From contig NC_014472.1 in the NCBI RefSeq assembly GCF_000153165.2, positions 2,786,001 through 2,850,000 on the forward strand: a DNA stretch of 64,000 nucleotides, given 5' to 3'. The stretch comes from Maribacter sp. HTCC2170. Its GTDB lineage: Bacteria; Bacteroidota; Bacteroidia; Flavobacteriales; Flavobacteriaceae. Shown here one piece after another: positions 1-64,000 of the stretch (the first letter of the stretch is position 1; every line of letters starts with the position of its first letter). The notes under the pieces were generated by a model that made no database searches, was not told the DNA's origin, and was given only the letters and a program-made list of their open reading frames with translations. A program made the position numbers and the translations under genes.

Positions 1-1268
1 ATCTGTTGGGTTTACGAGGACAAGCAAAAACCCGATTGGCGCGATTGATGGTTGGTTTGTTGGATGAATTCATTCCAATTGTCCAAGGCTCTGAAATCAA
101 TGATGATCCCTTAAAACCTATTTCGAGGTATGCCAAGGAATTGATAAAGGAAAAAGGAGATAAAACCCCGATATCGTGGCTGCCTCGAACGGACCGTTTT
201 TATGAAAAACTGGCTACTCCGGATGTAACTGTTGCTGATTTAATAGGCGATGTAGACCCTATAAAAGCAGCCAATCTAAAGCTATCCTATGCTGATGACC
301 GAGTGATACATTTTGGGATGATCCCACGTGCCAATCGCTGTATATTCGTAATCAATGAATTGCCTGATTTACAATCTCGAATACAAGTATCCTTATTCAA
401 TATCCTGGAAGAGGGTGATATTCAAATTCGTGGATTCAAATTGCGGTTGCCATTGGATTTACAGTTCGTATTTACAGCAAATCCGGAGGATTACACGAAT
501 AGGGGAAGTATTGTAACGCCATTGAAAGATAGAATTGGTTCTCAGATTTTAACGCATTATCCAGATGATATTTCAACAGCCAAGAAGATAACCGAACAAG
601 AATCAAATTTGGATAATCGACAGATTGAAGGTGTTTATGTTCCTGAAATTGCCAAGGATTTATTAGAGCAAATAAGTTTTGAAGCCCGTGATAGTGAATA
701 TGTAGATGTTAAAAGTGGTGTTAGTGCACGAACAAGTATAACTGCTTTTGAGAATCTGCTAAGTACGGCGGAACGCAGGACATTACTTTCAGGAGCTGAT
801 AGCACAACGGTTAGGCTAAGCGATTTTATTGGCGTTATTCCTGCAATAACAGGAAAGATTGAATTGGTATATGAAGGAGAGCAGGAGGGGGCAGATATTG
901 TTGCATCTATTCTAATTGATGAAGCTGTAAAATCTATCTTTCCACAATACTTTCCTAAAATAGATAAATTGGAACGCAAGGACGCCGAGAGTCCGTATGA
1001 TGAATTGACCTCTTGGTTTTTTCAAAGTGAAGGATTTGAATTGGAAGACGAGTATACTGATGCTGAATATAAAAGGGCTTTGGATGATATTCCACCTTTA
1101 AATCAATTGATTAAAACGTTTCAGCCAGATGTTTCAAAAACAGACAGTTACTTTTTAAAAGAGTTGTTGTTATGGGGTCTTGTCGCTTATAAAAAATTGA
1201 GCAAACATCGGTTTTCGGAAGGATACCAATTTAAAGATCTTTACGGTAGTTATATCAACGATCTATAA
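1..1268 (+). CDS. Magnesium-chelatase-like AAA+ ATPase (5' end outside window)
   Basis: This is the C-terminal part of an AAA+ ATPase related to the ChlI/BchI subunit of magnesium chelatase and the MoxR group. The frame is open from the first base, so the true start lies upstream. Walker A (GLRGQAKT, nt 9-32) sits at the very edge. Counting from nt 6, the Walker B-like strand CIFVINEL ends in Asn-Glu at 117-118, sensor 1 is FTANPEDYTNR (156-166), and PLKDR (172-176) carries the likely arginine finger. Relatives usually work with a vWA-domain partner as MoxR-type chaperone or metal-insertion machines. No such partner lies downstream; the next gene is convergent. The substrate is unknown. The stop is followed by a strong bidirectional terminator. 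Confidence 0.85.
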   Translation, partial: LLGLRGQAKTRLARLMVGLLDEFIPIVQGSEINDDPLKPISRYAKELIKEKGDKTPISWLPRTDRFYEKLATPDVTVADLIGDVDPIKAANLKLSYADDRVIHFGMIPRANRCIFVINELPDLQSRIQVSLFNILEEGDIQIRGFKLRLPLDLQFVFTANPEDYTNRGSIVTPLKDRIGSQILTHYPDDISTAKKITEQESNLDNRQIEGVYVPEIAKDLLEQISFEARDSEYVDVKSGVSARTSITAFENLLSTAERRTLLSGADSTTVRLSDFIGVIPAITGKIELVYEGEQEGADIVASILIDEAVKSIFPQYFPKIDKLERKDAESPYDELTSWFFQSEGFELEDEYTDAEYKRALDDIPPLNQLIKTFQPDVSKTDSYFLKELLLWGLVAYKKLSKHRFSEGYQFKDLYGSYINDL

Positions 1269-1274
1269 TAAAAA

Positions 1275-1302
1275 AAAGCCCTTCCAATTTTGGAAGGGCT
1301 TT
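1275..1302. terminator. Bidirectional intrinsic terminator
   Basis: AAAGCCCTTCCA pairs with TGGAAGGGCTTT around a 4-nt loop. A-runs lie on the left and T-rich sequence on the right, so it can stop the ATPase transcript on + and the kinase transcript on -. Confidence 0.8.
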
Positions 1303-1327
1303 CCTTTTCACTGCAATCAATTTCCCA

Positions 1328-2818
1328 TCATAATTGATATGCGGGCAGGTTAAAAATGAAGGAACTACCTTCTTTGGGTTTACTTAAAACTGTGATGGTT
1401 GTATCGTGTAAATCCATTATTTTTTTAACAATTGCCAAGCCTAGCCCGTAACCTTGTTTTTTAGTGTTTTTGTTTACTTGCTTATAGCGATCAAAGATGA
1501 ATGGTTGTTCATTTTTTGCAATTCCTGCCCCGGTATCCGTGATATTTATTTCAATCTGATCGTTGATATGGTTCAATGACAAGGTGACCTCACCTTTTGG
1601 TTCGGTGTATTTTATTGCATTTTCAATGAGGTTCTGCAAAGCACGCTCCACAAGGCTTACATCGGCATATACCATGCAATTCTCTTCAGGATTGTTCAGT
1701 CGCAAACGTATGTCTTTCTTTTGCGCCAACACTTCAAATTTGGCGATAAGGTCATGTGACAACTCAGTTATTGAAAAGGGTTCTTTTACCGGGGTAATCT
1801 GTTCAGCTTCAAGTTTTGAGTACTCGAACAATTGATTGATCAATTTAGATAATTTATCAACATTATCATGGGTAATCTGCAAATACTCCTGTTTTTCTCT
1901 CTCAGAGAGTGTATCATTTTTAATTTGAAGGGTTTCTATATACCCCTTTAAAACGGCCAGTGGCGTTCTGAGGTCGTGCGAAACATTGGCAATAAGTTCT
2001 CGTCTTAGCAGATCTACAGATTTCATCTTATCTATATTTCCTACGATGGTATCTGCCATCTCATTAAAGGTGTTTGCAAACACTTCAATATCTGAATCTT
2101 TTGGATTTTCGATACGCGCCTCTAAATCCCCTTCTCGAAATCTACGTACGGTCCCAGTCATTAGTCTTAGGTTTTTGGTTAAGAACCAAATACTCAAAAA
2201 CCCTATGAGACCTGCAAAAAGTATGGATAGCAGTGAGGCTCCAATTCCAAGATTTGAATAAAACCGACCAATTAAATTGTCATTTGCCAGTTGTAATTCT
2301 TGTCCTGCCAGTATTATATAGATAAATCCTTGTTTTCCTGAAATATCGAATGGTGCAGCAGAGAATATTTTTTGCTTATCCGGATTTCTTGGGTCATCTC
2401 CTAAAATATGTTGCTCACCATTTGTTTCAATAAAAGATTGTATAGGAGCCAAGGATACTTTTTTTGCCTCAGACCCATCACTATGGTCAAGAACCACCGA
2501 ATACAGAATCTCTCCCTTTTTATCTAATAGATAAACCTCTATACTGCGGTTTACGGCCATCATATCGTGCATTAGGTCCCCGAACAAAGCCTTGTTTACA
2601 TTACCATCTTCTAAAAAAGGGGATGCACCATTGAATTTTTCTTCTATGAGGTGATTGGCGAGATTGGCATTGACTATTTGGGCTGTTGCCTCACTATGCT
2701 TGTTGGCAAAATACCCAGTAACCATAATATATGAAGTTCCCATGACTACGATAAGTAGTATAAAGGCCAGCCATAACTTTTTGACCAATCTTGGCGTTAA
2801 TGTGTTTCCTGAACTCAT
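1328..2818 (-). CDS. Membrane sensor histidine kinase (HAMP-HisKA-HATPase)
   Basis: The protein is the sensor half of a two-component system in the inner membrane. It has 496 residues: TM1 about 15-37, a periplasmic sensor of about 150 residues, TM2 about 190-214, a HAMP linker, and a HisKA helix with ANVSHDLRTP (phospho-acceptor His281). The ATPase domain has an N box ending near Asn400, G1 DTGAG (428-432) and G2 GYGLGLA (456-462). It is therefore a complete PhoR/BaeS-type kinase. Its start overlaps the stop of the upstream response regulator by 4 nt (ATGA), so the two are translationally coupled. The ligand cannot be read from the sequence. Confidence 0.93.
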   Translation of the reverse strand: MSSGNTLTPRLVKKLWLAFILLIVVMGTSYIMVTGYFANKHSEATAQIVNANLANHLIEEKFNGASPFLEDGNVNKALFGDLMHDMMAVNRSIEVYLLDKKGEILYSVVLDHSDGSEAKKVSLAPIQSFIETNGEQHILGDDPRNPDKQKIFSAAPFDISGKQGFIYIILAGQELQLANDNLIGRFYSNLGIGASLLSILFAGLIGFLSIWFLTKNLRLMTGTVRRFREGDLEARIENPKDSDIEVFANTFNEMADTIVGNIDKMKSVDLLRRELIANVSHDLRTPLAVLKGYIETLQIKNDTLSEREKQEYLQITHDNVDKLSKLINQLFEYSKLEAEQITPVKEPFSITELSHDLIAKFEVLAQKKDIRLRLNNPEENCMVYADVSLVERALQNLIENAIKYTEPKGEVTLSLNHINDQIEINITDTGAGIAKNEQPFIFDRYKQVNKNTKKQGYGLGLAIVKKIMDLHDTTITVLSKPKEGSSFIFNLPAYQL

Positions 2819-3513
2819 AATAAAATGTCTTCATTAAATTTATATCCTACACCCCATGTCGTAAGTATAAAAGTGGGGTGTGTCATATCTGATTCAATTT
2901 TTGCGCGCAGCCGATTTATATGCGAATTGACCGTATGCTCATATCCTTCAAAATTGTATCCCCAGATAATGTTCAGTAACTCCGTCCTTGTGTAATTCCT
3001 TCCAGGATTTGAAGCCATTAATACCAAGAGTTCAAATTCTTTCGGGCTAAGTTCAATCTTGTCATCCTCCAATAGAACTTTTCTTTTATCTATATCAATA
3101 AACAAGCCTTCAGCATGTATTGAGGCAGTGTTTTCTTTTTTAGTTTCTTTAATATCAGTTCTTCTTAATACTGCTTTCACTCTTGCCAATAACTCTCTGA
3201 TACTAAAAGGTTTGGTGATATAGTCATCTGCACCTATCTCAAGACCAAGTACCCTGTCTATCTCCTCAGATTTAGCTGTAAGCATAATAATTGGTGTATT
3301 CTTTACAGCCCTAAGTTTTTTACATATTTCTACCCCATCCAGTGTTGGTAGGGTTAAATCCAAGAGAATAAGATCATAATTATTTTCCAAGGCCATATTC
3401 AAACCCTGTTGTCCATCCATTGCCTTGGCTGTTGTATAGATTAAATCGGTGAGATGAATTTCTAGAAGCTTTATAATCTCCGGATCATCTTCTATGATAA
3501 GAATGTTTTTCAT
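2815..3513 (-). CDS. OmpR/PhoB-family response regulator
   Basis: This is the cognate transcription factor of the kinase that follows it. It has 232 residues: an N-terminal receiver with acidic pair Asp9/Asp10, phospho-acceptor Asp52 (LILLDLTLP) and the conserved switch Lys in ITKPFS, then a winged-helix DNA-binding domain ending in a TTWGVGYKF wing typical of OmpR/PhoB. It is first in the operon and divergent from the collagen-like lipoprotein at 3749. The 235-bp gap between them probably carries both promoters, so that lipoprotein could be a target (inference). Confidence 0.93.
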   Translation of the reverse strand: MKNILIIEDDPEIIKLLEIHLTDLIYTTAKAMDGQQGLNMALENNYDLILLDLTLPTLDGVEICKKLRAVKNTPIIMLTAKSEEIDRVLGLEIGADDYITKPFSIRELLARVKAVLRRTDIKETKKENTASIHAEGLFIDIDKRKVLLEDDKIELSPKEFELLVLMASNPGRNYTRTELLNIIWGYNFEGYEHTVNSHINRLRAKIESDMTHPTFILTTWGVGYKFNEDILL

Positions 3514-3748
3514 AATTGTCTACTACGAATGAAGTTAAAAGATATCACATAACTATCACAATGAAAAGATATAAACAAAGAAGCCTGTTTTGTAAGTAAA
3601 CCATGATACTTCCAAGTGTCTGCATGTCTTATGTAGTTGAACTCATCACAAAATCCTTACAACGAGTTACTAAAAGTTTATCATTTTGTGATTCTCCTGT
3701 TATTTAATGCTTGTTAGTTTGTCGTGTAATCCTAAAAACAAAAGGTAT

Positions 3749-4747
3749 ATGAAACATGTAAGAAATCTGTTTACTTTATTAACTATGATTATGCTCTGTA
3801 CATTATCGTCCTGTAGTGATGGCGAAGATGGTTTGGATGGCATAAACGGTATAGATGGTCAAGACGGTGCTGATGGTCAAGATGGCGTAGATGGTCAGGA
3901 TGGTGCCGATATAGCAAAAATGGCGACCTTGGACTTTAATCTTAATGGTTTGGAAAATCTAGGTCCTGATTATTTGTATGAAGGTTGGATCGTTGTTGAC
4001 GGAGCTCCTCAATCAACAGGGATTTTTTCTGTTAATGACTCTGGTTCACTTTCAAAAAGCTCATTTGAAGTTGATTCAGTTTTGTTGGCAAATGCGCATA
4101 AATTTGTTTTGACTATTGAACCAAATCCAGATTCGGATCCCGCTCCATCCTATCAAAAACTGATTGCTGGTGACTTTTCAGGAAATTCCGCTGTCATAGC
4201 TTCCAATGTAATGCCTGGGGTTGGTGACTTTAGTGGTGCTTCTGGAAGTTTCTTTTTACGCAGCCCAACAGATGAACCAGTAGGCTCGGCGAACAATGGA
4301 AATGATCAAAACGGTATTTGGTTTGGTCTACCGGGTATGCCTCCTGGGGCTAATTTCGTTTTGCCAACATTACCAACAGGTTGGGCATACGAAGGTTGGG
4401 TCGTTGGTGATGCAGGGCCACTTTCCACTGGAACATTTACTTCTTTTGATGTAATGGATGATAATGCTGGTTCCGCGTCGAGTTTTGGAGGTACTGAGAA
4501 TTTGGGACCCCCACTTCCAGGAGAGGACTTCTTTCTTAATGCACCTGCGGGAGAGACTTTTCCTCTTGATATTCGTGGAAGAACGGTTGTAATTAGTATT
4601 GAACCGGTACCAGACAATAGTCCAGAACCTTTTGTGCTAAAACCATTGGTAGCGATATCAGGAAATGATACGGCACCGGAATCATACCTCTTTCAATTGA
4701 ACTTAGAATCTTTTCCAAGTGGAAACGTAACAAGAGTTAATGAATAG
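3749..4747 (+). CDS. Surface lipoprotein: collagen-like stretch plus two RskA-like domains
   Basis: A 332-residue predicted lipoprotein. I start at ATG 3749, preceded by AAAAGG, because it gives a clean signal peptide ending in LSSC; the upstream ATG at 3707 would add 14 non-signal residues. After the lipid Cys comes SDGED, an acidic patch like the flavobacterial surface-export signal. Next is a short Gly-X-Y tract (GEDGLDGINGIDGQDGADG and onward, about 10 triplets). The rest contains two related units starting YEGWIVVDGAPQSTG and YEGWVVGDAGPLSTG, each followed by a strand of the form (F/V)(V/L)xIEPxPD. That pattern resembles the C-terminal domain of RskA-type anti-sigma factors, but there is no TM anchor here. 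Function unknown. Confidence 0.8.
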   Translation: MKHVRNLFTLLTMIMLCTLSSCSDGEDGLDGINGIDGQDGADGQDGVDGQDGADIAKMATLDFNLNGLENLGPDYLYEGWIVVDGAPQSTGIFSVNDSGSLSKSSFEVDSVLLANAHKFVLTIEPNPDSDPAPSYQKLIAGDFSGNSAVIASNVMPGVGDFSGASGSFFLRSPTDEPVGSANNGNDQNGIWFGLPGMPPGANFVLPTLPTGWAYEGWVVGDAGPLSTGTFTSFDVMDDNAGSASSFGGTENLGPPLPGEDFFLNAPAGETFPLDIRGRTVVISIEPVPDNSPEPFVLKPLVAISGNDTAPESYLFQLNLESFPSGNVTRVNE

Positions 4748-4865
4748 TTGTAAACTGTAACTGAGGGAGTATCATCTTTTCAATGACAATGATTCTCTCT
4801 CATTGTGTTTAACTCCTATTTCTTAAATGAAATAGGGTTAAGAAAGGAGAAGCAACTCAAGAGGA

Positions 4866-5066
4866 ATGAATGTGGATGAATCAGCTTCATTTCAAACAGG
4901 GCCCAATACTGATGCGGCAGATGATGATACAACGGTTCGCAGAGTTACAGAAATATATGATGTTCAGTTTGGAAAAGGTGCAATCTCTTCATCTGAAGGC
5001 GTTGCAGAGTATGGAGATTTAAGAATTGGTTATAATCTTGTAAAAGTGATGATAGAGTCTAATTAA
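4866..5066 (+). CDS. Small hypothetical protein (66 aa)
   Basis: A 66-residue acidic frame rich in Asp and Ser, with no signal peptide. It starts at an ATG preceded by a purine-rich AAGAGGA. It ends just before a hairpin with a T-run at about 5097-5126, so it may be the last gene on the 3749 transcript. I recognise no family. It could be the remnant of a longer secreted protein, since the C-terminal half has a beta-strand-like pattern (YDVQFGKGAISSSEGVAEYG). Confidence rests only on an open frame, a plausible ribosome site and the terminator. Confidence 0.4.
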   Translation: MNVDESASFQTGPNTDAADDDTTVRRVTEIYDVQFGKGAISSSEGVAEYGDLRIGYNLVKVMIESN

Positions 5067-5096
5067 AATGTTTTGTTTTGAAGGTTGGTTTGGAAG

Positions 5097-5126
5097 AAGC
5101 TCTGGCATAATGTGGGAGCTTTTTTT
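5097..5126 (+). terminator. Intrinsic terminator
   Basis: AAGCTC pairs with GAGCTT across a 13-nt loop and is followed by six more T on the + strand. It closes the 3749-5066 transcript. Confidence 0.6.
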
Positions 5127-5135
5127 AGATTGCAA

Positions 5136-5618
5136 CTATTCCCAAGTGTCTATTTGGTCATTAACATTGTCAAATCTATAAGTACCAATTATTGCCTTTC
5201 TGTGCTTAAACATTATCAATGTCAATGCCAATAGCATGAAGTATAAAAAGAGAATGACAATACCAAATGGAATGAACGTTGCAGGAATGACTTGACTTTC
5301 GAAATCAGTATAGCTCAATAAAATAAAGAGTGTGTCAATAAACTTATAGATATAAATGAAAAAAATGATATACAATGCAAACTCCAAATTACGCATTTGT
5401 GGATCAGGACCTTCTTGTTCCCTGATTTTAAACCAGATAGCATATAAATAGGTGAAATGCAAAAATGTTAGTAAAGGGAAGATGTAGTTGTCAAATTTGA
5501 AGAAGTAGAATTTATTGGTATAAAGACCGTAAAAACTAAAAACTATCAACAAAAGTAAAACTACCACAGACAGTAAAAGACCACTTTTCCACGATATTAT
5601 TCGTAAAATCAACTTCAT
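5136..5618 (-). CDS. Four-TM membrane protein of unknown function
   Basis: A 160-residue protein with four hydrophobic segments at about 14-32, 46-64, 82-104 and 116-138. The N-terminus is short and basic (MKLILRIISWK) and the C-terminus is charged. Nothing in it suggests an enzyme. It is monocistronic: the next gene upstream on this strand ends 174 nt away, behind its own terminator. No family recognised. Confidence 0.65.
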   Translation of the reverse strand: MKLILRIISWKSGLLLSVVVLLLLIVFSFYGLYTNKFYFFKFDNYIFPLLTFLHFTYLYAIWFKIREQEGPDPQMRNLEFALYIIFFIYIYKFIDTLFILLSYTDFESQVIPATFIPFGIVILFLYFMLLALTLIMFKHRKAIIGTYRFDNVNDQIDTWE

Positions 5619-5726
5619 TCTAAGTAGGTTTCAAGGATTTGGGGGAACCCTGGTTCAAATCTTAAAACGCTACCAACTTTCCTTTATTTAAATAAATCGA
5701 TGAAAAACATTTAATGTTGGGAACAT

Positions 5727-5769
5727 AGAAAAAAGTGTGGTCAAAGTCACTTCTGACCTAGCCACACTT
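5727..5769 (-). terminator. Intrinsic terminator of the 5793-6230 gene
   Basis: Read on the - strand, AAGTGTGG and CCACACTT form an 8-bp stem around a 21-nt loop, followed by six T. It lies just downstream of the stop at 5793. Confidence 0.6.
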
Positions 5770-5792
5770 CATTTAAATTGCTCTTAAACTTG

Positions 5793-6230
5793 TTAAGATA
5801 TCCAGCTTTTTTTGATTGAGCTTTTCGCAAATAATACTAATGCAATACCTATAATAATTATCATAATGGGCATTCCCATCTTATCAGAGCCAATTACTTC
5901 AAAAGTGTTACTTAAAAAGAACATATACGTCATTTGGCCTAAGATCCCAAGAAGTGAAATTAATAGTACAGGTTTCGCCCATTTTTTTCTAAGTAACAAT
6001 GCGATGCAGCCAATTAAACCGGCCCACACTGCAATTGCAAAAGCTCCAGTAACCCAAACAGGTTGGGATTCGTGGAGTAACCGCTCAGCCTGTGACATTT
6101 TTTCTAAATCTTCAATACTCATATATGCCTGCCCTAAGTAAGCCAGGACTCCCATTAAATTCCAAATAAGTGCAAGTGCACTTACTATCCAAAACCACAC
6201 GGGCGGTTTTGTTATACCACTGTTTGTCAT
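5793..6230 (-). CDS. Small four-TM membrane protein
   Basis: A 145-residue integral membrane protein with four predicted helices (about 12-33, 58-80, 86-104, 116-136). It opens with KPPVWFWIVSALALIWNLMG, a pattern I associate with a common group of uncharacterised flavobacterial four-helix proteins. The 30-residue segment between helices 1 and 2 is rich in Glu and Gln. It stands alone between a terminator and the divergent TruA-like gene. No biochemical role can be assigned. Confidence 0.7.
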   Translation of the reverse strand: MTNSGITKPPVWFWIVSALALIWNLMGVLAYLGQAYMSIEDLEKMSQAERLLHESQPVWVTGAFAIAVWAGLIGCIALLLRKKWAKPVLLISLLGILGQMTYMFFLSNTFEVIGSDKMGMPIMIIIIGIALVLFAKSSIKKSWIS

Positions 6231-6317
6231 AATAAAATGTTTAGTTGATTAATGCTTTCAAAGTACAAAATTTACTTGAAATGGTTTAATGCAGTAATTT
6301 TGACGAAAATAGCAACT

Positions 6318-7100
6318 ATGAAAAAACAGCGGTTCTATTACGTCATCAAACTACAGTACTTAGGTTTCAGGTTCAGCGGTTGGCAAAAACAACCTGGACA
6401 GAAAACTGTAGAAGGTATGATCACGAAAACCTTAAAGTTTATACTGCCGAATTCAGAGTTTAAAATATTGAGTGCTGGTCGTACAGATTCTAAGGTTTCT
6501 GCCCTTGATGCTGCCTTTGAACTCTTTATTAATGAACCACTTACTGATTTTGAAGCATTTATTGGGTTGTTTAACAAAAACTTGCCGTCTGACATTAGAG
6601 TAATGTCTATTAAAGAGGTAAATGAGGATTTCAATATTATTCAAGATCCCAAAGTGAAGGAGTATGTTTATCTCTTTTCCTATGGAAGTAAGAATCACCC
6701 TTATAGTTCACCTTTCATTACCAATGTTTTGGATGAACTCGATTTAGAACTGATGAAAAAAGCAGCGAGTCTATATGTTGGTACCCACGATTTATCGGTC
6801 TATACAGTAAAAGCGCAAAACAATGCACATAAAAAGCGAACCATAACTAGTTGTGAAATAATCGAAAATAAGATATTACAGGCAAATTTCTTTCCAGAAA
6901 AATCATATGCATTTCGAGTAGAAGGGCCTGGTTTTATGCGCTATCAAATAAGAATGATGATGGGTGCGCTCATTCAATTGGGTAAGGGGGAATTGTTATT
7001 CGCAGATATAGAGAATTCCTTGTCCAATCCCGAATCAATAGAATTGACTTATGTTGCGCCGGGCTCAGGGTTACTCTTGAACCGTCTGGACTTGGATTAA
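6318..7100 (+). CDS. TruA-family tRNA pseudouridine synthase, divergent paralogue
   Basis: A 260-residue protein of the TruA fold. I choose ATG 6318 because MKKQRFYYVIKLQYLGFRFSG matches the family N-terminus; the upstream ATG at 6252 adds 22 unrelated residues. The catalytic Asp is Asp57 in AGRTDSKVSA. In ordinary TruA the motif reads RTDAGVHA, so three flanking positions (A, G, H) have become S, K and S. The GWQKQP segment and the C-terminal GPGFMRYQIRMMMGAL core are conserved. TruA modifies U38-40 of the tRNA anticodon arm; this version may have a different target. A canonical truA is probably elsewhere in the genome (inference). Confidence 0.8.
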   Translation: MKKQRFYYVIKLQYLGFRFSGWQKQPGQKTVEGMITKTLKFILPNSEFKILSAGRTDSKVSALDAAFELFINEPLTDFEAFIGLFNKNLPSDIRVMSIKEVNEDFNIIQDPKVKEYVYLFSYGSKNHPYSSPFITNVLDELDLELMKKAASLYVGTHDLSVYTVKAQNNAHKKRTITSCEIIENKILQANFFPEKSYAFRVEGPGFMRYQIRMMMGALIQLGKGELLFADIENSLSNPESIELTYVAPGSGLLLNRLDLD

Positions 7101-7143
7101 CGAAAGCGTATTTTTTTTGTACATTGTTGCTAAACATTAATGC

Positions 7144-8019
7144 ATGCCGTATTGGGTTTATATTTCACTTCTGATTTTGGGTATTTACCTGGGTATAAGT
7201 GTTCTGCTTTATTTTTTACAGGATTACCTGATGTTTAAGCCTGAAAAACTTCACAAGGATTTTGAATTTCATTACGAGAACCAGGAGATTGAGGAATATA
7301 ATGTAGAAACGAGAGATGGGGCAATAATCAACGGTATTAGATTCAAATCAAAAGAACCCAAAGGTGTTGTTTTTTATCTAAAAGGAAACTCAAAGAGTAT
7401 CAAAGGCTGGGGTAAATTCGCTGTGGACTTTACGCGACATGGTTATGATGTATTGATGGTTGATTATCGTGGTTTTGGCAAAAGCACGGGTACACGAACC
7501 CAAAAAGCCATAAAAAGGGACCTTCAAATGATTTACGATAAAATCAAGGAACATACTCCTGAAAAATATATAATTCTTTATGGGCGTTCTTTGGGCTCTG
7601 GTTTTGCTGCAAAACTGGCATCTATGAATAACCCTAGAATGTTGATATTGGATGCCCCTTATTATAGTTTGAGCAAGGTAGCCAAGAAGTACATTCCTTT
7701 TATGCCTTTATCATTACTTTTGAAGTTTCCCATGCCCACATACAAATGGTTAAAATACGTGAATTGTCCTATACATATCATCCATGGAACAGATGATCGA
7801 TTAATTCCATATAAAACCAGTGTAAAACTCTCTAAGATAAAACCAAAATACACTCGTTTGTATACTGTGATAGGTGGAGGACACAAAAACTTGAATACTT
7901 TCCCCGATTATCATAAAATGCTCTCAGAAATTATTCTCACAAGACCAAAAGAAGTAGATTTGAAAGGTTCAAGTATAAATGTTCGTCATTCTTCAAAACG
8001 TAGTAATGCGAAAGTTTAA
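7144..8019 (+). CDS. Membrane-anchored alpha/beta hydrolase (copy 1)
   Basis: A 291-residue alpha/beta hydrolase with an N-terminal anchor (about 5-27) and the catalytic domain probably facing outward. The nucleophile elbow is GRSLGSG (Ser149), the acid is in HGTDDR (Asp217/218) and the His is in GGGHKN (His247). It resembles the Bem46/YqkD-type hydrolases of unknown substrate. The oxyanion-side motif, usually HGN, reads KGN here (Lys80-Gly81-Asn82). A close paralogue follows with a 14-nt overlap, so this is a tandem duplication transcribed as one unit. Confidence 0.82.
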   Translation: MPYWVYISLLILGIYLGISVLLYFLQDYLMFKPEKLHKDFEFHYENQEIEEYNVETRDGAIINGIRFKSKEPKGVVFYLKGNSKSIKGWGKFAVDFTRHGYDVLMVDYRGFGKSTGTRTQKAIKRDLQMIYDKIKEHTPEKYIILYGRSLGSGFAAKLASMNNPRMLILDAPYYSLSKVAKKYIPFMPLSLLLKFPMPTYKWLKYVNCPIHIIHGTDDRLIPYKTSVKLSKIKPKYTRLYTVIGGGHKNLNTFPDYHKMLSEIILTRPKEVDLKGSSINVRHSSKRSNAKV

Positions 8020-8803
8020 AAAAACAATCAAAGTTTTACTTTTTCTTTATGTTTTAATTACTCTTATGCTCTATTTTTTACAAGAGAAAATAATTTTTCT
8101 TCCAACGAAGTTGCCTCAGGATTATGAATATTCTTTCTCACATAATTTTGAAGAGTTAAACTTAAAAACAGACGATGGCTCAGTTCTTAATGCCCTTCAT
8201 TTTAAGAAAGTTAACCCAAAAGGGTTAATCCTTTACTTTCACGGTAATGCTGGCGATTTATCACGCTGGGGAAAGATAACATCTTCATTTGTTGATAAGG
8301 GTTACGATGTTTTGGTAATGGATTATCGCACCTATGGAAAGAGCACTGGTAAATTGAGTGAATTGGCTTTGCATAATGATGCACAATTATTTTATGAGTA
8401 TGCATTGAGGCATTATGAGGAATCAAAAATAACATTGTATGGAAGGTCTTTAGGGACAGGGTTAGCCACTAAGCTGGCCTCAACCAATAACCCAATCAGG
8501 TTAGTGTTGGAAACGCCATACTATAGTCTTTTGGAAGTTGCAAGAAACCGTTTTCCGTTTTTACCTCTTGATTGGTTGTTGAAATACAAGATTTTATCCT
8601 ATGAATTTATACAAAATGTGAGCTGTCCCATCACTGTTTTTCATGGTACTAATGACACTGTGGTGCCTTATGAATCGGGAAAAAAATTGTATGATGCAAT
8701 TCCCCATAACTCAAAAAAACTTTTTACCATCGAGTGCGGTGGGCACAATAATCTTGTTGATTTTAAGACATTTTCAAAAGGAATCGAGGAGGCACTGGAA
8801 TAA
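8006..8803 (+). CDS. Membrane-anchored alpha/beta hydrolase (copy 2)
   Basis: A 265-residue paralogue of the preceding protein with the same layout: TM about 8-26, nucleophile GRSLGTG (Ser148), acid in HGTND (Asp217) and His247 in CGGHNN. Unlike copy 1 it keeps the usual HGN motif (FHGNAGD). The start is taken at ATG 8006, which gives a basic MRKFKKTIK leader and overlaps the end of copy 1; an earlier ATG at 7979 would give an odd extension. Substrate unknown. The stop lies 1 nt from the convergent end of cysM. Confidence 0.82.
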   Translation: MRKFKKTIKVLLFLYVLITLMLYFLQEKIIFLPTKLPQDYEYSFSHNFEELNLKTDDGSVLNALHFKKVNPKGLILYFHGNAGDLSRWGKITSSFVDKGYDVLVMDYRTYGKSTGKLSELALHNDAQLFYEYALRHYEESKITLYGRSLGTGLATKLASTNNPIRLVLETPYYSLLEVARNRFPFLPLDWLLKYKILSYEFIQNVSCPITVFHGTNDTVVPYESGKKLYDAIPHNSKKLFTIECGGHNNLVDFKTFSKGIEEALE

Positions 8804-8804
8804 A

Positions 8805-9689
8805 TCAATCAAATAAATCTGAGGAAAGATACCTGTCACCTCGGTCACAAATAATGGAGACAATAGTACCATAATCTAGGGTGTTGGCAAGTTTTACTGC
8901 AGCTGCCGCAGCACCACCGCTGCTTATTCCTGCAAAAATACTTTCTTCCTTTGCCAATCTTTTGGCCATCTCACGGGCTTCAACATCACTGACTTCAATG
9001 ACCTTATCTACTTTTTTTGGGTCAAAGATTTTTGGTAGATATTCTTTGGGCCATTTTCGAATCCCAGGAATTTTTGAACCATCTGTGGGTTGTACCCCTA
9101 CAATCTGAACCTCAGGATTTTGTTCCTTTAGATAGGTAGAAGTCCCCATGATAGTACCAGTTGTACCCATGGCAGAAACAAAATGGGTTATTTCGCCACT
9201 GGTATCTTTCCAAATCTCGGGTCCGGTGGTTTTGTAATGCGCCATCCAATTGTGGTCATTGGCAAATTGGTTTAAGGATACGAAACCTTCGTTATTAACC
9301 TTTGCCTCAGCATAATCCCTCGCGCCTTCGATTCCAACATCTGTTGGGGTAAGTGTCACCTTGGCCCCATAAGCTCGCATTGTTTGTACGCGTTCTTTTG
9401 TGGAGTTTTCAGGCATGACCAATTCAATATCCAATCCGTAGATTCCAGCAATCATAGCCAACGCTATTCCAGTGTTACCGCTTGTGGCTTCAATTAGTTT
9501 TGAATTTTTTGATATAGTTCCGCTTGCAAGTCTTTCGCTTATCATATTATAGGCGGCACGATCCTTGACACTTCCTCCAGGATTATGACCTTCCATTTTG
9601 AAAAGAAGTTTCACTTTGGGGTTTGTATTGACAACCTTTGATTCCACTAAGGGAGTATTGCCTATTAGGTCAAGGATGGAATTAGACAT
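8805..9689 (-). CDS. cysM: Cysteine synthase B (O-acetylserine sulfhydrylase)
   Basis: A 294-residue PLP enzyme that converts O-acetylserine plus sulfide or thiosulfate to cysteine. The PLP lysine is Lys42 in GGSVKDRA, the substrate loop is SGNTG (70-74), and the phosphate-binding turn is GTTGT. The length and the motif order NTPLV - SVKDR - SGNTG fit CysM/CysK. I prefer CysM because of the short length and the [11 protein letters not shown] segment, but CysK cannot be excluded. Its start overlaps the end of cysE by 8 nt, so the two last steps of cysteine synthesis are coupled. Confidence 0.9.
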
Positions 9690-10473
9690 TCGTTGCAGTT
9701 TTTATTTTTATCTCTGGGGTATGGAACACCGTTGAATTAGCAGGGACCGATGAAGTCACCCAAGCATTACCACCAATAGTACTATTTGCCCCAATTATGG
9801 TATCGCCTCCAAGGATTGTGGCATTTGCATATATTGTAACATTGTCTTCAATAGTGGGGTGTCTTTTGGTTTGTTGCAATTCCTTATTAACATAAAGAGC
9901 TCCTAAGGTTACACCCTGATATATTTTAACATTGTCTTTAATGATTGCTGATTCCCCTATAACTACACCTGTTGCATGGTCAATGAAGAACGATTTTCCG
10001 ATTTGGGCACCAGGGTTAATGTCCACACCGGTTTTACCATGTGCATATTCGGTCATTAAACGCGGTACAAGAGGAAATCCTTCTTTATAAAGTTCGTGGG
10101 CTAATCTATATATCGCAATGGCATAAAAACCAGGATATGCCATGTATACTTCCTCAATTGATAGTGAGGCAGGATCACAGTTCACTATGGCTTCGGCATC
10201 TAGATTAAGACTTTCCAAAACCGCCGGCAAAGAAGATAGGTAACGTTCCCAAATCTTTCCACAAGGTTTTGTTGTCTCCCAGCATGCTAAATCTGTTAGC
10301 TCGGTAAATTCAATCTCCAATTTTTTAAGATTGTCGGCAACAGGAGTGTCAATATCAAATAGGGTGTAAAAAAGATGAGTTGTAAATACCTCTACCTTTT
10401 CCTTTAAAGCATACCTTAGATTAGGCTGTTTTTTATGTTGTTGAATACTTTTAATAATCGATTGATGGTCCAT
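9682..10473 (-). CDS. cysE: Serine O-acetyltransferase
   Basis: A 263-residue acetyltransferase that makes O-acetylserine from serine and acetyl-CoA, the substrate of the adjacent CysM. An N-terminal helical domain (1-130) is followed by a left-handed beta-helix of hexapeptide repeats with the catalytic [10 protein letters not shown] segment, then [16 protein letters not shown] and a terminal [11 protein letters not shown]. The ordering fits the EpsC/SAT group. It is the first gene of a cysE-cysM operon. An exact TAnnTTTG box lies about 20 nt upstream on this strand. Confidence 0.92.
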
Positions 10474-10492
10474 TGGTCTATGATTTCAAAAT

Positions 10493-10500
10493 CAAAATTA
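10493..10500 (-). promoter_or_regulatory. Candidate -7 promoter box for cysE-cysM
   Basis: On the - strand the sequence reads TAATTTTG, an exact match to the Bacteroidota -7 consensus TAnnTTTG, 20 nt before the cysE ATG. I do not see a convincing -33 TTG at the usual distance, so this is tentative. Confidence 0.4.
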
Positions 10501-10568
10501 ACTATAATTTTAAAAGGAGTTTATTCCATTTGGTTAACTTTAGCTTAAAATAATCACAGTTGAGTCGT

Positions 10569-11249
10569 ATGCTAAAGCCAATAATTACTAAAGAAGTATT
10601 TCAATTTTTAAAAGAATTGGAGAAAAACAATACTCGGGAATGGTTTGCTGAAAACAAGGTGAGGTTTAAGAGCTTGGAAACTGATGTCAAAGCTTTTTAT
10701 TCGTCTGCTATGGACAATTTAAAACTACATGATGAAATTGAGAAAATGAAGATTTTCCGAATATACAGAGATGTTAGGTTCTCGAAGGATAAAACACCGT
10801 ATAAAGCTCATTTCGGGGGCTCATTTGCTAGGGCAGGAGCACGATTAAGAGGTGGTTATTATATTCATCTGAAGCCTGGTGATAGTTTTATTGCCACAGG
10901 TTTTTGGGAGCCTAATAAAGAGGATTTGCTACGTATTCGAAAGGAACTGGAGTTGGATGCCGATGAGTTTAGAAAGGTTATAGGTACTAAGAAATTCAAG
11001 GCCAACTGGGGAGATTTGGTCGGTGATGAAGTGAAAACTGCTCCAAAAGGTTTCAATAAGGAACATGAAAACATTGATCTTATAAAAAAGAAACAATACA
11101 TCTTTGTTCGTAAGTTCACTGATAAAGAAGTTTTGTCCTCGAATTTTGCCAAGCAAATTGACGATTCATTCAAGGCAATAAGGCCTTATTTTGATTTAAT
11201 GAGTGATGTGCTTACAACTAACTTAAATGGAGAGTCGTTATTGGATTAG
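10569..11249 (+). CDS. DUF2461 family protein
   Basis: A 226-residue soluble protein of the DUF2461 (TIGR02453) family. Recognisable signatures are FLKELEKNNTREWFAENK at the N-terminus and RIYRDVRFSKDKTPYKAHFG in the middle, then the GGYYIHLKPG strand. I start at ATG 10569; a TTG at 10560 would add three residues. The biochemical role of the family is not established. Its last 12 nt overlap the convergent gene at 11238. Confidence 0.85.
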   Translation: MLKPIITKEVFQFLKELEKNNTREWFAENKVRFKSLETDVKAFYSSAMDNLKLHDEIEKMKIFRIYRDVRFSKDKTPYKAHFGGSFARAGARLRGGYYIHLKPGDSFIATGFWEPNKEDLLRIRKELELDADEFRKVIGTKKFKANWGDLVGDEVKTAPKGFNKEHENIDLIKKKQYIFVRKFTDKEVLSSNFAKQIDDSFKAIRPYFDLMSDVLTTNLNGESLLD

Positions 11250-11648
11250 TTCTATTTCCGCAAAAATTTGAATTTGATTCTTTAATCGATCAATGACCAT
11301 ATTCATCATTCTCTTGTTCAGCGCTGAGGAGTTTTTTATGTAGTTTTCATATTCCTCAGAAGTAAATTGTCCAATGACCATACCTTTTAAGGAATTTCGA
11401 AATTTTATGTCCTTCTGAATAGCATTTTCTATATAATTCAACTGGTTCTCAACGCTTAACTCATAGAATTTGTTCTTGTGCTTGGAAATGTAATTTTGAA
11501 ATGCAGCAACCAACAGCTCGTTTTGGAGCTTAATAATTGGCCTAAGGGTCTTGTTCTGAAACTGTTCGTCCAAACTCATAAGATCATTGACTTTGGCGTT
11601 TAAAATCTGTGGACGTATTTGTAAAAGACTATGGGACCTATCACACAT
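11238..11648 (-). CDS. Small helical flavobacterial protein of unknown function
   Basis: A 136-residue, almost entirely alpha-helical protein. The core LDEQFQNKTLRPIIKLQNEL and the C-terminal MVIGQFTSEEYENYIKNSS match a small family conserved across Flavobacteriia. Entries of this family are sometimes labelled glyoxalase, but I see no vicinal-oxygen-chelate metal ligands here and would not use that name. It is monocistronic and convergent with, and overlapping, the DUF2461 gene. Confidence 0.7.
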   Translation of the reverse strand: MCDRSHSLLQIRPQILNAKVNDLMSLDEQFQNKTLRPIIKLQNELLVAAFQNYISKHKNKFYELSVENQLNYIENAIQKDIKFRNSLKGMVIGQFTSEEYENYIKNSSALNKRMMNMVIDRLKNQIQIFAEIELIQ

Positions 11649-11805
11649 ATCACGAAGTTTTATTAAAGGTAATTCATTAATTAATTAGCATTATTTTTTC
11701 TGTTTATAGTTTTTAACGAGGTTATGAACAAGGTTATTGAGCCTAAGGGCGTAATGGTTTTCTTATATTTTCTAGTATAATTCTTTTATTGTTAGTTTTA
11801 GGACT

Positions 11806-12705
11806 ATGAAATTTGGAAAAGTAGAGCATCCAGAACTGATTGATTTTTCCATCCCATCGGATCACCCAGATACTGAGGTGGTTTTGTCGAAGCATAAAAC
11901 CAACAAACCTCTTCAAGTCTACGTTGGTTGTGCAAAGTGGAACAGACAAGATCTCAAGAACTTTTATCCCCGGGGTACCAAAGATGAATTACAATATTAT
12001 TCGACCCAGTTTAATTGTATTGAGTTGAATGCCACTTTTTACCGCATATTCCCAGGCGAACAGTATACAAAATGGTACGATAAGACCCCTGAAAATTTCA
12101 AGTTTTTTCCGAAAATAGTACAAAATGTGAGCCATCTAAGAAGACTGAATGACCAAGCATACCCTATTTTGGACGAATACTTAAATGTAACTTCCAACCT
12201 AAAAGAAAAGTTAGGAACCATCTTTTTACAGATGCATGGTAATTTTGGCCCTAAAAACTGGGATAGAGTAGTGCGCTTTGTTGAATATTGGCCAAAGGAA
12301 TTTAGATTGGCTATGGAATTTAGGCATACAGATTGGTTTACAGATGATAAGGTATCGCAAGAACTTTATCATTTACTGGAAGAGAATAATATTTCCAATG
12401 TTCTGGTCGACACTGCTGGCAGAAGAGATTTAATGCACATGCGACTTACAAATGACGAGGCTTTTATTAGATATGTTGGAGCCAATCATGCGAGCGATTA
12501 CTCAAGACTTGATGATTGGGTAGATAGGCTTTGCAAATGGCAACAACAGGGCTTAAAACACCTTCACTTTTTTGTACATCAGAATTTAGAATTGGCATCA
12601 CCCTTATTGTCAGCGTACATCATCCCTAAATTAAATCAAAAACTTGGTTGTGATTTGATAACACCAAAAACGCTAGTGGGAGATTCACCGCCTAAGCCAT
12701 TTTGA
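11806..12705 (+). CDS. DUF72 family protein (YecE-like TIM barrel)
   Basis: A 299-residue protein of the DUF72/YecE family. Recognisable features are YVGCAKWNRQDLKNFYP at the start of the domain, FNCIELNATFYRI, FKFFPKIVQNVSH (usually FxFxxKxxxxxTH), and LAMEFRHTDWF. The family has a TIM-barrel fold and no settled reaction. The first ~40 residues form an extension found in flavobacterial members. The stop lies 8 nt from the end of the convergent dipeptidase gene. Confidence 0.87.
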   Translation: MKFGKVEHPELIDFSIPSDHPDTEVVLSKHKTNKPLQVYVGCAKWNRQDLKNFYPRGTKDELQYYSTQFNCIELNATFYRIFPGEQYTKWYDKTPENFKFFPKIVQNVSHLRRLNDQAYPILDEYLNVTSNLKEKLGTIFLQMHGNFGPKNWDRVVRFVEYWPKEFRLAMEFRHTDWFTDDKVSQELYHLLEENNISNVLVDTAGRRDLMHMRLTNDEAFIRYVGANHASDYSRLDDWVDRLCKWQQQGLKHLHFFVHQNLELASPLLSAYIIPKLNQKLGCDLITPKTLVGDSPPKPF

Positions 12706-12713
12706 CCTTGGAC

Positions 12714-14003
12714 CTAGTTATTTGAAAGTTCTGCAGCTATGGCCTGTACTTCGTCTAAAACCCTTAAAAGGTTCCCGCCCCAAAGTTTTTCAATTTCTTC
12801 TACTGTATAACCTCTTTTAACCAATTCTGCCGTTACGTTCATTGTTTCAGAAGCATCTGACCATCCTTCGATTCCGCCACCGCCATCAAAATCAGAACTG
12901 ATTCCTACATGGTCTATCCCAATCAATTTCACCATATAATCGATATGGTCTACAAAGTCAGCAACATTTACTCCTTCTGGGGCATCTGGGCGACTGGCCA
13001 CCATTTCTTTGCCCATGTCCTTGATTTTGACATAATTCTGATAGAATGCATTTCTTTCATCCGCACTTAGTGCTCCAAGTTCGGATCTTTCATACATCTT
13101 TATGCCTAATGAATCTGCTATTTTAGCATATACCTCTTTCATATAAGCGGAAAGTTTATCGCTTTTTTCTGTATTCACATAAGAAGTGAATGCAACGGTT
13201 TGAACAACCCCACCATTTTCTTTTAGCATTTTCAGCTGTTCATCATCTAGGTTTCTACTATGGTCACATAAAGCTCTAGCAGATGAATGTGAAGCAATAA
13301 TTGGAGCTTTGGACAGCTCTATCATTTGGACGATGGACTCCTTGGATGGATGAGAGATATCAATCATTATTCCAAGTCTATTCATCTCTTTTACAGCCTC
13401 TTTGCCCAAGTCACTTAAACCATTATGTAACCATATGTCATCAACTTCACCAGTATTGGAATCGCAAAATTGGCTATGGCCATTATGTGATAATGAAATA
13501 TATCGAGCCCCAAGTTTATGGTACTTTTCAAAATTAGAAAGGTCCTCTCCAATCGGATAGGCATTTTCAACACCTATCATGGCCACTTTTTTCCCAGCCT
13601 TGTTAATTCGTCGGACGTCTTCAGAGGTAAGTGCAAGTTCAATTTTGTCTGGTGCTATTTCCTCGCAAAGTCTATGGATTGCGTCAAACTTCGCCATTGC
13701 ATTCGCCTTTGCCTTTTCATAACCAGCTGCATTCAGTGAATCTTGACCAGTATAAACTATAAGCCACGCAACGTCTAACCCGCCTTCTTCCATCTTTGGA
13801 ATATTTACTTGAGTAGGAAGTCTTTGTGTATAGTTTTTATCTGCTGTAAAATTATTCACGTTGATGTCATCATGAGTGTCAATCGTGATAACTTTTTCAT
13901 GTATTTCCTTAACACTGTCAATCTCGCTCATCTCTGTTTTTTTCGCTTGCTCAGCGCAAGAAAGGAATAATGAAAATGAGGCTAGATAAATCAAATATTT
14001 CAT
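12714..14003 (-). CDS. Membrane dipeptidase (peptidase M19), lipoprotein
   Basis: A 429-residue renal-dipeptidase-type metallopeptidase. The short signal peptide ends at Cys16 (LFLSCAEQ), so it is predicted to be lipid-anchored in the envelope. Zinc ligands of the M19 barrel are visible: His44 and Asp46 in TIDTHDDI, the Glu in GVENAYP, and His residues in IDISHPS and IASHSSARA. A DHVGISSDFDGGGG segment follows, where the family has a conserved metal-site Asp. The family cleaves dipeptides, including some with D-residues, so peptide scavenging or wall-peptide recycling is likely. It is monocistronic. Confidence 0.9.
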   Translation of the reverse strand: MKYLIYLASFSLFLSCAEQAKKTEMSEIDSVKEIHEKVITIDTHDDINVNNFTADKNYTQRLPTQVNIPKMEEGGLDVAWLIVYTGQDSLNAAGYEKAKANAMAKFDAIHRLCEEIAPDKIELALTSEDVRRINKAGKKVAMIGVENAYPIGEDLSNFEKYHKLGARYISLSHNGHSQFCDSNTGEVDDIWLHNGLSDLGKEAVKEMNRLGIMIDISHPSKESIVQMIELSKAPIIASHSSARALCDHSRNLDDEQLKMLKENGGVVQTVAFTSYVNTEKSDKLSAYMKEVYAKIADSLGIKMYERSELGALSADERNAFYQNYVKIKDMGKEMVASRPDAPEGVNVADFVDHIDYMVKLIGIDHVGISSDFDGGGGIEGWSDASETMNVTAELVKRGYTVEEIEKLWGGNLLRVLDEVQAIAAELSNN

Positions 14004-14186
14004 GTCTTAAATTTTTTATACCTACAAATAAAGCAATTTGACAACAAAAAAGGCCAATCCGATAACAATTTATTGCAGATACTACTGATTATGAAGAGTT
14101 TTAAACTGTTACAATCTTTGTGGGCATTTATGAACCACAGATTTTAGAAGCAAAATGAGTTAAAATAACCCAAATAAACCGCCCTT

Positions 14187-15971
14187 TTGAAGGAAAGAAA
14201 ATTACTTAACCAACTAGATAGCATTGAGTCGATTCTCAACGATTATTCATTTGAGGAACTGAGGGCTAATGACAGCGCTCAACTTAAAAATAGCTTTGAA
14301 GTTTTCAAGAATTGTCTTGAAAAAATGATTTTTCAGCATATACCGGCCAGTTCAGAACAGATTGGACTTAGTCCGGATGAGCAGAATGTTCCAAATAATA
14401 AGCCTCTAGTCTTTCAGGACAAAACCAACAATGTTACTAAGCTCATAGCCAATGTTAGCCATGAAATTCGTACGCCTCTCAACGGCATTATTGGATTCAC
14501 GGATTTACTTAAGGAAGATAATCTGAACCAAAATCAATTGGAGAAGGTAGAAGCCATTCAAACAGCGTCGCATTCTCTTCTTGGGATTATCAATGAACTT
14601 TTGGAATACTCCAAACTTTCAGAAGGTCTAGAAAGTATAAATCAGGATGATTTTAATTTTGACAGTGTCATAGATAATGTAATGTACCTCTGTGATACTT
14701 TAATCACGAGCGAAGATGTTGTTTTAAAATCAAAAATTGATCCCGGAATTCCCAAGATATTGAAAGGAGATCCCGCCAAGCTTTCACAGATTTTATTGAA
14801 CCTCATTGGGAATGCTGTGAAATTTGTTGAAAAAGGGGAAATTATCCTGGATGTATCCTTGAAAAATCAAAGGAACAAAGATATTTACCTAGAATTCATT
14901 ATATCCGATACCGGCATTGGCATTTCTCAAGAAAACCTAAAGCATATATTCGGATACTTCAAACAAGCAGACAGTTATACCTCTGTCAATTATGGCGGTT
15001 CTGGTCTTGGATTGAGCATCGTTAAACAAATAATCGATCTTTTGGGTGGAACAATTGAGGTTGAGAGCGAATTAGGGACGGGTACCGTGTTTAAATTCAC
15101 CTTGCCCTATAAGCGAGGTGATGAATCTGGAATTCCTACAAATGACTTCCTGGTTATAGATCAATTCAAAACCAAGAACCCCTTAAAAAACAAAAAGATA
15201 TTGGTTTTTGAGGATAATTCTATGAACCAACATCTATTCAAACAACGTTTGAAATCATGGGAATGTAAATCCTATATAACCGACGATGGACCTGCTGGAC
15301 TTGCATTTTTAGAGGAACACAATATTGACCTTATCCTCATGGATTTAAGAATGCCAGGAATGAGCGGTTTTGAGATTACAGAAAAAATACGAGGTCACAA
15401 TAACCCAAAATTAAGAAAAACCCCAATCATAGCCGTAACAGCAGATATAACTGCAAACGAAGTTGAGAATTGCAGTACGTTTGGAATAAACGATTTTATC
15501 TTAAAACCGTTTAGCCCCGAGGCGTTGATGAACAAGATTGTAAGAATTCTGGAAAATAATGAAGATATGATCCAAAAAGAAAAAGAGAAAAGTAAAATGG
15601 ATGTGAACTTGAAAAAGGTAAACCTGAAGCCCTTAATTGAAGAATGTATGGGTGAGTTAGATTTTTTCGAAGAGCTGGTTAGACTTTTTAAAGTAAACGT
15701 GATTGAATTTATTGGTGCATATTCAGTCCACTTAAAAAATGAGGATTATGAAGGTATTGCCTTTGCATCACATAAATTAAAGTCTGGACTAAAGATGGTG
15801 CAAGCAGATTATTTGTTGACCATTGTTTTGAGAATTGAGGAGCTTAGTAAAAAAGAACAAAATCTATTGGAACTTAAAGAATTGAAAACTGCCTTTTTGG
15901 AAGAATATGGGTTGGTTGAGGAAGCTATTGACATAGAGTTAAAGGATTTTAAAAACAAGAAGAAAGATTAG
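14187..15971 (+). CDS. Cytoplasmic hybrid histidine kinase (HisKA-HATPase-REC-Hpt)
   Basis: A 594-residue phosphorelay protein with no TM segment. In order: a short coiled N-terminus; HisKA with ANVSHEIRTPLNG (His92); HATPase with ISDTGIGIS (239-247) and GGSGLGLSIV (270-279); a receiver with Asp386 (LILMDLRMP); and an Hpt domain with AFASHKLKSG (His529). The start is TTG 14187, as there is no nearby ATG. The stand-alone receiver, the HEAT protein and the glycan genes follow with gaps or overlaps of a few nt, so this gene heads a signalling-to-surface-glycan operon. The input signal is unknown. Confidence 0.9.
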   Translation: MKERKLLNQLDSIESILNDYSFEELRANDSAQLKNSFEVFKNCLEKMIFQHIPASSEQIGLSPDEQNVPNNKPLVFQDKTNNVTKLIANVSHEIRTPLNGIIGFTDLLKEDNLNQNQLEKVEAIQTASHSLLGIINELLEYSKLSEGLESINQDDFNFDSVIDNVMYLCDTLITSEDVVLKSKIDPGIPKILKGDPAKLSQILLNLIGNAVKFVEKGEIILDVSLKNQRNKDIYLEFIISDTGIGISQENLKHIFGYFKQADSYTSVNYGGSGLGLSIVKQIIDLLGGTIEVESELGTGTVFKFTLPYKRGDESGIPTNDFLVIDQFKTKNPLKNKKILVFEDNSMNQHLFKQRLKSWECKSYITDDGPAGLAFLEEHNIDLILMDLRMPGMSGFEITEKIRGHNNPKLRKTPIIAVTADITANEVENCSTFGINDFILKPFSPEALMNKIVRILENNEDMIQKEKEKSKMDVNLKKVNLKPLIEECMGELDFFEELVRLFKVNVIEFIGAYSVHLKNEDYEGIAFASHKLKSGLKMVQADYLLTIVLRIEELSKKEQNLLELKELKTAFLEEYGLVEEAIDIELKDFKNKKKD

Positions 15972-16343
15972 ATGGATTCAAAGAAACTTTTACTCGCAGA
16001 GGATGATGAACTATTGGCCTCATTACTAAACTATCGACTTCAAAAGGAAGGATATGAGGTGGTTTTAAGTAATAATGGCAAAGAAGTAAAGGAACAATTG
16101 ATAAGGGAAATACCTGATTTGATTGTTAGCGATATTATGATGCCATATTTTTCTGGTTTAGAGCTTGTGGATTATGTCCGCAATGAGCTTAGTTTGGAAA
16201 TACCAATAATAATAGTTTCATCAGCAGGAAATGAAGAGAATGTATTGAAAGCATTTGATTTAGGTGCTAATGATTTTATTTCAAAACCAGTAAGTCCTGC
16301 CGAATTGATAATGCGAATAAACCGGGAATTGAGAAAGAGATAG
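15972..16343 (+). CDS. Single-domain response regulator receiver
   Basis: A 123-residue CheY-like receiver without an output domain. Acidic residues Glu10, Asp11 and Asp12, phospho-acceptor Asp54 (LIVSDIMMP) and the Lys in FISKPVSP are all present. The ATG directly abuts the stop of the hybrid kinase. The likely path is His-Asp-His(Hpt)-Asp, with this protein as final acceptor acting by protein contact, perhaps on the membrane HEAT protein encoded next (inference). Confidence 0.9.
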   Translation: MDSKKLLLAEDDELLASLLNYRLQKEGYEVVLSNNGKEVKEQLIREIPDLIVSDIMMPYFSGLELVDYVRNELSLEIPIIIVSSAGNEENVLKAFDLGANDFISKPVSPAELIMRINRELRKR

Positions 16344-16346
16344 GAA

Positions 16347-18926
16347 TTGACGAACAGCCCAACATACTATTCAATATCACTTTTTAGTGCTCCAAAGATC
16401 CATGCGGATCTTTTGTGGGATCTAACAATCGTGTTTGTTGTGTTGGCTGTTGTTTTCTTCGTAAGCATTTTCTTTTTCAGGAACAAGATTACAAAACGTT
16501 CACGGAGAACTTTGGACAAGAAGAGGGAGCTGTCACCTATGATCAGTGAGTTTATCTTTTATACTGACGATGCTACCAAAGAAGAAAAAAGCACTTATAT
16601 AGACCACAAAATCCATATTAGGGAATTGTTGAATGATGATTTTGATCGCAAAGTGCTTGCTAGTACTTTGATAGAATTGAGAAAGGACGTTTCAGGTCAG
16701 GCACAAAATCAATTAATAGATCTCTACAAGAATTTAGGACTTCATCTTGATGCCTACGAGAAGCTTAAAAGTTGGAGATGGGAGGTGGTCGCCAAGGGAA
16801 TTTTAGAGCTTACACAGATGCAGGTTACTGAGTCTTATCAAGTAATTGTGCGTTTTATCAATGACCGACGAAGTACTGTAAGAAAACAAGCTGAAATTGC
16901 AACGATAACGCTTAAAAATGAAGGGATTATGTATTTTATGGACACCACGAAATATAAAATTTCAGAATGGCAACAACTAAGTCTTTTGGAAATCTTACGA
17001 AATAATAAAGATTTTGACCCTCCTCAATTCAAGGCTTGGTTGACTTCGAAAAACAAGCATGTTGTTTTATTCGCTCTTAGACTTATAAAGCACTATAGCC
17101 AAAACGATGCGAAAGCCGCTTTGATTGAACTGTTGAAGCATCGTAATGATCACATTAAATTGGAAGCTATAGGCTGTTTAAAGATTTTTAATGTTGTAGA
17201 ATCCAAGGACATGTTGAAGCTGGTTTTTTGGAGATGTTCTACAGAAGTTAAAATAGCAATTCTTGGTGCCATCAGCGAACTTGGAGATACTGGCGATATA
17301 GGATTTTTAAAGCAAATCGAGCGTAAAAGGCTCGATTTTACAGTTAAAAGTAAAGCATTGAGTGCCATAAATTCAATCGTACCTGAGTCTATAATGCCCA
17401 CTGAAGGCATTGAAAAAGTATCCAATATAAAAATACCAGAAGACGCTATCGAAAATAGCACGGAGAAAGAAGTCAAAGAAGATGCACAAATTGAATATGA
17501 GGATTATAAAACCCAAGATAGTCTGCCTAAAGACTTGAACTCACAGTTAATAGCTGGTGAAGAAGAACCCCAAAGCAATATTGATGCAGAAGGGCTTGAA
17601 GTTAGAGATTTGGAAGTCAATTACGAAGAATTGGACTTTTTACCAATCGTGTCCGCTGAGTCAGAGGATGAAATACAGGATAATATTAAGGATTTGGATA
17701 TTGATTATGAAGAATTGGTAGTTGAATGCGCCAATAATGAGGAACAAATGGAATTGGAATGCCCGGAAATTGATTTAACTGATAGAGAATTGGATTTTTT
17801 ACCAATTGTTACTGCTGATGAAACAACGATTGAGATAAATGACATTCTTGAAAATATTGAGGTCGTGTATGATGAGATAAAAGCTACACAGGAAATTAAG
17901 GAAGATACTGAGACAATTGACAATTCAGAATTTGTAACTACTAAAGAGGATTTAAAATTCTTACCTATTGTAGTTTCTGATGATATTGACGATGTCCTTA
18001 CGAATGACAACGATCTATTTGAAAAATCAATCGAGGAATTTGATAAAGAATATAATCAAGCATTAATTGAAAAGGAAAGAACGGTCATCGAAGAGATTTT
18101 AGAGAGCAACTTTAGGATGGAACAAGAAAGACTTGCTGAGATTTCTACTATAGAGGTTGAATGTGAGGAATTGATTTCAGATGAGAAAGTAGTAGCTGAA
18201 GACAATGATTTTATCGACTGGGCTACAACAAAAGATGAGGAAACAGAGATTTATGATACTAATGAGGAGTTTGAAATTGAATCCATTTTATCCTTGATAC
18301 CTAAATCCTATAAGTTCGACGATAGGACAATAATTTTGATTCAATTATTATCAGATATTGAGCAATTGGGTGATCATCGTGAAATTCCACTACTAACGGA
18401 TTTGCTCTTGGAAGAGCCTAGACCATTGATTAGGGAGAGGATTCAAGATGTTATTTATGGCATTGAAAAGAAAAATGATTTAAAAAATGAAACGGTAAGG
18501 CATAGTGTTTTTGAAGAGCTGTTCAAAAGCTGTGATACAGAATCAAAGTTTATTCTTATGGACCAAATGGTTGCCATTGGTGATGAAAAAGAGTTCGTAT
18601 TCCTTACTAAATTATTGGAGGACACAAATATTGAAATCAGTACAAAGGCAGAGTCAACACTAAGGTTACTTGAGGAGCGACTATCAGATAAGGCACTAAG
18701 AGAAATGAATGTTGAGGCACATGACCTTACGGGATCCCATAAAATTTCTTTGACTGATCAAGATGAGGACTTATTGGTTTTTACCGATGAGTTTATTTTG
18801 GAAAGCCAAGAAGGTGATTTAATAAATAATATGAATCAACCTATTTCCGATACTAATTTAAATACTGGTTTTTTATCTCAATTAATGTCAATACCCAATA
18901 GATTACTGGAGAAATTAAATGAATAA
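16347..18926 (+). CDS. Membrane-anchored HEAT-repeat scaffold with acidic repeat region
   Basis: An 859-residue protein starting at TTG 16347, 3 nt after the receiver. It has one TM helix (about 23-46), a cytoplasmic basic stretch, then HEAT-like helical repeats (about 70-345). A long acidic, probably disordered region follows (about 350-640) containing three copies of an L-(D/K)-F-L-P-I-V motif at nt 17630-17652, 17787-17809 and 17946-17968, with YEEL motifs between them. A second HEAT-like block (about 645-780) follows. It has no enzymatic motif. Its place between a receiver and a membrane glycosyltransferase suggests a scaffold that docks or gates the synthase. It overlaps the next gene by 8 nt. 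Confidence 0.75.
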   Translation: MTNSPTYYSISLFSAPKIHADLLWDLTIVFVVLAVVFFVSIFFFRNKITKRSRRTLDKKRELSPMISEFIFYTDDATKEEKSTYIDHKIHIRELLNDDFDRKVLASTLIELRKDVSGQAQNQLIDLYKNLGLHLDAYEKLKSWRWEVVAKGILELTQMQVTESYQVIVRFINDRRSTVRKQAEIATITLKNEGIMYFMDTTKYKISEWQQLSLLEILRNNKDFDPPQFKAWLTSKNKHVVLFALRLIKHYSQNDAKAALIELLKHRNDHIKLEAIGCLKIFNVVESKDMLKLVFWRCSTEVKIAILGAISELGDTGDIGFLKQIERKRLDFTVKSKALSAINSIVPESIMPTEGIEKVSNIKIPEDAIENSTEKEVKEDAQIEYEDYKTQDSLPKDLNSQLIAGEEEPQSNIDAEGLEVRDLEVNYEELDFLPIVSAESEDEIQDNIKDLDIDYEELVVECANNEEQMELECPEIDLTDRELDFLPIVTADETTIEINDILENIEVVYDEIKATQEIKEDTETIDNSEFVTTKEDLKFLPIVVSDDIDDVLTNDNDLFEKSIEEFDKEYNQALIEKERTVIEEILESNFRMEQERLAEISTIEVECEELISDEKVVAEDNDFIDWATTKDEETEIYDTNEEFEIESILSLIPKSYKFDDRTIILIQLLSDIEQLGDHREIPLLTDLLLEEPRPLIRERIQDVIYGIEKKNDLKNETVRHSVFEELFKSCDTESKFILMDQMVAIGDEKEFVFLTKLLEDTNIEISTKAESTLRLLEERLSDKALREMNVEAHDLTGSHKISLTDQDEDLLVFTDEFILESQEGDLINNMNQPISDTNLNTGFLSQLMSIPNRLLEKLNE

Positions 18927-20349
18927 CGATATCCTAAATATCATCCTGGACTATATAAACATTGTGTTTCTAACATACACTGCGGTGTTGTTTCTAGTGT
19001 TCAGTGCCATGGGATATTTGGCATCGATGAATTCATTGCATTATAAAAACAAGGATAGTTTTGATAATCTCACAAAAATTGCCGGATCACCATTAGAGCC
19101 AGGTATTACCATTATTGCACCAGCTTATAACGAGGGCTTGACCATTGTTGAAAATGTAAGGTCCTTGTTGTCTTTAAGATATGCAAACTATGAGGTCATG
19201 GTGGTAAATGATGGTAGCAAGGACGATACTTTACAAAAAATGATCGATGCTTATAATCTGGAGAAGATTGATGTTAGAATTGATCCAGATTGGAAATCCA
19301 AACCTGTTAGAGGTATTTACAAGTCAAAACAAAGTTCTTTTTCGAAACTAACTATTGTAGATAAGGAAAATGGTGGGAAGTCAGATGCCTTAAATACTGG
19401 TATGGCATTGTCTGCCAATACATACGTTGGCTGTATTGATGTAGATTGTCTTTTGTTACCTGATGCATTGTTACATGTAGCTAAATCATTTTATCGTCGA
19501 TCTAAAAAAAAGGTCATTGCCGTTGGGGGTGTTATCAGGGTCGCAAATTCGTGTACCATTACTGGTGGGGAATTGGAAAAGATCAGTTTGCCTAAAAACT
19601 GGTTGGCAAAATTTCAGTTATTGGAGTACACTAGATCATTCATTCTTGGTCGAATGGCTTGGGGGCGTATTGATGGACTTTTGATTATTTCAGGTGCATT
19701 TGGCTTCTTTGATAGAAAAATAGCTCTTGAGGTAGGTGGTTATGATACCAATACCGTAGGTGAGGATATGGAGATTGTTTTCAAGATGCGTAAATATATG
19801 CATGAGCGCAAAGAGCCATACACCATTGAATATATGCCTGATCCATTATGTTGGACAGAGGTTCCCGAAGACTTGAAGATTTTAGTGAATCAAAGAGATA
19901 GATGGAGTCGAGGAAACCTAGAGACATTGTACAAGCATCGTGAAATGTTCTTTAACCCAAGTTATGGTAGATTGGGAATGGTAAGTTATCCATATTGGTT
20001 TTTTTATGAATGGCTATCTCCTTTATTAGAGTTCTTTGGGTTTATCTCGGTAATCCTATTCATCTATTTAGGTATTTTGAACTTTGATTTTTTCATAGCA
20101 ATAACAACCACTGTTTATGTGTTTTCGGTTATGTTCTCCTTTTTTGCCATTCTTTGGGATGTCTATTCTTATAACGAATACCGAAAAACCAAGGATATAC
20201 TTACGCTAATGCTATGCGCTATAATTGAACCCTTTGTTTTTCATCCAATAGTAGTCTGGGCTGCAATAAGAGGTAATTATAAGAAGCTGTTCAAAATAAA
20301 ATCTGGTTGGGGGTCTCAAGTACGAAAAGGATTTGCCAAGGCAACATAA
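18919..20349 (+). CDS. Family 2 membrane glycosyltransferase, PgaC/BcsA-like
   Basis: A 476-residue inner-membrane GT2 enzyme. One TM segment (about 13-33) precedes a GT-A domain with TIIAPAYNEG, VVNDGSKDDT and the metal-binding IDVDC. It continues with the acceptor-side GEDMEIV and the processive-synthase motif QRDRW (Q-x-x-R-W). About four C-terminal TM helices follow (345-450). These are the marks of synthases that polymerise and extrude a beta-linked polysaccharide, such as poly-GlcNAc or cellulose. The sugar cannot be deduced. It sits between the HEAT scaffold and the membrane phosphatase-superfamily protein. Confidence 0.88.
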   Translation: MNNDILNIILDYINIVFLTYTAVLFLVFSAMGYLASMNSLHYKNKDSFDNLTKIAGSPLEPGITIIAPAYNEGLTIVENVRSLLSLRYANYEVMVVNDGSKDDTLQKMIDAYNLEKIDVRIDPDWKSKPVRGIYKSKQSSFSKLTIVDKENGGKSDALNTGMALSANTYVGCIDVDCLLLPDALLHVAKSFYRRSKKKVIAVGGVIRVANSCTITGGELEKISLPKNWLAKFQLLEYTRSFILGRMAWGRIDGLLIISGAFGFFDRKIALEVGGYDTNTVGEDMEIVFKMRKYMHERKEPYTIEYMPDPLCWTEVPEDLKILVNQRDRWSRGNLETLYKHREMFFNPSYGRLGMVSYPYWFFYEWLSPLLEFFGFISVILFIYLGILNFDFFIAITTTVYVFSVMFSFFAILWDVYSYNEYRKTKDILTLMLCAIIEPFVFHPIVVWAAIRGNYKKLFKIKSGWGSQVRKGFAKAT

Positions 20350-20353
20350 AAAT

Positions 20354-22756
20354 ATGCAGGTTAAAGAAAACATATCATCAAATTTGGAGCGTAAAGCGCT
20401 AAAGGACTTTATTCCTCTGGTGTTTGCATTCTATGGTTGTATGATATTGTTATCATTCTATCAAAATCTAAGATTGTTTTTTGATGGCGTATTGGATAGT
20501 TTTTTTAATAAGAGCCTCTTTTTATTGATAATGCATCACTCCGGTTTTGGGGCTCTGGCCGCATTGCTATTGTCATTTTTATTTAATTATCTGGAAAGAA
20601 AAACCCCTCATTTGGGTTATAAGGTTTCCATAATAGTTTTGTCGGTGCTTATTCTTATAGAAGGCGCTCTGATAGAACATTATATTCAAAATTATGAGGC
20701 CTTGGGTTATGGTAGGTTCAGTCTTACTGAAGTTATTAGGGCAGGATATTCGATAATACCTATCCTGATTACCTTGGTGGTCCTAATATTCTTATTTCTT
20801 TGGTTCGGAAAAATTACAAAGTCTTTGTACAATGTTGTGAGTAGAACCTATCCTCTGACCATTATATTGTTCAGTTTGTTTTTGGCAGTCTTGAACTCAG
20901 CCAAAAAACCAATTAACGAAAACAAAACCCAACATTATCTTGAGAGTGCGATAAATATTATCTTCGATTTTAACAAATATGAGGGAGATATTGAGTACCC
21001 GATGGCAAAAGAGCTTAATGCGCTAAAAGAGCTCGACCATCATAAAGAGCTGGGTAAATACTTTGAATTATCAACCAAGAAACCGAATATCGTAGTATTG
21101 ATTATTGATGGGTTTGGTTCCGATTTTATTGGGAATGAGCCTAAATATAAGGGTTTTACGCCATTCTTGGAATCACTTTCCAAGCAATCGCTTTTTTGGA
21201 ACAACCACCTGAGTAATACTGGCGAGAGTTTTGCCGCCCTACCTTCGATAATGGGCTCTTTACCATTTGGCAAAACAGGATTCACCAACCTTTCTGGTAA
21301 AGTCAATCGACAAACTATATTTAGCCTTCTTAAGGAAAACGGATATAAGACATCTTTTAGTTATGGTGGCAATAGTGCTTTGAACGGTTTGGATAGATTT
21401 TTAGATGAAGAACGGGTAGACCAAATATTGGACAAAAAAGGATTTGGGGAAGGTTATCAAATGCAAGACGAAGATGCAGCAGGAATATCACTCGGCTATC
21501 CTGATAAAGAGCTTTTCAAGAAATGGCTCTCGCTGGACAAACCAATAGATAAGCCTAGATTGGATGTTTTCTTGACTCTTAGCACCAAAAAGCCATTTCT
21601 GGCTCCAAATCTCCATACTTACGAAGAAAAAGTTGACAGTATACTCATCAACTCTAAAATGGGCAGAAGAACAAATAAGGTCATAAAGAAAAACAAAGAA
21701 GTGTTCGCTAGCTTGATCTATGCCGACAAAGCCCTTGAAGAATTTATTCAGGAGTATAAAGAACAACCCAATTACAACAACACAATTTTCATGGTTACCG
21801 GTAGTCATAATTTAAAAGAATTACCGCAGGAAGACAATTTAGGAAGATATAAAGTGCCGCTAATGGTGTTTGGACCATTATTGAAATTTCCAAAAAGAAT
21901 CGAGGCTTTGGTTTCGCATGCTGATATAGCCCCATCCATTCTCTCCATGCTGCACAAAAAATATGAATTGAAAATGCCAAATCAAGTCGCTTGGTTAGGT
22001 GATAACCTTATACATTACGGAGTTTTCGAGAAGACAAAACAAATTCCATTATTCAGGGACAAGAAGAATATCAAAGATTATATTCATGAGAATCTATTTG
22101 TTTCTGGCACCAATGTTTATGAAATAAATACAGATTTAGAGCTTGAAAGCGCAGCAGATGATGCTCAAATCGACCAAGCAAAGGATAATTTCAAATCTTT
22201 TAGGGCGATAAATAACTATGTAACCGCCAACAATAAAATACTTCCAGATTCAGAGGCCATGTATGCTGAAGCATCCTATGAATTCACAAAGACGGAAATG
22301 GTTTGGCTACAGAGTGTTTTTAATGGAAGCGACTTTGATAACGCCTATAAAACTGCTAGAGAGTTGGCCTTTGATAAGGATTGGGACAGAGCTTTACTAT
22401 TGTCCAACTATATTTTGAGCCAGATTCCAAGACATGCCGATGCTGAGGTTTTAAAAGGAAGAGTTTATTCCTGGAAAAAAGATTATAAGACTTCGATAAG
22501 CCTTTTGAAAGAGGCAATTAGAAAATACCCGACATATACAGACGCGTATTCCGCTTTATTGGATACTTACTATTGGTCAGAGAATATCGAAGAGGTTACT
22601 GAACTTTTTAAAACAATCTCGCGGAATGACATTTCTTCCCATGAAATTGAAGCCAAAATTATTAGGGCCAAAGAACAAATACGAAATATGGCTTTGAAAA
22701 AAGCTACTGAACAAGCAAAAAAGGAATCGAATATGGTTTCTGCAGACAACAAATGA
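20354..22756 (+). CDS. Membrane LTA-synthase/sulfatase-superfamily protein with C-terminal TPRs
   Basis: An 800-residue protein, started at ATG 20354 four nt after the glycosyltransferase stop. About five TM helices (20-180) precede an extracytoplasmic alkaline-phosphatase-superfamily domain. It has the first metal strand VLIIDGFGSD (Asp252), candidate nucleophile Thr289 in SNTGESFAALPS, and SHADIAPSI. The late metal motif, usually G-D-H, reads TGSHN (Ser484-His485), so one Asp is missing. The last 140 residues are TPR-like (about 655-795). Relatives transfer phosphoglycerol or phosphoethanolamine, so it may decorate the glycan made by the GT2, or have become structural. Confidence 0.8.
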   Translation: MQVKENISSNLERKALKDFIPLVFAFYGCMILLSFYQNLRLFFDGVLDSFFNKSLFLLIMHHSGFGALAALLLSFLFNYLERKTPHLGYKVSIIVLSVLILIEGALIEHYIQNYEALGYGRFSLTEVIRAGYSIIPILITLVVLIFLFLWFGKITKSLYNVVSRTYPLTIILFSLFLAVLNSAKKPINENKTQHYLESAINIIFDFNKYEGDIEYPMAKELNALKELDHHKELGKYFELSTKKPNIVVLIIDGFGSDFIGNEPKYKGFTPFLESLSKQSLFWNNHLSNTGESFAALPSIMGSLPFGKTGFTNLSGKVNRQTIFSLLKENGYKTSFSYGGNSALNGLDRFLDEERVDQILDKKGFGEGYQMQDEDAAGISLGYPDKELFKKWLSLDKPIDKPRLDVFLTLSTKKPFLAPNLHTYEEKVDSILINSKMGRRTNKVIKKNKEVFASLIYADKALEEFIQEYKEQPNYNNTIFMVTGSHNLKELPQEDNLGRYKVPLMVFGPLLKFPKRIEALVSHADIAPSILSMLHKKYELKMPNQVAWLGDNLIHYGVFEKTKQIPLFRDKKNIKDYIHENLFVSGTNVYEINTDLELESAADDAQIDQAKDNFKSFRAINNYVTANNKILPDSEAMYAEASYEFTKTEMVWLQSVFNGSDFDNAYKTARELAFDKDWDRALLLSNYILSQIPRHADAEVLKGRVYSWKKDYKTSISLLKEAIRKYPTYTDAYSALLDTYYWSENIEEVTELFKTISRNDISSHEIEAKIIRAKEQIRNMALKKATEQAKKESNMVSADNK

Positions 22757-23994
22757 CAACTAAACAAATATATCTACTTTTATTAAGTTGCTTTTCCTGC
22801 TTTTTGGGCTTAACCCAAGAAAAGGAGTACAATGGTAACCCAGACATGTCTTTCTATGTAGCTCAGGATTTGGCATTTAGTGGTAAATATGATATCGCCC
22901 AAGATACCTTGAACCATATTCTAAAAAAATACCCGAAATACCATGATGTTCGTAATTTACTGGCAAGTACGTATAGTTGGAATGGGGAATATGATAAGGC
23001 AAGAGGGCATTTTAATAAAATAACCTCCTCAGATAGGAATAACAAAGAAACGTGGGTTGCCGCCATTAAGAATGAAATCTATGCCAAGGAATATTATATT
23101 GCTCTGGGGTTGGCCAATAAGGCAATAAACTACGTTGAGGATGATGAACATTTGAATAAACTCCGGATTGAAGTCCTGAAATTAATTAAGGAATCGCCTG
23201 CAAGCCAAAATGAGGTTTCCGACAATAATTTGGAGAAAGCATTGGATAAGGAGGATAAAGAGTATAAAAATAACATTGCAATTACAAATGCCTATGAGGT
23301 TTTTGATATTGCCTATGATCCAATGATCTATACTAGTGTAGAATATAAGCGTGAAACTAAATTGGGTAGTATTATACCAAGAATCAATTATAGCAATCGC
23401 TTTAAGATCAATGGAATTCAATATGAATTGGATGCTTACCCCAAGTTTTCTGAAAAAATCTATGGGTATTTGAATTATGGTTTTTCAGATTCACCAATAT
23501 ACCCAAATCATAGGGCAGGGGCAGAGTTATATGTAAATCTGCCAAAATCTATTGAAGTTTCCGCAGGTACCCGTTATATGAATTTCAATGAGAAGCAAGT
23601 CAATATTTTTACGGGGAGTTTAGGTATATATAAAGGAAACTATTATTTCTCAGCTAGGCCTTATATAACACCTTCAAAAGGGAGACCTTTAGGAATATCC
23701 GGAACATTAACAGGTCGAAAGTACTTAAAAGATGGCGAGAATTATTTTGGTATCATAGCGGGGTATGGCTTTGCGTCAGATTTAAAACAATTACGAGACG
23801 GGGATCAAGTATTGGCAGAAACCTTACTGTTTATTGAGTCCCAGCACGTACGATTTGAATATCAATTCTCGGGCAAGAAACAACCACACTTATATAGAGC
23901 TAATGTGGGTGTTGCAAGGCAAGAATTGGCCTATGATTCGGGCAATTTCTACTGGTCTTTGACCGCCGGTTTCGTATACCACATTAAGTTTTAA
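22753..23994 (+). CDS. TPR plus YaiO-type outer-membrane beta-barrel
   Basis: A 413-residue exported protein: a signal peptide (1-20, ending near LGLTQ), two or three TPR units (about 25-135) and a low-complexity linker. A C-terminal barrel of alternating strands (about 180-413) ends in a terminal Phe (VYHIKF), as outer-membrane barrels do. The arrangement matches YaiO-family proteins. Its start overlaps the preceding stop by 4 nt (ATGA). TPR-barrel proteins of this kind (compare PgaA, BcsC) commonly form the export pore for synthase-dependent polysaccharides, which fits the operon. The YSW-containing TPRs resemble those at the end of the preceding protein. Confidence 0.85.
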   Translation: MTTKQIYLLLLSCFSCFLGLTQEKEYNGNPDMSFYVAQDLAFSGKYDIAQDTLNHILKKYPKYHDVRNLLASTYSWNGEYDKARGHFNKITSSDRNNKETWVAAIKNEIYAKEYYIALGLANKAINYVEDDEHLNKLRIEVLKLIKESPASQNEVSDNNLEKALDKEDKEYKNNIAITNAYEVFDIAYDPMIYTSVEYKRETKLGSIIPRINYSNRFKINGIQYELDAYPKFSEKIYGYLNYGFSDSPIYPNHRAGAELYVNLPKSIEVSAGTRYMNFNEKQVNIFTGSLGIYKGNYYFSARPYITPSKGRPLGISGTLTGRKYLKDGENYFGIIAGYGFASDLKQLRDGDQVLAETLLFIESQHVRFEYQFSGKKQPHLYRANVGVARQELAYDSGNFYWSLTAGFVYHIKF

Positions 23995-24110
23995 GTTGGT
24001 CGTACTGGACGTTTTGCATAATATATCGATGAACTGTACATGCCATTTCCCTTGATTTTATGGTATCCCATTTAAAAATGACCTTTGACAACATAATTTC
24101 TAGGTTACAC

Positions 24111-24150
24111 CACAATTTATTGTGTCAACTCACCGTTATCTATATGTTTA
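24111..24150 (+). promoter_or_regulatory. Candidate promoter/operator of the twin microproteins
   Basis: The palindrome CACAATTTATTGTG (24111-24124) contains a TTG that could serve as a -33 box. TATGTTTA (24143-24150), 20 nt on, is one base from the -7 consensus TAnnTTTG. A second inverted repeat, AATTTG-n5-CAAATT, follows at 24159-24175. Together these suggest a regulated promoter separate from the glycan operon. Confidence 0.35.
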
Positions 24151-24201
24151 CTATATGAAATTTGAGTCCCAAATTAGTATTAAACCTTAACCTAAACCTA
24201 T

Positions 24202-24300
24202 ATGCTTTACGACACCTACGGTGAGGAATATTTAGCGTTCCTACAAGATTTAAATGAAATATTGAGCTTAAACGAATTGGTTGAATTGGACTATATGTAG
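24202..24300 (+). CDS. Microprotein 1 of a related pair (32 aa)
   Basis: A 32-residue acidic peptide, MLYDTYGEEYLAFLQDLNEI to residue 20, then a Leu/Glu-rich tail ending DYM. No signal peptide and no Cys. I support it because the next frame, 36 nt downstream, encodes a peptide sharing YLxFxxDLNEIL, while the DNA around the motif differs at several third positions, as expected for selection on protein. It is probably one amphipathic helix. Function unknown. It lies between the glycan operon and rpoD, and the pair is closed by a strong terminator. Confidence 0.6.
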   Translation: MLYDTYGEEYLAFLQDLNEILSLNELVELDYM

Positions 24301-24336
24301 TCTATTATTAATCAAAACCCCAAAAAACCCCTTATT

Positions 24337-24438
24337 ATGGCAAATCAAAATCCAGACAATGCAGCTTACTTAAATTTTATTGAAGATTTAAATGAGATTT
24401 TAGTGGACATCAATATCAACAGACTAAATTTTTCTTAA
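24337..24438 (+). CDS. Microprotein 2 of a related pair (33 aa)
   Basis: A 33-residue peptide starting MANQNPDNAAYLNFIEDLNE. Aligned with microprotein 1, nine of the twelve positions of YLxFxxDLNEIL are identical (Y, L, F, D, L, N, E, I, L), with loose similarity either side. The N-terminus is Asn-rich and the end is INRLNFS. No signal peptide. The two are probably co-transcribed. Possible roles include a small regulator of a neighbouring membrane protein or a peptide that acts on the sigma factor, but nothing in the sequence decides this. Confidence 0.6.
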   Translation: MANQNPDNAAYLNFIEDLNEILVDININRLNFS

Positions 24439-24459
24439 TAGTCGTTGGTTAAATAAAAC

Positions 24460-24492
24460 AAAAGAGCCCTGACGTAACGTCAGGGCTCTTTT
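24460..24492. terminator. Strong bidirectional terminator
   Basis: A perfect 15-bp stem (AAAAGAGCCCTGACG with its complement) around a TAA loop, with A and T runs on either side. It ends the microprotein transcript on + and the rpoD transcript on -. Confidence 0.85.
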
Positions 24493-24512
24493 TGTTGGAA
24501 TACACTTAAACT

Positions 24513-25376
24513 TTATCCCAAATATGTTTTTAACAACTTGCTTCTAGAGTTGTGGCGTAATTTCCGAATTGCCTTTTCCCTGATCTGTCGTACACGTTCG
24601 CGTGTAAGATCAAAGGTCTGTCCTATTTCAGCCAAGGTCATGGATTGTTGATCTCCTATACCATAATAAAGCTTAACTACGTCAGCCTCTCTGGGTGACA
24701 AAGTTTCCAATGCACGATTGATTTCCGTGTTCAAGGACTGCTGTAATAAAATCTTATCCGGTCTTGGGGATTCCCCTGAACGAAGTACATCATAAAGATT
24801 CGAGTCTTCCCCTTGTCTTAATGGTGCGTCCATAGATACATGCCTCCCTGTATTCTTAAGAGACTGTTTAACCTCGGTAACTGTCATTTCAAGCTCCTTC
24901 GCAATTTCCTCTGCAGATGGTGGGCGTTCGTGTGCCTGTTCCAAATAAGAGAAAGTTTTCTTGATTTTGTTTATAGACCCAATTTTGTTCAAAGGCAGAC
25001 GAACCACTCTTGATTGTTCCGCCAATGCCTGTAGTATACTCTGACGAATCCACCATACGGCATAAGAAATGAACTTGAACCCTCGTGTCTCATCAAATCG
25101 TTTAGCGGCCTTAACAAGCCCTAAATTACCTTCATTGATCAAATCAGGTAGTTTTAAACCTTGGTTTTGATATTGTTTTGCTACCGAAACCACGAATCTT
25201 AAATTCGCAGTGGTCAATTTTTCAAGTGCAACTTGGTCCCCGGCTCGTATGCGTTGCGCTAATTCTACTTCTTCTTGTGCGTTTATTAATTCAATTTTAC
25301 TGATATCCTGCAGGTACTTGTCCAACGATTTTGATTCTCTATTGGTTACCTGCTTGATTATCTTAAGTTGCCTCAT
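24513..25376 (-). CDS. rpoD: Primary sigma factor (Bacteroidota RpoD)
   Basis: A 287-residue sigma-70 factor giving RNA polymerase its general promoter recognition. Region 1.2 ([20 protein letters not shown]) is followed by region 2 with [31 protein letters not shown] and the -10-recognition helix [12 protein letters not shown]. Region 3 has [12 protein letters not shown], and region 4 has a helix-turn-helix ([22 protein letters not shown]). Region 1.1 and the long insertion of proteobacterial RpoD are absent, as expected for the Bacteroidota primary factor that reads TTG/TAnnTTTG promoters. The length and motifs separate it from ECF factors. It is monocistronic. Confidence 0.93.
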
Positions 25377-25528
25377 ATGTGTAATTAGTGTTTTGAGTTC
25401 TACATTCTACAAGAGTTCATAATACATTAATATTCTGTCTTTTCCAAAGGATAATAGGATTGTTATTCACATTTTATGAGCAATTTAGGATAAAGCCTAA
25501 TGATTTAGTGATTTCTACTTGCAAATTG

Positions 25529-25536
25529 TATTTTTG
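25529..25536 (+). promoter_or_regulatory. Candidate -7 box for the DUF6155 gene
   Basis: TATTTTTG matches TAnnTTTG exactly, 17 nt before the ATG at 25554. The -33 element is weak. Confidence 0.4.
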
Positions 25537-25553
25537 AATTCTAACGAAATAGT

Positions 25554-26063
25554 ATGAGTAAAAGGGCTCTTAAAAAGTATTTAGCGGAATTAAGAAAGAA
25601 GGAACTCGAGGCGCAGCTGATGGACCTATATACTCGGTTTCCGGTCGTGAAAGAATACTATGATTTTATCTTCAATCCAAAAGAGGATAAAATGGTACAA
25701 GAGGCCAAAGCAAGGATCTCTAACGAATATTTTCCTTTAAAACGGAGAAGACCAAAGGCAAGACGTTCAGTTGCCCAGAAATATATTAAGCATTTTATAA
25801 AACTTGGGGTCGAACCACATTTGATTGCAGATATTATGTTGTACAACCTTGAAGTAGCGCAGGCCTTTTCGATGGATAGGAACGTACCCGAGGCTTTTTA
25901 CAAGAGTATGTTGAATTCGTTCAATGAGATGGTGCAATTTGTGTCTTTAAATGCCTTGCTACCTAATTTTAAGGAGCGCATAGTAAAAGCATATAATATT
26001 ACACAAGAAAATGACTGGAGCTTTCAAGAGGGATTTTCTAGAGCGTTGGATATATTGGATTAA
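25554..26063 (+). CDS. DUF6155-like protein
   Basis: A 169-residue helical cytoplasmic protein. The N-terminus KRALKKYLAELRKKELEAQL and the FNPKEDKM segment resemble the DUF6155 family of Bacteroidota. A basic patch, KRRRPKARRS (about 63-72), could contact nucleic acid. No enzyme motif. It is followed 9 nt later by the dehydrogenase gene, so the two may share a transcript started from the -7 box just upstream. Confidence 0.7.
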   Translation: MSKRALKKYLAELRKKELEAQLMDLYTRFPVVKEYYDFIFNPKEDKMVQEAKARISNEYFPLKRRRPKARRSVAQKYIKHFIKLGVEPHLIADIMLYNLEVAQAFSMDRNVPEAFYKSMLNSFNEMVQFVSLNALLPNFKERIVKAYNITQENDWSFQEGFSRALDILD

Positions 26064-26072
26064 CAGCACATT

Positions 26073-27002
26073 ATGGGAATAGTAATTATACGACAAGACG
26101 ATAAAATTGAAAATTGGATACAAGCTTTAAAAAAAGCTGCTCCAGATATTCCCATTTACAGTCATTTTGAGGAGCATCCCAAGGAAAGTGTGAAGATGGC
26201 AGTGGTTTGGAAACCACCAATGGGAGCCTTCAATCAATATCCTAATCTCGAATGTATTGGATCCAGTGGGGCAGGGGTCGATTTTTTGTTTGAGGATAAG
26301 GACCTTCCAAAGCATTTACCTATCACTCGGGTGGTTGATGAATACTTGGCAAAAGATATGTCAGAACATGTGATTGCCTTGATTTTCAGTCATCTGAAAA
26401 ACCTGAATCAATATAAATTAGATCAATTCAATAAGGTCTGGAAACCCATTGATTACCAAAGAATAGAAGATTTGACCATTGGTATTATGGGATTAGGTGC
26501 ATTGGGAAAAGTATTGGCCAAAGATTTAATAAGATTTGGATTTACTGTACAAGGCTGGTCAGGCTCTAAAAAGAACATAGATGGTGTTCGAACTTTTGAA
26601 GGTGAAGAAGGGCAAGTGGATTTCTTGAAATCCACTGAAATTTTGATTTGTTTATTGCCGCTTACAGAAAATACTTTTGGCATACTCAATAAAGAATTAT
26701 TTAAACAATTACCAAAGGGCGCTCATGTTGTTAATGTTGCGCGTGGCGGACATTTGATAGATGAAGATCTTTTGGAAATGTTGGATAAAAGTCATCTTTC
26801 AGGTGCAAGTTTGGACGTATATCATCAGGAGCCACTTTCTACAGAACACCCATTCTGGGAGCATCCCAAAGTGCATATGACACCCCATTATGCCAGCGTT
26901 TCGGATACAGATTCGGTTGTGCCCCAAATTATCGAGAATTATAGAAGATTGGTAAATGGGGAGGAATTGCTGAACCAGGTCTCTAAGACCAAAGGGTATT
27001 GA
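26073..27002 (+). CDS. D-2-hydroxyacid dehydrogenase (GhrA-like)
   Basis: A 309-residue NAD(P)-dependent dehydrogenase of the glyoxylate/hydroxypyruvate reductase A type. The Rossmann fingerprint is GLGALG (140-145), and the catalytic triad is Arg224 (VARGGHLI), Glu253 (HQEPL) and His272 (TPHYAS). The wide N-terminal gap before the substrate loop GSSGAGVD (63-70) fits the GhrA rather than the D-lactate group. It probably reduces glyoxylate or hydroxypyruvate. Second gene after the DUF6155 protein. Confidence 0.87.
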   Translation: MGIVIIRQDDKIENWIQALKKAAPDIPIYSHFEEHPKESVKMAVVWKPPMGAFNQYPNLECIGSSGAGVDFLFEDKDLPKHLPITRVVDEYLAKDMSEHVIALIFSHLKNLNQYKLDQFNKVWKPIDYQRIEDLTIGIMGLGALGKVLAKDLIRFGFTVQGWSGSKKNIDGVRTFEGEEGQVDFLKSTEILICLLPLTENTFGILNKELFKQLPKGAHVVNVARGGHLIDEDLLEMLDKSHLSGASLDVYHQEPLSTEHPFWEHPKVHMTPHYASVSDTDSVVPQIIENYRRLVNGEELLNQVSKTKGY

Positions 27003-27140
27003 TTTTCCTGTTTTATTCGAATTGAACAATGCGAAGAAAGGCCGGCTTTCATTCGAGTATCAGACGTTTATCTTTCACATTAATGTTCATAATTTTTAAG
27101 GATTTCTTCTTTTAAATTTCGTACAGGGTTTTATTTCTGC

Positions 27141-27148
27141 TAATTTTG
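27141..27148 (+). promoter_or_regulatory. Candidate -7 box before the helicase gene
   Basis: TAATTTTG matches TAnnTTTG exactly but ends only 5 nt before the TTG used as helicase start. If functional, the transcript would be nearly leaderless or translation would start at a later TTG (27211). Confidence 0.3.
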
Positions 27149-27153
27149 CAAAA

Positions 27154-28722
27154 TTGGGCACAAGCGAAGCCAAAAAGAAAAGAATTGTAAAACAGCACAA
27201 AATAACCTGCTTGGAAATACAAAATAACACCTCTGAAAAGACACTTTACGACTATCAATTAGAAGATCTTAATAAGATATTCAATTGCTTGGAGGAATCT
27301 CCTGATAATTTAAATCTATTGTACCAATTGCCTACTGGTGGAGGTAAAACCGTCGTTTTCTCTGAAATCGCGAAAAGATATATATCAAAGACCAATAAGA
27401 AAGTGGTCGTGCTTACACATAGGATAGAGCTAAGCCAACAAACCTCTAAGATGTTGAGTGGTTTTGGGGTCAAGAATATGGTCATCAACAGTGAGGTCAA
27501 AGAACTCAAGGATCAAGATGAGTTCATGTGTTTCGTTGCTATGGTAGAGACCTTGAACAACAGACTGCAGGAAGAAAAGGTAGAGATCAACAATATTGGT
27601 TTGGTAATCATTGATGAGGCCCATTATAACTCATTCCGTAAGCTTTTTAAATATTTTGAGAATGCTGTGATTCTTGGGGTTACGGCCACACCGTTAAGTT
27701 CCAACATTAAACTTCCAATGAAGGATAATTACCAGAAATTAATTGTGGGTGAGTCAATCTCCGCATTGATTAAAAAAAGGTTTTTATCCAAGGCGAACAT
27801 GTACAATTATGATGTTAGCCTTCAGAGTTTAAAATTGGGTATCAATGGCGATTACACCGTTAAATCATCCGATGAACTTTACGGTAACCAAAGTATGTTG
27901 GGCAAGTTGCTAAATGCTTATAACGAGATCTCCAAAGGAAAGAAAACCTTGATTTTCAATAATGGTATCAACACCTCTATTTATGTGTATGAAACCTTTA
28001 AAAAAGCGGGACTCCCAATTCGTCATTTAGATAATAAGAACAGTGCGTCCGAGCGAAAAGAGATTTTACAGTGGTTTTCTGAAACTCCTGATGCCATCCT
28101 AACTTCTGTTAGTATTTTGACCACGGGTTTTGATGAACCTACGGTAGAAACCATTATGCTCAACAGGGCTACACGCTCTTTGACCTTGTACTTTCAAATG
28201 ATTGGTCGTGGGTCAAGGGTTTTACCAAAAAAGGAAGATTTTACCGTGGTTGACCTTGGAAACAATGTGGCACGTTTCGGATTATGGGACGCTCCCATTG
28301 ACTGGCAAGAGATTTTCCATTTCCCTGATTTCTACTTGGAAAATATTAAGAATGATGAGGATATTGAGCGGGAGTTTGTTTATGAAATGCCTGCGGCCCT
28401 TAGGTCTGAATTCTCAAAATCAGATAATATTGAATTTGACATAAAGGCAGAGTACAAAAAGGTATTTGCCCAAGGATTAAAATCCAAGATCGTTTTGGAG
28501 AATAGCATTCTGCAGCATGCGCAAATATGTGTTGAGAATTCTGAGGATGTGTTCGATGCGAGAATTCTGGCAAAATCCTTAAAAGAGGAAATATCTTTTA
28601 GGGTACGTCAATATTCCTATTGCATAATGAACAATACCAAGAATTACAAAGAATGGTTGGAGGAAGATTATGAGAGAAAGCTTCGTTCTGCCATTTCTCG
28701 GATGTTTGCTGAAAGAATGTAG
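27154..28722 (+). CDS. DEAD/DEAH-box (SF2) helicase
   Basis: A 522-residue superfamily-2 helicase. The Q-motif-like LYDYQLEDLNKI precedes Walker A TGGGKT (61-66). Motif Ia is VVLTHRIEL, motif II is IIDEAHYNS, motif III is VTATP and motif VI is QMIGRGSRVLP. The fold resembles the helicase part of type I/III restriction or UvrB-like enzymes (SSL2/RAD3-type repair helicases), without a nuclease domain. There is no upstream ATG in frame, so the TTG start at 27154 is the best available but uncertain. It probably remodels nucleic acid in repair. Confidence 0.85.
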   Translation: MGTSEAKKKRIVKQHKITCLEIQNNTSEKTLYDYQLEDLNKIFNCLEESPDNLNLLYQLPTGGGKTVVFSEIAKRYISKTNKKVVVLTHRIELSQQTSKMLSGFGVKNMVINSEVKELKDQDEFMCFVAMVETLNNRLQEEKVEINNIGLVIIDEAHYNSFRKLFKYFENAVILGVTATPLSSNIKLPMKDNYQKLIVGESISALIKKRFLSKANMYNYDVSLQSLKLGINGDYTVKSSDELYGNQSMLGKLLNAYNEISKGKKTLIFNNGINTSIYVYETFKKAGLPIRHLDNKNSASERKEILQWFSETPDAILTSVSILTTGFDEPTVETIMLNRATRSLTLYFQMIGRGSRVLPKKEDFTVVDLGNNVARFGLWDAPIDWQEIFHFPDFYLENIKNDEDIEREFVYEMPAALRSEFSKSDNIEFDIKAEYKKVFAQGLKSKIVLENSILQHAQICVENSEDVFDARILAKSLKEEISFRVRQYSYCIMNNTKNYKEWLEEDYERKLRSAISRMFAERM

Positions 28723-28806
28723 TTCTTTTAGATTTGGTCTTCGTTGCATTGCAATCCTTGTTTCTTGGAACAGCAACTCGCATATGCTTTAATTTTGGTT
28801 TGAAAG

Positions 28807-30048
28807 ATGCAAATAAAATCCCTTCTTATCATCGGCTATACATGGCCCGAGCCAACTACAACGGCTGCGGGAAACAGAATGTTACAACTCATACGTTTTT
28901 TCAAGGAGCGGGGCTTTAAAATCACTTTTGCCAGTACCGCAGGACCTTCGGAGTATTCACTTGATTTAGAGGTAGAGGGAATTCAAAGTGAATCTATTGA
29001 ACTGAATAATTCTTCTTTTAATGATTTTGTAATTGGTTTAAATCCTGATGCGATACTGTTCGACCGGTATTTGACCGAAGAACAATTTGGGTGGCGTGTG
29101 GCGGAATCGGTTCCAAATGCCCTGCGTATGCTGGATACTGAGGATTTACACTCACTCAGACTGGTTCGTGAAAAATGTTTTAAATCCGGACAAAAGTTCA
29201 CAGCTGAACTTTGGTTACAGGATGATTTGACCAAACGTGAAATAGCTGCTATATATCGTTCTGACCTGTCACTGATCATTTCCACCTATGAGATGCAATT
29301 GTTGACCGAAGTACTGCATCTCGACGAACGCTTTTTAGTGCACCTGCCTTTTCAATTGAAAGAATTAACGGCGGATGAACAAAATTCTTGGCCTCCTTTT
29401 ACAAATCGAAACAATTTTATCTGCATCGGAAATGGTAAACATGCGCCCAATATTGATGCCATTAAATGGTTGAAAAAAGAGATTTGGCCATTGATCAGAA
29501 AAGCACTACCAAAAGCGGAGTTACACGTTTATGGTGCCTATTTGCCGGAACACATACAGCAAATGCATAAACCTTCAGCGGGTTTTCTGGTAAAAGGATG
29601 GGCAAAAAATGTACAAGAGGTAATGCAGAATGGTCGCGTGAATTTGGCTCCTTTGCGCTTTGGTGCGGGAATCAAAGGAAAGTTGGTAAGTGCTATGCAA
29701 TGCGGTACTCCAAGTGTAACGACTGGAATAGGAGCAGAGGGTATGCACGGAGAGTTACCGTGGAATGGTAGTATTGAGGATTCTGCAGAAGCAATTGCAA
29801 CGGCTGCGATTGATTTGTACCTGAATGAGGAAAAATGGTATACAGCCCAAACAAACGGAATAGATATCATCAATACGTTCTATGATGAAAGGCAATTGAA
29901 CGATAGGTTGCTGAACAAAATTGAAACTATTCAAAACAATCCGGAAAACCATAGAAACCAAAACTTCATAGGTTCGCTATTGTTGCATCAAACCATGGCA
30001 AGTACCAAATACATGTCTAAATGGATTGAGGAAAAGAACAAGAAATAG
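28807..30048 (+). CDS. Family 1-type glycosyltransferase (GT-B)
   Basis: A 413-residue cytoplasmic GT-B protein. The N-terminal half begins SLLIIGYTWPEPTTTAAGNR and contains LDTEDLHSLR. The C-terminal nucleotide-sugar half has FICIGNGKHAPNIDAIKWL, VKGWAKNVQEVM and the donor-site LAPLRFGAGIKGKLVSAM followed by GTPSVTT. These are marks of GT4-like retaining transferases. The acceptor is unknown. It lies alone between the helicase and a convergent YcaQ-like gene (6-nt gap), not in a polysaccharide cluster. Confidence 0.82.
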   Translation: MQIKSLLIIGYTWPEPTTTAAGNRMLQLIRFFKERGFKITFASTAGPSEYSLDLEVEGIQSESIELNNSSFNDFVIGLNPDAILFDRYLTEEQFGWRVAESVPNALRMLDTEDLHSLRLVREKCFKSGQKFTAELWLQDDLTKREIAAIYRSDLSLIISTYEMQLLTEVLHLDERFLVHLPFQLKELTADEQNSWPPFTNRNNFICIGNGKHAPNIDAIKWLKKEIWPLIRKALPKAELHVYGAYLPEHIQQMHKPSAGFLVKGWAKNVQEVMQNGRVNLAPLRFGAGIKGKLVSAMQCGTPSVTTGIGAEGMHGELPWNGSIEDSAEAIATAAIDLYLNEEKWYTAQTNGIDIINTFYDERQLNDRLLNKIETIQNNPENHRNQNFIGSLLLHQTMASTKYMSKWIEEKNKK

Positions 30049-30053
30049 CAGAG

Positions 30054-31262
30054 TTATTTGAAATAACCATCCACGCTTCCCAATAGTGCTGTTTTAAAGC
30101 CGGTGGGAGAGGTTTTATGCACTTTTAAGCTAGTACAGCTGTTGAATTGCATAAATGCATCCAATTCTTTTGCGAGGGCATTGGCAAAGCGTTCTGTTTG
30201 TTTAAGGGTTGGTTCCAAATGAAGTTGATGAATATGCATTACAGCGGTTTTTCTATCTGCCTTACAATCCATTCGCGCTACCAGTTTGCCATTCCATAAA
30301 ATGGGCAGGACAAAATAACCGAATTTTCGTTTGGCCGCGGGCACATAACACTCCAGCAAATAATCAAATTCAAATAAATGTGAAATCCGTTTTCGTTGGA
30401 TGATCAAGTTGTCAAAGGGCGACAATATTTTACAGCTGTTTCGTTTTAGGGGGTTTTTCAATAAATCAAGGGAAGAAGGTAAAACATGATAAACAATATC
30501 CTTTACCTTGATTTGTTGTACTTCTCCATTTAAAACCATCTCATTTAAAGCCGCAATGATATTCTTTTTGGTGTTCTTCAACAGATAAGCCATTTCTGCG
30601 GCCAGTCCCAATCCGTTTGCTTTAAGGTAGCGTGTGATTAAAAACCGGGTATGCTCTGTTGTCGTTGGCATTGTAAAATCAACATCGCTAGGTAGAACAC
30701 GTTCGGTCAGATCATAGACCTTATGAAAGTTCTTTCGAGTACTTACCATCAGTTCTCCTTGCATATACAGCAGTTCCAGGGCCTGCTTTGTAGGTTTGGT
30801 TTGCCATTCCCCCAATTTTTTGCCCTTGTTTTCAAAATCTTTTACCATCAATGGGCCTTCAGATTCAATTCGTTTGCGAACCAATTTCATGAGCTTGGTA
30901 TTGGGTTTGTACCAATGATAATCCTTTCCGTTTGCGATTGCCTCTTTTCGTGGTAAACTAAAGCGGTAATCTTTCATGGGAAGGTAGGCTGCGGCATGGG
31001 CCCAATATTCAAAAATGTTCTTGTCGAACATCAATTGCTCCAAGTGCGAGGTTCTATATCTAGGATTACGGTTCCATAAGGTATGATGGTGCGCCCTTTG
31101 AATGGTTGATATGGTATCAATCTGAATATATCCCAAATGTTCTATTGCCCCTAGAGTACCATTGAGGCCAGTGCCATTTTGTTTTGCCGGTGGAATACGT
31201 TGCGAATGCAAAGCAATTTTTTGGGCCAGGGCAAGTGAAATTGATTCAATTGGTTTGGTCAT
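30054..31262 (-). CDS. YcaQ/winged-helix DNA crosslink-repair glycosylase family
   Basis: A 402-residue protein of the HTH_42/YcaQ family, whose studied members unhook DNA interstrand crosslinks. Signatures are LGYIQIDTISTIQRAHHHTLWNR, where family members carry a QxD-type active-site motif (QID here), and YWAHAAAYLP. Three winged-helix modules follow, and LSPFDNLIIQRKRISHLFEFDYLLECY lies in the C-terminal beta-barrel, cited here as LSPFDNLIIQR. Length fits the family. Its start overlaps the end of a 57-residue frame on the same strand by 17 nt, so the two may be coupled. Confidence 0.82.
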   Translation of the reverse strand: MTKPIESISLALAQKIALHSQRIPPAKQNGTGLNGTLGAIEHLGYIQIDTISTIQRAHHHTLWNRNPRYRTSHLEQLMFDKNIFEYWAHAAAYLPMKDYRFSLPRKEAIANGKDYHWYKPNTKLMKLVRKRIESEGPLMVKDFENKGKKLGEWQTKPTKQALELLYMQGELMVSTRKNFHKVYDLTERVLPSDVDFTMPTTTEHTRFLITRYLKANGLGLAAEMAYLLKNTKKNIIAALNEMVLNGEVQQIKVKDIVYHVLPSSLDLLKNPLKRNSCKILSPFDNLIIQRKRISHLFEFDYLLECYVPAAKRKFGYFVLPILWNGKLVARMDCKADRKTAVMHIHQLHLEPTLKQTERFANALAKELDAFMQFNSCTSLKVHKTSPTGFKTALLGSVDGYFK

Positions 31263-31419
31263 GGTCTACTGGAATGTTCATTTTGTTCATCAGTTGATGC
31301 AAAATGCCAACTGTAATGCCACTAAAATAATAATAACATGGTAATTTAAATTGTCTTTTATCTTCTAAAATCACCTTAAGAATCAAGTTGCCGCCCTCTT
31401 TTTCACCGTTAAACGACAT
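31246..31419 (-). CDS. Putative small protein (57 aa) overlapping the YcaQ-like gene
   Basis: An uninterrupted ATG-to-TGA frame of 57 codons beginning MSFNGEKEGGNLILKVILED and continuing with a KLPCYYYFSGITVGILHQLM segment. The composition is protein-like: alternating strand residues, then one amphipathic helix. Its 3' end overlaps the next gene on the same strand by 17 nt, as in coupled genes. Its first seven codons lie inside the conserved leader of the peptide gene running the other way. No family recognised; no signal peptide. Confidence 0.4.
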   Translation of the reverse strand: MSFNGEKEGGNLILKVILEDKRQFKLPCYYYFSGITVGILHQLMNKMNIPVDHDQTN

Positions 31420-31578
31420 ACTTTTTCGGTAAGCGGTTTTGGAGGTTGTTTCCGTTCACCGAGGCTTTTTTGCACTTCATCCTAATTTTTGTCAAATAAC
31501 GATAAATAGGGGCGTTCAGCGAATCATGACCCCCTAAAATACACTTGTTGCGGTTATCATTATATAACAAAACAAGTC
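31399..31578 (+). repeat. Conserved ~180-bp leader, copy 1
   Basis: First of three copies of a leader placed directly before a small secreted-peptide gene. It contains ACCG boxes: CACCG (31404), CGGTAA (31427) and TCACCG (31456). A second block, CAAATAACGATAAATAGGG then CGTTCAGCGAA, and a third, CTAAAATACACTTGTTGCGG, come before the ATG. Copies 1 and 2 are nearly identical over 180 bp. The boxes ACCGTTAAA and TCCGTTCAC each miss the LytTR half-site consensus by one base. Confidence 0.8.
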
Positions 31579-31821
31579 ATGAAAGCAATCGTAACAATCA
31601 TCTTTATCATCTTCTTCGGAATCACTGCTCAAGCTAATAATGAAGTAAAAGAAATAGAAGTTGTAACAATTGAATTGACTGTAGTGTTGACTTTAGAAAC
31701 AAAAAATGAGGTTAAGACTGAAACTACTACTGAAGTTGCCCGTTTATACAAATTCAAAAACTCTAGAATTAAGAAAGCACTTTCTTTTACAACAAAAAGA
31801 AACAAAGCTAAAATGGCTTAA
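31579..31821 (+). CDS. Small secreted peptide, family copy 1 (80 aa)
   Basis: An 80-residue preprotein: signal peptide MKAIVTIIFIIFFGITAQA, an acidic, Thr/Val-rich middle, and a strongly basic end containing ARLYKFKNSRIKKALSFTTK. The mature form is about 61 residues with opposite charge at its two ends and no Cys. Copy 2 at 32344 has the same signal and an identical last ~37 residues, but a different N-terminal mature segment (NNEVKEIEVV versus QNNTKEVKVE). The role is unknown; the shared leader implies common strong regulation. Confidence 0.72.
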   Translation: MKAIVTIIFIIFFGITAQANNEVKEIEVVTIELTVVLTLETKNEVKTETTTEVARLYKFKNSRIKKALSFTTKRNKAKMA

Positions 31822-31872
31822 TTAATAGTAAGGGGTAAAAAGTAATAAGTACTAAGTATGGGATGAAATAGT

Positions 31873-32094
31873 TTACAAAGTTCTAAGGTAGACATCCAAC
31901 AGTTGTTTATCTGAAAACCATAACTTTTGGTTGGTTTCTTTTTCCTGGTGAAGAATCAAAACAAAGCCATCATTGTATTTCCTTATTTCGTGACTTTCTG
32001 TTTGTAGAAGAATTTCGGAAGTGTTCGATTCATTGCTGAACAATGAAAAAACAGTTTGTAAGGTTCTTTTTCTAAGAAGGGACATGTACTTCAT
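31873..32094 (-). CDS. Small hypothetical protein (73 aa)
   Basis: A 73-residue cytoplasmic frame between the two near-identical peptide genes, on the opposite strand. It begins MKYMSLLRKRTLQTVFSLFS and ends with a well-formed strand-helix pattern (FVLILHQEKETNQKLWFSDK, then LLDVYLRTL). No family recognised. Its presence inside the duplicated array suggests the array was not made by one simple tandem copy event, or that this frame was present between the copies from the start. Confidence 0.45.
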   Translation of the reverse strand: MKYMSLLRKRTLQTVFSLFSNESNTSEILLQTESHEIRKYNDGFVLILHQEKETNQKLWFSDKQLLDVYLRTL

Positions 32095-32163
32095 TCCGAA
32101 TATATTTGGGTTTAGAACGCTAAAAACACCCAGTTATTTCACTTTTTGAGTTTCAGACCGTAG

Positions 32164-32343
32164 TTTTTCACCGATTAAAGGCATGCTTTTTCGGTAAGCG
32201 GTTTTGGAGGTTGTTTCCGTTCACCGATGCTTTTTTGCACTTTACCCTAATTATTGTCAAATAACGATAAATAGGGGCGTTCAGCGAATCATGACCCCCT
32301 AAAATACACTTGTTGCGGTTATCATTATATAACAAAACAAGTC
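32164..32343 (+). repeat. Conserved ~180-bp leader, copy 2
   Basis: Second copy of the leader, exactly as far from its ATG as copy 1 and almost identical to it. The first box reads CACCGATTAA instead of CACCGTTAAA. The blocks with CGGTAAGCGG, CCGTTCACCGA, CGTTCAGCGAA and CTTGTTGCGG are kept. Confidence 0.8.
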
Positions 32344-32586
32344 ATGAAAGCAATCGTAACAATCATCTTTATCATCTTCTTCGGAATCACTGCTCAAGCT
32401 CAGAACAATACCAAAGAGGTAAAAGTGGAAACAATTGAAATGACTGTAGTGTTGACTTCAGAAACAAAAAATGAGGTTAAGACTGAAACTACTACTGAAG
32501 TTGCACGTTTATACAAATTCAAAAACTCTAGAATTAAGAAAGCACTTTCTTTTACAACAAAAAGAAACAAAGCTAAAATGGCTTAA
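32344..32586 (+). CDS. Small secreted peptide, family copy 2 (80 aa)
   Basis: An 80-residue paralogue of the peptide at 31579, with signal MKAIVTIIFIIFFGITAQA and the C-terminal KFKNSRIKKALSFTTKRNKA block unchanged. The first ~12 mature residues differ (QNNTKEVKVETIEM). The near-identical flanking DNA shows a recent duplication or gene conversion; the variable patch lies just after the signal cleavage site. A bidirectional terminator follows and is shared with the convergent arsM. Confidence 0.72.
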   Translation: MKAIVTIIFIIFFGITAQAQNNTKEVKVETIEMTVVLTSETKNEVKTETTTEVARLYKFKNSRIKKALSFTTKRNKAKMA

Positions 32587-32606
32587 TACCTTTAAAATGA
32601 ATTCAT

Positions 32607-32643
32607 AAAAAACCCAGTACATTCAAAACGTACTGGGTTTTTT
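32607..32643. terminator. Bidirectional terminator
   Basis: AAAAAACCCAGTAC and its complement form a 14-bp stem around a 9-nt loop, with T and A runs on either side. It serves the peptide gene (+) and arsM (-). Confidence 0.85.
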
Positions 32644-32680
32644 TATTACTAGTTGATAGTTCAACTACTATCTTATCCTG

Positions 32681-33568
32681 TTAGCAACATCCACTAGAGG
32701 GTGAACAACACGAATCATCTTGTAATTCGCTAAGGTTCACTTTTGGCTTTTCCTGTTTCTCACCTGGTTTCTCGGCATAGGCGGTAATACTGAAAATTCC
32801 TGTCCCACCATTGTTAAAGGCTTTTGTTTCTTCTGGGGATAGGTACTTCTCCAATATGTCATTGGGAATTACGATGGGCTTTTCCTTTTGCACCTTAAGG
32901 TTCATGAACCCTTTATCCTCGATAATCTTTAGATAGTCTTCTTTTTGAATAGCTCCCGCAACACAACCCGCATACATTTCAGCATCGGCTTTTAAAGCTT
33001 CAGGCAGGTTGCCAACCAAAACAATATCTGAAACACTAAAATGACCACCAGGTTTTAAGACCCTGAACATTTCACCAATTACCTTATTCTTGTTTGGTAC
33101 AAGGTTCAATACACAGTTACTTACAATAACATCGGCCACTTCATCGCTCACAGGCATGGCATCAATATCACCTTCTCTAAACTCTACATTATTATAGCCT
33201 AACTTTTCAGCATTTATTCTGGCCTTTTCAATCATTATTGGTGTAAAGTCGATTCCTAGGACCTTGCCTTCACTTCCTGTTTCATGTCGGGCCACAAAAC
33301 AATCATTTCCGGCTCCCGAACCCAAATCAATTACTGTATCGCCTTTTTTGATTTTTGCAAACTCTGTTGGTAGCCCACAGCCCAAGCCTAAATCAGCATC
33401 CTCTACATAACCATCAGTTTCGGTATAATCGTCCATCATAATGTTATATACCTTGTTCGATGGGGTAGTGGCACCACAACAAGAGGAAGCGTTTTCCGCT
33501 TTTCCCTGTTCCGCGATTTTTGCGTAGCGCTCTTTTACGATATTTTTTAATTCCTGTTCTTCTTTCAT
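32681..33568 (-). CDS. arsM: Arsenite S-adenosylmethionine methyltransferase
   Basis: A 295-residue SAM methyltransferase that methylates As(III). The SAM loop is VIDLGSGAGND. The arsenic-binding cysteines match the ArsM family: LGLGCGLP, SNCVLN and AGCVAGA, plus Cys30-Cys31 near the N-terminus and a Cys-rich tail (DSCCSPSSGCC). It lies 42 nt downstream of an ArsR-type repressor gene on the same strand, so expression is presumably arsenite-induced. No arsenite pump or arsenate reductase lies next to it in this window. Confidence 0.92.
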   Translation of the reverse strand: MKEEQELKNIVKERYAKIAEQGKAENASSCCGATTPSNKVYNIMMDDYTETDGYVEDADLGLGCGLPTEFAKIKKGDTVIDLGSGAGNDCFVARHETGSEGKVLGIDFTPIMIEKARINAEKLGYNNVEFREGDIDAMPVSDEVADVIVSNCVLNLVPNKNKVIGEMFRVLKPGGHFSVSDIVLVGNLPEALKADAEMYAGCVAGAIQKEDYLKIIEDKGFMNLKVQKEKPIVIPNDILEKYLSPEETKAFNNGGTGIFSITAYAEKPGEKQEKPKVNLSELQDDSCCSPSSGCC

Positions 33569-33610
33569 TGTATTGAATTTTAATATGATTACGGACTGGC
33601 ATCTAAATTT

Positions 33611-33937
33611 TTAGCAACAGTCCTCTTTGGTATCTAGATTTAAAAAAAGGGTCATGACATTCTTCATCTTTGCCCAATTCTCTCTGTGAATACAATAACA
33701 AACACTGGTGCCATCAATATTTCCTTTGATCAACCCAATTCGTTTCAATTCTTTTAAGTGTTGGGAAATTGTTGGTTGGGCCAAACCTATTTCATCAACC
33801 AAATCTCCACAGACACATGCATTCAGCTTAAATAGATGCTGTATAATAGAGACTCTTGCAGGGTGTCCTATGGCTTTCGCCATAAGCGCAATCTCATTTT
33901 GACTTTCAGTAAATATTTCGGTTTTGGTAATTCCCAT
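33611..33937 (-). CDS. arsR: ArsR/SmtB-family metalloregulator
   Basis: A 108-residue winged-helix repressor. The recognition helix is AQPTISQHLKELKRIGL (53-69). The As(III) site is probably CVC (Cys41 and Cys43) at the start of helix 3, the classical ArsR ELCVCDL position. Cys80, Cys82 and a terminal Cys-Cys pair are further thiols. It is the first gene of the arsR-arsM unit, with a near-palindromic site about 20 bp upstream of its start. Confidence 0.9.
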   Translation of the reverse strand: MGITKTEIFTESQNEIALMAKAIGHPARVSIIQHLFKLNACVCGDLVDEIGLAQPTISQHLKELKRIGLIKGNIDGTSVCYCIHRENWAKMKNVMTLFLNLDTKEDCC

Positions 33938-33956
33938 GACTCTAAAAATATATTCA

Positions 33957-33970
33957 TTGCAATATTACGA
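33957..33970. promoter_or_regulatory. Candidate ArsR operator
   Basis: TTGCAATATTACGA is an imperfect palindrome centred on AATATT. It lies 20 bp before the arsR start, where an autoregulated ArsR protein would bind. Confidence 0.45.
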
Positions 33971-34107
33971 TTAATAGGAATATAAAGAAACAATTTTGAC
34001 GAATTTAAAAGAACATCTTTCAAAGTAATAAAGGAAAGCAATCAGCGGGAACAAAAAAGAGTGCAGATGTACAGGTTTTTACCAATTTTGGAAAAACGAG
34101 TGTGTTT

Positions 34108-34284
34108 TTTTTACCGTCAAAAGGCAGCTTTTACCGTTAAGCTGTTTTGGGCCTGTTCCTGTTGACCGATGTAATTTTGCACTTTATCCTAGATTTTGCC
34201 AAATACCGATAAATTAGGGCGTTCAGCGAATTGTAATCATCTAAAATACACTTGTTACGCTTAGTATTATATAACCAAGTCTAT
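34108..34284 (+). repeat. Conserved leader, divergent copy 3
   Basis: A diverged copy of the leader seen at 31399 and 32164. ACCG boxes lie at 34113, 34133 and 34165, and the middle one (ACCGTTAAG) is a full match to the LytTR half-site pattern. The blocks TTTGCACTTTATCCTAGATT, CCGATAAATTAGGGCGTTCA and CTAAAATACACTTGTTACGC are recognisably the same as in copies 1 and 2. Confidence 0.7.
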
Positions 34285-34578
34285 ATGAAAGCAATTGCAA
34301 CTATCCTCCTTATCTTCTTTTTTGGAATAACCGCCCAGGCGCAGGACATTACCAAAGACATAAAAGTTGAACCAATACTAATGACCATTGTTGACTCTAC
34401 AACTTTTGCAGCAAAAAACGATAATAGCATTGAATCACTACCAGAGTTGCTTGTTTATACAAATACAAGAGCTCCGGAATTGGAAAACCGCTTTCTTTTA
34501 TTGCAAAAGGAAACAAAACAAAAATGGCAAAAATTAAGGTACGACATACGAAGCAATAGGAACAAGGTTCGCTATTAG
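34285..34578 (+). CDS. Small secreted peptide, divergent family copy 3 (97 aa)
   Basis: A 97-residue preprotein. I start at ATG 34285, which gives signal MKAIATILLIFFFGITAQA, almost the same as copies 1 and 2; the TTG-type start at 34252 lies inside the leader. The mature part is different: acidic and Thr-rich (DITKDIKVEPILMTIVDSTT), then a basic Gln/Lys/Arg-rich end. Charge layout (acidic then basic) is kept while sequence is not. This supports a fast-evolving family under shared control. Confidence 0.65.
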   Translation: MKAIATILLIFFFGITAQAQDITKDIKVEPILMTIVDSTTFAAKNDNSIESLPELLVYTNTRAPELENRFLLLQKETKQKWQKLRYDIRSNRNKVRY

Positions 34579-34670
34579 TACGCTCTTAATATTTGTGTTT
34601 ATTCAAGAGCACAATTTCGTTATCGGCTACTGTATGTTGGGGGTCCCGTAAAGTATGTATTATACACCTT

Positions 34671-36297
34671 GTTGTACTCAGTTTTCTTCTTCTTTTTCAA
34701 GCCAAATACTTTTCAAGGGATATATTTCTGCACTTGCGATGCTAAAAGTTCTATTATTGGTAAATAATGAAATGGTATTGAATTCTTTTGAAGGAAAAAA
34801 TATACTTGTAAAACTTAATTCCCCATTATTGATGAAAATTTCAACAGAAGCAGCATCAATAATCATGCGTATGTTCATTTTTTCCTTTTCAAAATCAATT
34901 GGTACAGAATGAACACTTTTGAAGAAGTCATCGGAAAACTTATCCTTTTGAGAATTGGTTCTATCGACGAACATTTTTCTCTCACTTTTATTAAATTTAA
35001 TTAAAACGTTCTCTCCTATTTCATTTTGAAGTTTAATACCAAATGAATTGGCTGTTGTTTTCTTTAAATCCACTGTTAAGTCTAATTCAGCTTGCGAAGT
35101 GGAAAATGAACCTTCCAAGACCTTTTCTCCTAGAATATCTATTTGGCTATAGGTAGTAGATTCTCCTCTTAATGTTTTAAATTCCTTTACAGGTAAACTG
35201 TATAAAGAATAATCTGATGTAGATTTTACCAAGGTTAATTCCCTTGGCAATGTCATTGCACTTCTCCAGTTCTCCGTTGGAACAACTTGAGCATATTGCC
35301 AATTGGACATCCATCCTATACCAATTATTCGACCATCTTCTTTCGGTACGTTATTCCAAGTCACAAAAGCATAATTGTCCGTCCCCCAGTCTAACCATTT
35401 TTGATTTTCAATTTCACTTTTAAATACTGTTCCATCAAAATCACCAATAAAATAAGAAGTCGCTGTGCCATCGTTTGGCGCATTTTTTTGAATACTGACA
35501 AGTAATACCCATTTATATTCATTTGTACCCTCAACTTTAATCGGAAACAAATCAGGACATTCCCATAAGCGTTCATCGGCTTCAATTCCAAAATCTGAAA
35601 GAAATTCCCAATCGATAAGATTAGCCGACGAATAAAACTTTACGCGATCATAGGCTGCCAATACTAATATCCACTTTTGTGATGGTTCATGCCAAACTAC
35701 TTTTGGGTCTCTAAAGTCTTTAATTTTTTCAGTATTGGGAATTACAGGATTGCTTGCATATTTTATCCATTCATAACCACCATCTAAACTAAAGGCAATA
35801 CTTTGTTTTTGAAAATCATTTGTTTTCGCTTTCTCACCAACAAAGTCATGATGGGTAAATGTGGCTATTATTGGAGGGTTTTCTTTGGTTCCAAGCTTTG
35901 AGGTATTATTGTTATCAACAATAGCCCCGCCAGAGAAGATGCATCCTAATGAATCTGGAAATAAGGCTATTGGAAGATGTTTCCAGTTAAGCAAATCGGT
36001 TGATTCAGCATGCCCCCAATGCATTGGACCCCAAACTGTACTATCCGGAAAATACTGGTAAAAAAGGTGATACTTTCCTTTATGGTAATACATACCATTT
36101 GGATCATTCATCCAATTTGCCTGAGGGGTAAAATGAAATTGAGGACGATGAGTTTCTTGATATAGATTTTGAACTATTGGTGTAGTCATTTCTTTTTCTC
36201 CTTTATTGTTATTGCATCCTAAGATGAAAATAAGCATTAGAGTCATAGATATTCTTAAAATTATAGTCTGCTTCATGTCAAATTAATTGCGTACAAC
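34671..36297 (-). mobile_element. Integron-cassette-like unit carrying the GH32 gene
   Basis: Read on the - strand, the unit starts GTTGTACGC just before the GH32 start and ends at GAGTACAAC, which overlaps the TGA stop. The two are complementary except for one base. Such matching ends around a single gene, with the stop inside the second core, are the layout of an integron cassette. No integrase is present in the window. Confidence 0.4.
34678..36276 (-). CDS. Glycoside hydrolase family 32 beta-fructosidase, lipoprotein
   Basis: A 532-residue GH32 enzyme that hydrolyses fructans or sucrose-type beta-fructosides. The signal peptide ends at Cys21 (FILGCNNN). Catalytic features are WMNDPNG (nucleophile Asp58), FRDPK (188-192, transition-state Asp) and ECPD (acid/base Glu239). 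A five-blade propeller is followed by a C-terminal beta-sandwich with FINNGELSFTSIFFP. It is likely surface or periplasmic. No SusC/D, fructokinase or transporter adjoins it, and its ends look like cassette boundaries, which suggests it arrived alone. Confidence 0.9.
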   Translation of the reverse strand: MKQTIILRISMTLMLIFILGCNNNKGEKEMTTPIVQNLYQETHRPQFHFTPQANWMNDPNGMYYHKGKYHLFYQYFPDSTVWGPMHWGHAESTDLLNWKHLPIALFPDSLGCIFSGGAIVDNNNTSKLGTKENPPIIATFTHHDFVGEKAKTNDFQKQSIAFSLDGGYEWIKYASNPVIPNTEKIKDFRDPKVVWHEPSQKWILVLAAYDRVKFYSSANLIDWEFLSDFGIEADERLWECPDLFPIKVEGTNEYKWVLLVSIQKNAPNDGTATSYFIGDFDGTVFKSEIENQKWLDWGTDNYAFVTWNNVPKEDGRIIGIGWMSNWQYAQVVPTENWRSAMTLPRELTLVKSTSDYSLYSLPVKEFKTLRGESTTYSQIDILGEKVLEGSFSTSQAELDLTVDLKKTTANSFGIKLQNEIGENVLIKFNKSERKMFVDRTNSQKDKFSDDFFKSVHSVPIDFEKEKMNIRMIIDAASVEIFINNGELSFTSIFFPSKEFNTISLFTNNRTFSIASAEIYPLKSIWLEKEEEN

Positions 36298-36383
36298 GCT
36301 TAGTTAAGTTGAGTTTTAATTCTTTTAAACGGTTGATTACGAAGTTAGCTGAATTTGTTTTATGAATCAACTGATAGCGTGCA
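36294..36383. repeat. Direct repeat A of the cassette-like region
   Basis: Starts CAACGCTTAGTTAAG and contains GAAGTTAGCTGAATTTGTT. It matches repeat B (38024) at about 60 of the first 66 positions by hand alignment and more loosely for ~25 more. It lies just upstream of the GH32 gene. Confidence 0.75.
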
Positions 36384-36585
36384 GGACTCTACTTAGTTTA
36401 TCTGCAAAAAAATTTTACGTATTATAGATTTTGGAGTTAAGAAACGAAGTGGATAGTTTTCGTTATCGTGTTCGTGTATGGTTAGTTGCGTTGGCAAGAA
36501 CTAAGTTAGCAAAAGAAAACGAACCAGAGGAAAATCCGTAGGATTTTCCGAGTACACATATAACAAGCAATTAAATATACACGTT
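36298..36585. other. Spacer between the two cassette-like genes (attC-like body)
   Basis: No gene. It contains repeat A, a perfect 9-bp inverted repeat GGAAAATCC-GTA-GGATTTTCC (36529-36549), and ends in TAAATATACACGTTG. Read on the - strand its start (AACAACGTGTATA) resembles the sequence after the GH32 stop (AACAAGGTGTATA), as expected if each gene carries its own recombination site behind it. Confidence 0.45.
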
Positions 36586-38027
36586 GTTAGGTGTCGTTTT
36601 TTTTACTTGGTAATGTTGGAAATTTCACAATTTTTCCGAGACCATCTGAAATCGCTTTTCGGCACGCTTTCTTAAATTTTGCATTTTTATTTTGCTGTAA
36701 AAAGTTGGTCACAACAAATAATTCTGCAGTTTTTATAAGTGCGATTTTTTCTCGTTCTGCACCTGTTTTGCACTTTTTTGTAAAATCTAAATTTCTTTTT
36801 ACTGGCTCTACAAGTCTTTGTGGATTACCAAACAAAATTCCAAATGCTTTTTCTTCTACATCCTCTCTTGCAAAATCTGCATTTAATGATTCAAGTAACT
36901 GTCGAAATTTGGTGATATTTATATCCTTTGCGTCTTTTCCTTCACATTCTCCTATATATCTCACTTTTTCAGGGCTCATAATTACTTGGTCTAATTCTAA
37001 TTCTCCGTCGTCATAGTTTTCTGCTTTATATCCAAGAATATCAAGTGCTTTAGTTACAGCATCTTCTAGTGGTTTACCTTGTTCGAACAATAAATCTTTC
37101 AGTTGATTCTCAGATTCTAGTTCTTGATTAAAATTTTCAATCTTTTTTTTGAGTTTTTCTATGTCGCCTAAACTCTTTTTGATTTGAGTTTCAATTTTTA
37201 AGGATCTTTTGGTAAAGTAATTTTTATCAAGTGACCATTTCGGTGGAGGAGTTTTTTCGGAGCTTGAAGATAACTTTGCGTCAATACCAATTAAGACTTC
37301 AGATAGTTTATCTCCAAATTTTTTAGCCTCATCAGTCCAAAATTCTTTGTCAGTCTTTTTATCATATTTCACAAATGAATTGTAATCATATTTTATTTTA
37401 GGTAAAATTACAAGATGACCTGATTTTCCTTTAATAATTGCTCCTAGTATTTTTGATTTATCTTTTCCGTGATATGTTATTAATGCATTTTCACTATTTT
37501 CTATGTAAGATTCGTACTTTAAGTAATCTTTAAAATTTCTATTGAAGTCACTTAATATTTGATTTCCATTAAATATTAGACGATTACCAGAAGCTGAAGT
37601 GATGTTTCCAATATTTATTGGTAAAAAGTCATAGTTAGATTTAGTTGTTGTAGAGTATAAATTTTCTCCTTTTCTTGGATGTGTTACTCCAGTTGCTAAT
37701 GAAAATTCCTTTTTTTCTGCAAGAAATAAAAAAACTGTTTTTCCTTGTTTTAGAGAATCAGAAACTTCTTTTTTTAAATTACTAGAATGTTTGGTATATC
37801 TACTCGTTGTTTCTGTATCGTAACATGCTCCACCTGATGAAAAACGTATCCGGTCTCCATTGGGAGAGATTTCTTCTGGTGAAATAATAATTATGTCCGC
37901 ATCCATTAAGGATTTACTTGAGTCAAAATATATATAATTCTCTGATTGACCAGGGATTTCGAAACCAATTGAAAGTATATCCTTTTTCTTATTCATATTG
38001 TTTGGTAGTTGTAAATGACACCCAACG
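36586..38027 (-). mobile_element. Integron-cassette-like unit carrying the orphan gene
   Basis: Read on the - strand it starts GTTGGGTGTC and ends GACACCTAAC, complementary except for one base. GTTGGGT fits the attC core GTTRRRY and ACCTAAC fits RYYYAAC. The TAA stop of the gene is inside the second core. Confidence 0.45.
36587..37996 (-). CDS. Orphan protein with PD-(D/E)XK-nuclease-like C-terminus
   Basis: A 469-residue protein I do not recognise as a whole. Residues 1-240 form an alpha/beta domain with DADIIIISPEE and GKTVFLFLAEKK, reminiscent of a nucleotide- or glutamine-amidotransferase-like fold but lacking a clear active site. Residues 265-305 are a Lys/Glu-rich coiled coil. Residues 305-400 have Glu311, Asp336 (LELDQVI) and ECEGK (350-354), in the order and spacing of a restriction-endonuclease-like E-D-ExK core. 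AT-rich even for this window. A defence or DNA-processing role is an inference from the nuclease-like core and the cassette setting. Confidence 0.6.
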   Translation of the reverse strand: MNKKKDILSIGFEIPGQSENYIYFDSSKSLMDADIIIISPEEISPNGDRIRFSSGGACYDTETTSRYTKHSSNLKKEVSDSLKQGKTVFLFLAEKKEFSLATGVTHPRKGENLYSTTTKSNYDFLPINIGNITSASGNRLIFNGNQILSDFNRNFKDYLKYESYIENSENALITYHGKDKSKILGAIIKGKSGHLVILPKIKYDYNSFVKYDKKTDKEFWTDEAKKFGDKLSEVLIGIDAKLSSSSEKTPPPKWSLDKNYFTKRSLKIETQIKKSLGDIEKLKKKIENFNQELESENQLKDLLFEQGKPLEDAVTKALDILGYKAENYDDGELELDQVIMSPEKVRYIGECEGKDAKDINITKFRQLLESLNADFAREDVEEKAFGILFGNPQRLVEPVKRNLDFTKKCKTGAEREKIALIKTAELFVVTNFLQQNKNAKFKKACRKAISDGLGKIVKFPTLPSKKNDT

Positions 38028-38113
38028 CTTAGTTAAAATGAGTTTTAATTCCTTTTAACGGTTGCTAACGAAGTTAGCTGAATTTGTTAAAACTATCAAT
38101 AGTTAGTGTACAA
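38024..38113. repeat. Direct repeat B of the cassette-like region
   Basis: Starts CAACGCTTAGTTAAAATGAG, same orientation as repeat A, 1730 bp away. It lies just upstream of the orphan gene start. The remaining ~48 bp to the DUF4386 stop hold nothing I can name. Confidence 0.75.
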
Positions 38114-38161
38114 GTTTATACAGAAATTATCTACAAATGGGGGAGTGGTTTAAGTAAAAAA

Positions 38162-38788
38162 TTAATTTCGAGGCAGGCTATTTCTTTTAACTATAAGCCA
38201 AATACTTAATGCAAGTTCTGCAACCGCCATTGTAGACATTATAAGTATCCCAAGTGTTTCTGGTAACTTAAAATCTACAAAGAAGACGATGTAGGTAAAA
38301 GAGGCAAACACCAGTAAAATACCAAGGCTTTTGGGGATATATCCTGACTTAATGACCGCATAGCCCAATACGAAGATGTGCAGGGCAAAAAATACGTATC
38401 CCAAGAGTTTTAGTGATGCATAGTTGTAAACATCTATAATTTGCAATGCCAGCCCAAACAAGCTAAATATCAAAACAAAAGCGTACAGCAACCTGAGAGC
38501 TGCCGTTAGCAATGCACTTTTCTTATTTGCGGGTTTAAGAACCACATAAAGTGCGAGCGCAATAGTGGCATCAAGGGCAAGTACGATTAGATAGCCAACT
38601 ACGGCATAACCAAAGAGCCTACCGTTGGCCTTAATATCGTTGGCCAAAGCTGCCGTATCTCCCGGTATTACAAAATTGGCCAATAGAAAATCATCAACTA
38701 TGGTTACGATAATAGCTGAGGTAATAAACGCAACACCTACCAGCATTGCTGCCTTGCTGATCGTTAGATTGGTGATGAAATTTTTCAT
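38162..38788 (-). CDS. DUF4386 family membrane protein (copy 2 of operon)
   Basis: A 208-residue protein with six TM helices. The pattern FVIPGDTAALANDIKANGRLF (quoted part FVIPGDTAALANDIKA), then ATIALALYVVLKPANKKSAL, is the signature of DUF4386. The family has no established function. It is the last gene of the operon that starts at 42587, separated from the flavoprotein gene by 65 nt. A second, more diverged DUF4386 protein is encoded at 39612. Confidence 0.82.
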   Translation of the reverse strand: MKNFITNLTISKAAMLVGVAFITSAIIVTIVDDFLLANFVIPGDTAALANDIKANGRLFGYAVVGYLIVLALDATIALALYVVLKPANKKSALLTAALRLLYAFVLIFSLFGLALQIIDVYNYASLKLLGYVFFALHIFVLGYAVIKSGYIPKSLGILLVFASFTYIVFFVDFKLPETLGILIMSTMAVAELALSIWLIVKRNSLPRN

Positions 38789-38853
38789 ATTCTGTTTTTT
38801 TGGTTTACTGAATGTTTGTCAGAATCGCAATTTCTAAAACCTGATGAGCAACC

Positions 38854-39615
38854 CTATTTATTCGCCATTACCTTCTTGATTTCCCTACCTGCGATCCATT
38901 TGGCCATTTTATTCTTCACAAATGGGATTTTGATGTCATAATAGAAATCTTTCTTGTCTTTATAGAACTTATGATCGGCCCATCCTTTGGTTTTGTTCAA
39001 TGCCGAAATTGCTTTGAAAATGTTGAAATACACCAATTGGCCCAATGTGGGCTTAAATATCTTATGGGAATTAATGGCATTGATAAGTTTATCATAAGCT
39101 TTCAATGCGGTTATGCGATTATGGTTTGTTTCAGTTTCCGATTTTTTAGATACCATTAGTTCTACAGCTGGTACAAAGCTGAATCCGCTTTGGGTGAAGT
39201 TTTCATTTAAATACGTACTTACCAGGTCTGCACCAAATCCTGCACAGGTGACCAGTGCCATGGCGTATTTACCAAAAAATATGGGCCGATGGGAGATATA
39301 GCTTATTCGCTCTACAAATTTCTTCATTAATGCACTGATCATTCTTGCATAGGTAGGCGACGCAAATATGATCCCATCAGCAGCCATCATTTTTTCAATG
39401 ATCATATCACGGTCATCATTTAACGGACAGTTTTCTTCCCCGATATTGATACACGTATAGCAACCCAGGCAATCTTTAAGGTTCAGTTCTGAAAGCATAA
39501 GAATCTTTAAATCAATTTCAGGATTACTTTCCTTAAGCATGCAAAGTATGTTGTAGGTATTCCCTTTGTGTGGACTGCCGCAGATTGCCAGTATTTTAAC
39601 TTTTTTAGTCATCAT
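38854..39615 (-). CDS. NAD(P)H-dependent flavodoxin-like oxidoreductase with CxxC motif
   Basis: A 253-residue FMN-binding flavoprotein of the NADPH-dependent FMN reductase / iron-sulfur flavoprotein type. The phosphate loop is GSPHKGNT (13-20). The cysteine set DCLGCYTC...ENCPLNDD (Cys49, 52, 55, 63) is typical of the group. ASPTYARMISALMKKFVER forms the flavin face. The C-terminal 60 residues are basic and contain a hydrophobic patch. Its start overlaps the stop of the preceding DUF4386 gene by 4 nt. It may pass electrons to the CrtI-like oxidoreductase of the same operon (inference). Confidence 0.85.
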   Translation of the reverse strand: MMTKKVKILAICGSPHKGNTYNILCMLKESNPEIDLKILMLSELNLKDCLGCYTCINIGEENCPLNDDRDMIIEKMMAADGIIFASPTYARMISALMKKFVERISYISHRPIFFGKYAMALVTCAGFGADLVSTYLNENFTQSGFSFVPAVELMVSKKSETETNHNRITALKAYDKLINAINSHKIFKPTLGQLVYFNIFKAISALNKTKGWADHKFYKDKKDFYYDIKIPFVKNKMAKWIAGREIKKVMANK

Positions 39616-40295
39616 AATAGAACTTTTGCTTTTGGCGATTCATATTTTAAGCCCTTAACAATGAGCCATATGGCAAACACCATTTCCTGTATTCCTATTG
39701 TAAAATCCAGAACTTCATTTACTTGAATGTCGTAAAATTTCAATACCACTAGGGTCATTGTTATAAGGGCACCAAGAATGCCCCAAGCGGACAACCATCT
39801 AGGAACGAGTGTAAATCGGAATAAGATGTAATTCAATATCAGGGCAGAAATAGTAAATACAATTCCGAGTCCTATATCGAATGCCCATTGTGCTAAAATC
39901 AATAAGGATTGACCAATGGGTTTGAAGTTACCTGCATCCTGAACATTACTGGCTGAATATTCTTTGCTTATGGACAAAACAGTTAGCAATATCACAACAT
40001 AAGCAGCGAACAGAATACCTTCCATGATTCGCATACCAACATATCCCAGTGCCAAACTTTCACTCTTCTTTTTAAGAATAGGGAATAACAATATCGCGAT
40101 AAATACAACTGAAATTGCATCTATAAGCATGAGAAAGGCAGCTGCCACAATTTGAAATGAATTATCAGAAAACATTTCAAGGAAATTAGTGGCTTCAAAA
40201 ACGGGTTCGGTAAGCCAGATGCTCAGTGAAGAAGTAATCGTAGCAGCTATAAATAATAGTCCTACAATTTTGGCTATATACTTATTAGAATACAT
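39612..40295 (-). CDS. DUF4386 family membrane protein (copy 1 of operon)
   Basis: A 227-residue protein with six predicted TM helices (about 8-27, 48-70, 82-105, 130-155, 163-183, 193-213). It starts YSNKYIAKIVGLLFIAATIT, the usual DUF4386 opening, and ends FAIWLIVKGLK, matching IWLIVKRN of its paralogue at 38162. Function unknown. It lies 17 nt after the CrtI-like gene and overlaps the flavoprotein gene by 4 nt, so the unit is tightly co-expressed. Confidence 0.82.
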   Translation of the reverse strand: MYSNKYIAKIVGLLFIAATITSSLSIWLTEPVFEATNFLEMFSDNSFQIVAAAFLMLIDAISVVFIAILLFPILKKKSESLALGYVGMRIMEGILFAAYVVILLTVLSISKEYSASNVQDAGNFKPIGQSLLILAQWAFDIGLGIVFTISALILNYILFRFTLVPRWLSAWGILGALITMTLVVLKFYDIQVNEVLDFTIGIQEMVFAIWLIVKGLKYESPKAKVLL

Positions 40296-40312
40296 AAAAC
40301 TTATTTTTTTGA

Positions 40313-42148
40313 CTAAACCATGGGTCCGTATACAACAGCCTTGTCACCAATATCGGATAGCTCACAACTTTTGGAATAGCTGCTGTCATCCAATTCAACT
40401 TGAAACCGTATGTCATCTTCTTCTGGAGAAGAAACAAGGGGTAGCCAGCGATAGTTTAAATCAAGCTCGGTCACCTTCGGCTCCATTAAATCAAGTACGG
40501 TATACTGTCCTTTTTTATACTGAAAATCGGCTGGTTTTTCAAAACTCAATTCGAGGGTTTTATCATCGATTTTCTTACGCTCCGTAAGTGGAACCGTTCT
40601 TTGGTCATCATATGCTGCATTATCGCATTCTGACCATATTTTATCCCGGTTCATTTGTAAGGCAGCCAAAAAGCCCGCCATGATAGAACCTTCGAAACCA
40701 CCACCAGGGAATGCCCAAGCCGATGCAAAATACAGGTTCGGAATCAAGAAATTATTTCGGAGGCGTTTGGTTCCTGCCTGTTCTTTCGATTGCTTAAAGC
40801 CATACACCGACCCAGCAGTATTTGAGGTGAATCGTTTAATGGTTTTTGAGGTTGCGACTTCGTAATAGGCAATACTTTCACGTATTCCCGGAAATTGTTT
40901 TTCTAAACGGTCCAATAATATTTGGGCTACTTCTTCCTTTTTAGCTTTGTAGTCTTCCTTGCTCAGTCCGTCCCAGTCTTTTAGATAATCGGCACAGCAG
41001 ATTACACCTACAGATTTACCTTTTGGTGCCAGTTGGGAATCTATTTTGTTGTAATCTACAAAGACAAAAGTACGTTTGGACCAATCGCCCGTATTGTTAG
41101 GGTATATGTCTTTCAAGGAATTCACATCCTCTCCCTTTAAAACATTGGAATAGTGTTTTACTCCATAGGCCTCTAATTCAGATTTAAAGCCTAGATAAAT
41201 ATTCAACAAGGAGCAAGCATTGGTTTTATCAGCGATTTGATGTTTGAGCGATGTTGCATGAGGCTCATCGAGCATTTCAGGTACAATTGGCATGGCACAA
41301 TTGGCCACCACATTATCACAAGGAATGGTAACAGCTTCCAAACTTTCATTAAAACCATCACGAAATGTGACTGCGGTTACTTTGCCATTATCGGTAACAA
41401 TTTTCTCTGCCTTTTTACCCAATAGAACCTTGCCGCCATGTTGCTCAATGTATGCTGCAAGTTGATCGGATAGCTTTTGTGAGCCACCTTTTATAAAGTA
41501 ACCACCACTCCCAATAAAACTAGAAAATGGCAAGCCGTAATAAAACATAGATAATGTATAAGGATCATCGTTCCAATAAACAAGATGTGCTAACAGGTCG
41601 AGTTTTGCGTTTTCATTGGTAATGTACTTATCGAACCAAGATCCGACCGTATGTCGGGATGCTTCTACAAGATTGGGATAAAGCAACGGCATAAACGGAT
41701 ACATCAACTTACGTTTTAATGGTGTACGCGGCAATTTGACCCCTTCTCTTCGAATACCGGAAAGCAATTTCATAAGTCGCTTGATTCCTTTTTCATCTTC
41801 AGGATATTTACTGACCAATGCCTTGGTTGCCTCATCAAAACCGTGAGGGAAGACAAACTTTTCTTCGCCTGAAAACACTGCATATAGCTCAGGTACTTTT
41901 AGAAACTCTATTTTTTTAGTTATATCCAGCATGTCGAACAATCTCAACACTGCGCCATTTTCATCTAGGCCACACATTTCATGCAGACCTACTTCAATGA
42001 TAAAATCACCTCGTTTAAAGGTGGTTGCGCAACCACCAGGTTTGTGGTGTTGTTCCAATAAGAGTACTTTCTTTCCAAATTTTGCTAGGGTGGCTCCAGC
42101 GGTCAGTCCGGCTAAGCCTCCCCCGATAACTATGGTGTTGTATTTCAT
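40313..42148 (-). CDS. CrtI-like FAD oxidoreductase with truncated FNR-like C-terminus
   Basis: A 611-residue fusion. Residues 1-500 are a phytoene-desaturase/retinol-saturase-type FAD enzyme: VIGGGLAGLTAGATLAKFGK (nucleotide fold), PGGCATTF, and a C-terminal PGGGFEGSIMAGFLAALQM closing the FAD site. The last ~100 residues look like the FAD-binding barrel of ferredoxin-NADP reductase: LSFEKPADFQYKKGQYTVL, YRWLPLVSSPEEDD, then CELSDIGDKAVVYGPM, where the protein stops. The NAD-binding half that should follow GP is missing. Substrate could be a polyene or lipid. Start ATG 42148. Confidence 0.82.
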   Translation of the reverse strand: MKYNTIVIGGGLAGLTAGATLAKFGKKVLLLEQHHKPGGCATTFKRGDFIIEVGLHEMCGLDENGAVLRLFDMLDITKKIEFLKVPELYAVFSGEEKFVFPHGFDEATKALVSKYPEDEKGIKRLMKLLSGIRREGVKLPRTPLKRKLMYPFMPLLYPNLVEASRHTVGSWFDKYITNENAKLDLLAHLVYWNDDPYTLSMFYYGLPFSSFIGSGGYFIKGGSQKLSDQLAAYIEQHGGKVLLGKKAEKIVTDNGKVTAVTFRDGFNESLEAVTIPCDNVVANCAMPIVPEMLDEPHATSLKHQIADKTNACSLLNIYLGFKSELEAYGVKHYSNVLKGEDVNSLKDIYPNNTGDWSKRTFVFVDYNKIDSQLAPKGKSVGVICCADYLKDWDGLSKEDYKAKKEEVAQILLDRLEKQFPGIRESIAYYEVATSKTIKRFTSNTAGSVYGFKQSKEQAGTKRLRNNFLIPNLYFASAWAFPGGGFEGSIMAGFLAALQMNRDKIWSECDNAAYDDQRTVPLTERKKIDDKTLELSFEKPADFQYKKGQYTVLDLMEPKVTELDLNYRWLPLVSSPEEDDIRFQVELDDSSYSKSCELSDIGDKAVVYGPMV

Positions 42149-42188
42149 TTTCTTGTGTTTTGAGTGGTTGTTGTTGTATTCTTGTTGC

Positions 42189-42587
42189 TCAGTTTGCTGA
42201 TATTCCCGCGGTATAAACTGCGGGAATATCCCAAGCTTCTTTTATTTTGCCATCAATAATTCGCCAAACCACAACAGCATCAATTTTCAATTGCTGTCCA
42301 TTTAAAATCATGTTGTCTTCTACATGGGTAACCACCAATTCGTTACCCATTGGCGTAATGGATAGGGGAGTAACTTTAAATGTTCCTTTACTTTTGCCTG
42401 CCAATTTTCCAAAAAAGTCGACGAAGCCTTGCCTGCCGAGGTAATCACCTTGCATGTCTGGCAACATGGGATTATAATAATGGAAAATGGCATCTTCGGC
42501 TATTATAACGATGGAGCCAGAAATATTCGCGGGGTTGAATTGTTGTAAGACGGCTATATTGGGGTGTATAGTCTGCATCGTATCCAT
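42189..42587 (-). CDS. NTF2-like/SnoaL-like protein
   Basis: A 132-residue cone-fold protein of the nuclear transport factor 2 superfamily. Typical features are an N-terminal helix, the strand FHYYNPMLPDMQGDYLGRQG, and the closing pair DAVVVWRIIDGKIKEAWDIP. I start at ATG 42587; the frame also opens from a TTG at 42614. Members are small-molecule isomerases, cyclases or binding proteins. It is the first gene of the redox operon, with an exact -7 box and a 12-bp palindrome in front, so it marks the regulated promoter. Confidence 0.82.
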   Translation of the reverse strand: MDTMQTIHPNIAVLQQFNPANISGSIVIIAEDAIFHYYNPMLPDMQGDYLGRQGFVDFFGKLAGKSKGTFKVTPLSITPMGNELVVTHVEDNMILNGQQLKIDAVVVWRIIDGKIKEAWDIPAVYTAGISAN

Positions 42588-42618
42588 AATGAAAAGTTTA
42601 TGAGTTCGATGCAAAGGT

Positions 42619-42654
42619 CAAACGTAACGATTTGATACGCAATGACCTAGGTCA
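42619..42654 (-). promoter_or_regulatory. Promoter with perfect palindrome for the redox operon
   Basis: On the - strand TACGTTTG (42619-42626) matches TAnnTTTG exactly. Seventeen bp upstream is the perfect 12-bp palindrome TGACCTAGGTCA (42643-42654), centred about 36 bp before the expected start site. That is the position of an activator site or a repressor over the -33 region. Confidence 0.55.
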
Positions 42655-42745
42655 CTTGGTTGAATTAAGGATGAAATAATTTGATTCCGAAAACATTAAC
42701 AGAAATGCAACAATACCAAATGCGAAGTATTGGTTGAAAATAATG

Positions 42746-43789
42746 CTATTCCCAATACAACATGTCTACATTAACCCCACGTTGGGGCCATTCCACACTA
42801 GAAATATACCATTGCCCATCTTCATCTTGGAAAATCTCCGGAGCATGTGATTTTAAGGTGGTTACGCGTTTCTCAAAATCGGTCCCAAAAGTCAATGGGT
42901 TATCGGATTGTAACACATAGGTATTGTTTTGGTAAGCACCCACAATTTCCTTTTGATCCCAAACCCAATCCCAGGAGCAAACAAACAGGTAAAAAGTATT
43001 GTTATGAAATATAAGCGAGGGTGACTCAGGGTCAAAGGTTTCCGTTCTAAAAATAGTTTTAGGTTCGCTCCAATTTACAAAGTCGGTCGAGGTACGTAAC
43101 TCTACAGCTTTGGTAGCACAGTAGACCATATAATAGGTGCCATCGTGTAATAATAGATTTGGATCACGGGCATCACCGAATAATTTGGTATCATCTTCAC
43201 CTTCTTTGTTTTCATCAAACAGGTTGCCTTTGGTTTCCCAAATCATTAAATCTGGAGATACTGCCAAACGAATGGGACTATGTCCATACACCATTTGATA
43301 CAGTCCGTCTTTTTTTATGATATATGGCGCATGATTGGCCAATACCTCACCAGGCCGTTCACTAGGCGGTAGTATTTTGGGTAAATCGGTAAAGTGTTGT
43401 TCTTTGAGCGCATCCTTGAAATTGGTCGCCGTTGAAACTGCATGAAAAGAGGCAAATTCCCCATCATGAATACCGTCTTGTAATGGATCAGATTCGACCA
43501 AGGGGTGCGTGATGCCAATAATATGCCATTTGCCTTCGTCATCTTTTACTAAGGTATGATCATTAGGTACCCATTCGTCGTACCATTTACCTTCTTCCAA
43601 GTATTTGGTATCTGGACCAAAGAATTTGTCACCAGTAGCCTTGTAAACACGTACAAATTCATTGTCCTGTCTGGGAACGAGTATCTTTTTGGGTTCCTGC
43701 TCTGCGTTTTTTTTCGGTTCGGTGGTTTTATTCTTACACTGAATGGATAATAGTGCTAGAACTAGAAATAAAAAGACTTTAGTTTTCAT
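42746..43789 (-). CDS. GH43/GH32-like five-blade propeller lipoprotein
   Basis: A 347-residue lipoprotein (signal peptide MKTKVFLFLVLALLSIQC). Propeller features of the GH43/GH32/GH68 clan are visible: NDHTLVKDDEGKWHIIGI with the first acidic residue, HAPYIIKKDGLYQMVYG, and ARDPNLLLHDGTYYMVY with the central Asp. ESPSLIFHNNTFYLFV and a C-terminal HAPEIFQDEDGQWYIS follow. Exact GH family and substrate are uncertain. It is the last gene of the beta-galactosidase operon and probably trims the same glycan. Confidence 0.75.
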   Translation of the reverse strand: MKTKVFLFLVLALLSIQCKNKTTEPKKNAEQEPKKILVPRQDNEFVRVYKATGDKFFGPDTKYLEEGKWYDEWVPNDHTLVKDDEGKWHIIGITHPLVESDPLQDGIHDGEFASFHAVSTATNFKDALKEQHFTDLPKILPPSERPGEVLANHAPYIIKKDGLYQMVYGHSPIRLAVSPDLMIWETKGNLFDENKEGEDDTKLFGDARDPNLLLHDGTYYMVYCATKAVELRTSTDFVNWSEPKTIFRTETFDPESPSLIFHNNTFYLFVCSWDWVWDQKEIVGAYQNNTYVLQSDNPLTFGTDFEKRVTTLKSHAPEIFQDEDGQWYISSVEWPQRGVNVDMLYWE

Positions 43790-43837
43790 AGGATGCTCGG
43801 TTAATATAGTGGTCTAGATATTTTTTTGATTATTGGA

Positions 43838-45031
43838 TTAGTTCAATTCACTTAGATCTTTTAACAATAGTTGTTTTGATATGGCATTCAAGGCTTCAAA
43901 GTCACCCTCAAAATGATAGGTGGCATGAGTATGTTCGATAAATTCATTCGGTTGCAACTCTCTGGTACTCGAAGAGGACTCAAGTTCGTAGAACGGACCC
44001 AATTGTTGTCCGTTGTCCAACGGACCATCGTTATAGGAGTTTACCACATCACCGGCATAGGGTTTTTCTTGATGGCTCCACATTGAATTTACATAGGTCG
44101 TGTCTCCATGAAAAGAATAGTGTACCACGGTGAGTATTTGCTTTTTGGCATCGTAACTGCCAATAAAAGGTAGAATGTTGTGCGGTGGTAGGCCCACTTT
44201 AAAACGAGCAGTACCATCACCCTTAAATAGGATATGGGTGTCTGTAGTGGTTAGCCTACCTGCTGGTGGGTCGCCGAAATATGCCGTATTCAAGGACAAA
44301 GAATCTTTGTATGGAATTATGACTGTTGTACTTTTTGAAGGATTGTACATACCCAAAATCCAAACGGATAATAATCCAGTTTCTTTGGACCACGCTTGCA
44401 TTCCTGTGTTCACGATTTTATTTTCTGATTGATAGCCGACATAATCAATTTCAGGAGGCAACTTCATTGCTAAATTTTGTTCTATACTGCTTTTATCAAA
44501 AAGGATCACTTTGCGATGTACATCGATAGTGAATTCGAAATCTTGATAATTCTTTAAGTTCATTTTTTTATGGAAAGAAACCTCTGAAATTGATACATTG
44601 ACCACCTCAAAAGCTTCAGTATCCAATTCTTTTGGAGTGTACCAGTTATCGAAGGTGAATTCAGTACCTTTTTTAAAGAAGATGGAATACTGGCCGCCTT
44701 CGGGTCCCATCCAGAAACGATCTTCCCCGCCAAAGGGGTTGATATGTTCTTCAAATTTTCCTGAGGCGATTAAATCATAATGCATCCATCCATAACTATT
44801 TCCCTGTAAACCGTTGGAAGTACTTGTCATGATGCGTCCCTGTAACTCGGGCAGTACCACCAATTGACTTTTTCCATCATTTTCCGATAAGGTAATCACT
44901 TCTTGATATTTTTGAAGGAAATCCAGATCGTAACCAAAACTTCCTTTTTCACTATGTTCGTTAGCACAGCCTAAAAACAGGAGCAGTAGACCAGCGAAAA
45001 ATAAATATTTGATGAAATTAACGTTGGTCAT
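43838..45031 (-). CDS. DUF6786-like lipoprotein
   Basis: A 397-residue lipoprotein (FLGCANEHSEKG) that resembles a family often labelled DUF6786. It has ELQGRIMTSTSNGLQGNSYG, NPFGGEDRFWMGPEGGQYS and FTFDNWYTP near the N-terminus, then long antiparallel strands as in galactose-mutarotase-like beta-sandwiches. No catalytic assignment is possible. Among glycoside hydrolases it may be a mutarotase-like or sugar-binding accessory. It is 107 nt downstream of the PQQ-type propeller gene. Confidence 0.7.
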   Translation of the reverse strand: MTNVNFIKYLFFAGLLLLFLGCANEHSEKGSFGYDLDFLQKYQEVITLSENDGKSQLVVLPELQGRIMTSTSNGLQGNSYGWMHYDLIASGKFEEHINPFGGEDRFWMGPEGGQYSIFFKKGTEFTFDNWYTPKELDTEAFEVVNVSISEVSFHKKMNLKNYQDFEFTIDVHRKVILFDKSSIEQNLAMKLPPEIDYVGYQSENKIVNTGMQAWSKETGLLSVWILGMYNPSKSTTVIIPYKDSLSLNTAYFGDPPAGRLTTTDTHILFKGDGTARFKVGLPPHNILPFIGSYDAKKQILTVVHYSFHGDTTYVNSMWSHQEKPYAGDVVNSYNDGPLDNGQQLGPFYELESSSSTRELQPNEFIEHTHATYHFEGDFEALNAISKQLLLKDLSELN

Positions 45032-45137
45032 TCGTGTTGGTTTTGGTTGGGCTGTATTCTTGTTCTAAGTTACGATAAACAAGTACTGTTTTGAATCATA
45101 ATTTGTTATGCTTACAACATTATCTCTCCTTTTAAAA

Positions 45138-46315
45138 CTAAAGTTTCACAGCATAAATGTTACCGTCCGAGCTGCCGAAATAGATGATTTCATTTTCAAT
45201 CACCGGTGTTGAAAGAATAGAACCAAGGGCGTGAATGGCCTTCTCTGAACCCATCATGTCTTTTCCATACAATTCAAAGCCTTCTTTAAACTCACCAGCT
45301 GCGTTGTAAACAGCACTATAATTGGCCTTGCTACTTTTAGTTTGGAACTCCCATTGCTGTTTTCCGGTGGCATAATCAACACCCATAACCTTGCCATCAA
45401 AGGTTCCGAAGTAAATGGTATCGTCATGGGCAATTGCAGATCCATAGACCCGCATATGTAGTGGGAACGTCCACTGGGTGGTTCCGTTAGCCTTTTCCAA
45501 GGCATAGAATTTATGCGCATCAGAGGTGCCAAAATAGATGTTGTTTTTATATTCTAGAGGAGTGGCAATAATCCATCCGCTGGGCTCACGCATATTCCAG
45601 ATACCGATGCCCGTTTTGGCATTCAATGCATAAATATTATAATCTCGACTGCCAAAATAGACCACATCGTCTTTCACCAAGGCTGCTTTTTGTATTTCCC
45701 CTTTTGGAAAGTATTGTGCTCCAATGGTCTTGAATTTCCATTCCAACTCACCTGAATTAGCATTCAAACAATAGAAATTTCCGTCATAGCTGCCAATAAA
45801 CACTTTGTCATCTTTAACAACAGATGAAGCATGTATAATTCCGTCAGTGGTGTATTTCCATGTTAAATCACCTGTTTGGGCATTTATAGCATACATATTC
45901 CCGTCTCCGCTTCCCCAATAAATAGTTTCGCCTTTTCCAGTGGGGGACGAACGATAATAATCCCATAAGTCGTACATTTTCTCACCTCCTGAGGCGAATT
46001 TCCAAATCAACTTACCAGAGGTTTTATCAATTGCGTATAAATTGCCATCATCACTGCCCACACAAACTAAATTGTTCCAGACTGTGGGGGATGAATGAAC
46101 GGCACCTTCTGTTTTGTATTTCCAAACTTCCTTGCCCGTTTTCTTATTTACGGCATATAGATGTTGGTCACCACTGCCTATATATACTAGATTTTCATCA
46201 ATGGCAGCTGAAGAATATACACGGTCTTGTGTTTTGAACTGCCATGCCATTTCTTGGGCGGCAATCGGGTTCGTGTAAATAAAAGCTAGGAGGAGTAGGG
46301 TTGGAAATCGATTCA

Positions 46316-46316
<1 letters not shown>
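45138..46316 (-). CDS. Exported PQQ-type beta-propeller protein
   Basis: A 392-residue exported protein (signal peptide about 1-20, ending IAAQE). It is built from eight or nine repeats of the type VYIGSGDQHLYAVNKKTGKE and WKYKTEGAVHSSP, the PQQ-like (BamB-like) propeller blade. No PQQ-ligand or heme motif is obvious, so it is probably a structural or binding propeller rather than a dehydrogenase. Its start abuts the stop of the beta-galactosidase gene, so the two are co-translated. Confidence 0.85.
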
Positions 46317-49977
<3,661 letters not shown>

Positions 49978-50820
49978 ATGCAAAAAGCTGATTGGAAAAC
50001 CGCCATAGAATTTGAAGATATTACCTATAGGAAAAGTAATGGAGTTGCACGTATAGCCTTTAATAGGCCTAATGTGCGAAATGCCTTTAGACCAAAAACC
50101 ACAAGTGAATTGTATAAAGCGTTTTATGATGCACAAGAAGATACTTCGATTGGAGTTGTACTTCTTTCCGCAGAAGGCCCATCTACTAAAGACGGCGTGT
50201 ATTCATTTTGTAGTGGTGGTGATCAAAAGGCTAGGGGACATAAAGGCTATGTCGGAGAAGATGGCATGCATCGTTTGAATATTCTTGAGGTGCAGCGTTT
50301 GATCCGATTTATGCCAAAAGTGGTCATTGCTGTGGTACCAGGTTGGGCCGTCGGAGGTGGACACAGTCTACATGTGGTATGTGATTTGACCTTGGCAAGT
50401 AAGGAACATGCCCTTTTTAAGCAAACTGATGCCGATGTCACCAGCTTTGATGGAGGATACGGTTCTGCGTATTTGGCAAAAATGGTAGGACAGAAAAAAG
50501 CTAGGGAAATCTTCTTTTTGGGGCGTAGTTATACCGCTCGGGCCGCTTACGAAATGGGTATGGTGAATGCAGTGATTCCGCATGAAGAATTAGAGGATAC
50601 CGCCTACGAATGGGCACAAGAAATTTTGGAGAAGTCACCAACTTCGATTAAGATGTTGAAGTTTGCTATGAACCTTACCGATGATGGTATGGTAGGTCAG
50701 CAGGTTTTTGCAGGTGAAGCTACTCGTTTGGCCTATATGACCGAAGAAGCCAAAGAAGGGCGTAATGCATTTTTGGAAAAACGGAAACCCAATTTTGATA
50801 AGAACAACTGGATTCCTTAA
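49978..50820 (+). CDS. menB: 1,4-dihydroxy-2-naphthoyl-CoA synthase
   Basis: A 280-residue crotonase-fold enzyme that closes the ring of o-succinylbenzoyl-CoA in menaquinone synthesis. The MenB pattern is clear: RIAFNRPNVRNAFRPKTT, oxyanion-hole residues in YSFCSGGDQKARG, VVPGWAVGGGHSL, and the DADVTSFDGGYGSAYLAKMV segment unique to MenB, followed by NAFLEKRKPNF near the C-terminus. No other men gene lies adjacent; it is monocistronic with its own terminator. It shows the host respires with menaquinone. Confidence 0.95.
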   Translation: MQKADWKTAIEFEDITYRKSNGVARIAFNRPNVRNAFRPKTTSELYKAFYDAQEDTSIGVVLLSAEGPSTKDGVYSFCSGGDQKARGHKGYVGEDGMHRLNILEVQRLIRFMPKVVIAVVPGWAVGGGHSLHVVCDLTLASKEHALFKQTDADVTSFDGGYGSAYLAKMVGQKKAREIFFLGRSYTARAAYEMGMVNAVIPHEELEDTAYEWAQEILEKSPTSIKMLKFAMNLTDDGMVGQQVFAGEATRLAYMTEEAKEGRNAFLEKRKPNFDKNNWIP

Positions 50821-50839
50821 CTCTCTTTAGCTCTCAAAC

Positions 50840-50874
50840 TAAAAAGAGTCTCACCCTTAACGGACAAGACTCTT
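50840..50874 (+). terminator. menB intrinsic terminator
   Basis: AAAAGAGTCT pairs with AGACTCTTTT across a 15-nt loop, 20 nt after the menB stop. The stem closes into a T-run. Confidence 0.65.
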
Positions 50875-51040
50875 TTACGAGAACACTATATGAAAATGAA
50901 AAATTTTGTTTGCTTTATTATTACGTTGTAAATGTAAATAGGTAGTGGTTTTAAACATAATTATTGTTGCAAGACAAGGCATTTATGTTGTGAATTCGTA
51001 AAAAAAAGATATTTAGCCAATGAACAGCAGCCTGTTTGCT

Positions 51041-52372
51041 TTAGTTTATGGCTTTTATCACTTCACTTAAAAAGTGATTCACATCAAAATCAGGATTTTC
51101 TGCGAGTCCGGTTCGTACAATTACCAAATCTTTCGAAGGGATAATGAATACGTACTGCCCTTGAAAGCCGTTGGCAGAATACAGATCTTTGGGTACATCA
51201 GGATATTTTCCTTCGGCGTTCAACCAAAAATGGCCTCCATAAGTACCTTCCGAAAGAGCGGTTGGTTTAGAAACATAATCAACCCAAGAGGCATCAAAAA
51301 GCTGTTCGCCGTTCCAATTGCCCTTATTCATGTAGAGAATTCCAAATTTGGCCCAATCACGTGTATTTGCCCACCCATAGGACGAACCCACGTAATTCCC
51401 ACTCATATCTGCCTCAATAAGCATAGAACTCATTCCTATCTTATCGATTAAGGCTGTGTAAGGAAAATCTAAATACTCTTGATGGGTTTTGAATTGATCT
51501 CGCAGTATTCTGGATAACAGGTTTGAAGTGCCTGAAGAATAATTCCATATTTCTGTTGGTTCTGCGATTGCCTTTTTATTTTCTTGTTTCACGGTCATAT
51601 CGGCATCTAGAAAAAGCATTTCAGTAACATCGGAAATACCTGAATAATCCTCTTCCCATGCTAAACTGCTTTGCATTCGTAACAAATGATTCAAAGTAAT
51701 GTTTTTTCTTTCATCATTTTGCCAAGATTCAATTGGGGCAGGCGCATTGATGTCAATTTTGCCTTGATGTTGGAGAATACCATACATTGTCGCTAAAACA
51801 CTTTTGGTCATTGACCAGCCTAGAATGGGAATTTCATGAGAAAAACCTTCAAGATATCTTTCACCTAAAATCTGCCCTTTATAAGCTACGAGTACGGTTC
51901 GTGTTTTTTGTACTTCAGGATCAACAAAAGTATCATCAATGGCTTTTTTAATCTGGGTATAATCTACATTGTTGAACAATGTGTCTTTTACGCCATTACT
52001 TCCGTAAGGAAATGGAAGACTATCATTTTTACTTATCGTTCTGTTCGGTTTGAAATTAAAATCAGCCGTATCAAAATCATCATTGATCAAAACACATCCC
52101 ACACCAGGACTGCAGATCGATTTTCGTTCCATTAGTCCGTAAACGGTCGCAGCAACTTCATCTTCGTGCACTTCAACCTCCGCTAGCTTAATCATAGGTA
52201 CATCGTGGTCGTTCGTTGTTACCGAGGCAGCAGTGCGTCCAGAAATAAATTGACTTGAGGCCATATTTTTGGCAGCAAACCCTGATATGATGTTGAGTTT
52301 AGGATAATTGAAAATTATGATTCCGGCTAGAATCAAAATCACTAAGAGCAAGACGCGTTTGAATAATTTCAT
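51041..52372 (-). CDS. Serine hydrolase, beta-lactamase/class C family
   Basis: A 443-residue protein with an N-terminal membrane anchor (about 5-25) and an extracytoplasmic serine-hydrolase domain. The SxxK nucleophile motif is WSMTKS. The second motif, YSSG, occupies the usual Y-x-N/S position (EIWNYSSGTSNL), and GGHFW near the C-terminus stands where the third motif normally is. It is like the 6-aminohexanoate-dimer hydrolase/esterase branch of the family rather than true AmpC. Substrate unknown. Monocistronic. Confidence 0.85.
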   Translation of the reverse strand: MKLFKRVLLLVILILAGIIIFNYPKLNIISGFAAKNMASSQFISGRTAASVTTNDHDVPMIKLAEVEVHEDEVAATVYGLMERKSICSPGVGCVLINDDFDTADFNFKPNRTISKNDSLPFPYGSNGVKDTLFNNVDYTQIKKAIDDTFVDPEVQKTRTVLVAYKGQILGERYLEGFSHEIPILGWSMTKSVLATMYGILQHQGKIDINAPAPIESWQNDERKNITLNHLLRMQSSLAWEEDYSGISDVTEMLFLDADMTVKQENKKAIAEPTEIWNYSSGTSNLLSRILRDQFKTHQEYLDFPYTALIDKIGMSSMLIEADMSGNYVGSSYGWANTRDWAKFGILYMNKGNWNGEQLFDASWVDYVSKPTALSEGTYGGHFWLNAEGKYPDVPKDLYSANGFQGQYVFIIPSKDLVIVRTGLAENPDFDVNHFLSEVIKAIN

Positions 52373-52501
52373 GCAATAATTGGTTTATTTCAAAGGTATA
52401 AGAAATGATAATTCTAACTATAATAAGTGATGATTTAAAACCATAGCTAAAGGATATTTTATAAATTGCTATACTAATGTTTAACTGCGAGCAACATTTG
52501 T

Positions 52502-52957
52502 ATGAAGTTAAGATTACTTTCATTATTCATACTGGTCATAGTTTCTGTAAGCTGCAAGGAAGATATAAAGGTAGCTGAGGAAAAGCACTTATGGATCCCT
52601 TTAGAGGTAACCGCTACAGCCTATAATTCGTTCAAGTACCAAACTTCCGAGAATCCGAACATTACGGCTTGGGGAGATTCATTGATTCCAGGGATGAAGT
52701 CGATTGCTGTTTCAAGGGATTTGATTGCAAAAGGGTTAAAGCATGGTACTATGGTGCGTATTGATACTTTTCCAGATACATTTTATATCAATGATAAAAT
52801 GAACCGTAAATGGCGAAACCGAATAGATATTTATATGGGAAAGGATAGGCAAATGGCACTTGAATGGGGTAGAAGAAAAGTGTGCATGGAATATGCAGTT
52901 TTAAAAGAAAGTTTGGACTCAATTACCCAAAATTCATTAACTACTACAACAAAATGA
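52502..52957 (+). CDS. 3D-domain (double-psi barrel) lipoprotein
   Basis: A 151-residue lipoprotein (ILVIVSVSC then KED). The core is a 3D domain: VTATAYNSFKYQTS, then TAWGDSLIPGMKSIAVS, KHGTMVRID, YINDKMNRKW and RIDIYMG, with the three conserved Asp in the last segments. Related barrels occur in MltA and RlpA and act on peptidoglycan glycan strands. It is first in a three-gene coupled set with an amidase and an M14 peptidase; its stop overlaps the amidase ATG (ATGA). Confidence 0.85.
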   Translation: MKLRLLSLFILVIVSVSCKEDIKVAEEKHLWIPLEVTATAYNSFKYQTSENPNITAWGDSLIPGMKSIAVSRDLIAKGLKHGTMVRIDTFPDTFYINDKMNRKWRNRIDIYMGKDRQMALEWGRRKVCMEYAVLKESLDSITQNSLTTTTK

Positions 52958-53616
52958 AGCAGATAATAATCATTCTTACAATTATACTATTCATCTCTTG
53001 TTCATCATTAAAAAAGATTGTTGATAAGCCCATTGTTTTTAATGAAGAACGAATAGAAATGACTTTGCAATATTTGGATGAGCATTATGGACTTAAACAA
53101 AATTCACCCACAATAGTTCCAAAAATGATTGTATTGCATTGGACGGCCATTCCAACATTTGAAGGTTCTTTTGATGCATTTTACAACATAAAATTGCCAA
53201 ACTGGCGCCCTGATATCAGTAAAGCCGGTGGGTTGAATGTGTCTACCCACTTTTTGGTGGACCAAGATGGTACAATCTATGGTCTTATGCCAGAAACTAC
53301 AATGGGTAGGCATGTTATAGGATTGAACCATTGTGCAATTGGAGTAGAAAATGTTGGTGGTACAAAAGATACTCCTTTGACAAAGGCGCAATTAGATGCC
53401 AACATTTGGCTGGTGAAATATTTGGCAAAAAAATATGATATTGACTATGTGATAGGGCATCATGAATATACCTTGTTTGAAGGTCATGAACTTTGGCTAG
53501 AGAAAGATGATGGGTATAGAACCACAAAAACCGATCCAGGGGATGAATTTATGTCCAAAGTAAGAAATGCGACTCGAAAACTTAGTTTTAAAGAATTACC
53601 GAAAAAAATCAATTGA
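52954..53616 (+). CDS. N-acetylmuramoyl-L-alanine amidase (Amidase_2), lipoprotein
   Basis: A 220-residue amidase. The signal ends FISCSSLKK. The zinc site of the T7-lysozyme-like fold is visible: His in IVLHWTA, the STHFLVDQDGTIYGL strand, GRHVIGLNHCAIGVENVGG, and the last His and Lys region in DYVIGHHEY and TKTDPGDEF. It should cut the bond between MurNAc and the stem peptide, either in wall turnover or on recovered muropeptides. I start at ATG 52954, which overlaps the upstream stop; the long frame opens 24 codons earlier without a signal. Confidence 0.88.
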   Translation: MKQIIIILTIILFISCSSLKKIVDKPIVFNEERIEMTLQYLDEHYGLKQNSPTIVPKMIVLHWTAIPTFEGSFDAFYNIKLPNWRPDISKAGGLNVSTHFLVDQDGTIYGLMPETTMGRHVIGLNHCAIGVENVGGTKDTPLTKAQLDANIWLVKYLAKKYDIDYVIGHHEYTLFEGHELWLEKDDGYRTTKTDPGDEFMSKVRNATRKLSFKELPKKIN

Positions 53617-53617
53617 T

Positions 53618-55087
53618 ATGAAACTTCTTTTATTCATTCCTTTAGCCCTCTTAATCACAACAAATACGGTACTTGCCCAAAGTGGCAATATAACAGAGAG
53701 CCTGTATGATACCTATGAGCAGTATAAAGAACCAACACTTAGAAAACGACGTGTAAAGCATTATGAAATTCAGTCTTTGATAAGTAAGCATGCTGCGAAT
53801 AAGGCATTTACCATTAGAAAGGTTGGAGAATCAATAGAGGGTAGGGCATTGAACCTGGTCAGTATTGGTTCTGGTAAGACCAATGTTCTGCTATGGTCCC
53901 AGATGCATGGCGATGAACCAACAGCTACCCAGGGTATTTTTGATATTTTCAACTTTATGGTAAGTGATGATTTCAAGGCCGAGAAAAAAGAAATTTTAGA
54001 CAATCTAACCGTGCATTTTCTTCCGATGTTGAATCCCGATGGGGCAGAACGTTTTCAAAGACGAAACCTTTTGGGTGTTGATATCAACCGAGATGCTTTA
54101 CGTTTGCAATCTCCAGAAAGCAAGACCTTAAAGTATGTGCGAGATAGTTTGAATGCTGATTTTGGTTTTAACCTTCATGATCAAAGTACGTATTACAATG
54201 CTGAATTGACTGAGAAACCAGCGACTATTTCTTATTTGGCACCTGCATTTAATTATGAAAAGGATATTAGCGAAAAACGTGGCAACGCCATGAAAATCAT
54301 TGTGTTTATGAACAACATTATACAGAAATATGCACCAGGACAGGTTGGCCGCTATAATGATGATTTTGAACCTAGGGCCTTTGGGGACAACATTCAGAAG
54401 TGGGGCACAAGCACAATTTTGATTGAATCTGGAGGCTATGCCAATGATATTGAAAAGCAGGAAATACGAAAACTGAATTATGTTTCTATTCTATCGGCCA
54501 TTTATACCATTGCCAAAGAGAATTACAAAGAAATTTCTATTGATGATTATGAAAAGATTCCTGAGAATGACCGCAAGCTCTTCAATCTTAAAATCACAAA
54601 CGCAACCTATAATCTTTTAGGAAAGAACTATGTGCTTGATTTGGGTATTAACCGTTTGGAAGTTGATAAAGAGGGTAACAATGATTTTTGGTATAGCAGT
54701 AGAATCATAGATCAAGGCGATTTATCTACATACTATGGTTACGAAACCTTTGATGCCACTGGATATGAAGTAAAACAAGGAAAGATTTATCCTAACGTAG
54801 TGACCAACATTTCAGACCTTAAGGGATTAAATGTGATTGATATATTGAAACAAGGTTGCGCCTATGTAAGAGTTGCTAATATTTCCAATGAGACACTAGT
54901 GTCTCCGTTTCCATTGAATGTGTTGGGATCAAAGACGGAATTGCCTGATTTTCAATTGAAAGTAGGCAATAATCCGACTTTTATTTTGGAGAAAAAGGGT
55001 GTTCCAAAGTATGCTGTGATCAATGGGTTTTTGATTGATTTGGAATCTGGCAAAGGGGATTTTGAAAATGCCATGATTTATCGTTAA
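53618..55087 (+). CDS. Zinc carboxypeptidase family M14, exported
   Basis: A 489-residue exported metallopeptidase. Signal peptide about 1-20 (ITTNTVLAQ). Zinc ligands are His and Glu of MHGDEPTAT and the His in GFNLHDQS; the substrate arginine region is VDINRDALRL, and the catalytic Glu is in STILIESGG. A C-terminal domain of about 170 residues follows the peptidase. It starts 1 nt after the amidase stop. Its place behind the amidase suggests it trims released wall peptides, though general peptide use is possible. Confidence 0.87.
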   Translation: MKLLLFIPLALLITTNTVLAQSGNITESLYDTYEQYKEPTLRKRRVKHYEIQSLISKHAANKAFTIRKVGESIEGRALNLVSIGSGKTNVLLWSQMHGDEPTATQGIFDIFNFMVSDDFKAEKKEILDNLTVHFLPMLNPDGAERFQRRNLLGVDINRDALRLQSPESKTLKYVRDSLNADFGFNLHDQSTYYNAELTEKPATISYLAPAFNYEKDISEKRGNAMKIIVFMNNIIQKYAPGQVGRYNDDFEPRAFGDNIQKWGTSTILIESGGYANDIEKQEIRKLNYVSILSAIYTIAKENYKEISIDDYEKIPENDRKLFNLKITNATYNLLGKNYVLDLGINRLEVDKEGNNDFWYSSRIIDQGDLSTYYGYETFDATGYEVKQGKIYPNVVTNISDLKGLNVIDILKQGCAYVRVANISNETLVSPFPLNVLGSKTELPDFQLKVGNNPTFILEKKGVPKYAVINGFLIDLESGKGDFENAMIYR

Positions 55088-55126
55088 GTTATTCCAATTT
55101 GTATTCTCTGGGTAAAAGGAATATGA

Positions 55127-55294
55127 TCAATACCCAAACTGAATTGTCATATAAGGACCATTGATCAGTAATAGTATGAACATTGTTATCAAAGCTGAAA
55201 CAATAGTTGAAAATAAAAGAAGTACAAAGCTTTTGTATCCTTTAGAAAGTGGCCCAATGGCACTGTTTTGAATAATTTCGTTGATTACATCCAT
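55127..55294 (-). CDS. Small membrane protein (55 aa)
   Basis: A 55-codon ATG frame: MDVINEIIQNSAIGPLSKGY, then a hydrophobic helix (about 23-45: VLLLFSTIVSALITMFILLL) and a short polar tail ending QFGY. One TM helix with Lys-Gly-Tyr-Lys just before it. It lies between the M14 gene and the terminator of the vWA gene. No family recognised. Support is the open frame and the clear TM pattern. Confidence 0.45.
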   Translation of the reverse strand: MDVINEIIQNSAIGPLSKGYKSFVLLLFSTIVSALITMFILLLINGPYMTIQFGY

Positions 55295-55431
55295 GATTTC
55301 TTTTCTTTAAATTAAACTTCATCATAGTTTTTAGGATGTAGGTATTCAATATTAATGGGGGTTGTTGGTAATAGAACAATTGAAAAGCCAAAAACCCTAC
55401 TTTGATTTTATGGTAGAATTAATGGATTAAA

Positions 55432-55461
55432 AAAAGGGCATCCTTTTGTGGATGCCCTTTT
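55432..55461 (-). terminator. Intrinsic terminator of the vWA lipoprotein gene
   Basis: AAAAGGGCATC and its complement form a stem with an 8-nt central part; A and T runs flank it. It lies 22 nt past the stop of the gene at 55483. Confidence 0.75.
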
Positions 55462-55482
55462 AAACTATTTACTAAATGTCTT

Positions 55483-56580
55483 TTATTCGCAACCCGCAGT
55501 GAATCCGGTTGCATCGAATTTGGTCTGTACAGCACCTTGTCTACTGCCATCAATGACTTGTATGGCTAAGTTGTTTTCACCACTTCCATCACGTTTAGGA
55601 CTACAATACTCAAAAAGATAGAAGCTGTTCGCTCGTTCTGATATTTTTATTGATATGTCGTTGAATGTATTTTCCAGTTCTTCGGCATTTCCTGCAAATA
55701 CGCTAAAAGTTTTTCCAATATCAGTCAAAACCTGTGTATCTATTTCAGCTCCAAGTCCAATTGAAAAGAAGGATATATTAGCGGCTGCATCCTCTACTTT
55801 CTTCAATGCTGTTTGTTCTGTATACCTAGAGGCCTGATCGGTTCCATCGGTGAAAATCACAACAGAAGCAGCTCCTATGATTTCCTCTTTTATACTATCG
55901 GCCAATAATTCTTCAGCTATTTCGGTTGACTTTATAACCGCTCCATACAAGTCCGTTGATGGGTCATTGCTAATGTCATCTGTAATTCCGTTTATAGCAG
56001 AGACCAGTTCCTGTTTTGAGCTGGTAAGATCATTTAAAAGATGTAGTTCATCTTCTCCATCGAACCAATAAATTGCCATTTTATAGGAATCCTCGGTAGT
56101 TAATGGCATTACATTGTTCACAAAACTGACCGATGCCGTTTTTAGTTCTTCAAGACTACTACTAAGCACGCTATTACTTAAATCGAGAACCAAAATGGTA
56201 TTCGAACTGAATACCTGGGAATTCGATGAAATTCTTGCATTTGATTCCGATTTGGAAATGGTATTAAAACAATCATCATTGCGACCTTGCTCGTAGATAG
56301 TGAATTTATCTGCATCAAGTCCAGATACAGGGCTACCATCAGTATCTGAAACTTTGAATAATATCGATATTTTTCCGGGTAGGGTAGTGTATTCCTCTTG
56401 AATAGATAGTACTAAATCACTTTCACCAAGATTAAGGCAATCATCAACAGGTTTTCCTTTACCAAGTCCATCGCCAAAGTTTAAATCAAGGTTCACATCA
56501 TCATCGGCATTGCCACATGAGAAGATTAATAGTAGTAGCGAAAAAATGCCCAAATACTTTAAACTGCTTTTCATTTTCAT
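55483..56580 (-). CDS. von Willebrand factor A domain lipoprotein
   Basis: A 365-residue lipoprotein. I take ATG 56580 (MKMKSSLKYLG), giving a signal ending at LLIFSCGNADDD, where the acidic run after Cys fits a flavobacterial surface-export signal. An N-terminal beta domain (about 55-115) precedes a vWA domain with an intact MIDAS: VLDLSNSVLSS (D-x-S-x-S), the later Thr in DPSTDLYGA and Asp in VIFTDGTD. It probably binds a protein or divalent metal at the surface. It ends in a Cys-rich tail (LFEYCSPKRDG ... TAGCE). Confidence 0.85.
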   Translation of the reverse strand: MKMKSSLKYLGIFSLLLLIFSCGNADDDVNLDLNFGDGLGKGKPVDDCLNLGESDLVLSIQEEYTTLPGKISILFKVSDTDGSPVSGLDADKFTIYEQGRNDDCFNTISKSESNARISSNSQVFSSNTILVLDLSNSVLSSSLEELKTASVSFVNNVMPLTTEDSYKMAIYWFDGEDELHLLNDLTSSKQELVSAINGITDDISNDPSTDLYGAVIKSTEIAEELLADSIKEEIIGAASVVIFTDGTDQASRYTEQTALKKVEDAAANISFFSIGLGAEIDTQVLTDIGKTFSVFAGNAEELENTFNDISIKISERANSFYLFEYCSPKRDGSGENNLAIQVIDGSRQGAVQTKFDATGFTAGCE

Positions 56581-56795
56581 TCGTTTGAGGTTCAACACAC
56601 AGAACGCTCATTTGATTCTAAAATTATGCCCTAAAAGAAAAAGTTTGTTAAATCTTGTTAAAGTAAAATTCCTTGCTATTATATCCAGTAAATTAGAAGT
56701 GAAATTCCAATCAAGCATTACCCGAATTCTTATTAGAGGATTTTAGATATTAAAATGGGAATTAACGGTATGCTGATGTATTATCGATTTAATCA

Positions 56796-57806
56796 ATGAT
56801 CCACGAACTCAAAAAAATTGTAGAAGCGTTTCTTGCTTCGAAAGAGCAACATAAAAAATCTGTATTGGCCACTGTAGTGGCCCTCGAAGGATCCTCATAC
56901 CGTCGACCGGGAGTTCGTATGTTGATTCATGAAGACGGGAAGGCTATTGGGGCTGTAAGTGGTGGCTGTGTAGAAAAAGAAGTAATAAGACAGGCCCAAA
57001 GTGTTTTAAAGGATGGAATTCCAAAAATGATGACCTATGATGGTAGATATCGTTTGGGATGTGAGGGTTTGTTATACATTTTGATTGAGCCCTTTGAGCC
57101 GGGTTATGCATTCATCGATGCTTTTAAGGAAAACTTGAGAAAACGAAATCCAGTTCATATAGTTTGTTTTTATTCAACTACAGAGGGAAAGCATAAATCC
57201 TGTGGCTCAATTTTTTCTTTTGATGGAAACAGATTTCCACTTAAAGAAGCGTTTGAAATTGATGAAGGCCTAAATGTTTTCAAACAAGAGATGAAACCAT
57301 GCTTTAAATTATTGATTATTGGTGCAGAACATGATGCCGTACAATTGGCATCTTATGCCTCTATTACTGGTTGGGAAGTTTCCATTATTGCTTCTCCGTC
57401 TGAAGAAAAAAAATTAGTTGATTTTCCTGGAGCTCAAGAACTACTCTGTATCAATGCTGAAGAGTTTTCAACGGAAATAATAGATGATCAAACGGCGGTA
57501 ATGTTAATGACCCATGGTTATGTTAAGGACTTGAAGTATTTATTGAAAATAAGAGAAACCAATCCCGCTTATATAGGAATATTGGGTCCAGCGAAGCGAC
57601 GGGAAAAACTCTTGAATGAATTGATTGAACGGCACCCCGAGGTAAATGATTCCTTTTTTGATGTTGCTTATGGGCCGGCAGGGCTGAATATTGGAGCAGA
57701 AACTGCTCAGGAAATAAGTATTGCGATCATCGCTGAAATATTGGCAGTTATAAGAGAAGAGAAACCCATAATGCTTAAGAATAAATCCACACCAATTCAT
57801 AATTAA
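56796..57806 (+). CDS. XdhC/CoxI family molybdoenzyme maturation factor
   Basis: A 336-residue protein of the XdhC/CoxI family, which inserts or sulfurates the molybdenum cofactor of xanthine-dehydrogenase-type enzymes. The XdhC signature is EGSSYRRPGVRM, then AVSGGCVEKEV with the conserved Cys58. A Rossmann domain starts at FKLLIIGAEHDAVQLASYAS. YIGILGPAKRREKLL and ETAQEISIAIIAEI complete the C-terminal part. The stop overlaps the mocA-like start by 1 nt. The hydroxylase subunits themselves are not in the window. Confidence 0.88.
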   Translation: MIHELKKIVEAFLASKEQHKKSVLATVVALEGSSYRRPGVRMLIHEDGKAIGAVSGGCVEKEVIRQAQSVLKDGIPKMMTYDGRYRLGCEGLLYILIEPFEPGYAFIDAFKENLRKRNPVHIVCFYSTTEGKHKSCGSIFSFDGNRFPLKEAFEIDEGLNVFKQEMKPCFKLLIIGAEHDAVQLASYASITGWEVSIIASPSEEKKLVDFPGAQELLCINAEEFSTEIIDDQTAVMLMTHGYVKDLKYLLKIRETNPAYIGILGPAKRREKLLNELIERHPEVNDSFFDVAYGPAGLNIGAETAQEISIAIIAEILAVIREEKPIMLKNKSTPIHN

Positions 57807-58411
57807 TGGCTGATTCCCACAAAATAGCCATAACCATACTTGCTGCAGGGGAATCTTCCCGAATGCATGAGTTAAAGCAATTGCTCCCTTGGGGTGATAC
57901 CACATTACTGGGCAATGCCATAAATGTTGCTGGTGAATGTGAAGCAGATATAATATATGTTGTTTTGGGAGCAAAAGCAGCAGAAGTCCAAGCAAGGAAT
58001 GAGGGTATTGGTGCAGAATGGGTTTTAAACAAAACATGGGAAGAGGGAATGGGATCTTCAATCGCATGTGCAATGAACCATATTTTAATTTCTGGGAAAA
58101 AGTTTGATGGTGTATTGTTTATGTTATGTGATCAACCATTTATAAGTGCGGAGCATTTAAATAGAATAATCGATATTTTTAGGAATTCGGATAAAGGGAT
58201 TATTGGAACGACACATGCAAACAGTATTGGTGTTCCGGTGCTTTTTCATAACAAGTACTTTGAGGAATTGTCTAAACTAGAAGGCAAAACAGGAGCGAAA
58301 AAACTAATTTCAAGTAATCCTGATGATGTAATACAATTATTTGCTGAAGGAATGGGGATAGATTTGGATACGAAAGAAGAATACGAACAAGCTTTAAAAT
58401 CAATTACTTAA
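57806..58411 (+). CDS. MocA-like molybdenum cofactor nucleotidyltransferase
   Basis: A 201-residue nucleotidyltransferase. LAAGESSRM (12-20) is the nucleotide-binding G-loop and the following KQLLPW holds the conserved Lys; VLFMLCDQPFI provides the metal-binding Asp. The family converts molybdopterin-Mo to the cytosine dinucleotide form for hydroxylases, which fits its overlap with xdhC. Its stop is directly followed by the amidohydrolase ATG. Confidence 0.88.
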   Translation: MADSHKIAITILAAGESSRMHELKQLLPWGDTTLLGNAINVAGECEADIIYVVLGAKAAEVQARNEGIGAEWVLNKTWEEGMGSSIACAMNHILISGKKFDGVLFMLCDQPFISAEHLNRIIDIFRNSDKGIIGTTHANSIGVPVLFHNKYFEELSKLEGKTGAKKLISSNPDDVIQLFAEGMGIDLDTKEEYEQALKSIT

Positions 58412-59500
58412 ATGAAGCAGTCTTACAAAGCATTTTTAATAATCATTTTTTTAATATCAGTGACAAGTACTTCTGCCCAAGATATGGGTTTTGAAGAATA
58501 TAATCCTAAATCTACTTTGGTCGTTCCCGTAAACGAAGTGAAAAGGTCCAAATTTCCATTTATCGATGTACATAGTCATCAAAGAGATATGTCAGCCGAC
58601 GGCTTGAATAGATTGATTAAGGATATGGATTTGCTCAATGAGGGCATTATGGTGAATCTTAGTGGTGGCTCGGGAGAACGGGTGAATTCCATGATAAAAA
58701 GTATTCAAGAAAACTATCCAAACAGATTTGTAGTTTTTGCCAATGTGGATTTTGATGGTGTGGGAACCCAAGGGTGGTCTGAAAAAGCAGCTTCACAACT
58801 GGAGACTGACATTAAAAATGGAGCGAAAGGCTTGAAAATCTATAAAAGCCTTGGTCTTCGCTACAAAGATAATAATGGAAAAAGAGTGGCCATAGACGAC
58901 GCTCGTTTAGACCCGATTTGGGCAAAATGTGCCGAGATGGGAGTCCCAGTATTGATCCACGCTGCTGACCCAAAATCATTTTGGGATGACATGAACAGTG
59001 ACAATGAACGTTGGTTAGAGCTTAAAACCCATTCTCGAAGAAAGCGTACTGCCACCAATCCTGCCCCCTGGGAACAAATTATACAGGAACAACACAATAT
59101 GTTCAAGAAACACCCAAATACGAAATTCATCAATGCACATATGGGTTGGTATGCTAATAATTTGGATAAATTAGGAGAATTAATGGATGCCTTGCCGAAT
59201 ATGAATGTTGGCATAGCTGCTGTAATTGCAGAATTGGGCAGGCAACCAAAACATGCCAGGAAGTTTTTTATAAAATACCAAGACCGTATTCTTTTTGGTA
59301 AGGATAGTTGGAAACCCAATGAGTTCCCTACCTATTTCAGGGTTTTGGAAACTGATGATGAATACTTTCCTTATTACAAGAAATACCATGCATTTTGGGC
59401 CATGTACGGTTTAAATCTACCTGATGAAGTATTAAAGAAAGTCTATTATAAAAATGCCTTAAACCTTATTCCTGGATTGGATAGGAGTTTATTTGAATAA
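58412..59500 (+). CDS. Exported amidohydrolase (amidohydrolase_2 family)
   Basis: A 362-residue protein with a signal peptide (about 1-23, SVTSTSAQD) and a TIM-barrel metal hydrolase domain. The first metal pair is in FIDVHSHQRD (H-x-H), then LIHAADPKSFW, FINAHMGWYANNL and FGKDSWKP, the positions of the remaining ligands in the ACMSD/amidohydrolase_2 group. The long W-rich insert after LIHAADP is unusual. Substrate unknown. It follows mocA without a gap, so the unit xdhC-mocA-hydrolase may be one process. Confidence 0.83.
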   Translation: MKQSYKAFLIIIFLISVTSTSAQDMGFEEYNPKSTLVVPVNEVKRSKFPFIDVHSHQRDMSADGLNRLIKDMDLLNEGIMVNLSGGSGERVNSMIKSIQENYPNRFVVFANVDFDGVGTQGWSEKAASQLETDIKNGAKGLKIYKSLGLRYKDNNGKRVAIDDARLDPIWAKCAEMGVPVLIHAADPKSFWDDMNSDNERWLELKTHSRRKRTATNPAPWEQIIQEQHNMFKKHPNTKFINAHMGWYANNLDKLGELMDALPNMNVGIAAVIAELGRQPKHARKFFIKYQDRILFGKDSWKPNEFPTYFRVLETDDEYFPYYKKYHAFWAMYGLNLPDEVLKKVYYKNALNLIPGLDRSLFE

Positions 59501-59826
59501 CTTCAAATTATTTTTTGGTTTTTTCTTATTGACTTTTCTTTTTCGGTTCAGACTTTTTTTCTTCATTGTACTGCTGAAAGATTCCACAAGAATTTTCCGT
59601 TCGGATTAAAGAACTTTCAATAGGCTTTTTACGTTTTGCAAATGCCTCAATTTGGGGCGATAAATAGTTCATGCTACTTGTTCAATCTGGTTAGGTTCAA
59701 AATTCTTCTTACATTCCTAACGTTTGGTATCCGTCGATAATATATGAACCTTAATAAATATTTTGTGATGATTAGTGTGATTTTATCATGCTAATGCATA
59801 CTAATACAAAAAACCAAGACCGGTAG
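59501..59826. other. Intergenic region before the ECF sigma gene
   Basis: About 326 bp. A 49-codon frame lies on the - strand (described separately). Upstream of the sigma gene, ATATTTTG (about 59757-59764) is one base from the -7 consensus, and a CTAATGCATACTAATAC stretch (59790-59806) precedes the start. No further structure is evident. Confidence 0.4.
59526..59672 (-). CDS. Possible small basic protein (48 aa)
   Basis: A 48-residue ATG frame starting MNYLSPQIEAFAKRKKPIES and ending in a Lys-rich tail (EEKKSEPKKKSQ). It is hydrophilic, with one Cys and no signal. It lies in an otherwise empty interval. No family is recognised, so this could be chance. Confidence 0.3.
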   Translation of the reverse strand: MNYLSPQIEAFAKRKKPIESSLIRTENSCGIFQQYNEEKKSEPKKKSQ

Positions 59827-60315
59827 ATGAATCGAGAGCATGAATTTGTACAAGTGATTAAGGAAAATGAGGGGATAATCTTTAAAATCACCACAGTTTA
59901 TACCGATAACAGGGAGGATCAACAGGATCTTTACCAAGATATAGTATATCAATTATGGAAATCATTTGACTCATTTAGGTCAGAATCAAAATTCAGTACT
60001 TGGATGTACCGTATTGCTCTGAACACTGCTTTGACACGAATTAAAAAGAATAAGCGTAAAGGGCATTCTGTCCCAATTGATAAAGTTGTTTTGGGGCAAA
60101 CAGATTATTATGACGCCGAGTTCGAAGAACGAATAAAAATATTATACTCCCAAATTCATCAATTGAATGAGCTTGAAAAAGGATTGATACTACTAATGCT
60201 GGAAGGAAAAAAGTATGATGAAATAGCAGAGATAACGGGTTTAACGTCGTCAAACGTAGGTACGAGAATTTCGAGGATCAAGAACAAACTAAAATCACAG
60301 ATTGTAAAGCAATAG
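59827..60315 (+). CDS. ECF-type sigma-70 factor
   Basis: A 162-residue sigma factor with only regions 2 and 4. Region 2 has EDQQDLYQDIVYQLWKSFDS and MYRIALNTALTRIKK, and region 4 has LLMLEGKKYDEIAEITGL and the recognition helix SSNVGTRISRIKNKLKS. It is followed 4 nt later by a membrane protein that opens with a short cytoplasmic helix. That is the usual sigma/anti-sigma order, so this is probably a signal-responsive pair. Confidence 0.9.
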   Translation: MNREHEFVQVIKENEGIIFKITTVYTDNREDQQDLYQDIVYQLWKSFDSFRSESKFSTWMYRIALNTALTRIKKNKRKGHSVPIDKVVLGQTDYYDAEFEERIKILYSQIHQLNELEKGLILLMLEGKKYDEIAEITGLTSSNVGTRISRIKNKLKSQIVKQ

Positions 60316-60319
60316 AACT

Positions 60320-60919
60320 ATGGAACTAGAGGAAATACAGGCAACATGGGCACAGATGAGTGTAGAATTAGAGAAACAAAAGCATTTAACAAATGAAATC
60401 ATCATGAAAATGACTCAGGATCGATATAAAAATAAATTCAGTAAAGTTTCATTTTACGAAAGCCTCGGAGCTGTTATATGTTTCGCAGCTGCTATATATA
60501 TATTATTTAATTTCAATGAACTACAGGGGTGGTTAGAAATTGTCTGTGGTATATTCACTCTTGGGTTTTTGATACTAATGCCGGTTTTGGTATTGAATTC
60601 ATTGCGAGCCGTACAACGATTAAAAATCGGTGTCAAAACGTATAAAGAAACACTTATTGAGTATACAGCAAAAAAGAAGCGACTATTGATTTTACAACAG
60701 GTAGGTATTTATGCCAGTTTTGTGCTAGCATTCACCATGATGCCGGTAGCTTCAAGAATCTTCTCCAATAAAGATTTCTTCGCAGTCTCTAGAGGCCTAC
60801 CGTTTTATTTGGGTATCAGCGTTGCTTTGATTGCTCTTTTCTTCTATGCGAGATGGGGTTATGGTTGTTATAAACGTATAACTAATTCAGCTGAAGAACT
60901 GTTGCAGGAAATTGAATAG
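60320..60919 (+). CDS. Membrane protein, possible anti-sigma factor
   Basis: A 199-residue protein: a cytoplasmic N-terminus of about 40 residues (MELEEIQATWAQMSVELEKQ), then about four TM helices (50-66, 72-92, 125-145, 158-178). It has no zinc-binding HxxxCxxC motif of classical ZAS anti-sigmas. Its position directly behind an ECF sigma gene suggests that the N-terminal helix captures the sigma factor, but this is inference. It ends 9 nt from the convergent GntR gene. Confidence 0.7.
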   Translation: MELEEIQATWAQMSVELEKQKHLTNEIIMKMTQDRYKNKFSKVSFYESLGAVICFAAAIYILFNFNELQGWLEIVCGIFTLGFLILMPVLVLNSLRAVQRLKIGVKTYKETLIEYTAKKKRLLILQQVGIYASFVLAFTMMPVASRIFSNKDFFAVSRGLPFYLGISVALIALFFYARWGYGCYKRITNSAEELLQEIE

Positions 60920-60928
60920 GAGGTAAAG

Positions 60929-61561
60929 TTAAATAAAACGCAATTGCTTTTGTATATAGTCCAGAATGAGCATCCAGTTCATTTTCAATACCAGAGCAGC
61001 TGTGGGCACGTTATCGTCCTCAATTGCTGATATTATCGCATCATGCTGATTATCAGATTTTGAGTAGATAGAATCATCGGACATAAAGGCGCGTTCATAA
61101 AAGATGATACGTGTCTTCAAATCGGCCAATATTTGCTGGGCCAAAGCATTTTTGTAATGCTGGGTCAGAATCTTATGAAATTCGAGTTTAGCGTGAATAC
61201 GTGATAAGGTATCTTTGGCAGCTTTGAATGTCTTTTGGGTCTTCTTTAAACCACTGATAGAGTCCTCGTCAAAAACAGAATTATCCAATGCGAGCACTTC
61301 AAGATCGGCTACAAGTTCATAAAGATCCTTCGCCTCCATATAATTCAATTCTGCAATAATGAAACCGCGATTGGGAATGGCCTTTATTAGTTTGGATTGC
61401 TGTAATTGGGTCAAAGCTTCGCGGATTGGGGTGACACTAACATCCAATTTTCTTGCCAGGGCAGCAAGATTAATTGTTTTACCAGGTTCAAGAAGTCCAT
61501 TGGTCATTTGATCCAACAAATGGGCACGCACTTGATCGCGAAGAATTATTTTAGAAATCAT
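60929..61561 (-). CDS. GntR-family regulator, FCD subfamily
   Basis: A 210-residue repressor-type regulator. The winged helix has INLAALARKLDVSVTPIREAL, ending in a recognition helix, and NRGFIIAELNYMEAKDLYEL leads into the FCD ligand domain. That domain keeps a His-rich metal site (LEFHKILTQHYKNAL, NQHDAIISAI). FCD ligands are usually small carboxylic acids or sugar acids, sometimes with Zn. It is divergent from the DUF5916 gene, and a 12-bp palindrome of the FCD type lies 16 bp before its start, so autorepression is likely. Confidence 0.9.
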   Translation of the reverse strand: MISKIILRDQVRAHLLDQMTNGLLEPGKTINLAALARKLDVSVTPIREALTQLQQSKLIKAIPNRGFIIAELNYMEAKDLYELVADLEVLALDNSVFDEDSISGLKKTQKTFKAAKDTLSRIHAKLEFHKILTQHYKNALAQQILADLKTRIIFYERAFMSDDSIYSKSDNQHDAIISAIEDDNVPTAALVLKMNWMLILDYIQKQLRFI

Positions 61562-61576
61562 ACTGCAATATAGTAT

Positions 61577-61588
61577 ATCGTATACGAT
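61577..61588. promoter_or_regulatory. Candidate GntR/FCD operator
   Basis: ATCGTATACGAT is a perfect palindrome and contains TCGT and ACGA half-sites, matching the T-n-G-T/A-C-n-A pattern of FCD regulators. A related half-site, AGTATATCGG, occurs at 61611-61620. Confidence 0.6.
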
Positions 61589-61724
61589 TTAACGTAATAT
61601 TTTGCATAATAGTATATCGGTCAGATTTAGAGGAAGTATTTATTTAGTTTCTCTTGAACAAAGGTCAAAATAAGCATCATTATACTATCAAAAAATCCAT
61701 TTATTGGGTAATTTAGCCTGGATT

Positions 61725-63893
61725 ATGAAGAACTACATCCTTGCCTTTTTTATTGCAATGTTTTGCTTATCGCTGACTGCCCAAAAAAAGAATGAATCCT
61801 TTAGATTAAATATTAAGAAAATCACTGCCCCAATAGTTATAGATGGAGTAGGAGATGACGCCGGTTGGAAGACAACTGATGTTGCAAATGATTTTTTCAT
61901 GGTGCTACCGATGGATAAGGGTAAATCCAATGAGAAATCGGAAATAAGAATGGCTTATGATGATAAAAACATATACCTACTAGCTACATTTTACAATACA
62001 AGATCGGGTACCAATATAGTGGAATCATTGCGTAGGGATTTTTCTTTTGGTAAGAATGATAATTTTCTTCTTTTTTTAGACCCATTTAACAATCAAACCA
62101 CTGGTTTTTCTTTTGGTTCGAATGCCGCAGGCGCTCAATGGGATGGTACCATGTTCAGCGGAAACAATATTGATTTGAACTGGGACACAAAATGGATTTC
62201 TAAAGTACAAAGTGATGAAGATAAATGGGTTTTTGAAATGGCCTTGCCTTTTAAATCCATCAGATATGAAGATGGAGTAAAGGAGTGGGGCATTAATTTT
62301 AGTCGCTTAGATCTTAGGGCGAGTGAAAAATCGAGTTGGACCCCTGTTCCAAGACAGTTTCCAACATCCACTTTGGCCTATTCAGGAGTACTGGTTTGGG
62401 ACGAAGCGCCACCAAAGGCAGGTAGAAATGTATCATTGATTCCTTATATGCTCGGTGGAGTGAATAATGACTTGGATGGTAATAGCACTTTTGATAAAAA
62501 AGTAGGTGGTGATGTAAAAGTAAGCCTTTCTTCTTCATTGAATTTAGATCTTACGGTGAATCCTGATTTTTCTCAGGTTGAAGTTGATCGGCAGGTGACG
62601 AACTTAGATCGTTTTGAGTTGTTCTTTCCTGAGAAAAGACAATTTTTCTTAGAAAACGGTGACCTATTCGCAAGTTTTGGTTATCCAACTATTCGTCCCT
62701 TCTTTTCACGAAGAATTGGACTTGGAGTACCAATACGTGCTGGTGCTCGTGTAAGTGGTAACCTTAATGATAAATGGCGATTGGGACTTATGGATATGCA
62801 AACGGCGGCTGTTGACGAAACTGGTCTTCCCAGTCAAAATTTTGGAGTATTGTCATTGCAGCGAAAAGTTTTTAGCCGTTCTAGTATAGGTCTTATGATT
62901 GTGAATAAAGAATCTTTCAATTATCCGCTTGAAAATGATTCCATTAATAATCAATATACAAAATTCAATAGAAATATTGGAGTGGAGTATAATTTGGCCT
63001 CACCGAATAATCTGTGGAACGGAAAGGCTTTTTTATTAAAATCATTTGCTCCCAATAAAGATGGTAATGGAATTACACAAGCGGCTCATTTAGAGTATAA
63101 GAGCAGAAAGTGGAATTGGCGCATACAAGAAGAATCGGTTGATAAGGATTATACGGCTGAAGTCGGTTTTGTACCAAGAAACGACTATGTAAGTTTTAAA
63201 TCTAGCTTAGGACATCTTTTCTTTCCAAAGGCAGGCCCGGTTTTAAGTCATGGACCAAGTTTGAATGCCAATTATTATTTTGACCAAAGTTTTAAACATA
63301 CAGATCATACAGCCTATATGCTTTATGGGATAGATTTTAGAAATCGGAGTGGTTTAGATGTATTTATCTCCGATGATTATGTTGAACTATTGGCCCCTTT
63401 CGACCCTACACGTTTGGGTAAGGAAGAGCTACTGACGGGAACCAAGCATAACTGGAATGCTTTTGGGTGGATGTATGCATCAAAACCCCAAAGCATGTTT
63501 ACCTATGCGCTGGATGGTAGATTTGGCGGTTATTATTCCGGTGGAAACCGTACAAGCCTAACAACCGAATTGGGTTATCGTTTTCAACCTTATGTCAGCC
63601 TTACCGCTAATTTGAATTACAATCGTATTAAATTGCCGGCGCCTTGGAATACCAACCAATTTTGGCTGATCGGTTCCGAGGTAGATGTTACATTTACCAA
63701 TAAACTATTCTTCGCAACCCTATTTCAGTATAATGAACAATCAAAGAACTTTAATCTGAACTCTCGTTTTCAATGGAGATATAAACCCGCATCAGATCTT
63801 TTTATTGTTTATACCAATAATCATTTGATTTCTCCCTATTCTGGAAGAACGTGGTCATTGACATTAAAATTGAATTATTGGTTTAATCCGTAG
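61725..63893 (+). CDS. DUF5916-type outer-membrane protein with CBM9-like domain
   Basis: A 722-residue exported protein. I start at ATG 61725, giving a signal peptide (FIAMFCLSLTAQ). The N-terminal ~200 residues resemble the CBM9-like domain seen in such proteins: APIVIDGVGDDAGWKTTDVA, DDKNIYLLATFYN and WVFEMALPFKSIRYEDG, with a DUF5916 segment after it (NPDFSQVEVDRQVTNL, FFPEKRQFFLENG). The remainder is a long beta-barrel of alternating strands, ending LNYWFNP. Its promoter region carries the palindrome expected for the divergent GntR regulator. Ligand unknown. Confidence 0.85.
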   Translation: MKNYILAFFIAMFCLSLTAQKKNESFRLNIKKITAPIVIDGVGDDAGWKTTDVANDFFMVLPMDKGKSNEKSEIRMAYDDKNIYLLATFYNTRSGTNIVESLRRDFSFGKNDNFLLFLDPFNNQTTGFSFGSNAAGAQWDGTMFSGNNIDLNWDTKWISKVQSDEDKWVFEMALPFKSIRYEDGVKEWGINFSRLDLRASEKSSWTPVPRQFPTSTLAYSGVLVWDEAPPKAGRNVSLIPYMLGGVNNDLDGNSTFDKKVGGDVKVSLSSSLNLDLTVNPDFSQVEVDRQVTNLDRFELFFPEKRQFFLENGDLFASFGYPTIRPFFSRRIGLGVPIRAGARVSGNLNDKWRLGLMDMQTAAVDETGLPSQNFGVLSLQRKVFSRSSIGLMIVNKESFNYPLENDSINNQYTKFNRNIGVEYNLASPNNLWNGKAFLLKSFAPNKDGNGITQAAHLEYKSRKWNWRIQEESVDKDYTAEVGFVPRNDYVSFKSSLGHLFFPKAGPVLSHGPSLNANYYFDQSFKHTDHTAYMLYGIDFRNRSGLDVFISDDYVELLAPFDPTRLGKEELLTGTKHNWNAFGWMYASKPQSMFTYALDGRFGGYYSGGNRTSLTTELGYRFQPYVSLTANLNYNRIKLPAPWNTNQFWLIGSEVDVTFTNKLFFATLFQYNEQSKNFNLNSRFQWRYKPASDLFIVYTNNHLISPYSGRTWSLTLKLNYWFNP

Positions 63894-63979
63894 AGAGTTA
63901 AATTATTTTCACTTTTATATTATTTCCTAATGTTGCTTATTATTGTCTTCGAGTAGATAATTTACAATATTGCAATAAA

Positions 63980-64000
63980 ATGAGTGTTAAGTATATTGAA
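63980..64000 (+). CDS. Possible start of a further gene (partial)
   Basis: ATG followed by six sense codons (MSVKYIE) to the window edge, in an otherwise non-coding 107-bp tail. Too short to identify. Confidence 0.2.

Follow-up and report, generated by a model that had tools for sequence, protein, structure and literature searches.

The window, the whole stretch of 64,000 nucleotides of Maribacter sp. HTCC2170 DNA analysed here, contains two adjacent genes on the minus strand that an earlier note had likened to integron cassettes, each with a GTT core in front, a near-complement of that core at its end and the stop codon inside the latter. All of these elements are present on that strand. As delimited in the sequence, cassette A (1559 nt; 36467..38025) runs from the TT of its 5′ core GTTGGGTGTC (38017..38026) to the G before ATAACGAA, with the crossover probably lying between G38026 and T38025. 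Its gene is an ORF of 469 aa (36587..37996), the product of which had no match in Pfam and NCBIfam at E <= 0.001, and the 3′ complement GACACCTAAC (36586..36595), which encloses the stop codon TAA, is complementary to the core at 9/10 positions. Cassette B (1673 nt; 34624..36296) has the 5′ core GTTGTACGCA (36288..36297), a glycoside hydrolase family 32 (GH32) gene of 532 aa (34678..36276) and the 3′ complement TGAGTACAAC (34671..34680), which encloses the stop codon TGA and again pairs with its core at 9/10 positions. The first core fits GTTRRRY and the second does not, as had been stated, and the motif said to follow both stops was found as AACAACGTGTATA in A and AACAAGGTGTATA in B.

Cassette A ends in an attC-like site of the ~120-nt class, assigned by homology and fold (36467..36595, minus strand), and cassette B in one of the short class, assigned by sequence and weakly folding (34624..34680, minus strand). 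The attC-like A site was matched at C1:2822466-2822588 (E 4.3e-16), and its blocks recur at ~80–95% identity across many genomes of the family; in many matches the conserved block stops at query position 1704, which is window position 36467, and the attC homology ends at the G. The two strands of the window together have 59 ORFs of 100 aa or more, and an own-core pair, defined as a GTT core at most 120 nt upstream and a complement at the stop with at most one mismatch in seven and AAC fixed, was present in exactly two of them, the genes of cassettes A and B; the window pair thus exceeds chance. Chained exact GTT pairs numbered 0 in the window, where one control triplet gave 3. A neighbouring gene in the window had no match at E <= 1e-40 in 11 genus mates and was matched only in the window genome.

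Candidate receptor sites before the window cassettes

The 66-bp direct repeat reported in front of both genes has exactly 60 identities and a spacing of 1729, and is a portion of a longer 115-nt repeat with 78% identity. To judge from its letters, this repeat is a candidate receptor site with promoter-like sequence, placed before each window cassette and outside the cassettes. All of its parts lie on the minus strand. Before cassette A, it comprises the promoter-like TTG-N20-TAACTTCG (38069..38099) and the left half of the receptor hairpin (TTCGTTAGC AACC GTTAAAA...TTTTAAC TAAGC G; 38026..38072), and the right half, ATAACGAA (36459..36466), adjoins the end of the cassette. The corresponding parts for cassette B are the same promoter-like element (36340..36370), a left hairpin half (36297..36343) and the right half ATAACGAA (34616..34623), which adjoins the end of cassette B. 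The label promoter-like, for this element and for the TAnnTTTG treated below, follows what we take to be the promoter consensus.

A search for the receptor element gave 20 places, and from the surroundings read at no more than 11 of them (G248, with two places, and L315–L323 were left out) three copies were counted in the window genome, three in G121 and one in G164; behind each lies a GTT core or, in G121, an ATT core. The third copy in the window genome holds the L032 unit. An empty receptor hairpin, sought as the exact pattern without mismatches, was found in 0/60 genomes.

The note's statement that no integrase is nearby also held, the genome's one recombinase match at E <= 1e-30 lying ~203 kb from the pair. 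A passage of PMC9668308 defines a CALIN (cluster of attC sites lacking an integrase) as two or more such sites spaced by less than 4 kb, with no integrase. The two window sites are ~1.8 kb apart and, like a CALIN, comprise cassettes with no integrase near; they are attC-like and not recognised attC sites, and the window differs from a CALIN in having sites of this other type and one promoter-bearing receptor per cassette instead of a single array.

The main array and its recombinase

Repeats of this kind, which the note had proposed to seek at other genes of the genome, are present at many. The 375-aa tyrosine recombinase (C1:2616771-2617895) is followed at once by an array of 20 units, tandem cassettes in one orientation with one gene as a rule, as in integrons, and the genome has further attC-like sites beyond this array and the window pair. 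The longest ORF is on the cassette strand in 20/20 units, with space left for a second gene in c10, c15, c16 and c19. The reading of the window as attC-cassette geometry is thus supported, the pair being an outlier of a larger system in the same genome. The two window genes may nevertheless be former cassettes that are now fixed, with the main array perhaps still active, a serious possibility that we place somewhat short of even. Each window core pair carries one mismatch, ATAACG stands at the right borders of both window cassettes where a GTT core would be expected, and cores are decayed in distal units of the main array too; however, one-mismatch pairs are common in the main array (6/20 units), and the L032 unit in the third receptor copy has a perfect 10/10 pair.

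Of the Bacteroidota loci, 59 have 1.5 kb or more of sequence downstream of the recombinase; arrays lie there at 30 of them, and the strict array test was negative at the other 29. The upstream-side control gave one locus by each of two criteria, and the non-Bacteroidota group gave 1/30, that locus (L133) being a misfiled Pontibacter. In the triplet, attI, promoter and array tests, the two groups were assigned by locus number, with L133 and L153 (Aureispira) misfiled in the non-Bacteroidota group and the Bacteroidota group containing two loci with other titles, L112 (Undinarchaeales) and L120 (Firmicutes). The array test dropped 21 Bacteroidota and 8 other loci with less than 1.5 kb downstream, among them L112 (823 nt) and L120 (934 nt); L123 was not included. 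No exact pair was found downstream of the integrase in L264, L266, L269 and L279. In many loci, the first core lies 23–205 nt past the integrase stop in the same orientation; one of the surveys of first cores covered 57/80 loci, the 80 having been kept from 588 relatives. An attI-like motif occurs within 250 nt of the stop at 25/92 loci against 0/37 others, with a background of 9 in 2.73 Mb, and by position and sequence these are predicted attI-like sites. TAnnTTTG, a possible platform promoter directed at the first cassette, occurs near the integrase stop at 25/90 Bacteroidota loci against 148/1603 background windows. No link between tet(X3) plasmids and an array emerged: the plasmids lack the attI-like motif, and the closest core complement downstream of tet(X3) has 3 mismatches in 10.

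These surveys bear on whether the recombinase is a mere neighbour and the cassettes are moved by some other enzyme, such as Xer or an HUH transposase that uses hairpins. With one family recombinase in the genome, no such enzyme adjoins the window pair, the L032 unit or the L033 array, and arrays are missing at many integrase loci, as this alternative would allow. We regard it as quite improbable, given the position and orientation of the first cores, the little array signal on the upstream side and in relatives from other phyla, and the recurrence of the attI-like motif behind the integrase. The recombinase family was matched at E <= 1e-70 in 115/395 genomes of the window's phylum, the labels 'Bacteroidota' and 'family' for G-numbered genomes being taken from the window's named relatives; arrays are not in all of them. 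Named loci and G-numbered genomes may overlap, and some genomes contributed several loci.

The recombinase lacks the insertion specific to IntI. The gap between the KG and HxLRH motifs, measured in proteins with a recognised motif pair (which left out L121 among others), is 64 aa in the window genome and 63–69 aa in the Bacteroidota members measured, against 106 aa in IntI1, L156 and L158. With NCBIfam, the integron integrase model TIGR02249 gave 210.6 bits, short of its cut-off (265), in a match that is split at the insertion, and the best score, 218.4 bits against a cut-off of 220, belonged to the XerA-type model NF040815. The best sequence match (4a8e) and the best structure match (5hxy) are likewise Xer or XerA proteins, with VchIntI (2a3v) ranking second structurally. 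An extra N-terminal domain has no Pfam match. The genome also encodes another Xer-like protein (L026). In a tree built by a quick method with few IntI references and a root for drawing only, IntI1 and two insertion-bearing Planctomycetota integrases share one branch (99, with L160), and the array-bearing family members form a separate one (96). Only 3/104 cores fit GTTRRRY, though 101/104 fit GTTR.

Classical integron membership is ruled out by the TIGR02249 score, the insertion gap, the tree and the core consensus. An ordinary integron, new only in its taxonomy, whose true IntI has diverged and secondarily lost the insertion, would fit the TIGR02249 score still reached and the structural rank of VchIntI, and a passage of PMC8138268 that calls the insertion essential for integron function also describes it as not fully conserved in an integron-like subgroup. 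This origin appears unlikely to us, however, in view of the score below the cut-off, the split match, the separate branches and the rarity of GTTRRRY.

Complementary ends, hairpins and spread between genera

In 64 consecutive attC-like sites called by spacer homology, with a site model seeded with spacers of the window genome and 9/64 pairs coming from its array, the 3′ end matched its own core at 4.97/7 positions; the shuffled mean was 2.64/7 and the highest of 2000 shuffles 3.38. The match to the next cassette's core was 2.97/7 (63 cases), and at least 6/7 own-core positions were matched in 36/64 pairs. Cassette ends are thus complementary, as are R′ and R″ of attC. This test is fairer than the per-unit own-versus-next table of the 20-unit array, which is biased because the 3′ end was chosen as the best match to its own core; for c11, complementarity of the 3′ end is higher to the next cassette's core than to its own. 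Four locus sets yielded 43, 35, 21 and 8 exact GTT pairs chaining into arrays, and seven control triplets 0–4. A chance origin of the pairs is ruled out by the control triplets, the shuffles and the 2/59 window ORFs.

Folding of the window cores with their spacers into a hairpin, on which the note had staked its reading, is clear for A and weak for B, and 35 attC-like sites elsewhere also fold. The bottom strand was more stable in 34/35 circular attC-like sites (mean difference −4.59 kcal/mol) and in window sites A and B too; among six further hand-made sites, c5 had no such preference. Dinucleotide shuffles also favoured the bottom strand (275/350, mean difference −1.16 kcal/mol), so base composition explains part of its stability. 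Position 11 is A in 101/102 5′ ends, and its partner is C in 93/109 3′ ends, giving a top-strand mismatch but T.G pairing on the bottom strand.

Units of the main array were found in other genera at ~85–94% DNA identity with different neighbours and the edge of homology at the core. G222 has c4 alone in common with the window genome (88.6% across 1451 nt), in a stretch that opens 2 nt upstream of the c4 core and closes 5 nt inside the next core; the core is where homology sets in for c6 (G253) and c10 (G159), and for c10 in G245 it sets in one nt within the core; in G135, c9 directly follows c3, a new order. The note had called for comparison of units at exact borders, and differences of whole or nearly whole units at core borders are thus seen between genera, for main-array units. 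These borders in G222, G253, G159, G245 and G135 suggest, by comparison, a crossover between G and TT and mobility of the cassettes.

The complementary ends and spacers might instead be transcription terminators or RNA regulators of immobile units, since the gene ends carry hairpins. Rfam, searched for known RNA families, gave a match only to a tRNA, in L028, L029, L030 and L033, and RNA families outside it could exist. Such units would hardly show homology ending at cores across genera, once reordered, nor a 5′ end that, far from the hairpin, matches their own 3′ end; we give this alternative very little credence, and its terminator-only form is ruled out by the cross-genus units with core borders.

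Proposed system and its relation to integrons

Considering the computed anatomy, own-end complementarity, spread between genera with core borders, association of arrays with the recombinase and absence of the insertion, we propose that the window genes very probably are mobile cassettes and that the integron-like system to which they belong is found in many Bacteroidota. A cassette would be released as a circle, in which its first ~10 nt (GTT and seven more) may pair with its last ~10 nt (seven and AAC), the joined ends and the spacer between them forming an attC-like hairpin. The tyrosine recombinase of the Bacteroidota family, here the 375-aa protein heading the 20-unit array, would cut between G and TT, and the circle would go into the attI-like site just 3′ of the recombinase gene or into a receptor hairpin at another place. 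Cassettes A and B of the window would occupy two adjacent receptor copies, with promoter-like sequence reading into the cassette. The present recombinase probably performs this reaction, in trans for the window, where it would act on the pair, if at all, from the distant array; the folded bottom strand may be the substrate, and the receptor promoter may drive the cassette.

Integrons, such as those of class 1 and the Vibrio superintegron, and the present system have in common tandem cassettes in one orientation with complementary ends, a GTT core with a probable G/TT crossover, a predicted platform site beside the integrase gene, a bottom-strand hairpin favoured in computed folds and cassettes common to several genera. 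IntI is usually divergent from its cassettes, whereas the present integrase and cassettes share one strand. The present system further differs from integrons in a recombinase without the IntI-specific insertion and with the extra N-terminal domain, 10-bp complementarity with cores rarely fitting GTTRRRY, the conserved position-11 A.C, which is T.G on the bottom strand, and occurrence mostly in Bacteroidota. Because the insertion is absent, the enzyme lies outside the IntI branch and GTTRRRY is rare, the system appears integron-like in its working while departing from integrons in three defining features. Xer and XerA, closest to the recombinase by NCBIfam score, sequence and structure, serve chromosome dimer resolution at a single dif site, whereas the present enzyme has its extra domain and heads cassette arrays with attI-like sites.

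Among the literature matches listed, covering titles and abstracts with subscription journals sparse and preprints uncovered, no description of the present system was found. Bacteroidota are named among the phyla with integrons in a passage of PMC8618304. An excerpt of PMC9024848 credits Bacteroidetes proper with one complete integron by IntegronFinder 2.0, in Salinibacter, and mentions an earlier study that found only integrase-only elements in Salinibacter/Bacteroidetes; a passage of PMC10013915 reports no integron by IntegronFinder 2.0 in a Tenacibaculum genome.

We see an even chance that Bacteroidota have evolved a second integron independently of IntI, in which an insertion-less recombinase with its own N-terminal domain captures cassettes via folded bottom-strand hairpins, the strand choice is set by the conserved T.G and scattered promoter-bearing receptor hairpins accept cassettes in trans. 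If the system proposed above is real, a mode of cassette capture that is common in Bacteroidota has so far escaped notice, and the insertion called essential in IntI would be dispensable for recombination of hairpin cassettes. A gene pool would be opened to study, and what a tyrosine recombinase requires for folded single-stranded sites would become directly testable.

Window cassettes and their putative receptor sites

The genes of units A and B, the two window cassettes, lie side by side on the - strand with a GTT core before each in the window sequence. As the earlier note had claimed, each core is matched by a near-complementary 3' end holding the stop codon: core GTTGGGTGTC and 3' end GACACCTAAC of unit A, and core GTTGTACGCA and 3' end TGAGTACAAC of unit B, are each complementary at 9 of 10 positions on the - strand, and both stops lie within these ends. 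Such an own pair, in which a core complements the 3' end of the same cassette, occurred in only 2 of the 59 window ORFs (>= 100 aa, both strands), namely A and B. The proposed folding of cores and spacer into a hairpin held well for circular unit A, whose ends and spacer form a long hairpin (-23.0 kcal/mol on the top versus -27.1 kcal/mol on the bottom strand), and weakly for circular unit B (-6.2 versus -7.2 kcal/mol). The unit B gene belongs to GH32. The unit A gene (469 aa) had no Pfam or NCBIfam match; its protein (36587-37996) matched NsnC weakly in PADLOC (E 0.0085), and a stretch, LDQVIMSPEKVRYIGECEGKD, could by eye be part of a nuclease. Adjoining the cassettes, three small + strand ORFs (31579-31821, 32344-32586, and 34252-34578) have related starts (MKAIVTIIFIIFFGITAQA and a variant), a local duplication; on the opposite strand, the first two have repeated DNA in common as well.

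The 66-bp direct repeat, previously put at about 60 identities and 1730 bp apart, was measured at 60 identities and a spacing of 1729. It belongs to an element with promoter-like sequence and a hairpin that precedes each window cassette and looks, from its sequence, like a promoter-bearing receptor, on which the recombinase would act in trans; its promoter function is putative, and a -33-like TTG was present in two of the three copies in this genome. The third copy lies at 3.032 Mb, before a cassette with a 10/10 own pair. ATAACGAA follows all three of these units and is complementary to TTCGTTATC (or to that sequence changed at one base) left of the hairpin. When the flanks are joined, the 3.032-Mb copy folds as TTCGTTATC..GTTAAAA..TTTTAAC..GATAACGAA, window B gives a weaker hairpin, and for window A the minimum-energy fold is a different one; the restored hairpin is thus clear in the 3.032-Mb copy only. 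The element matched (E <= 0.001) in 15 of 249 family genomes, this one included, mostly over short lengths. Copies with TTG-N-TAACTTCG and the hairpin were found in related genomes G121 (three, followed by an ATT core) and G164 (one, followed by GTT). The G164 unit has an exact own pair in sequence (GTTGTGCCTA / TAGGCACAAC) and one G121 unit an 8/10 pair, and the script found none in the remaining G121 units and G209.

Own-core pairing and strand asymmetry

An HMM built from 11 spacers of this genome, with the variable core letters excluded, found, across the fetched loci, 111 full-length matches (E <= 1e-3), of which 109 have AAC at the left edge. Neighbouring matches on one strand, spaced 250-4500 nt apart, made up 64 consecutive pairs, nine of them from the main array of this genome. 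In these pairs the seven variable 3'-end positions matched the own core at a mean of 4.97/7, compared with 2.97/7 for the next core (63 cases) and 2.64 for shuffled cores (highest of 2000 shuffles, 3.38). The match was complete in 22 pairs and at least 6/7 in 36, and units with attC sites of other classes between them were scored as misses, which works against the effect. Chained exact 10-nt GTT pairs numbered 43, 35, 21, and 8 in four locus sets versus 0-4 for seven control triplets; the corresponding figures were 3 versus 0-4 in a mostly non-Bacteroidota set and 0 versus 0-3 in the window.

Just past the 10 complementary positions, position 11 was A in 101 of 102 5' ends and C in 93 of 109 3' ends. 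In 36 well-paired units it never matched, and positions 12-14 matched again (0.86, 0.94, and 0.81), leaving an A.C mismatch on the top strand and a T.G pair on the bottom. The bottom strand folded more stably in 34 of 35 circular sites, by a mean of 4.6 kcal/mol; dinucleotide shuffles also favoured it (275/350, 1.2 kcal/mol; random windows, 136/350), and base composition thus accounts for part of the bias. Integrons are reported to use the bottom strand; for the cassettes here such use is a prediction, through what may be a single-strand mechanism.

The main array and cassette movement

The search for further copies suggested by the earlier note was productive: DNA, pattern, and covariance-model searches of the genome, a single 3.87-Mb contig on which the window spans C1:2786001-2850000, located sites at 2.595-2.615, 2.770-2.777, 3.03, 3.192-3.201, 3.707, and 0.603 Mb, and an approximately 120-nt class comprised 24 sites (E <= 0.01), window A included. 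The main array is headed by a 375-aa tyrosine recombinase whose gene is co-oriented with the cassettes and has a tRNA gene about 600 nt away. Its 20 units (c1-c20) were delimited by hand with 3' ends chosen as the best own-core match, so that the perfect 10-nt complementarity of 8/20 units, and at most one mismatch in 14/20, are illustrative. Perfect pairs lie mostly close to the recombinase; c16, c19, and c20, which pair worst, are distal. By length, the spacers of c1-c15 and c17 form three classes (39, 111-118, and 181-183 nt). In all 20 units the longest ORF was on the cassette strand, with space left for a second gene in c10, c15, c16, and c19. Fourteen of these ORFs had Pfam matches, including beta-lactamase fold, cupin, hydrolase, VIT transporter, erythromycin-esterase, M23 peptidase, GMC oxidoreductase, cyclase, amidohydrolase, and glyoxalase families. 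Cassettes at L029:6840-8693 and 13558-14700 (main array) and L028:9954-10373 encode erythromycin-esterase-family, beta-lactamase-fold, and glyoxalase/bleomycin-resistance-family products, a possible resistance-type gene pool of putative function.

The DNA of the array's first part matched 192 of 249 family genomes (E <= 1e-20), many through homologous genes or attC spacers only, and loci were fetched for the best cases. G222 carries c4 alone (88.6% over 1451 nt) between unrelated flanks, with homology from 2 nt before the core to 5 nt into the next core. In G135, c3 is directly followed by c9 (about 85%); c4-c8 are thus absent and the order is new. Homology begins exactly at the core for c6 in G253 (85%) and c10 in G159; for c10 in G245 (94%) it begins one nt inside the core and ends before the attC. 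Unit c3 is present in G022, G162, and G089 (87-89%); homology to c4 and c12 in G190 and G206 starts inside the unit and is uninformative on borders. The window attC-like block 36589-36467 recurs at about 80-95% identity in many family genomes, and because many matches end at G36467, the crossover is placed between G and TT. Overall, the units have strong support as mobile cassettes.

Behind the integrase stop, closer relatives have, by eye, a short hairpin and then GTT, and other relatives the motif ATAWA(R)CNAGTTR (25/92 loci within 250 nt; 0/37 other loci; nine in 2.73 Mb of background). The attI-like hairpin of this genome recurs nearly unchanged at 3.19 Mb (L033:3815-3850), heading a second array with no recombinase gene beside the hairpin. 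In G253 (L206), ATATAACTAGTTG, an attI-like head, immediately precedes the c6 relative, and tblastn (E <= 1e-15) found no recombinase match in that 18-kb stretch. A TAnnTTTG box, the flavobacterial -7 consensus, lies near the integrase stop in 25/90 loci versus 148/1603 background windows, suggesting a possible platform promoter.

The recombinase family and its relation to integrons

The recombinase matched in 41 of 60 relatives (E <= 1e-30), a set that takes in Xer-like proteins (about 110 bits), and its family alignment in 115 of 395 phylum genomes (E <= 1e-70). By a strict exact-pair test of loci with 1.5 kb or more downstream of the gene, arrays stood behind 30 of 59 Bacteroidota integrases, including those of Winogradskyella ursingii, Seonamhaeicola aphaedonensis, Algibacter onchidii, Zunongwangia mangrovi, and Rufibacter sp.; the upstream side gave one locus by each criterion. 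Arrays accompanied 11/16, 9/19, and 10/24 proteins at >=50%, 40-50%, and 30-40% identity to the recombinase of this genome, respectively, and 1/30 loci filed as other phyla, itself a Pontibacter (L133). Position and distribution thus support a role for the recombinase in the cassette system. Several draft contigs (L067, L068, L075, L275, L276, and L278) stop 0.1-1.9 kb past the recombinase gene, as if arrays break assemblies, and the system may be under-counted.

R235, K260, H324, R327, H350, and Y359, the established catalytic set of tyrosine recombinases, were invariant in an alignment of 15. The AlphaFold model (mean pLDDT 82.4, pTM 0.60) has roughly 80-100 additional residues at the N terminus, a region of strands and helices with no Pfam match, and its best structural matches were XerA and VchIntI. 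The recombinase gene tpnF before tet(X3) on Acinetobacter-type plasmids (L304:4052-4913 and L305:2967-3822) is 53% identical to residues 143-375 of the recombinase described here, and an array origin of tet(X3) found no support. On a Pontibacter kalidii plasmid typed mobilizable (L307:8843-12500), a family recombinase is followed by same-strand genes and two exact 10-nt own-core pairs, perhaps a plasmid-borne version of the system.

In IntI1 and two integrases of Planctomycetota the KG-to-HxLRH distance is 106 aa; it is 64 aa in the recombinase and 63-69 in the Bacteroidota members measured. Some 60 residues of VchIntI are skipped where the recombinase matches it, and the NCBIfam integron integrase model scored 210.6 bits, below its cut-off of 265, in two stretches. 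In a quick tree with few IntI references, array-bearing proteins fall on one side of branch 96*, with other Bacteroidota proteins inside too, and insertion-bearing integrases on another (99*). The attC cassette geometry first proposed stands, and the system works like an integron. For membership of the integron family it falls short on three points: its recombinase lacks the IntI insertion and lies outside the IntI clade, and its cores depart from the consensus. We therefore count it as a variant of the integron kind rather than an integron proper.
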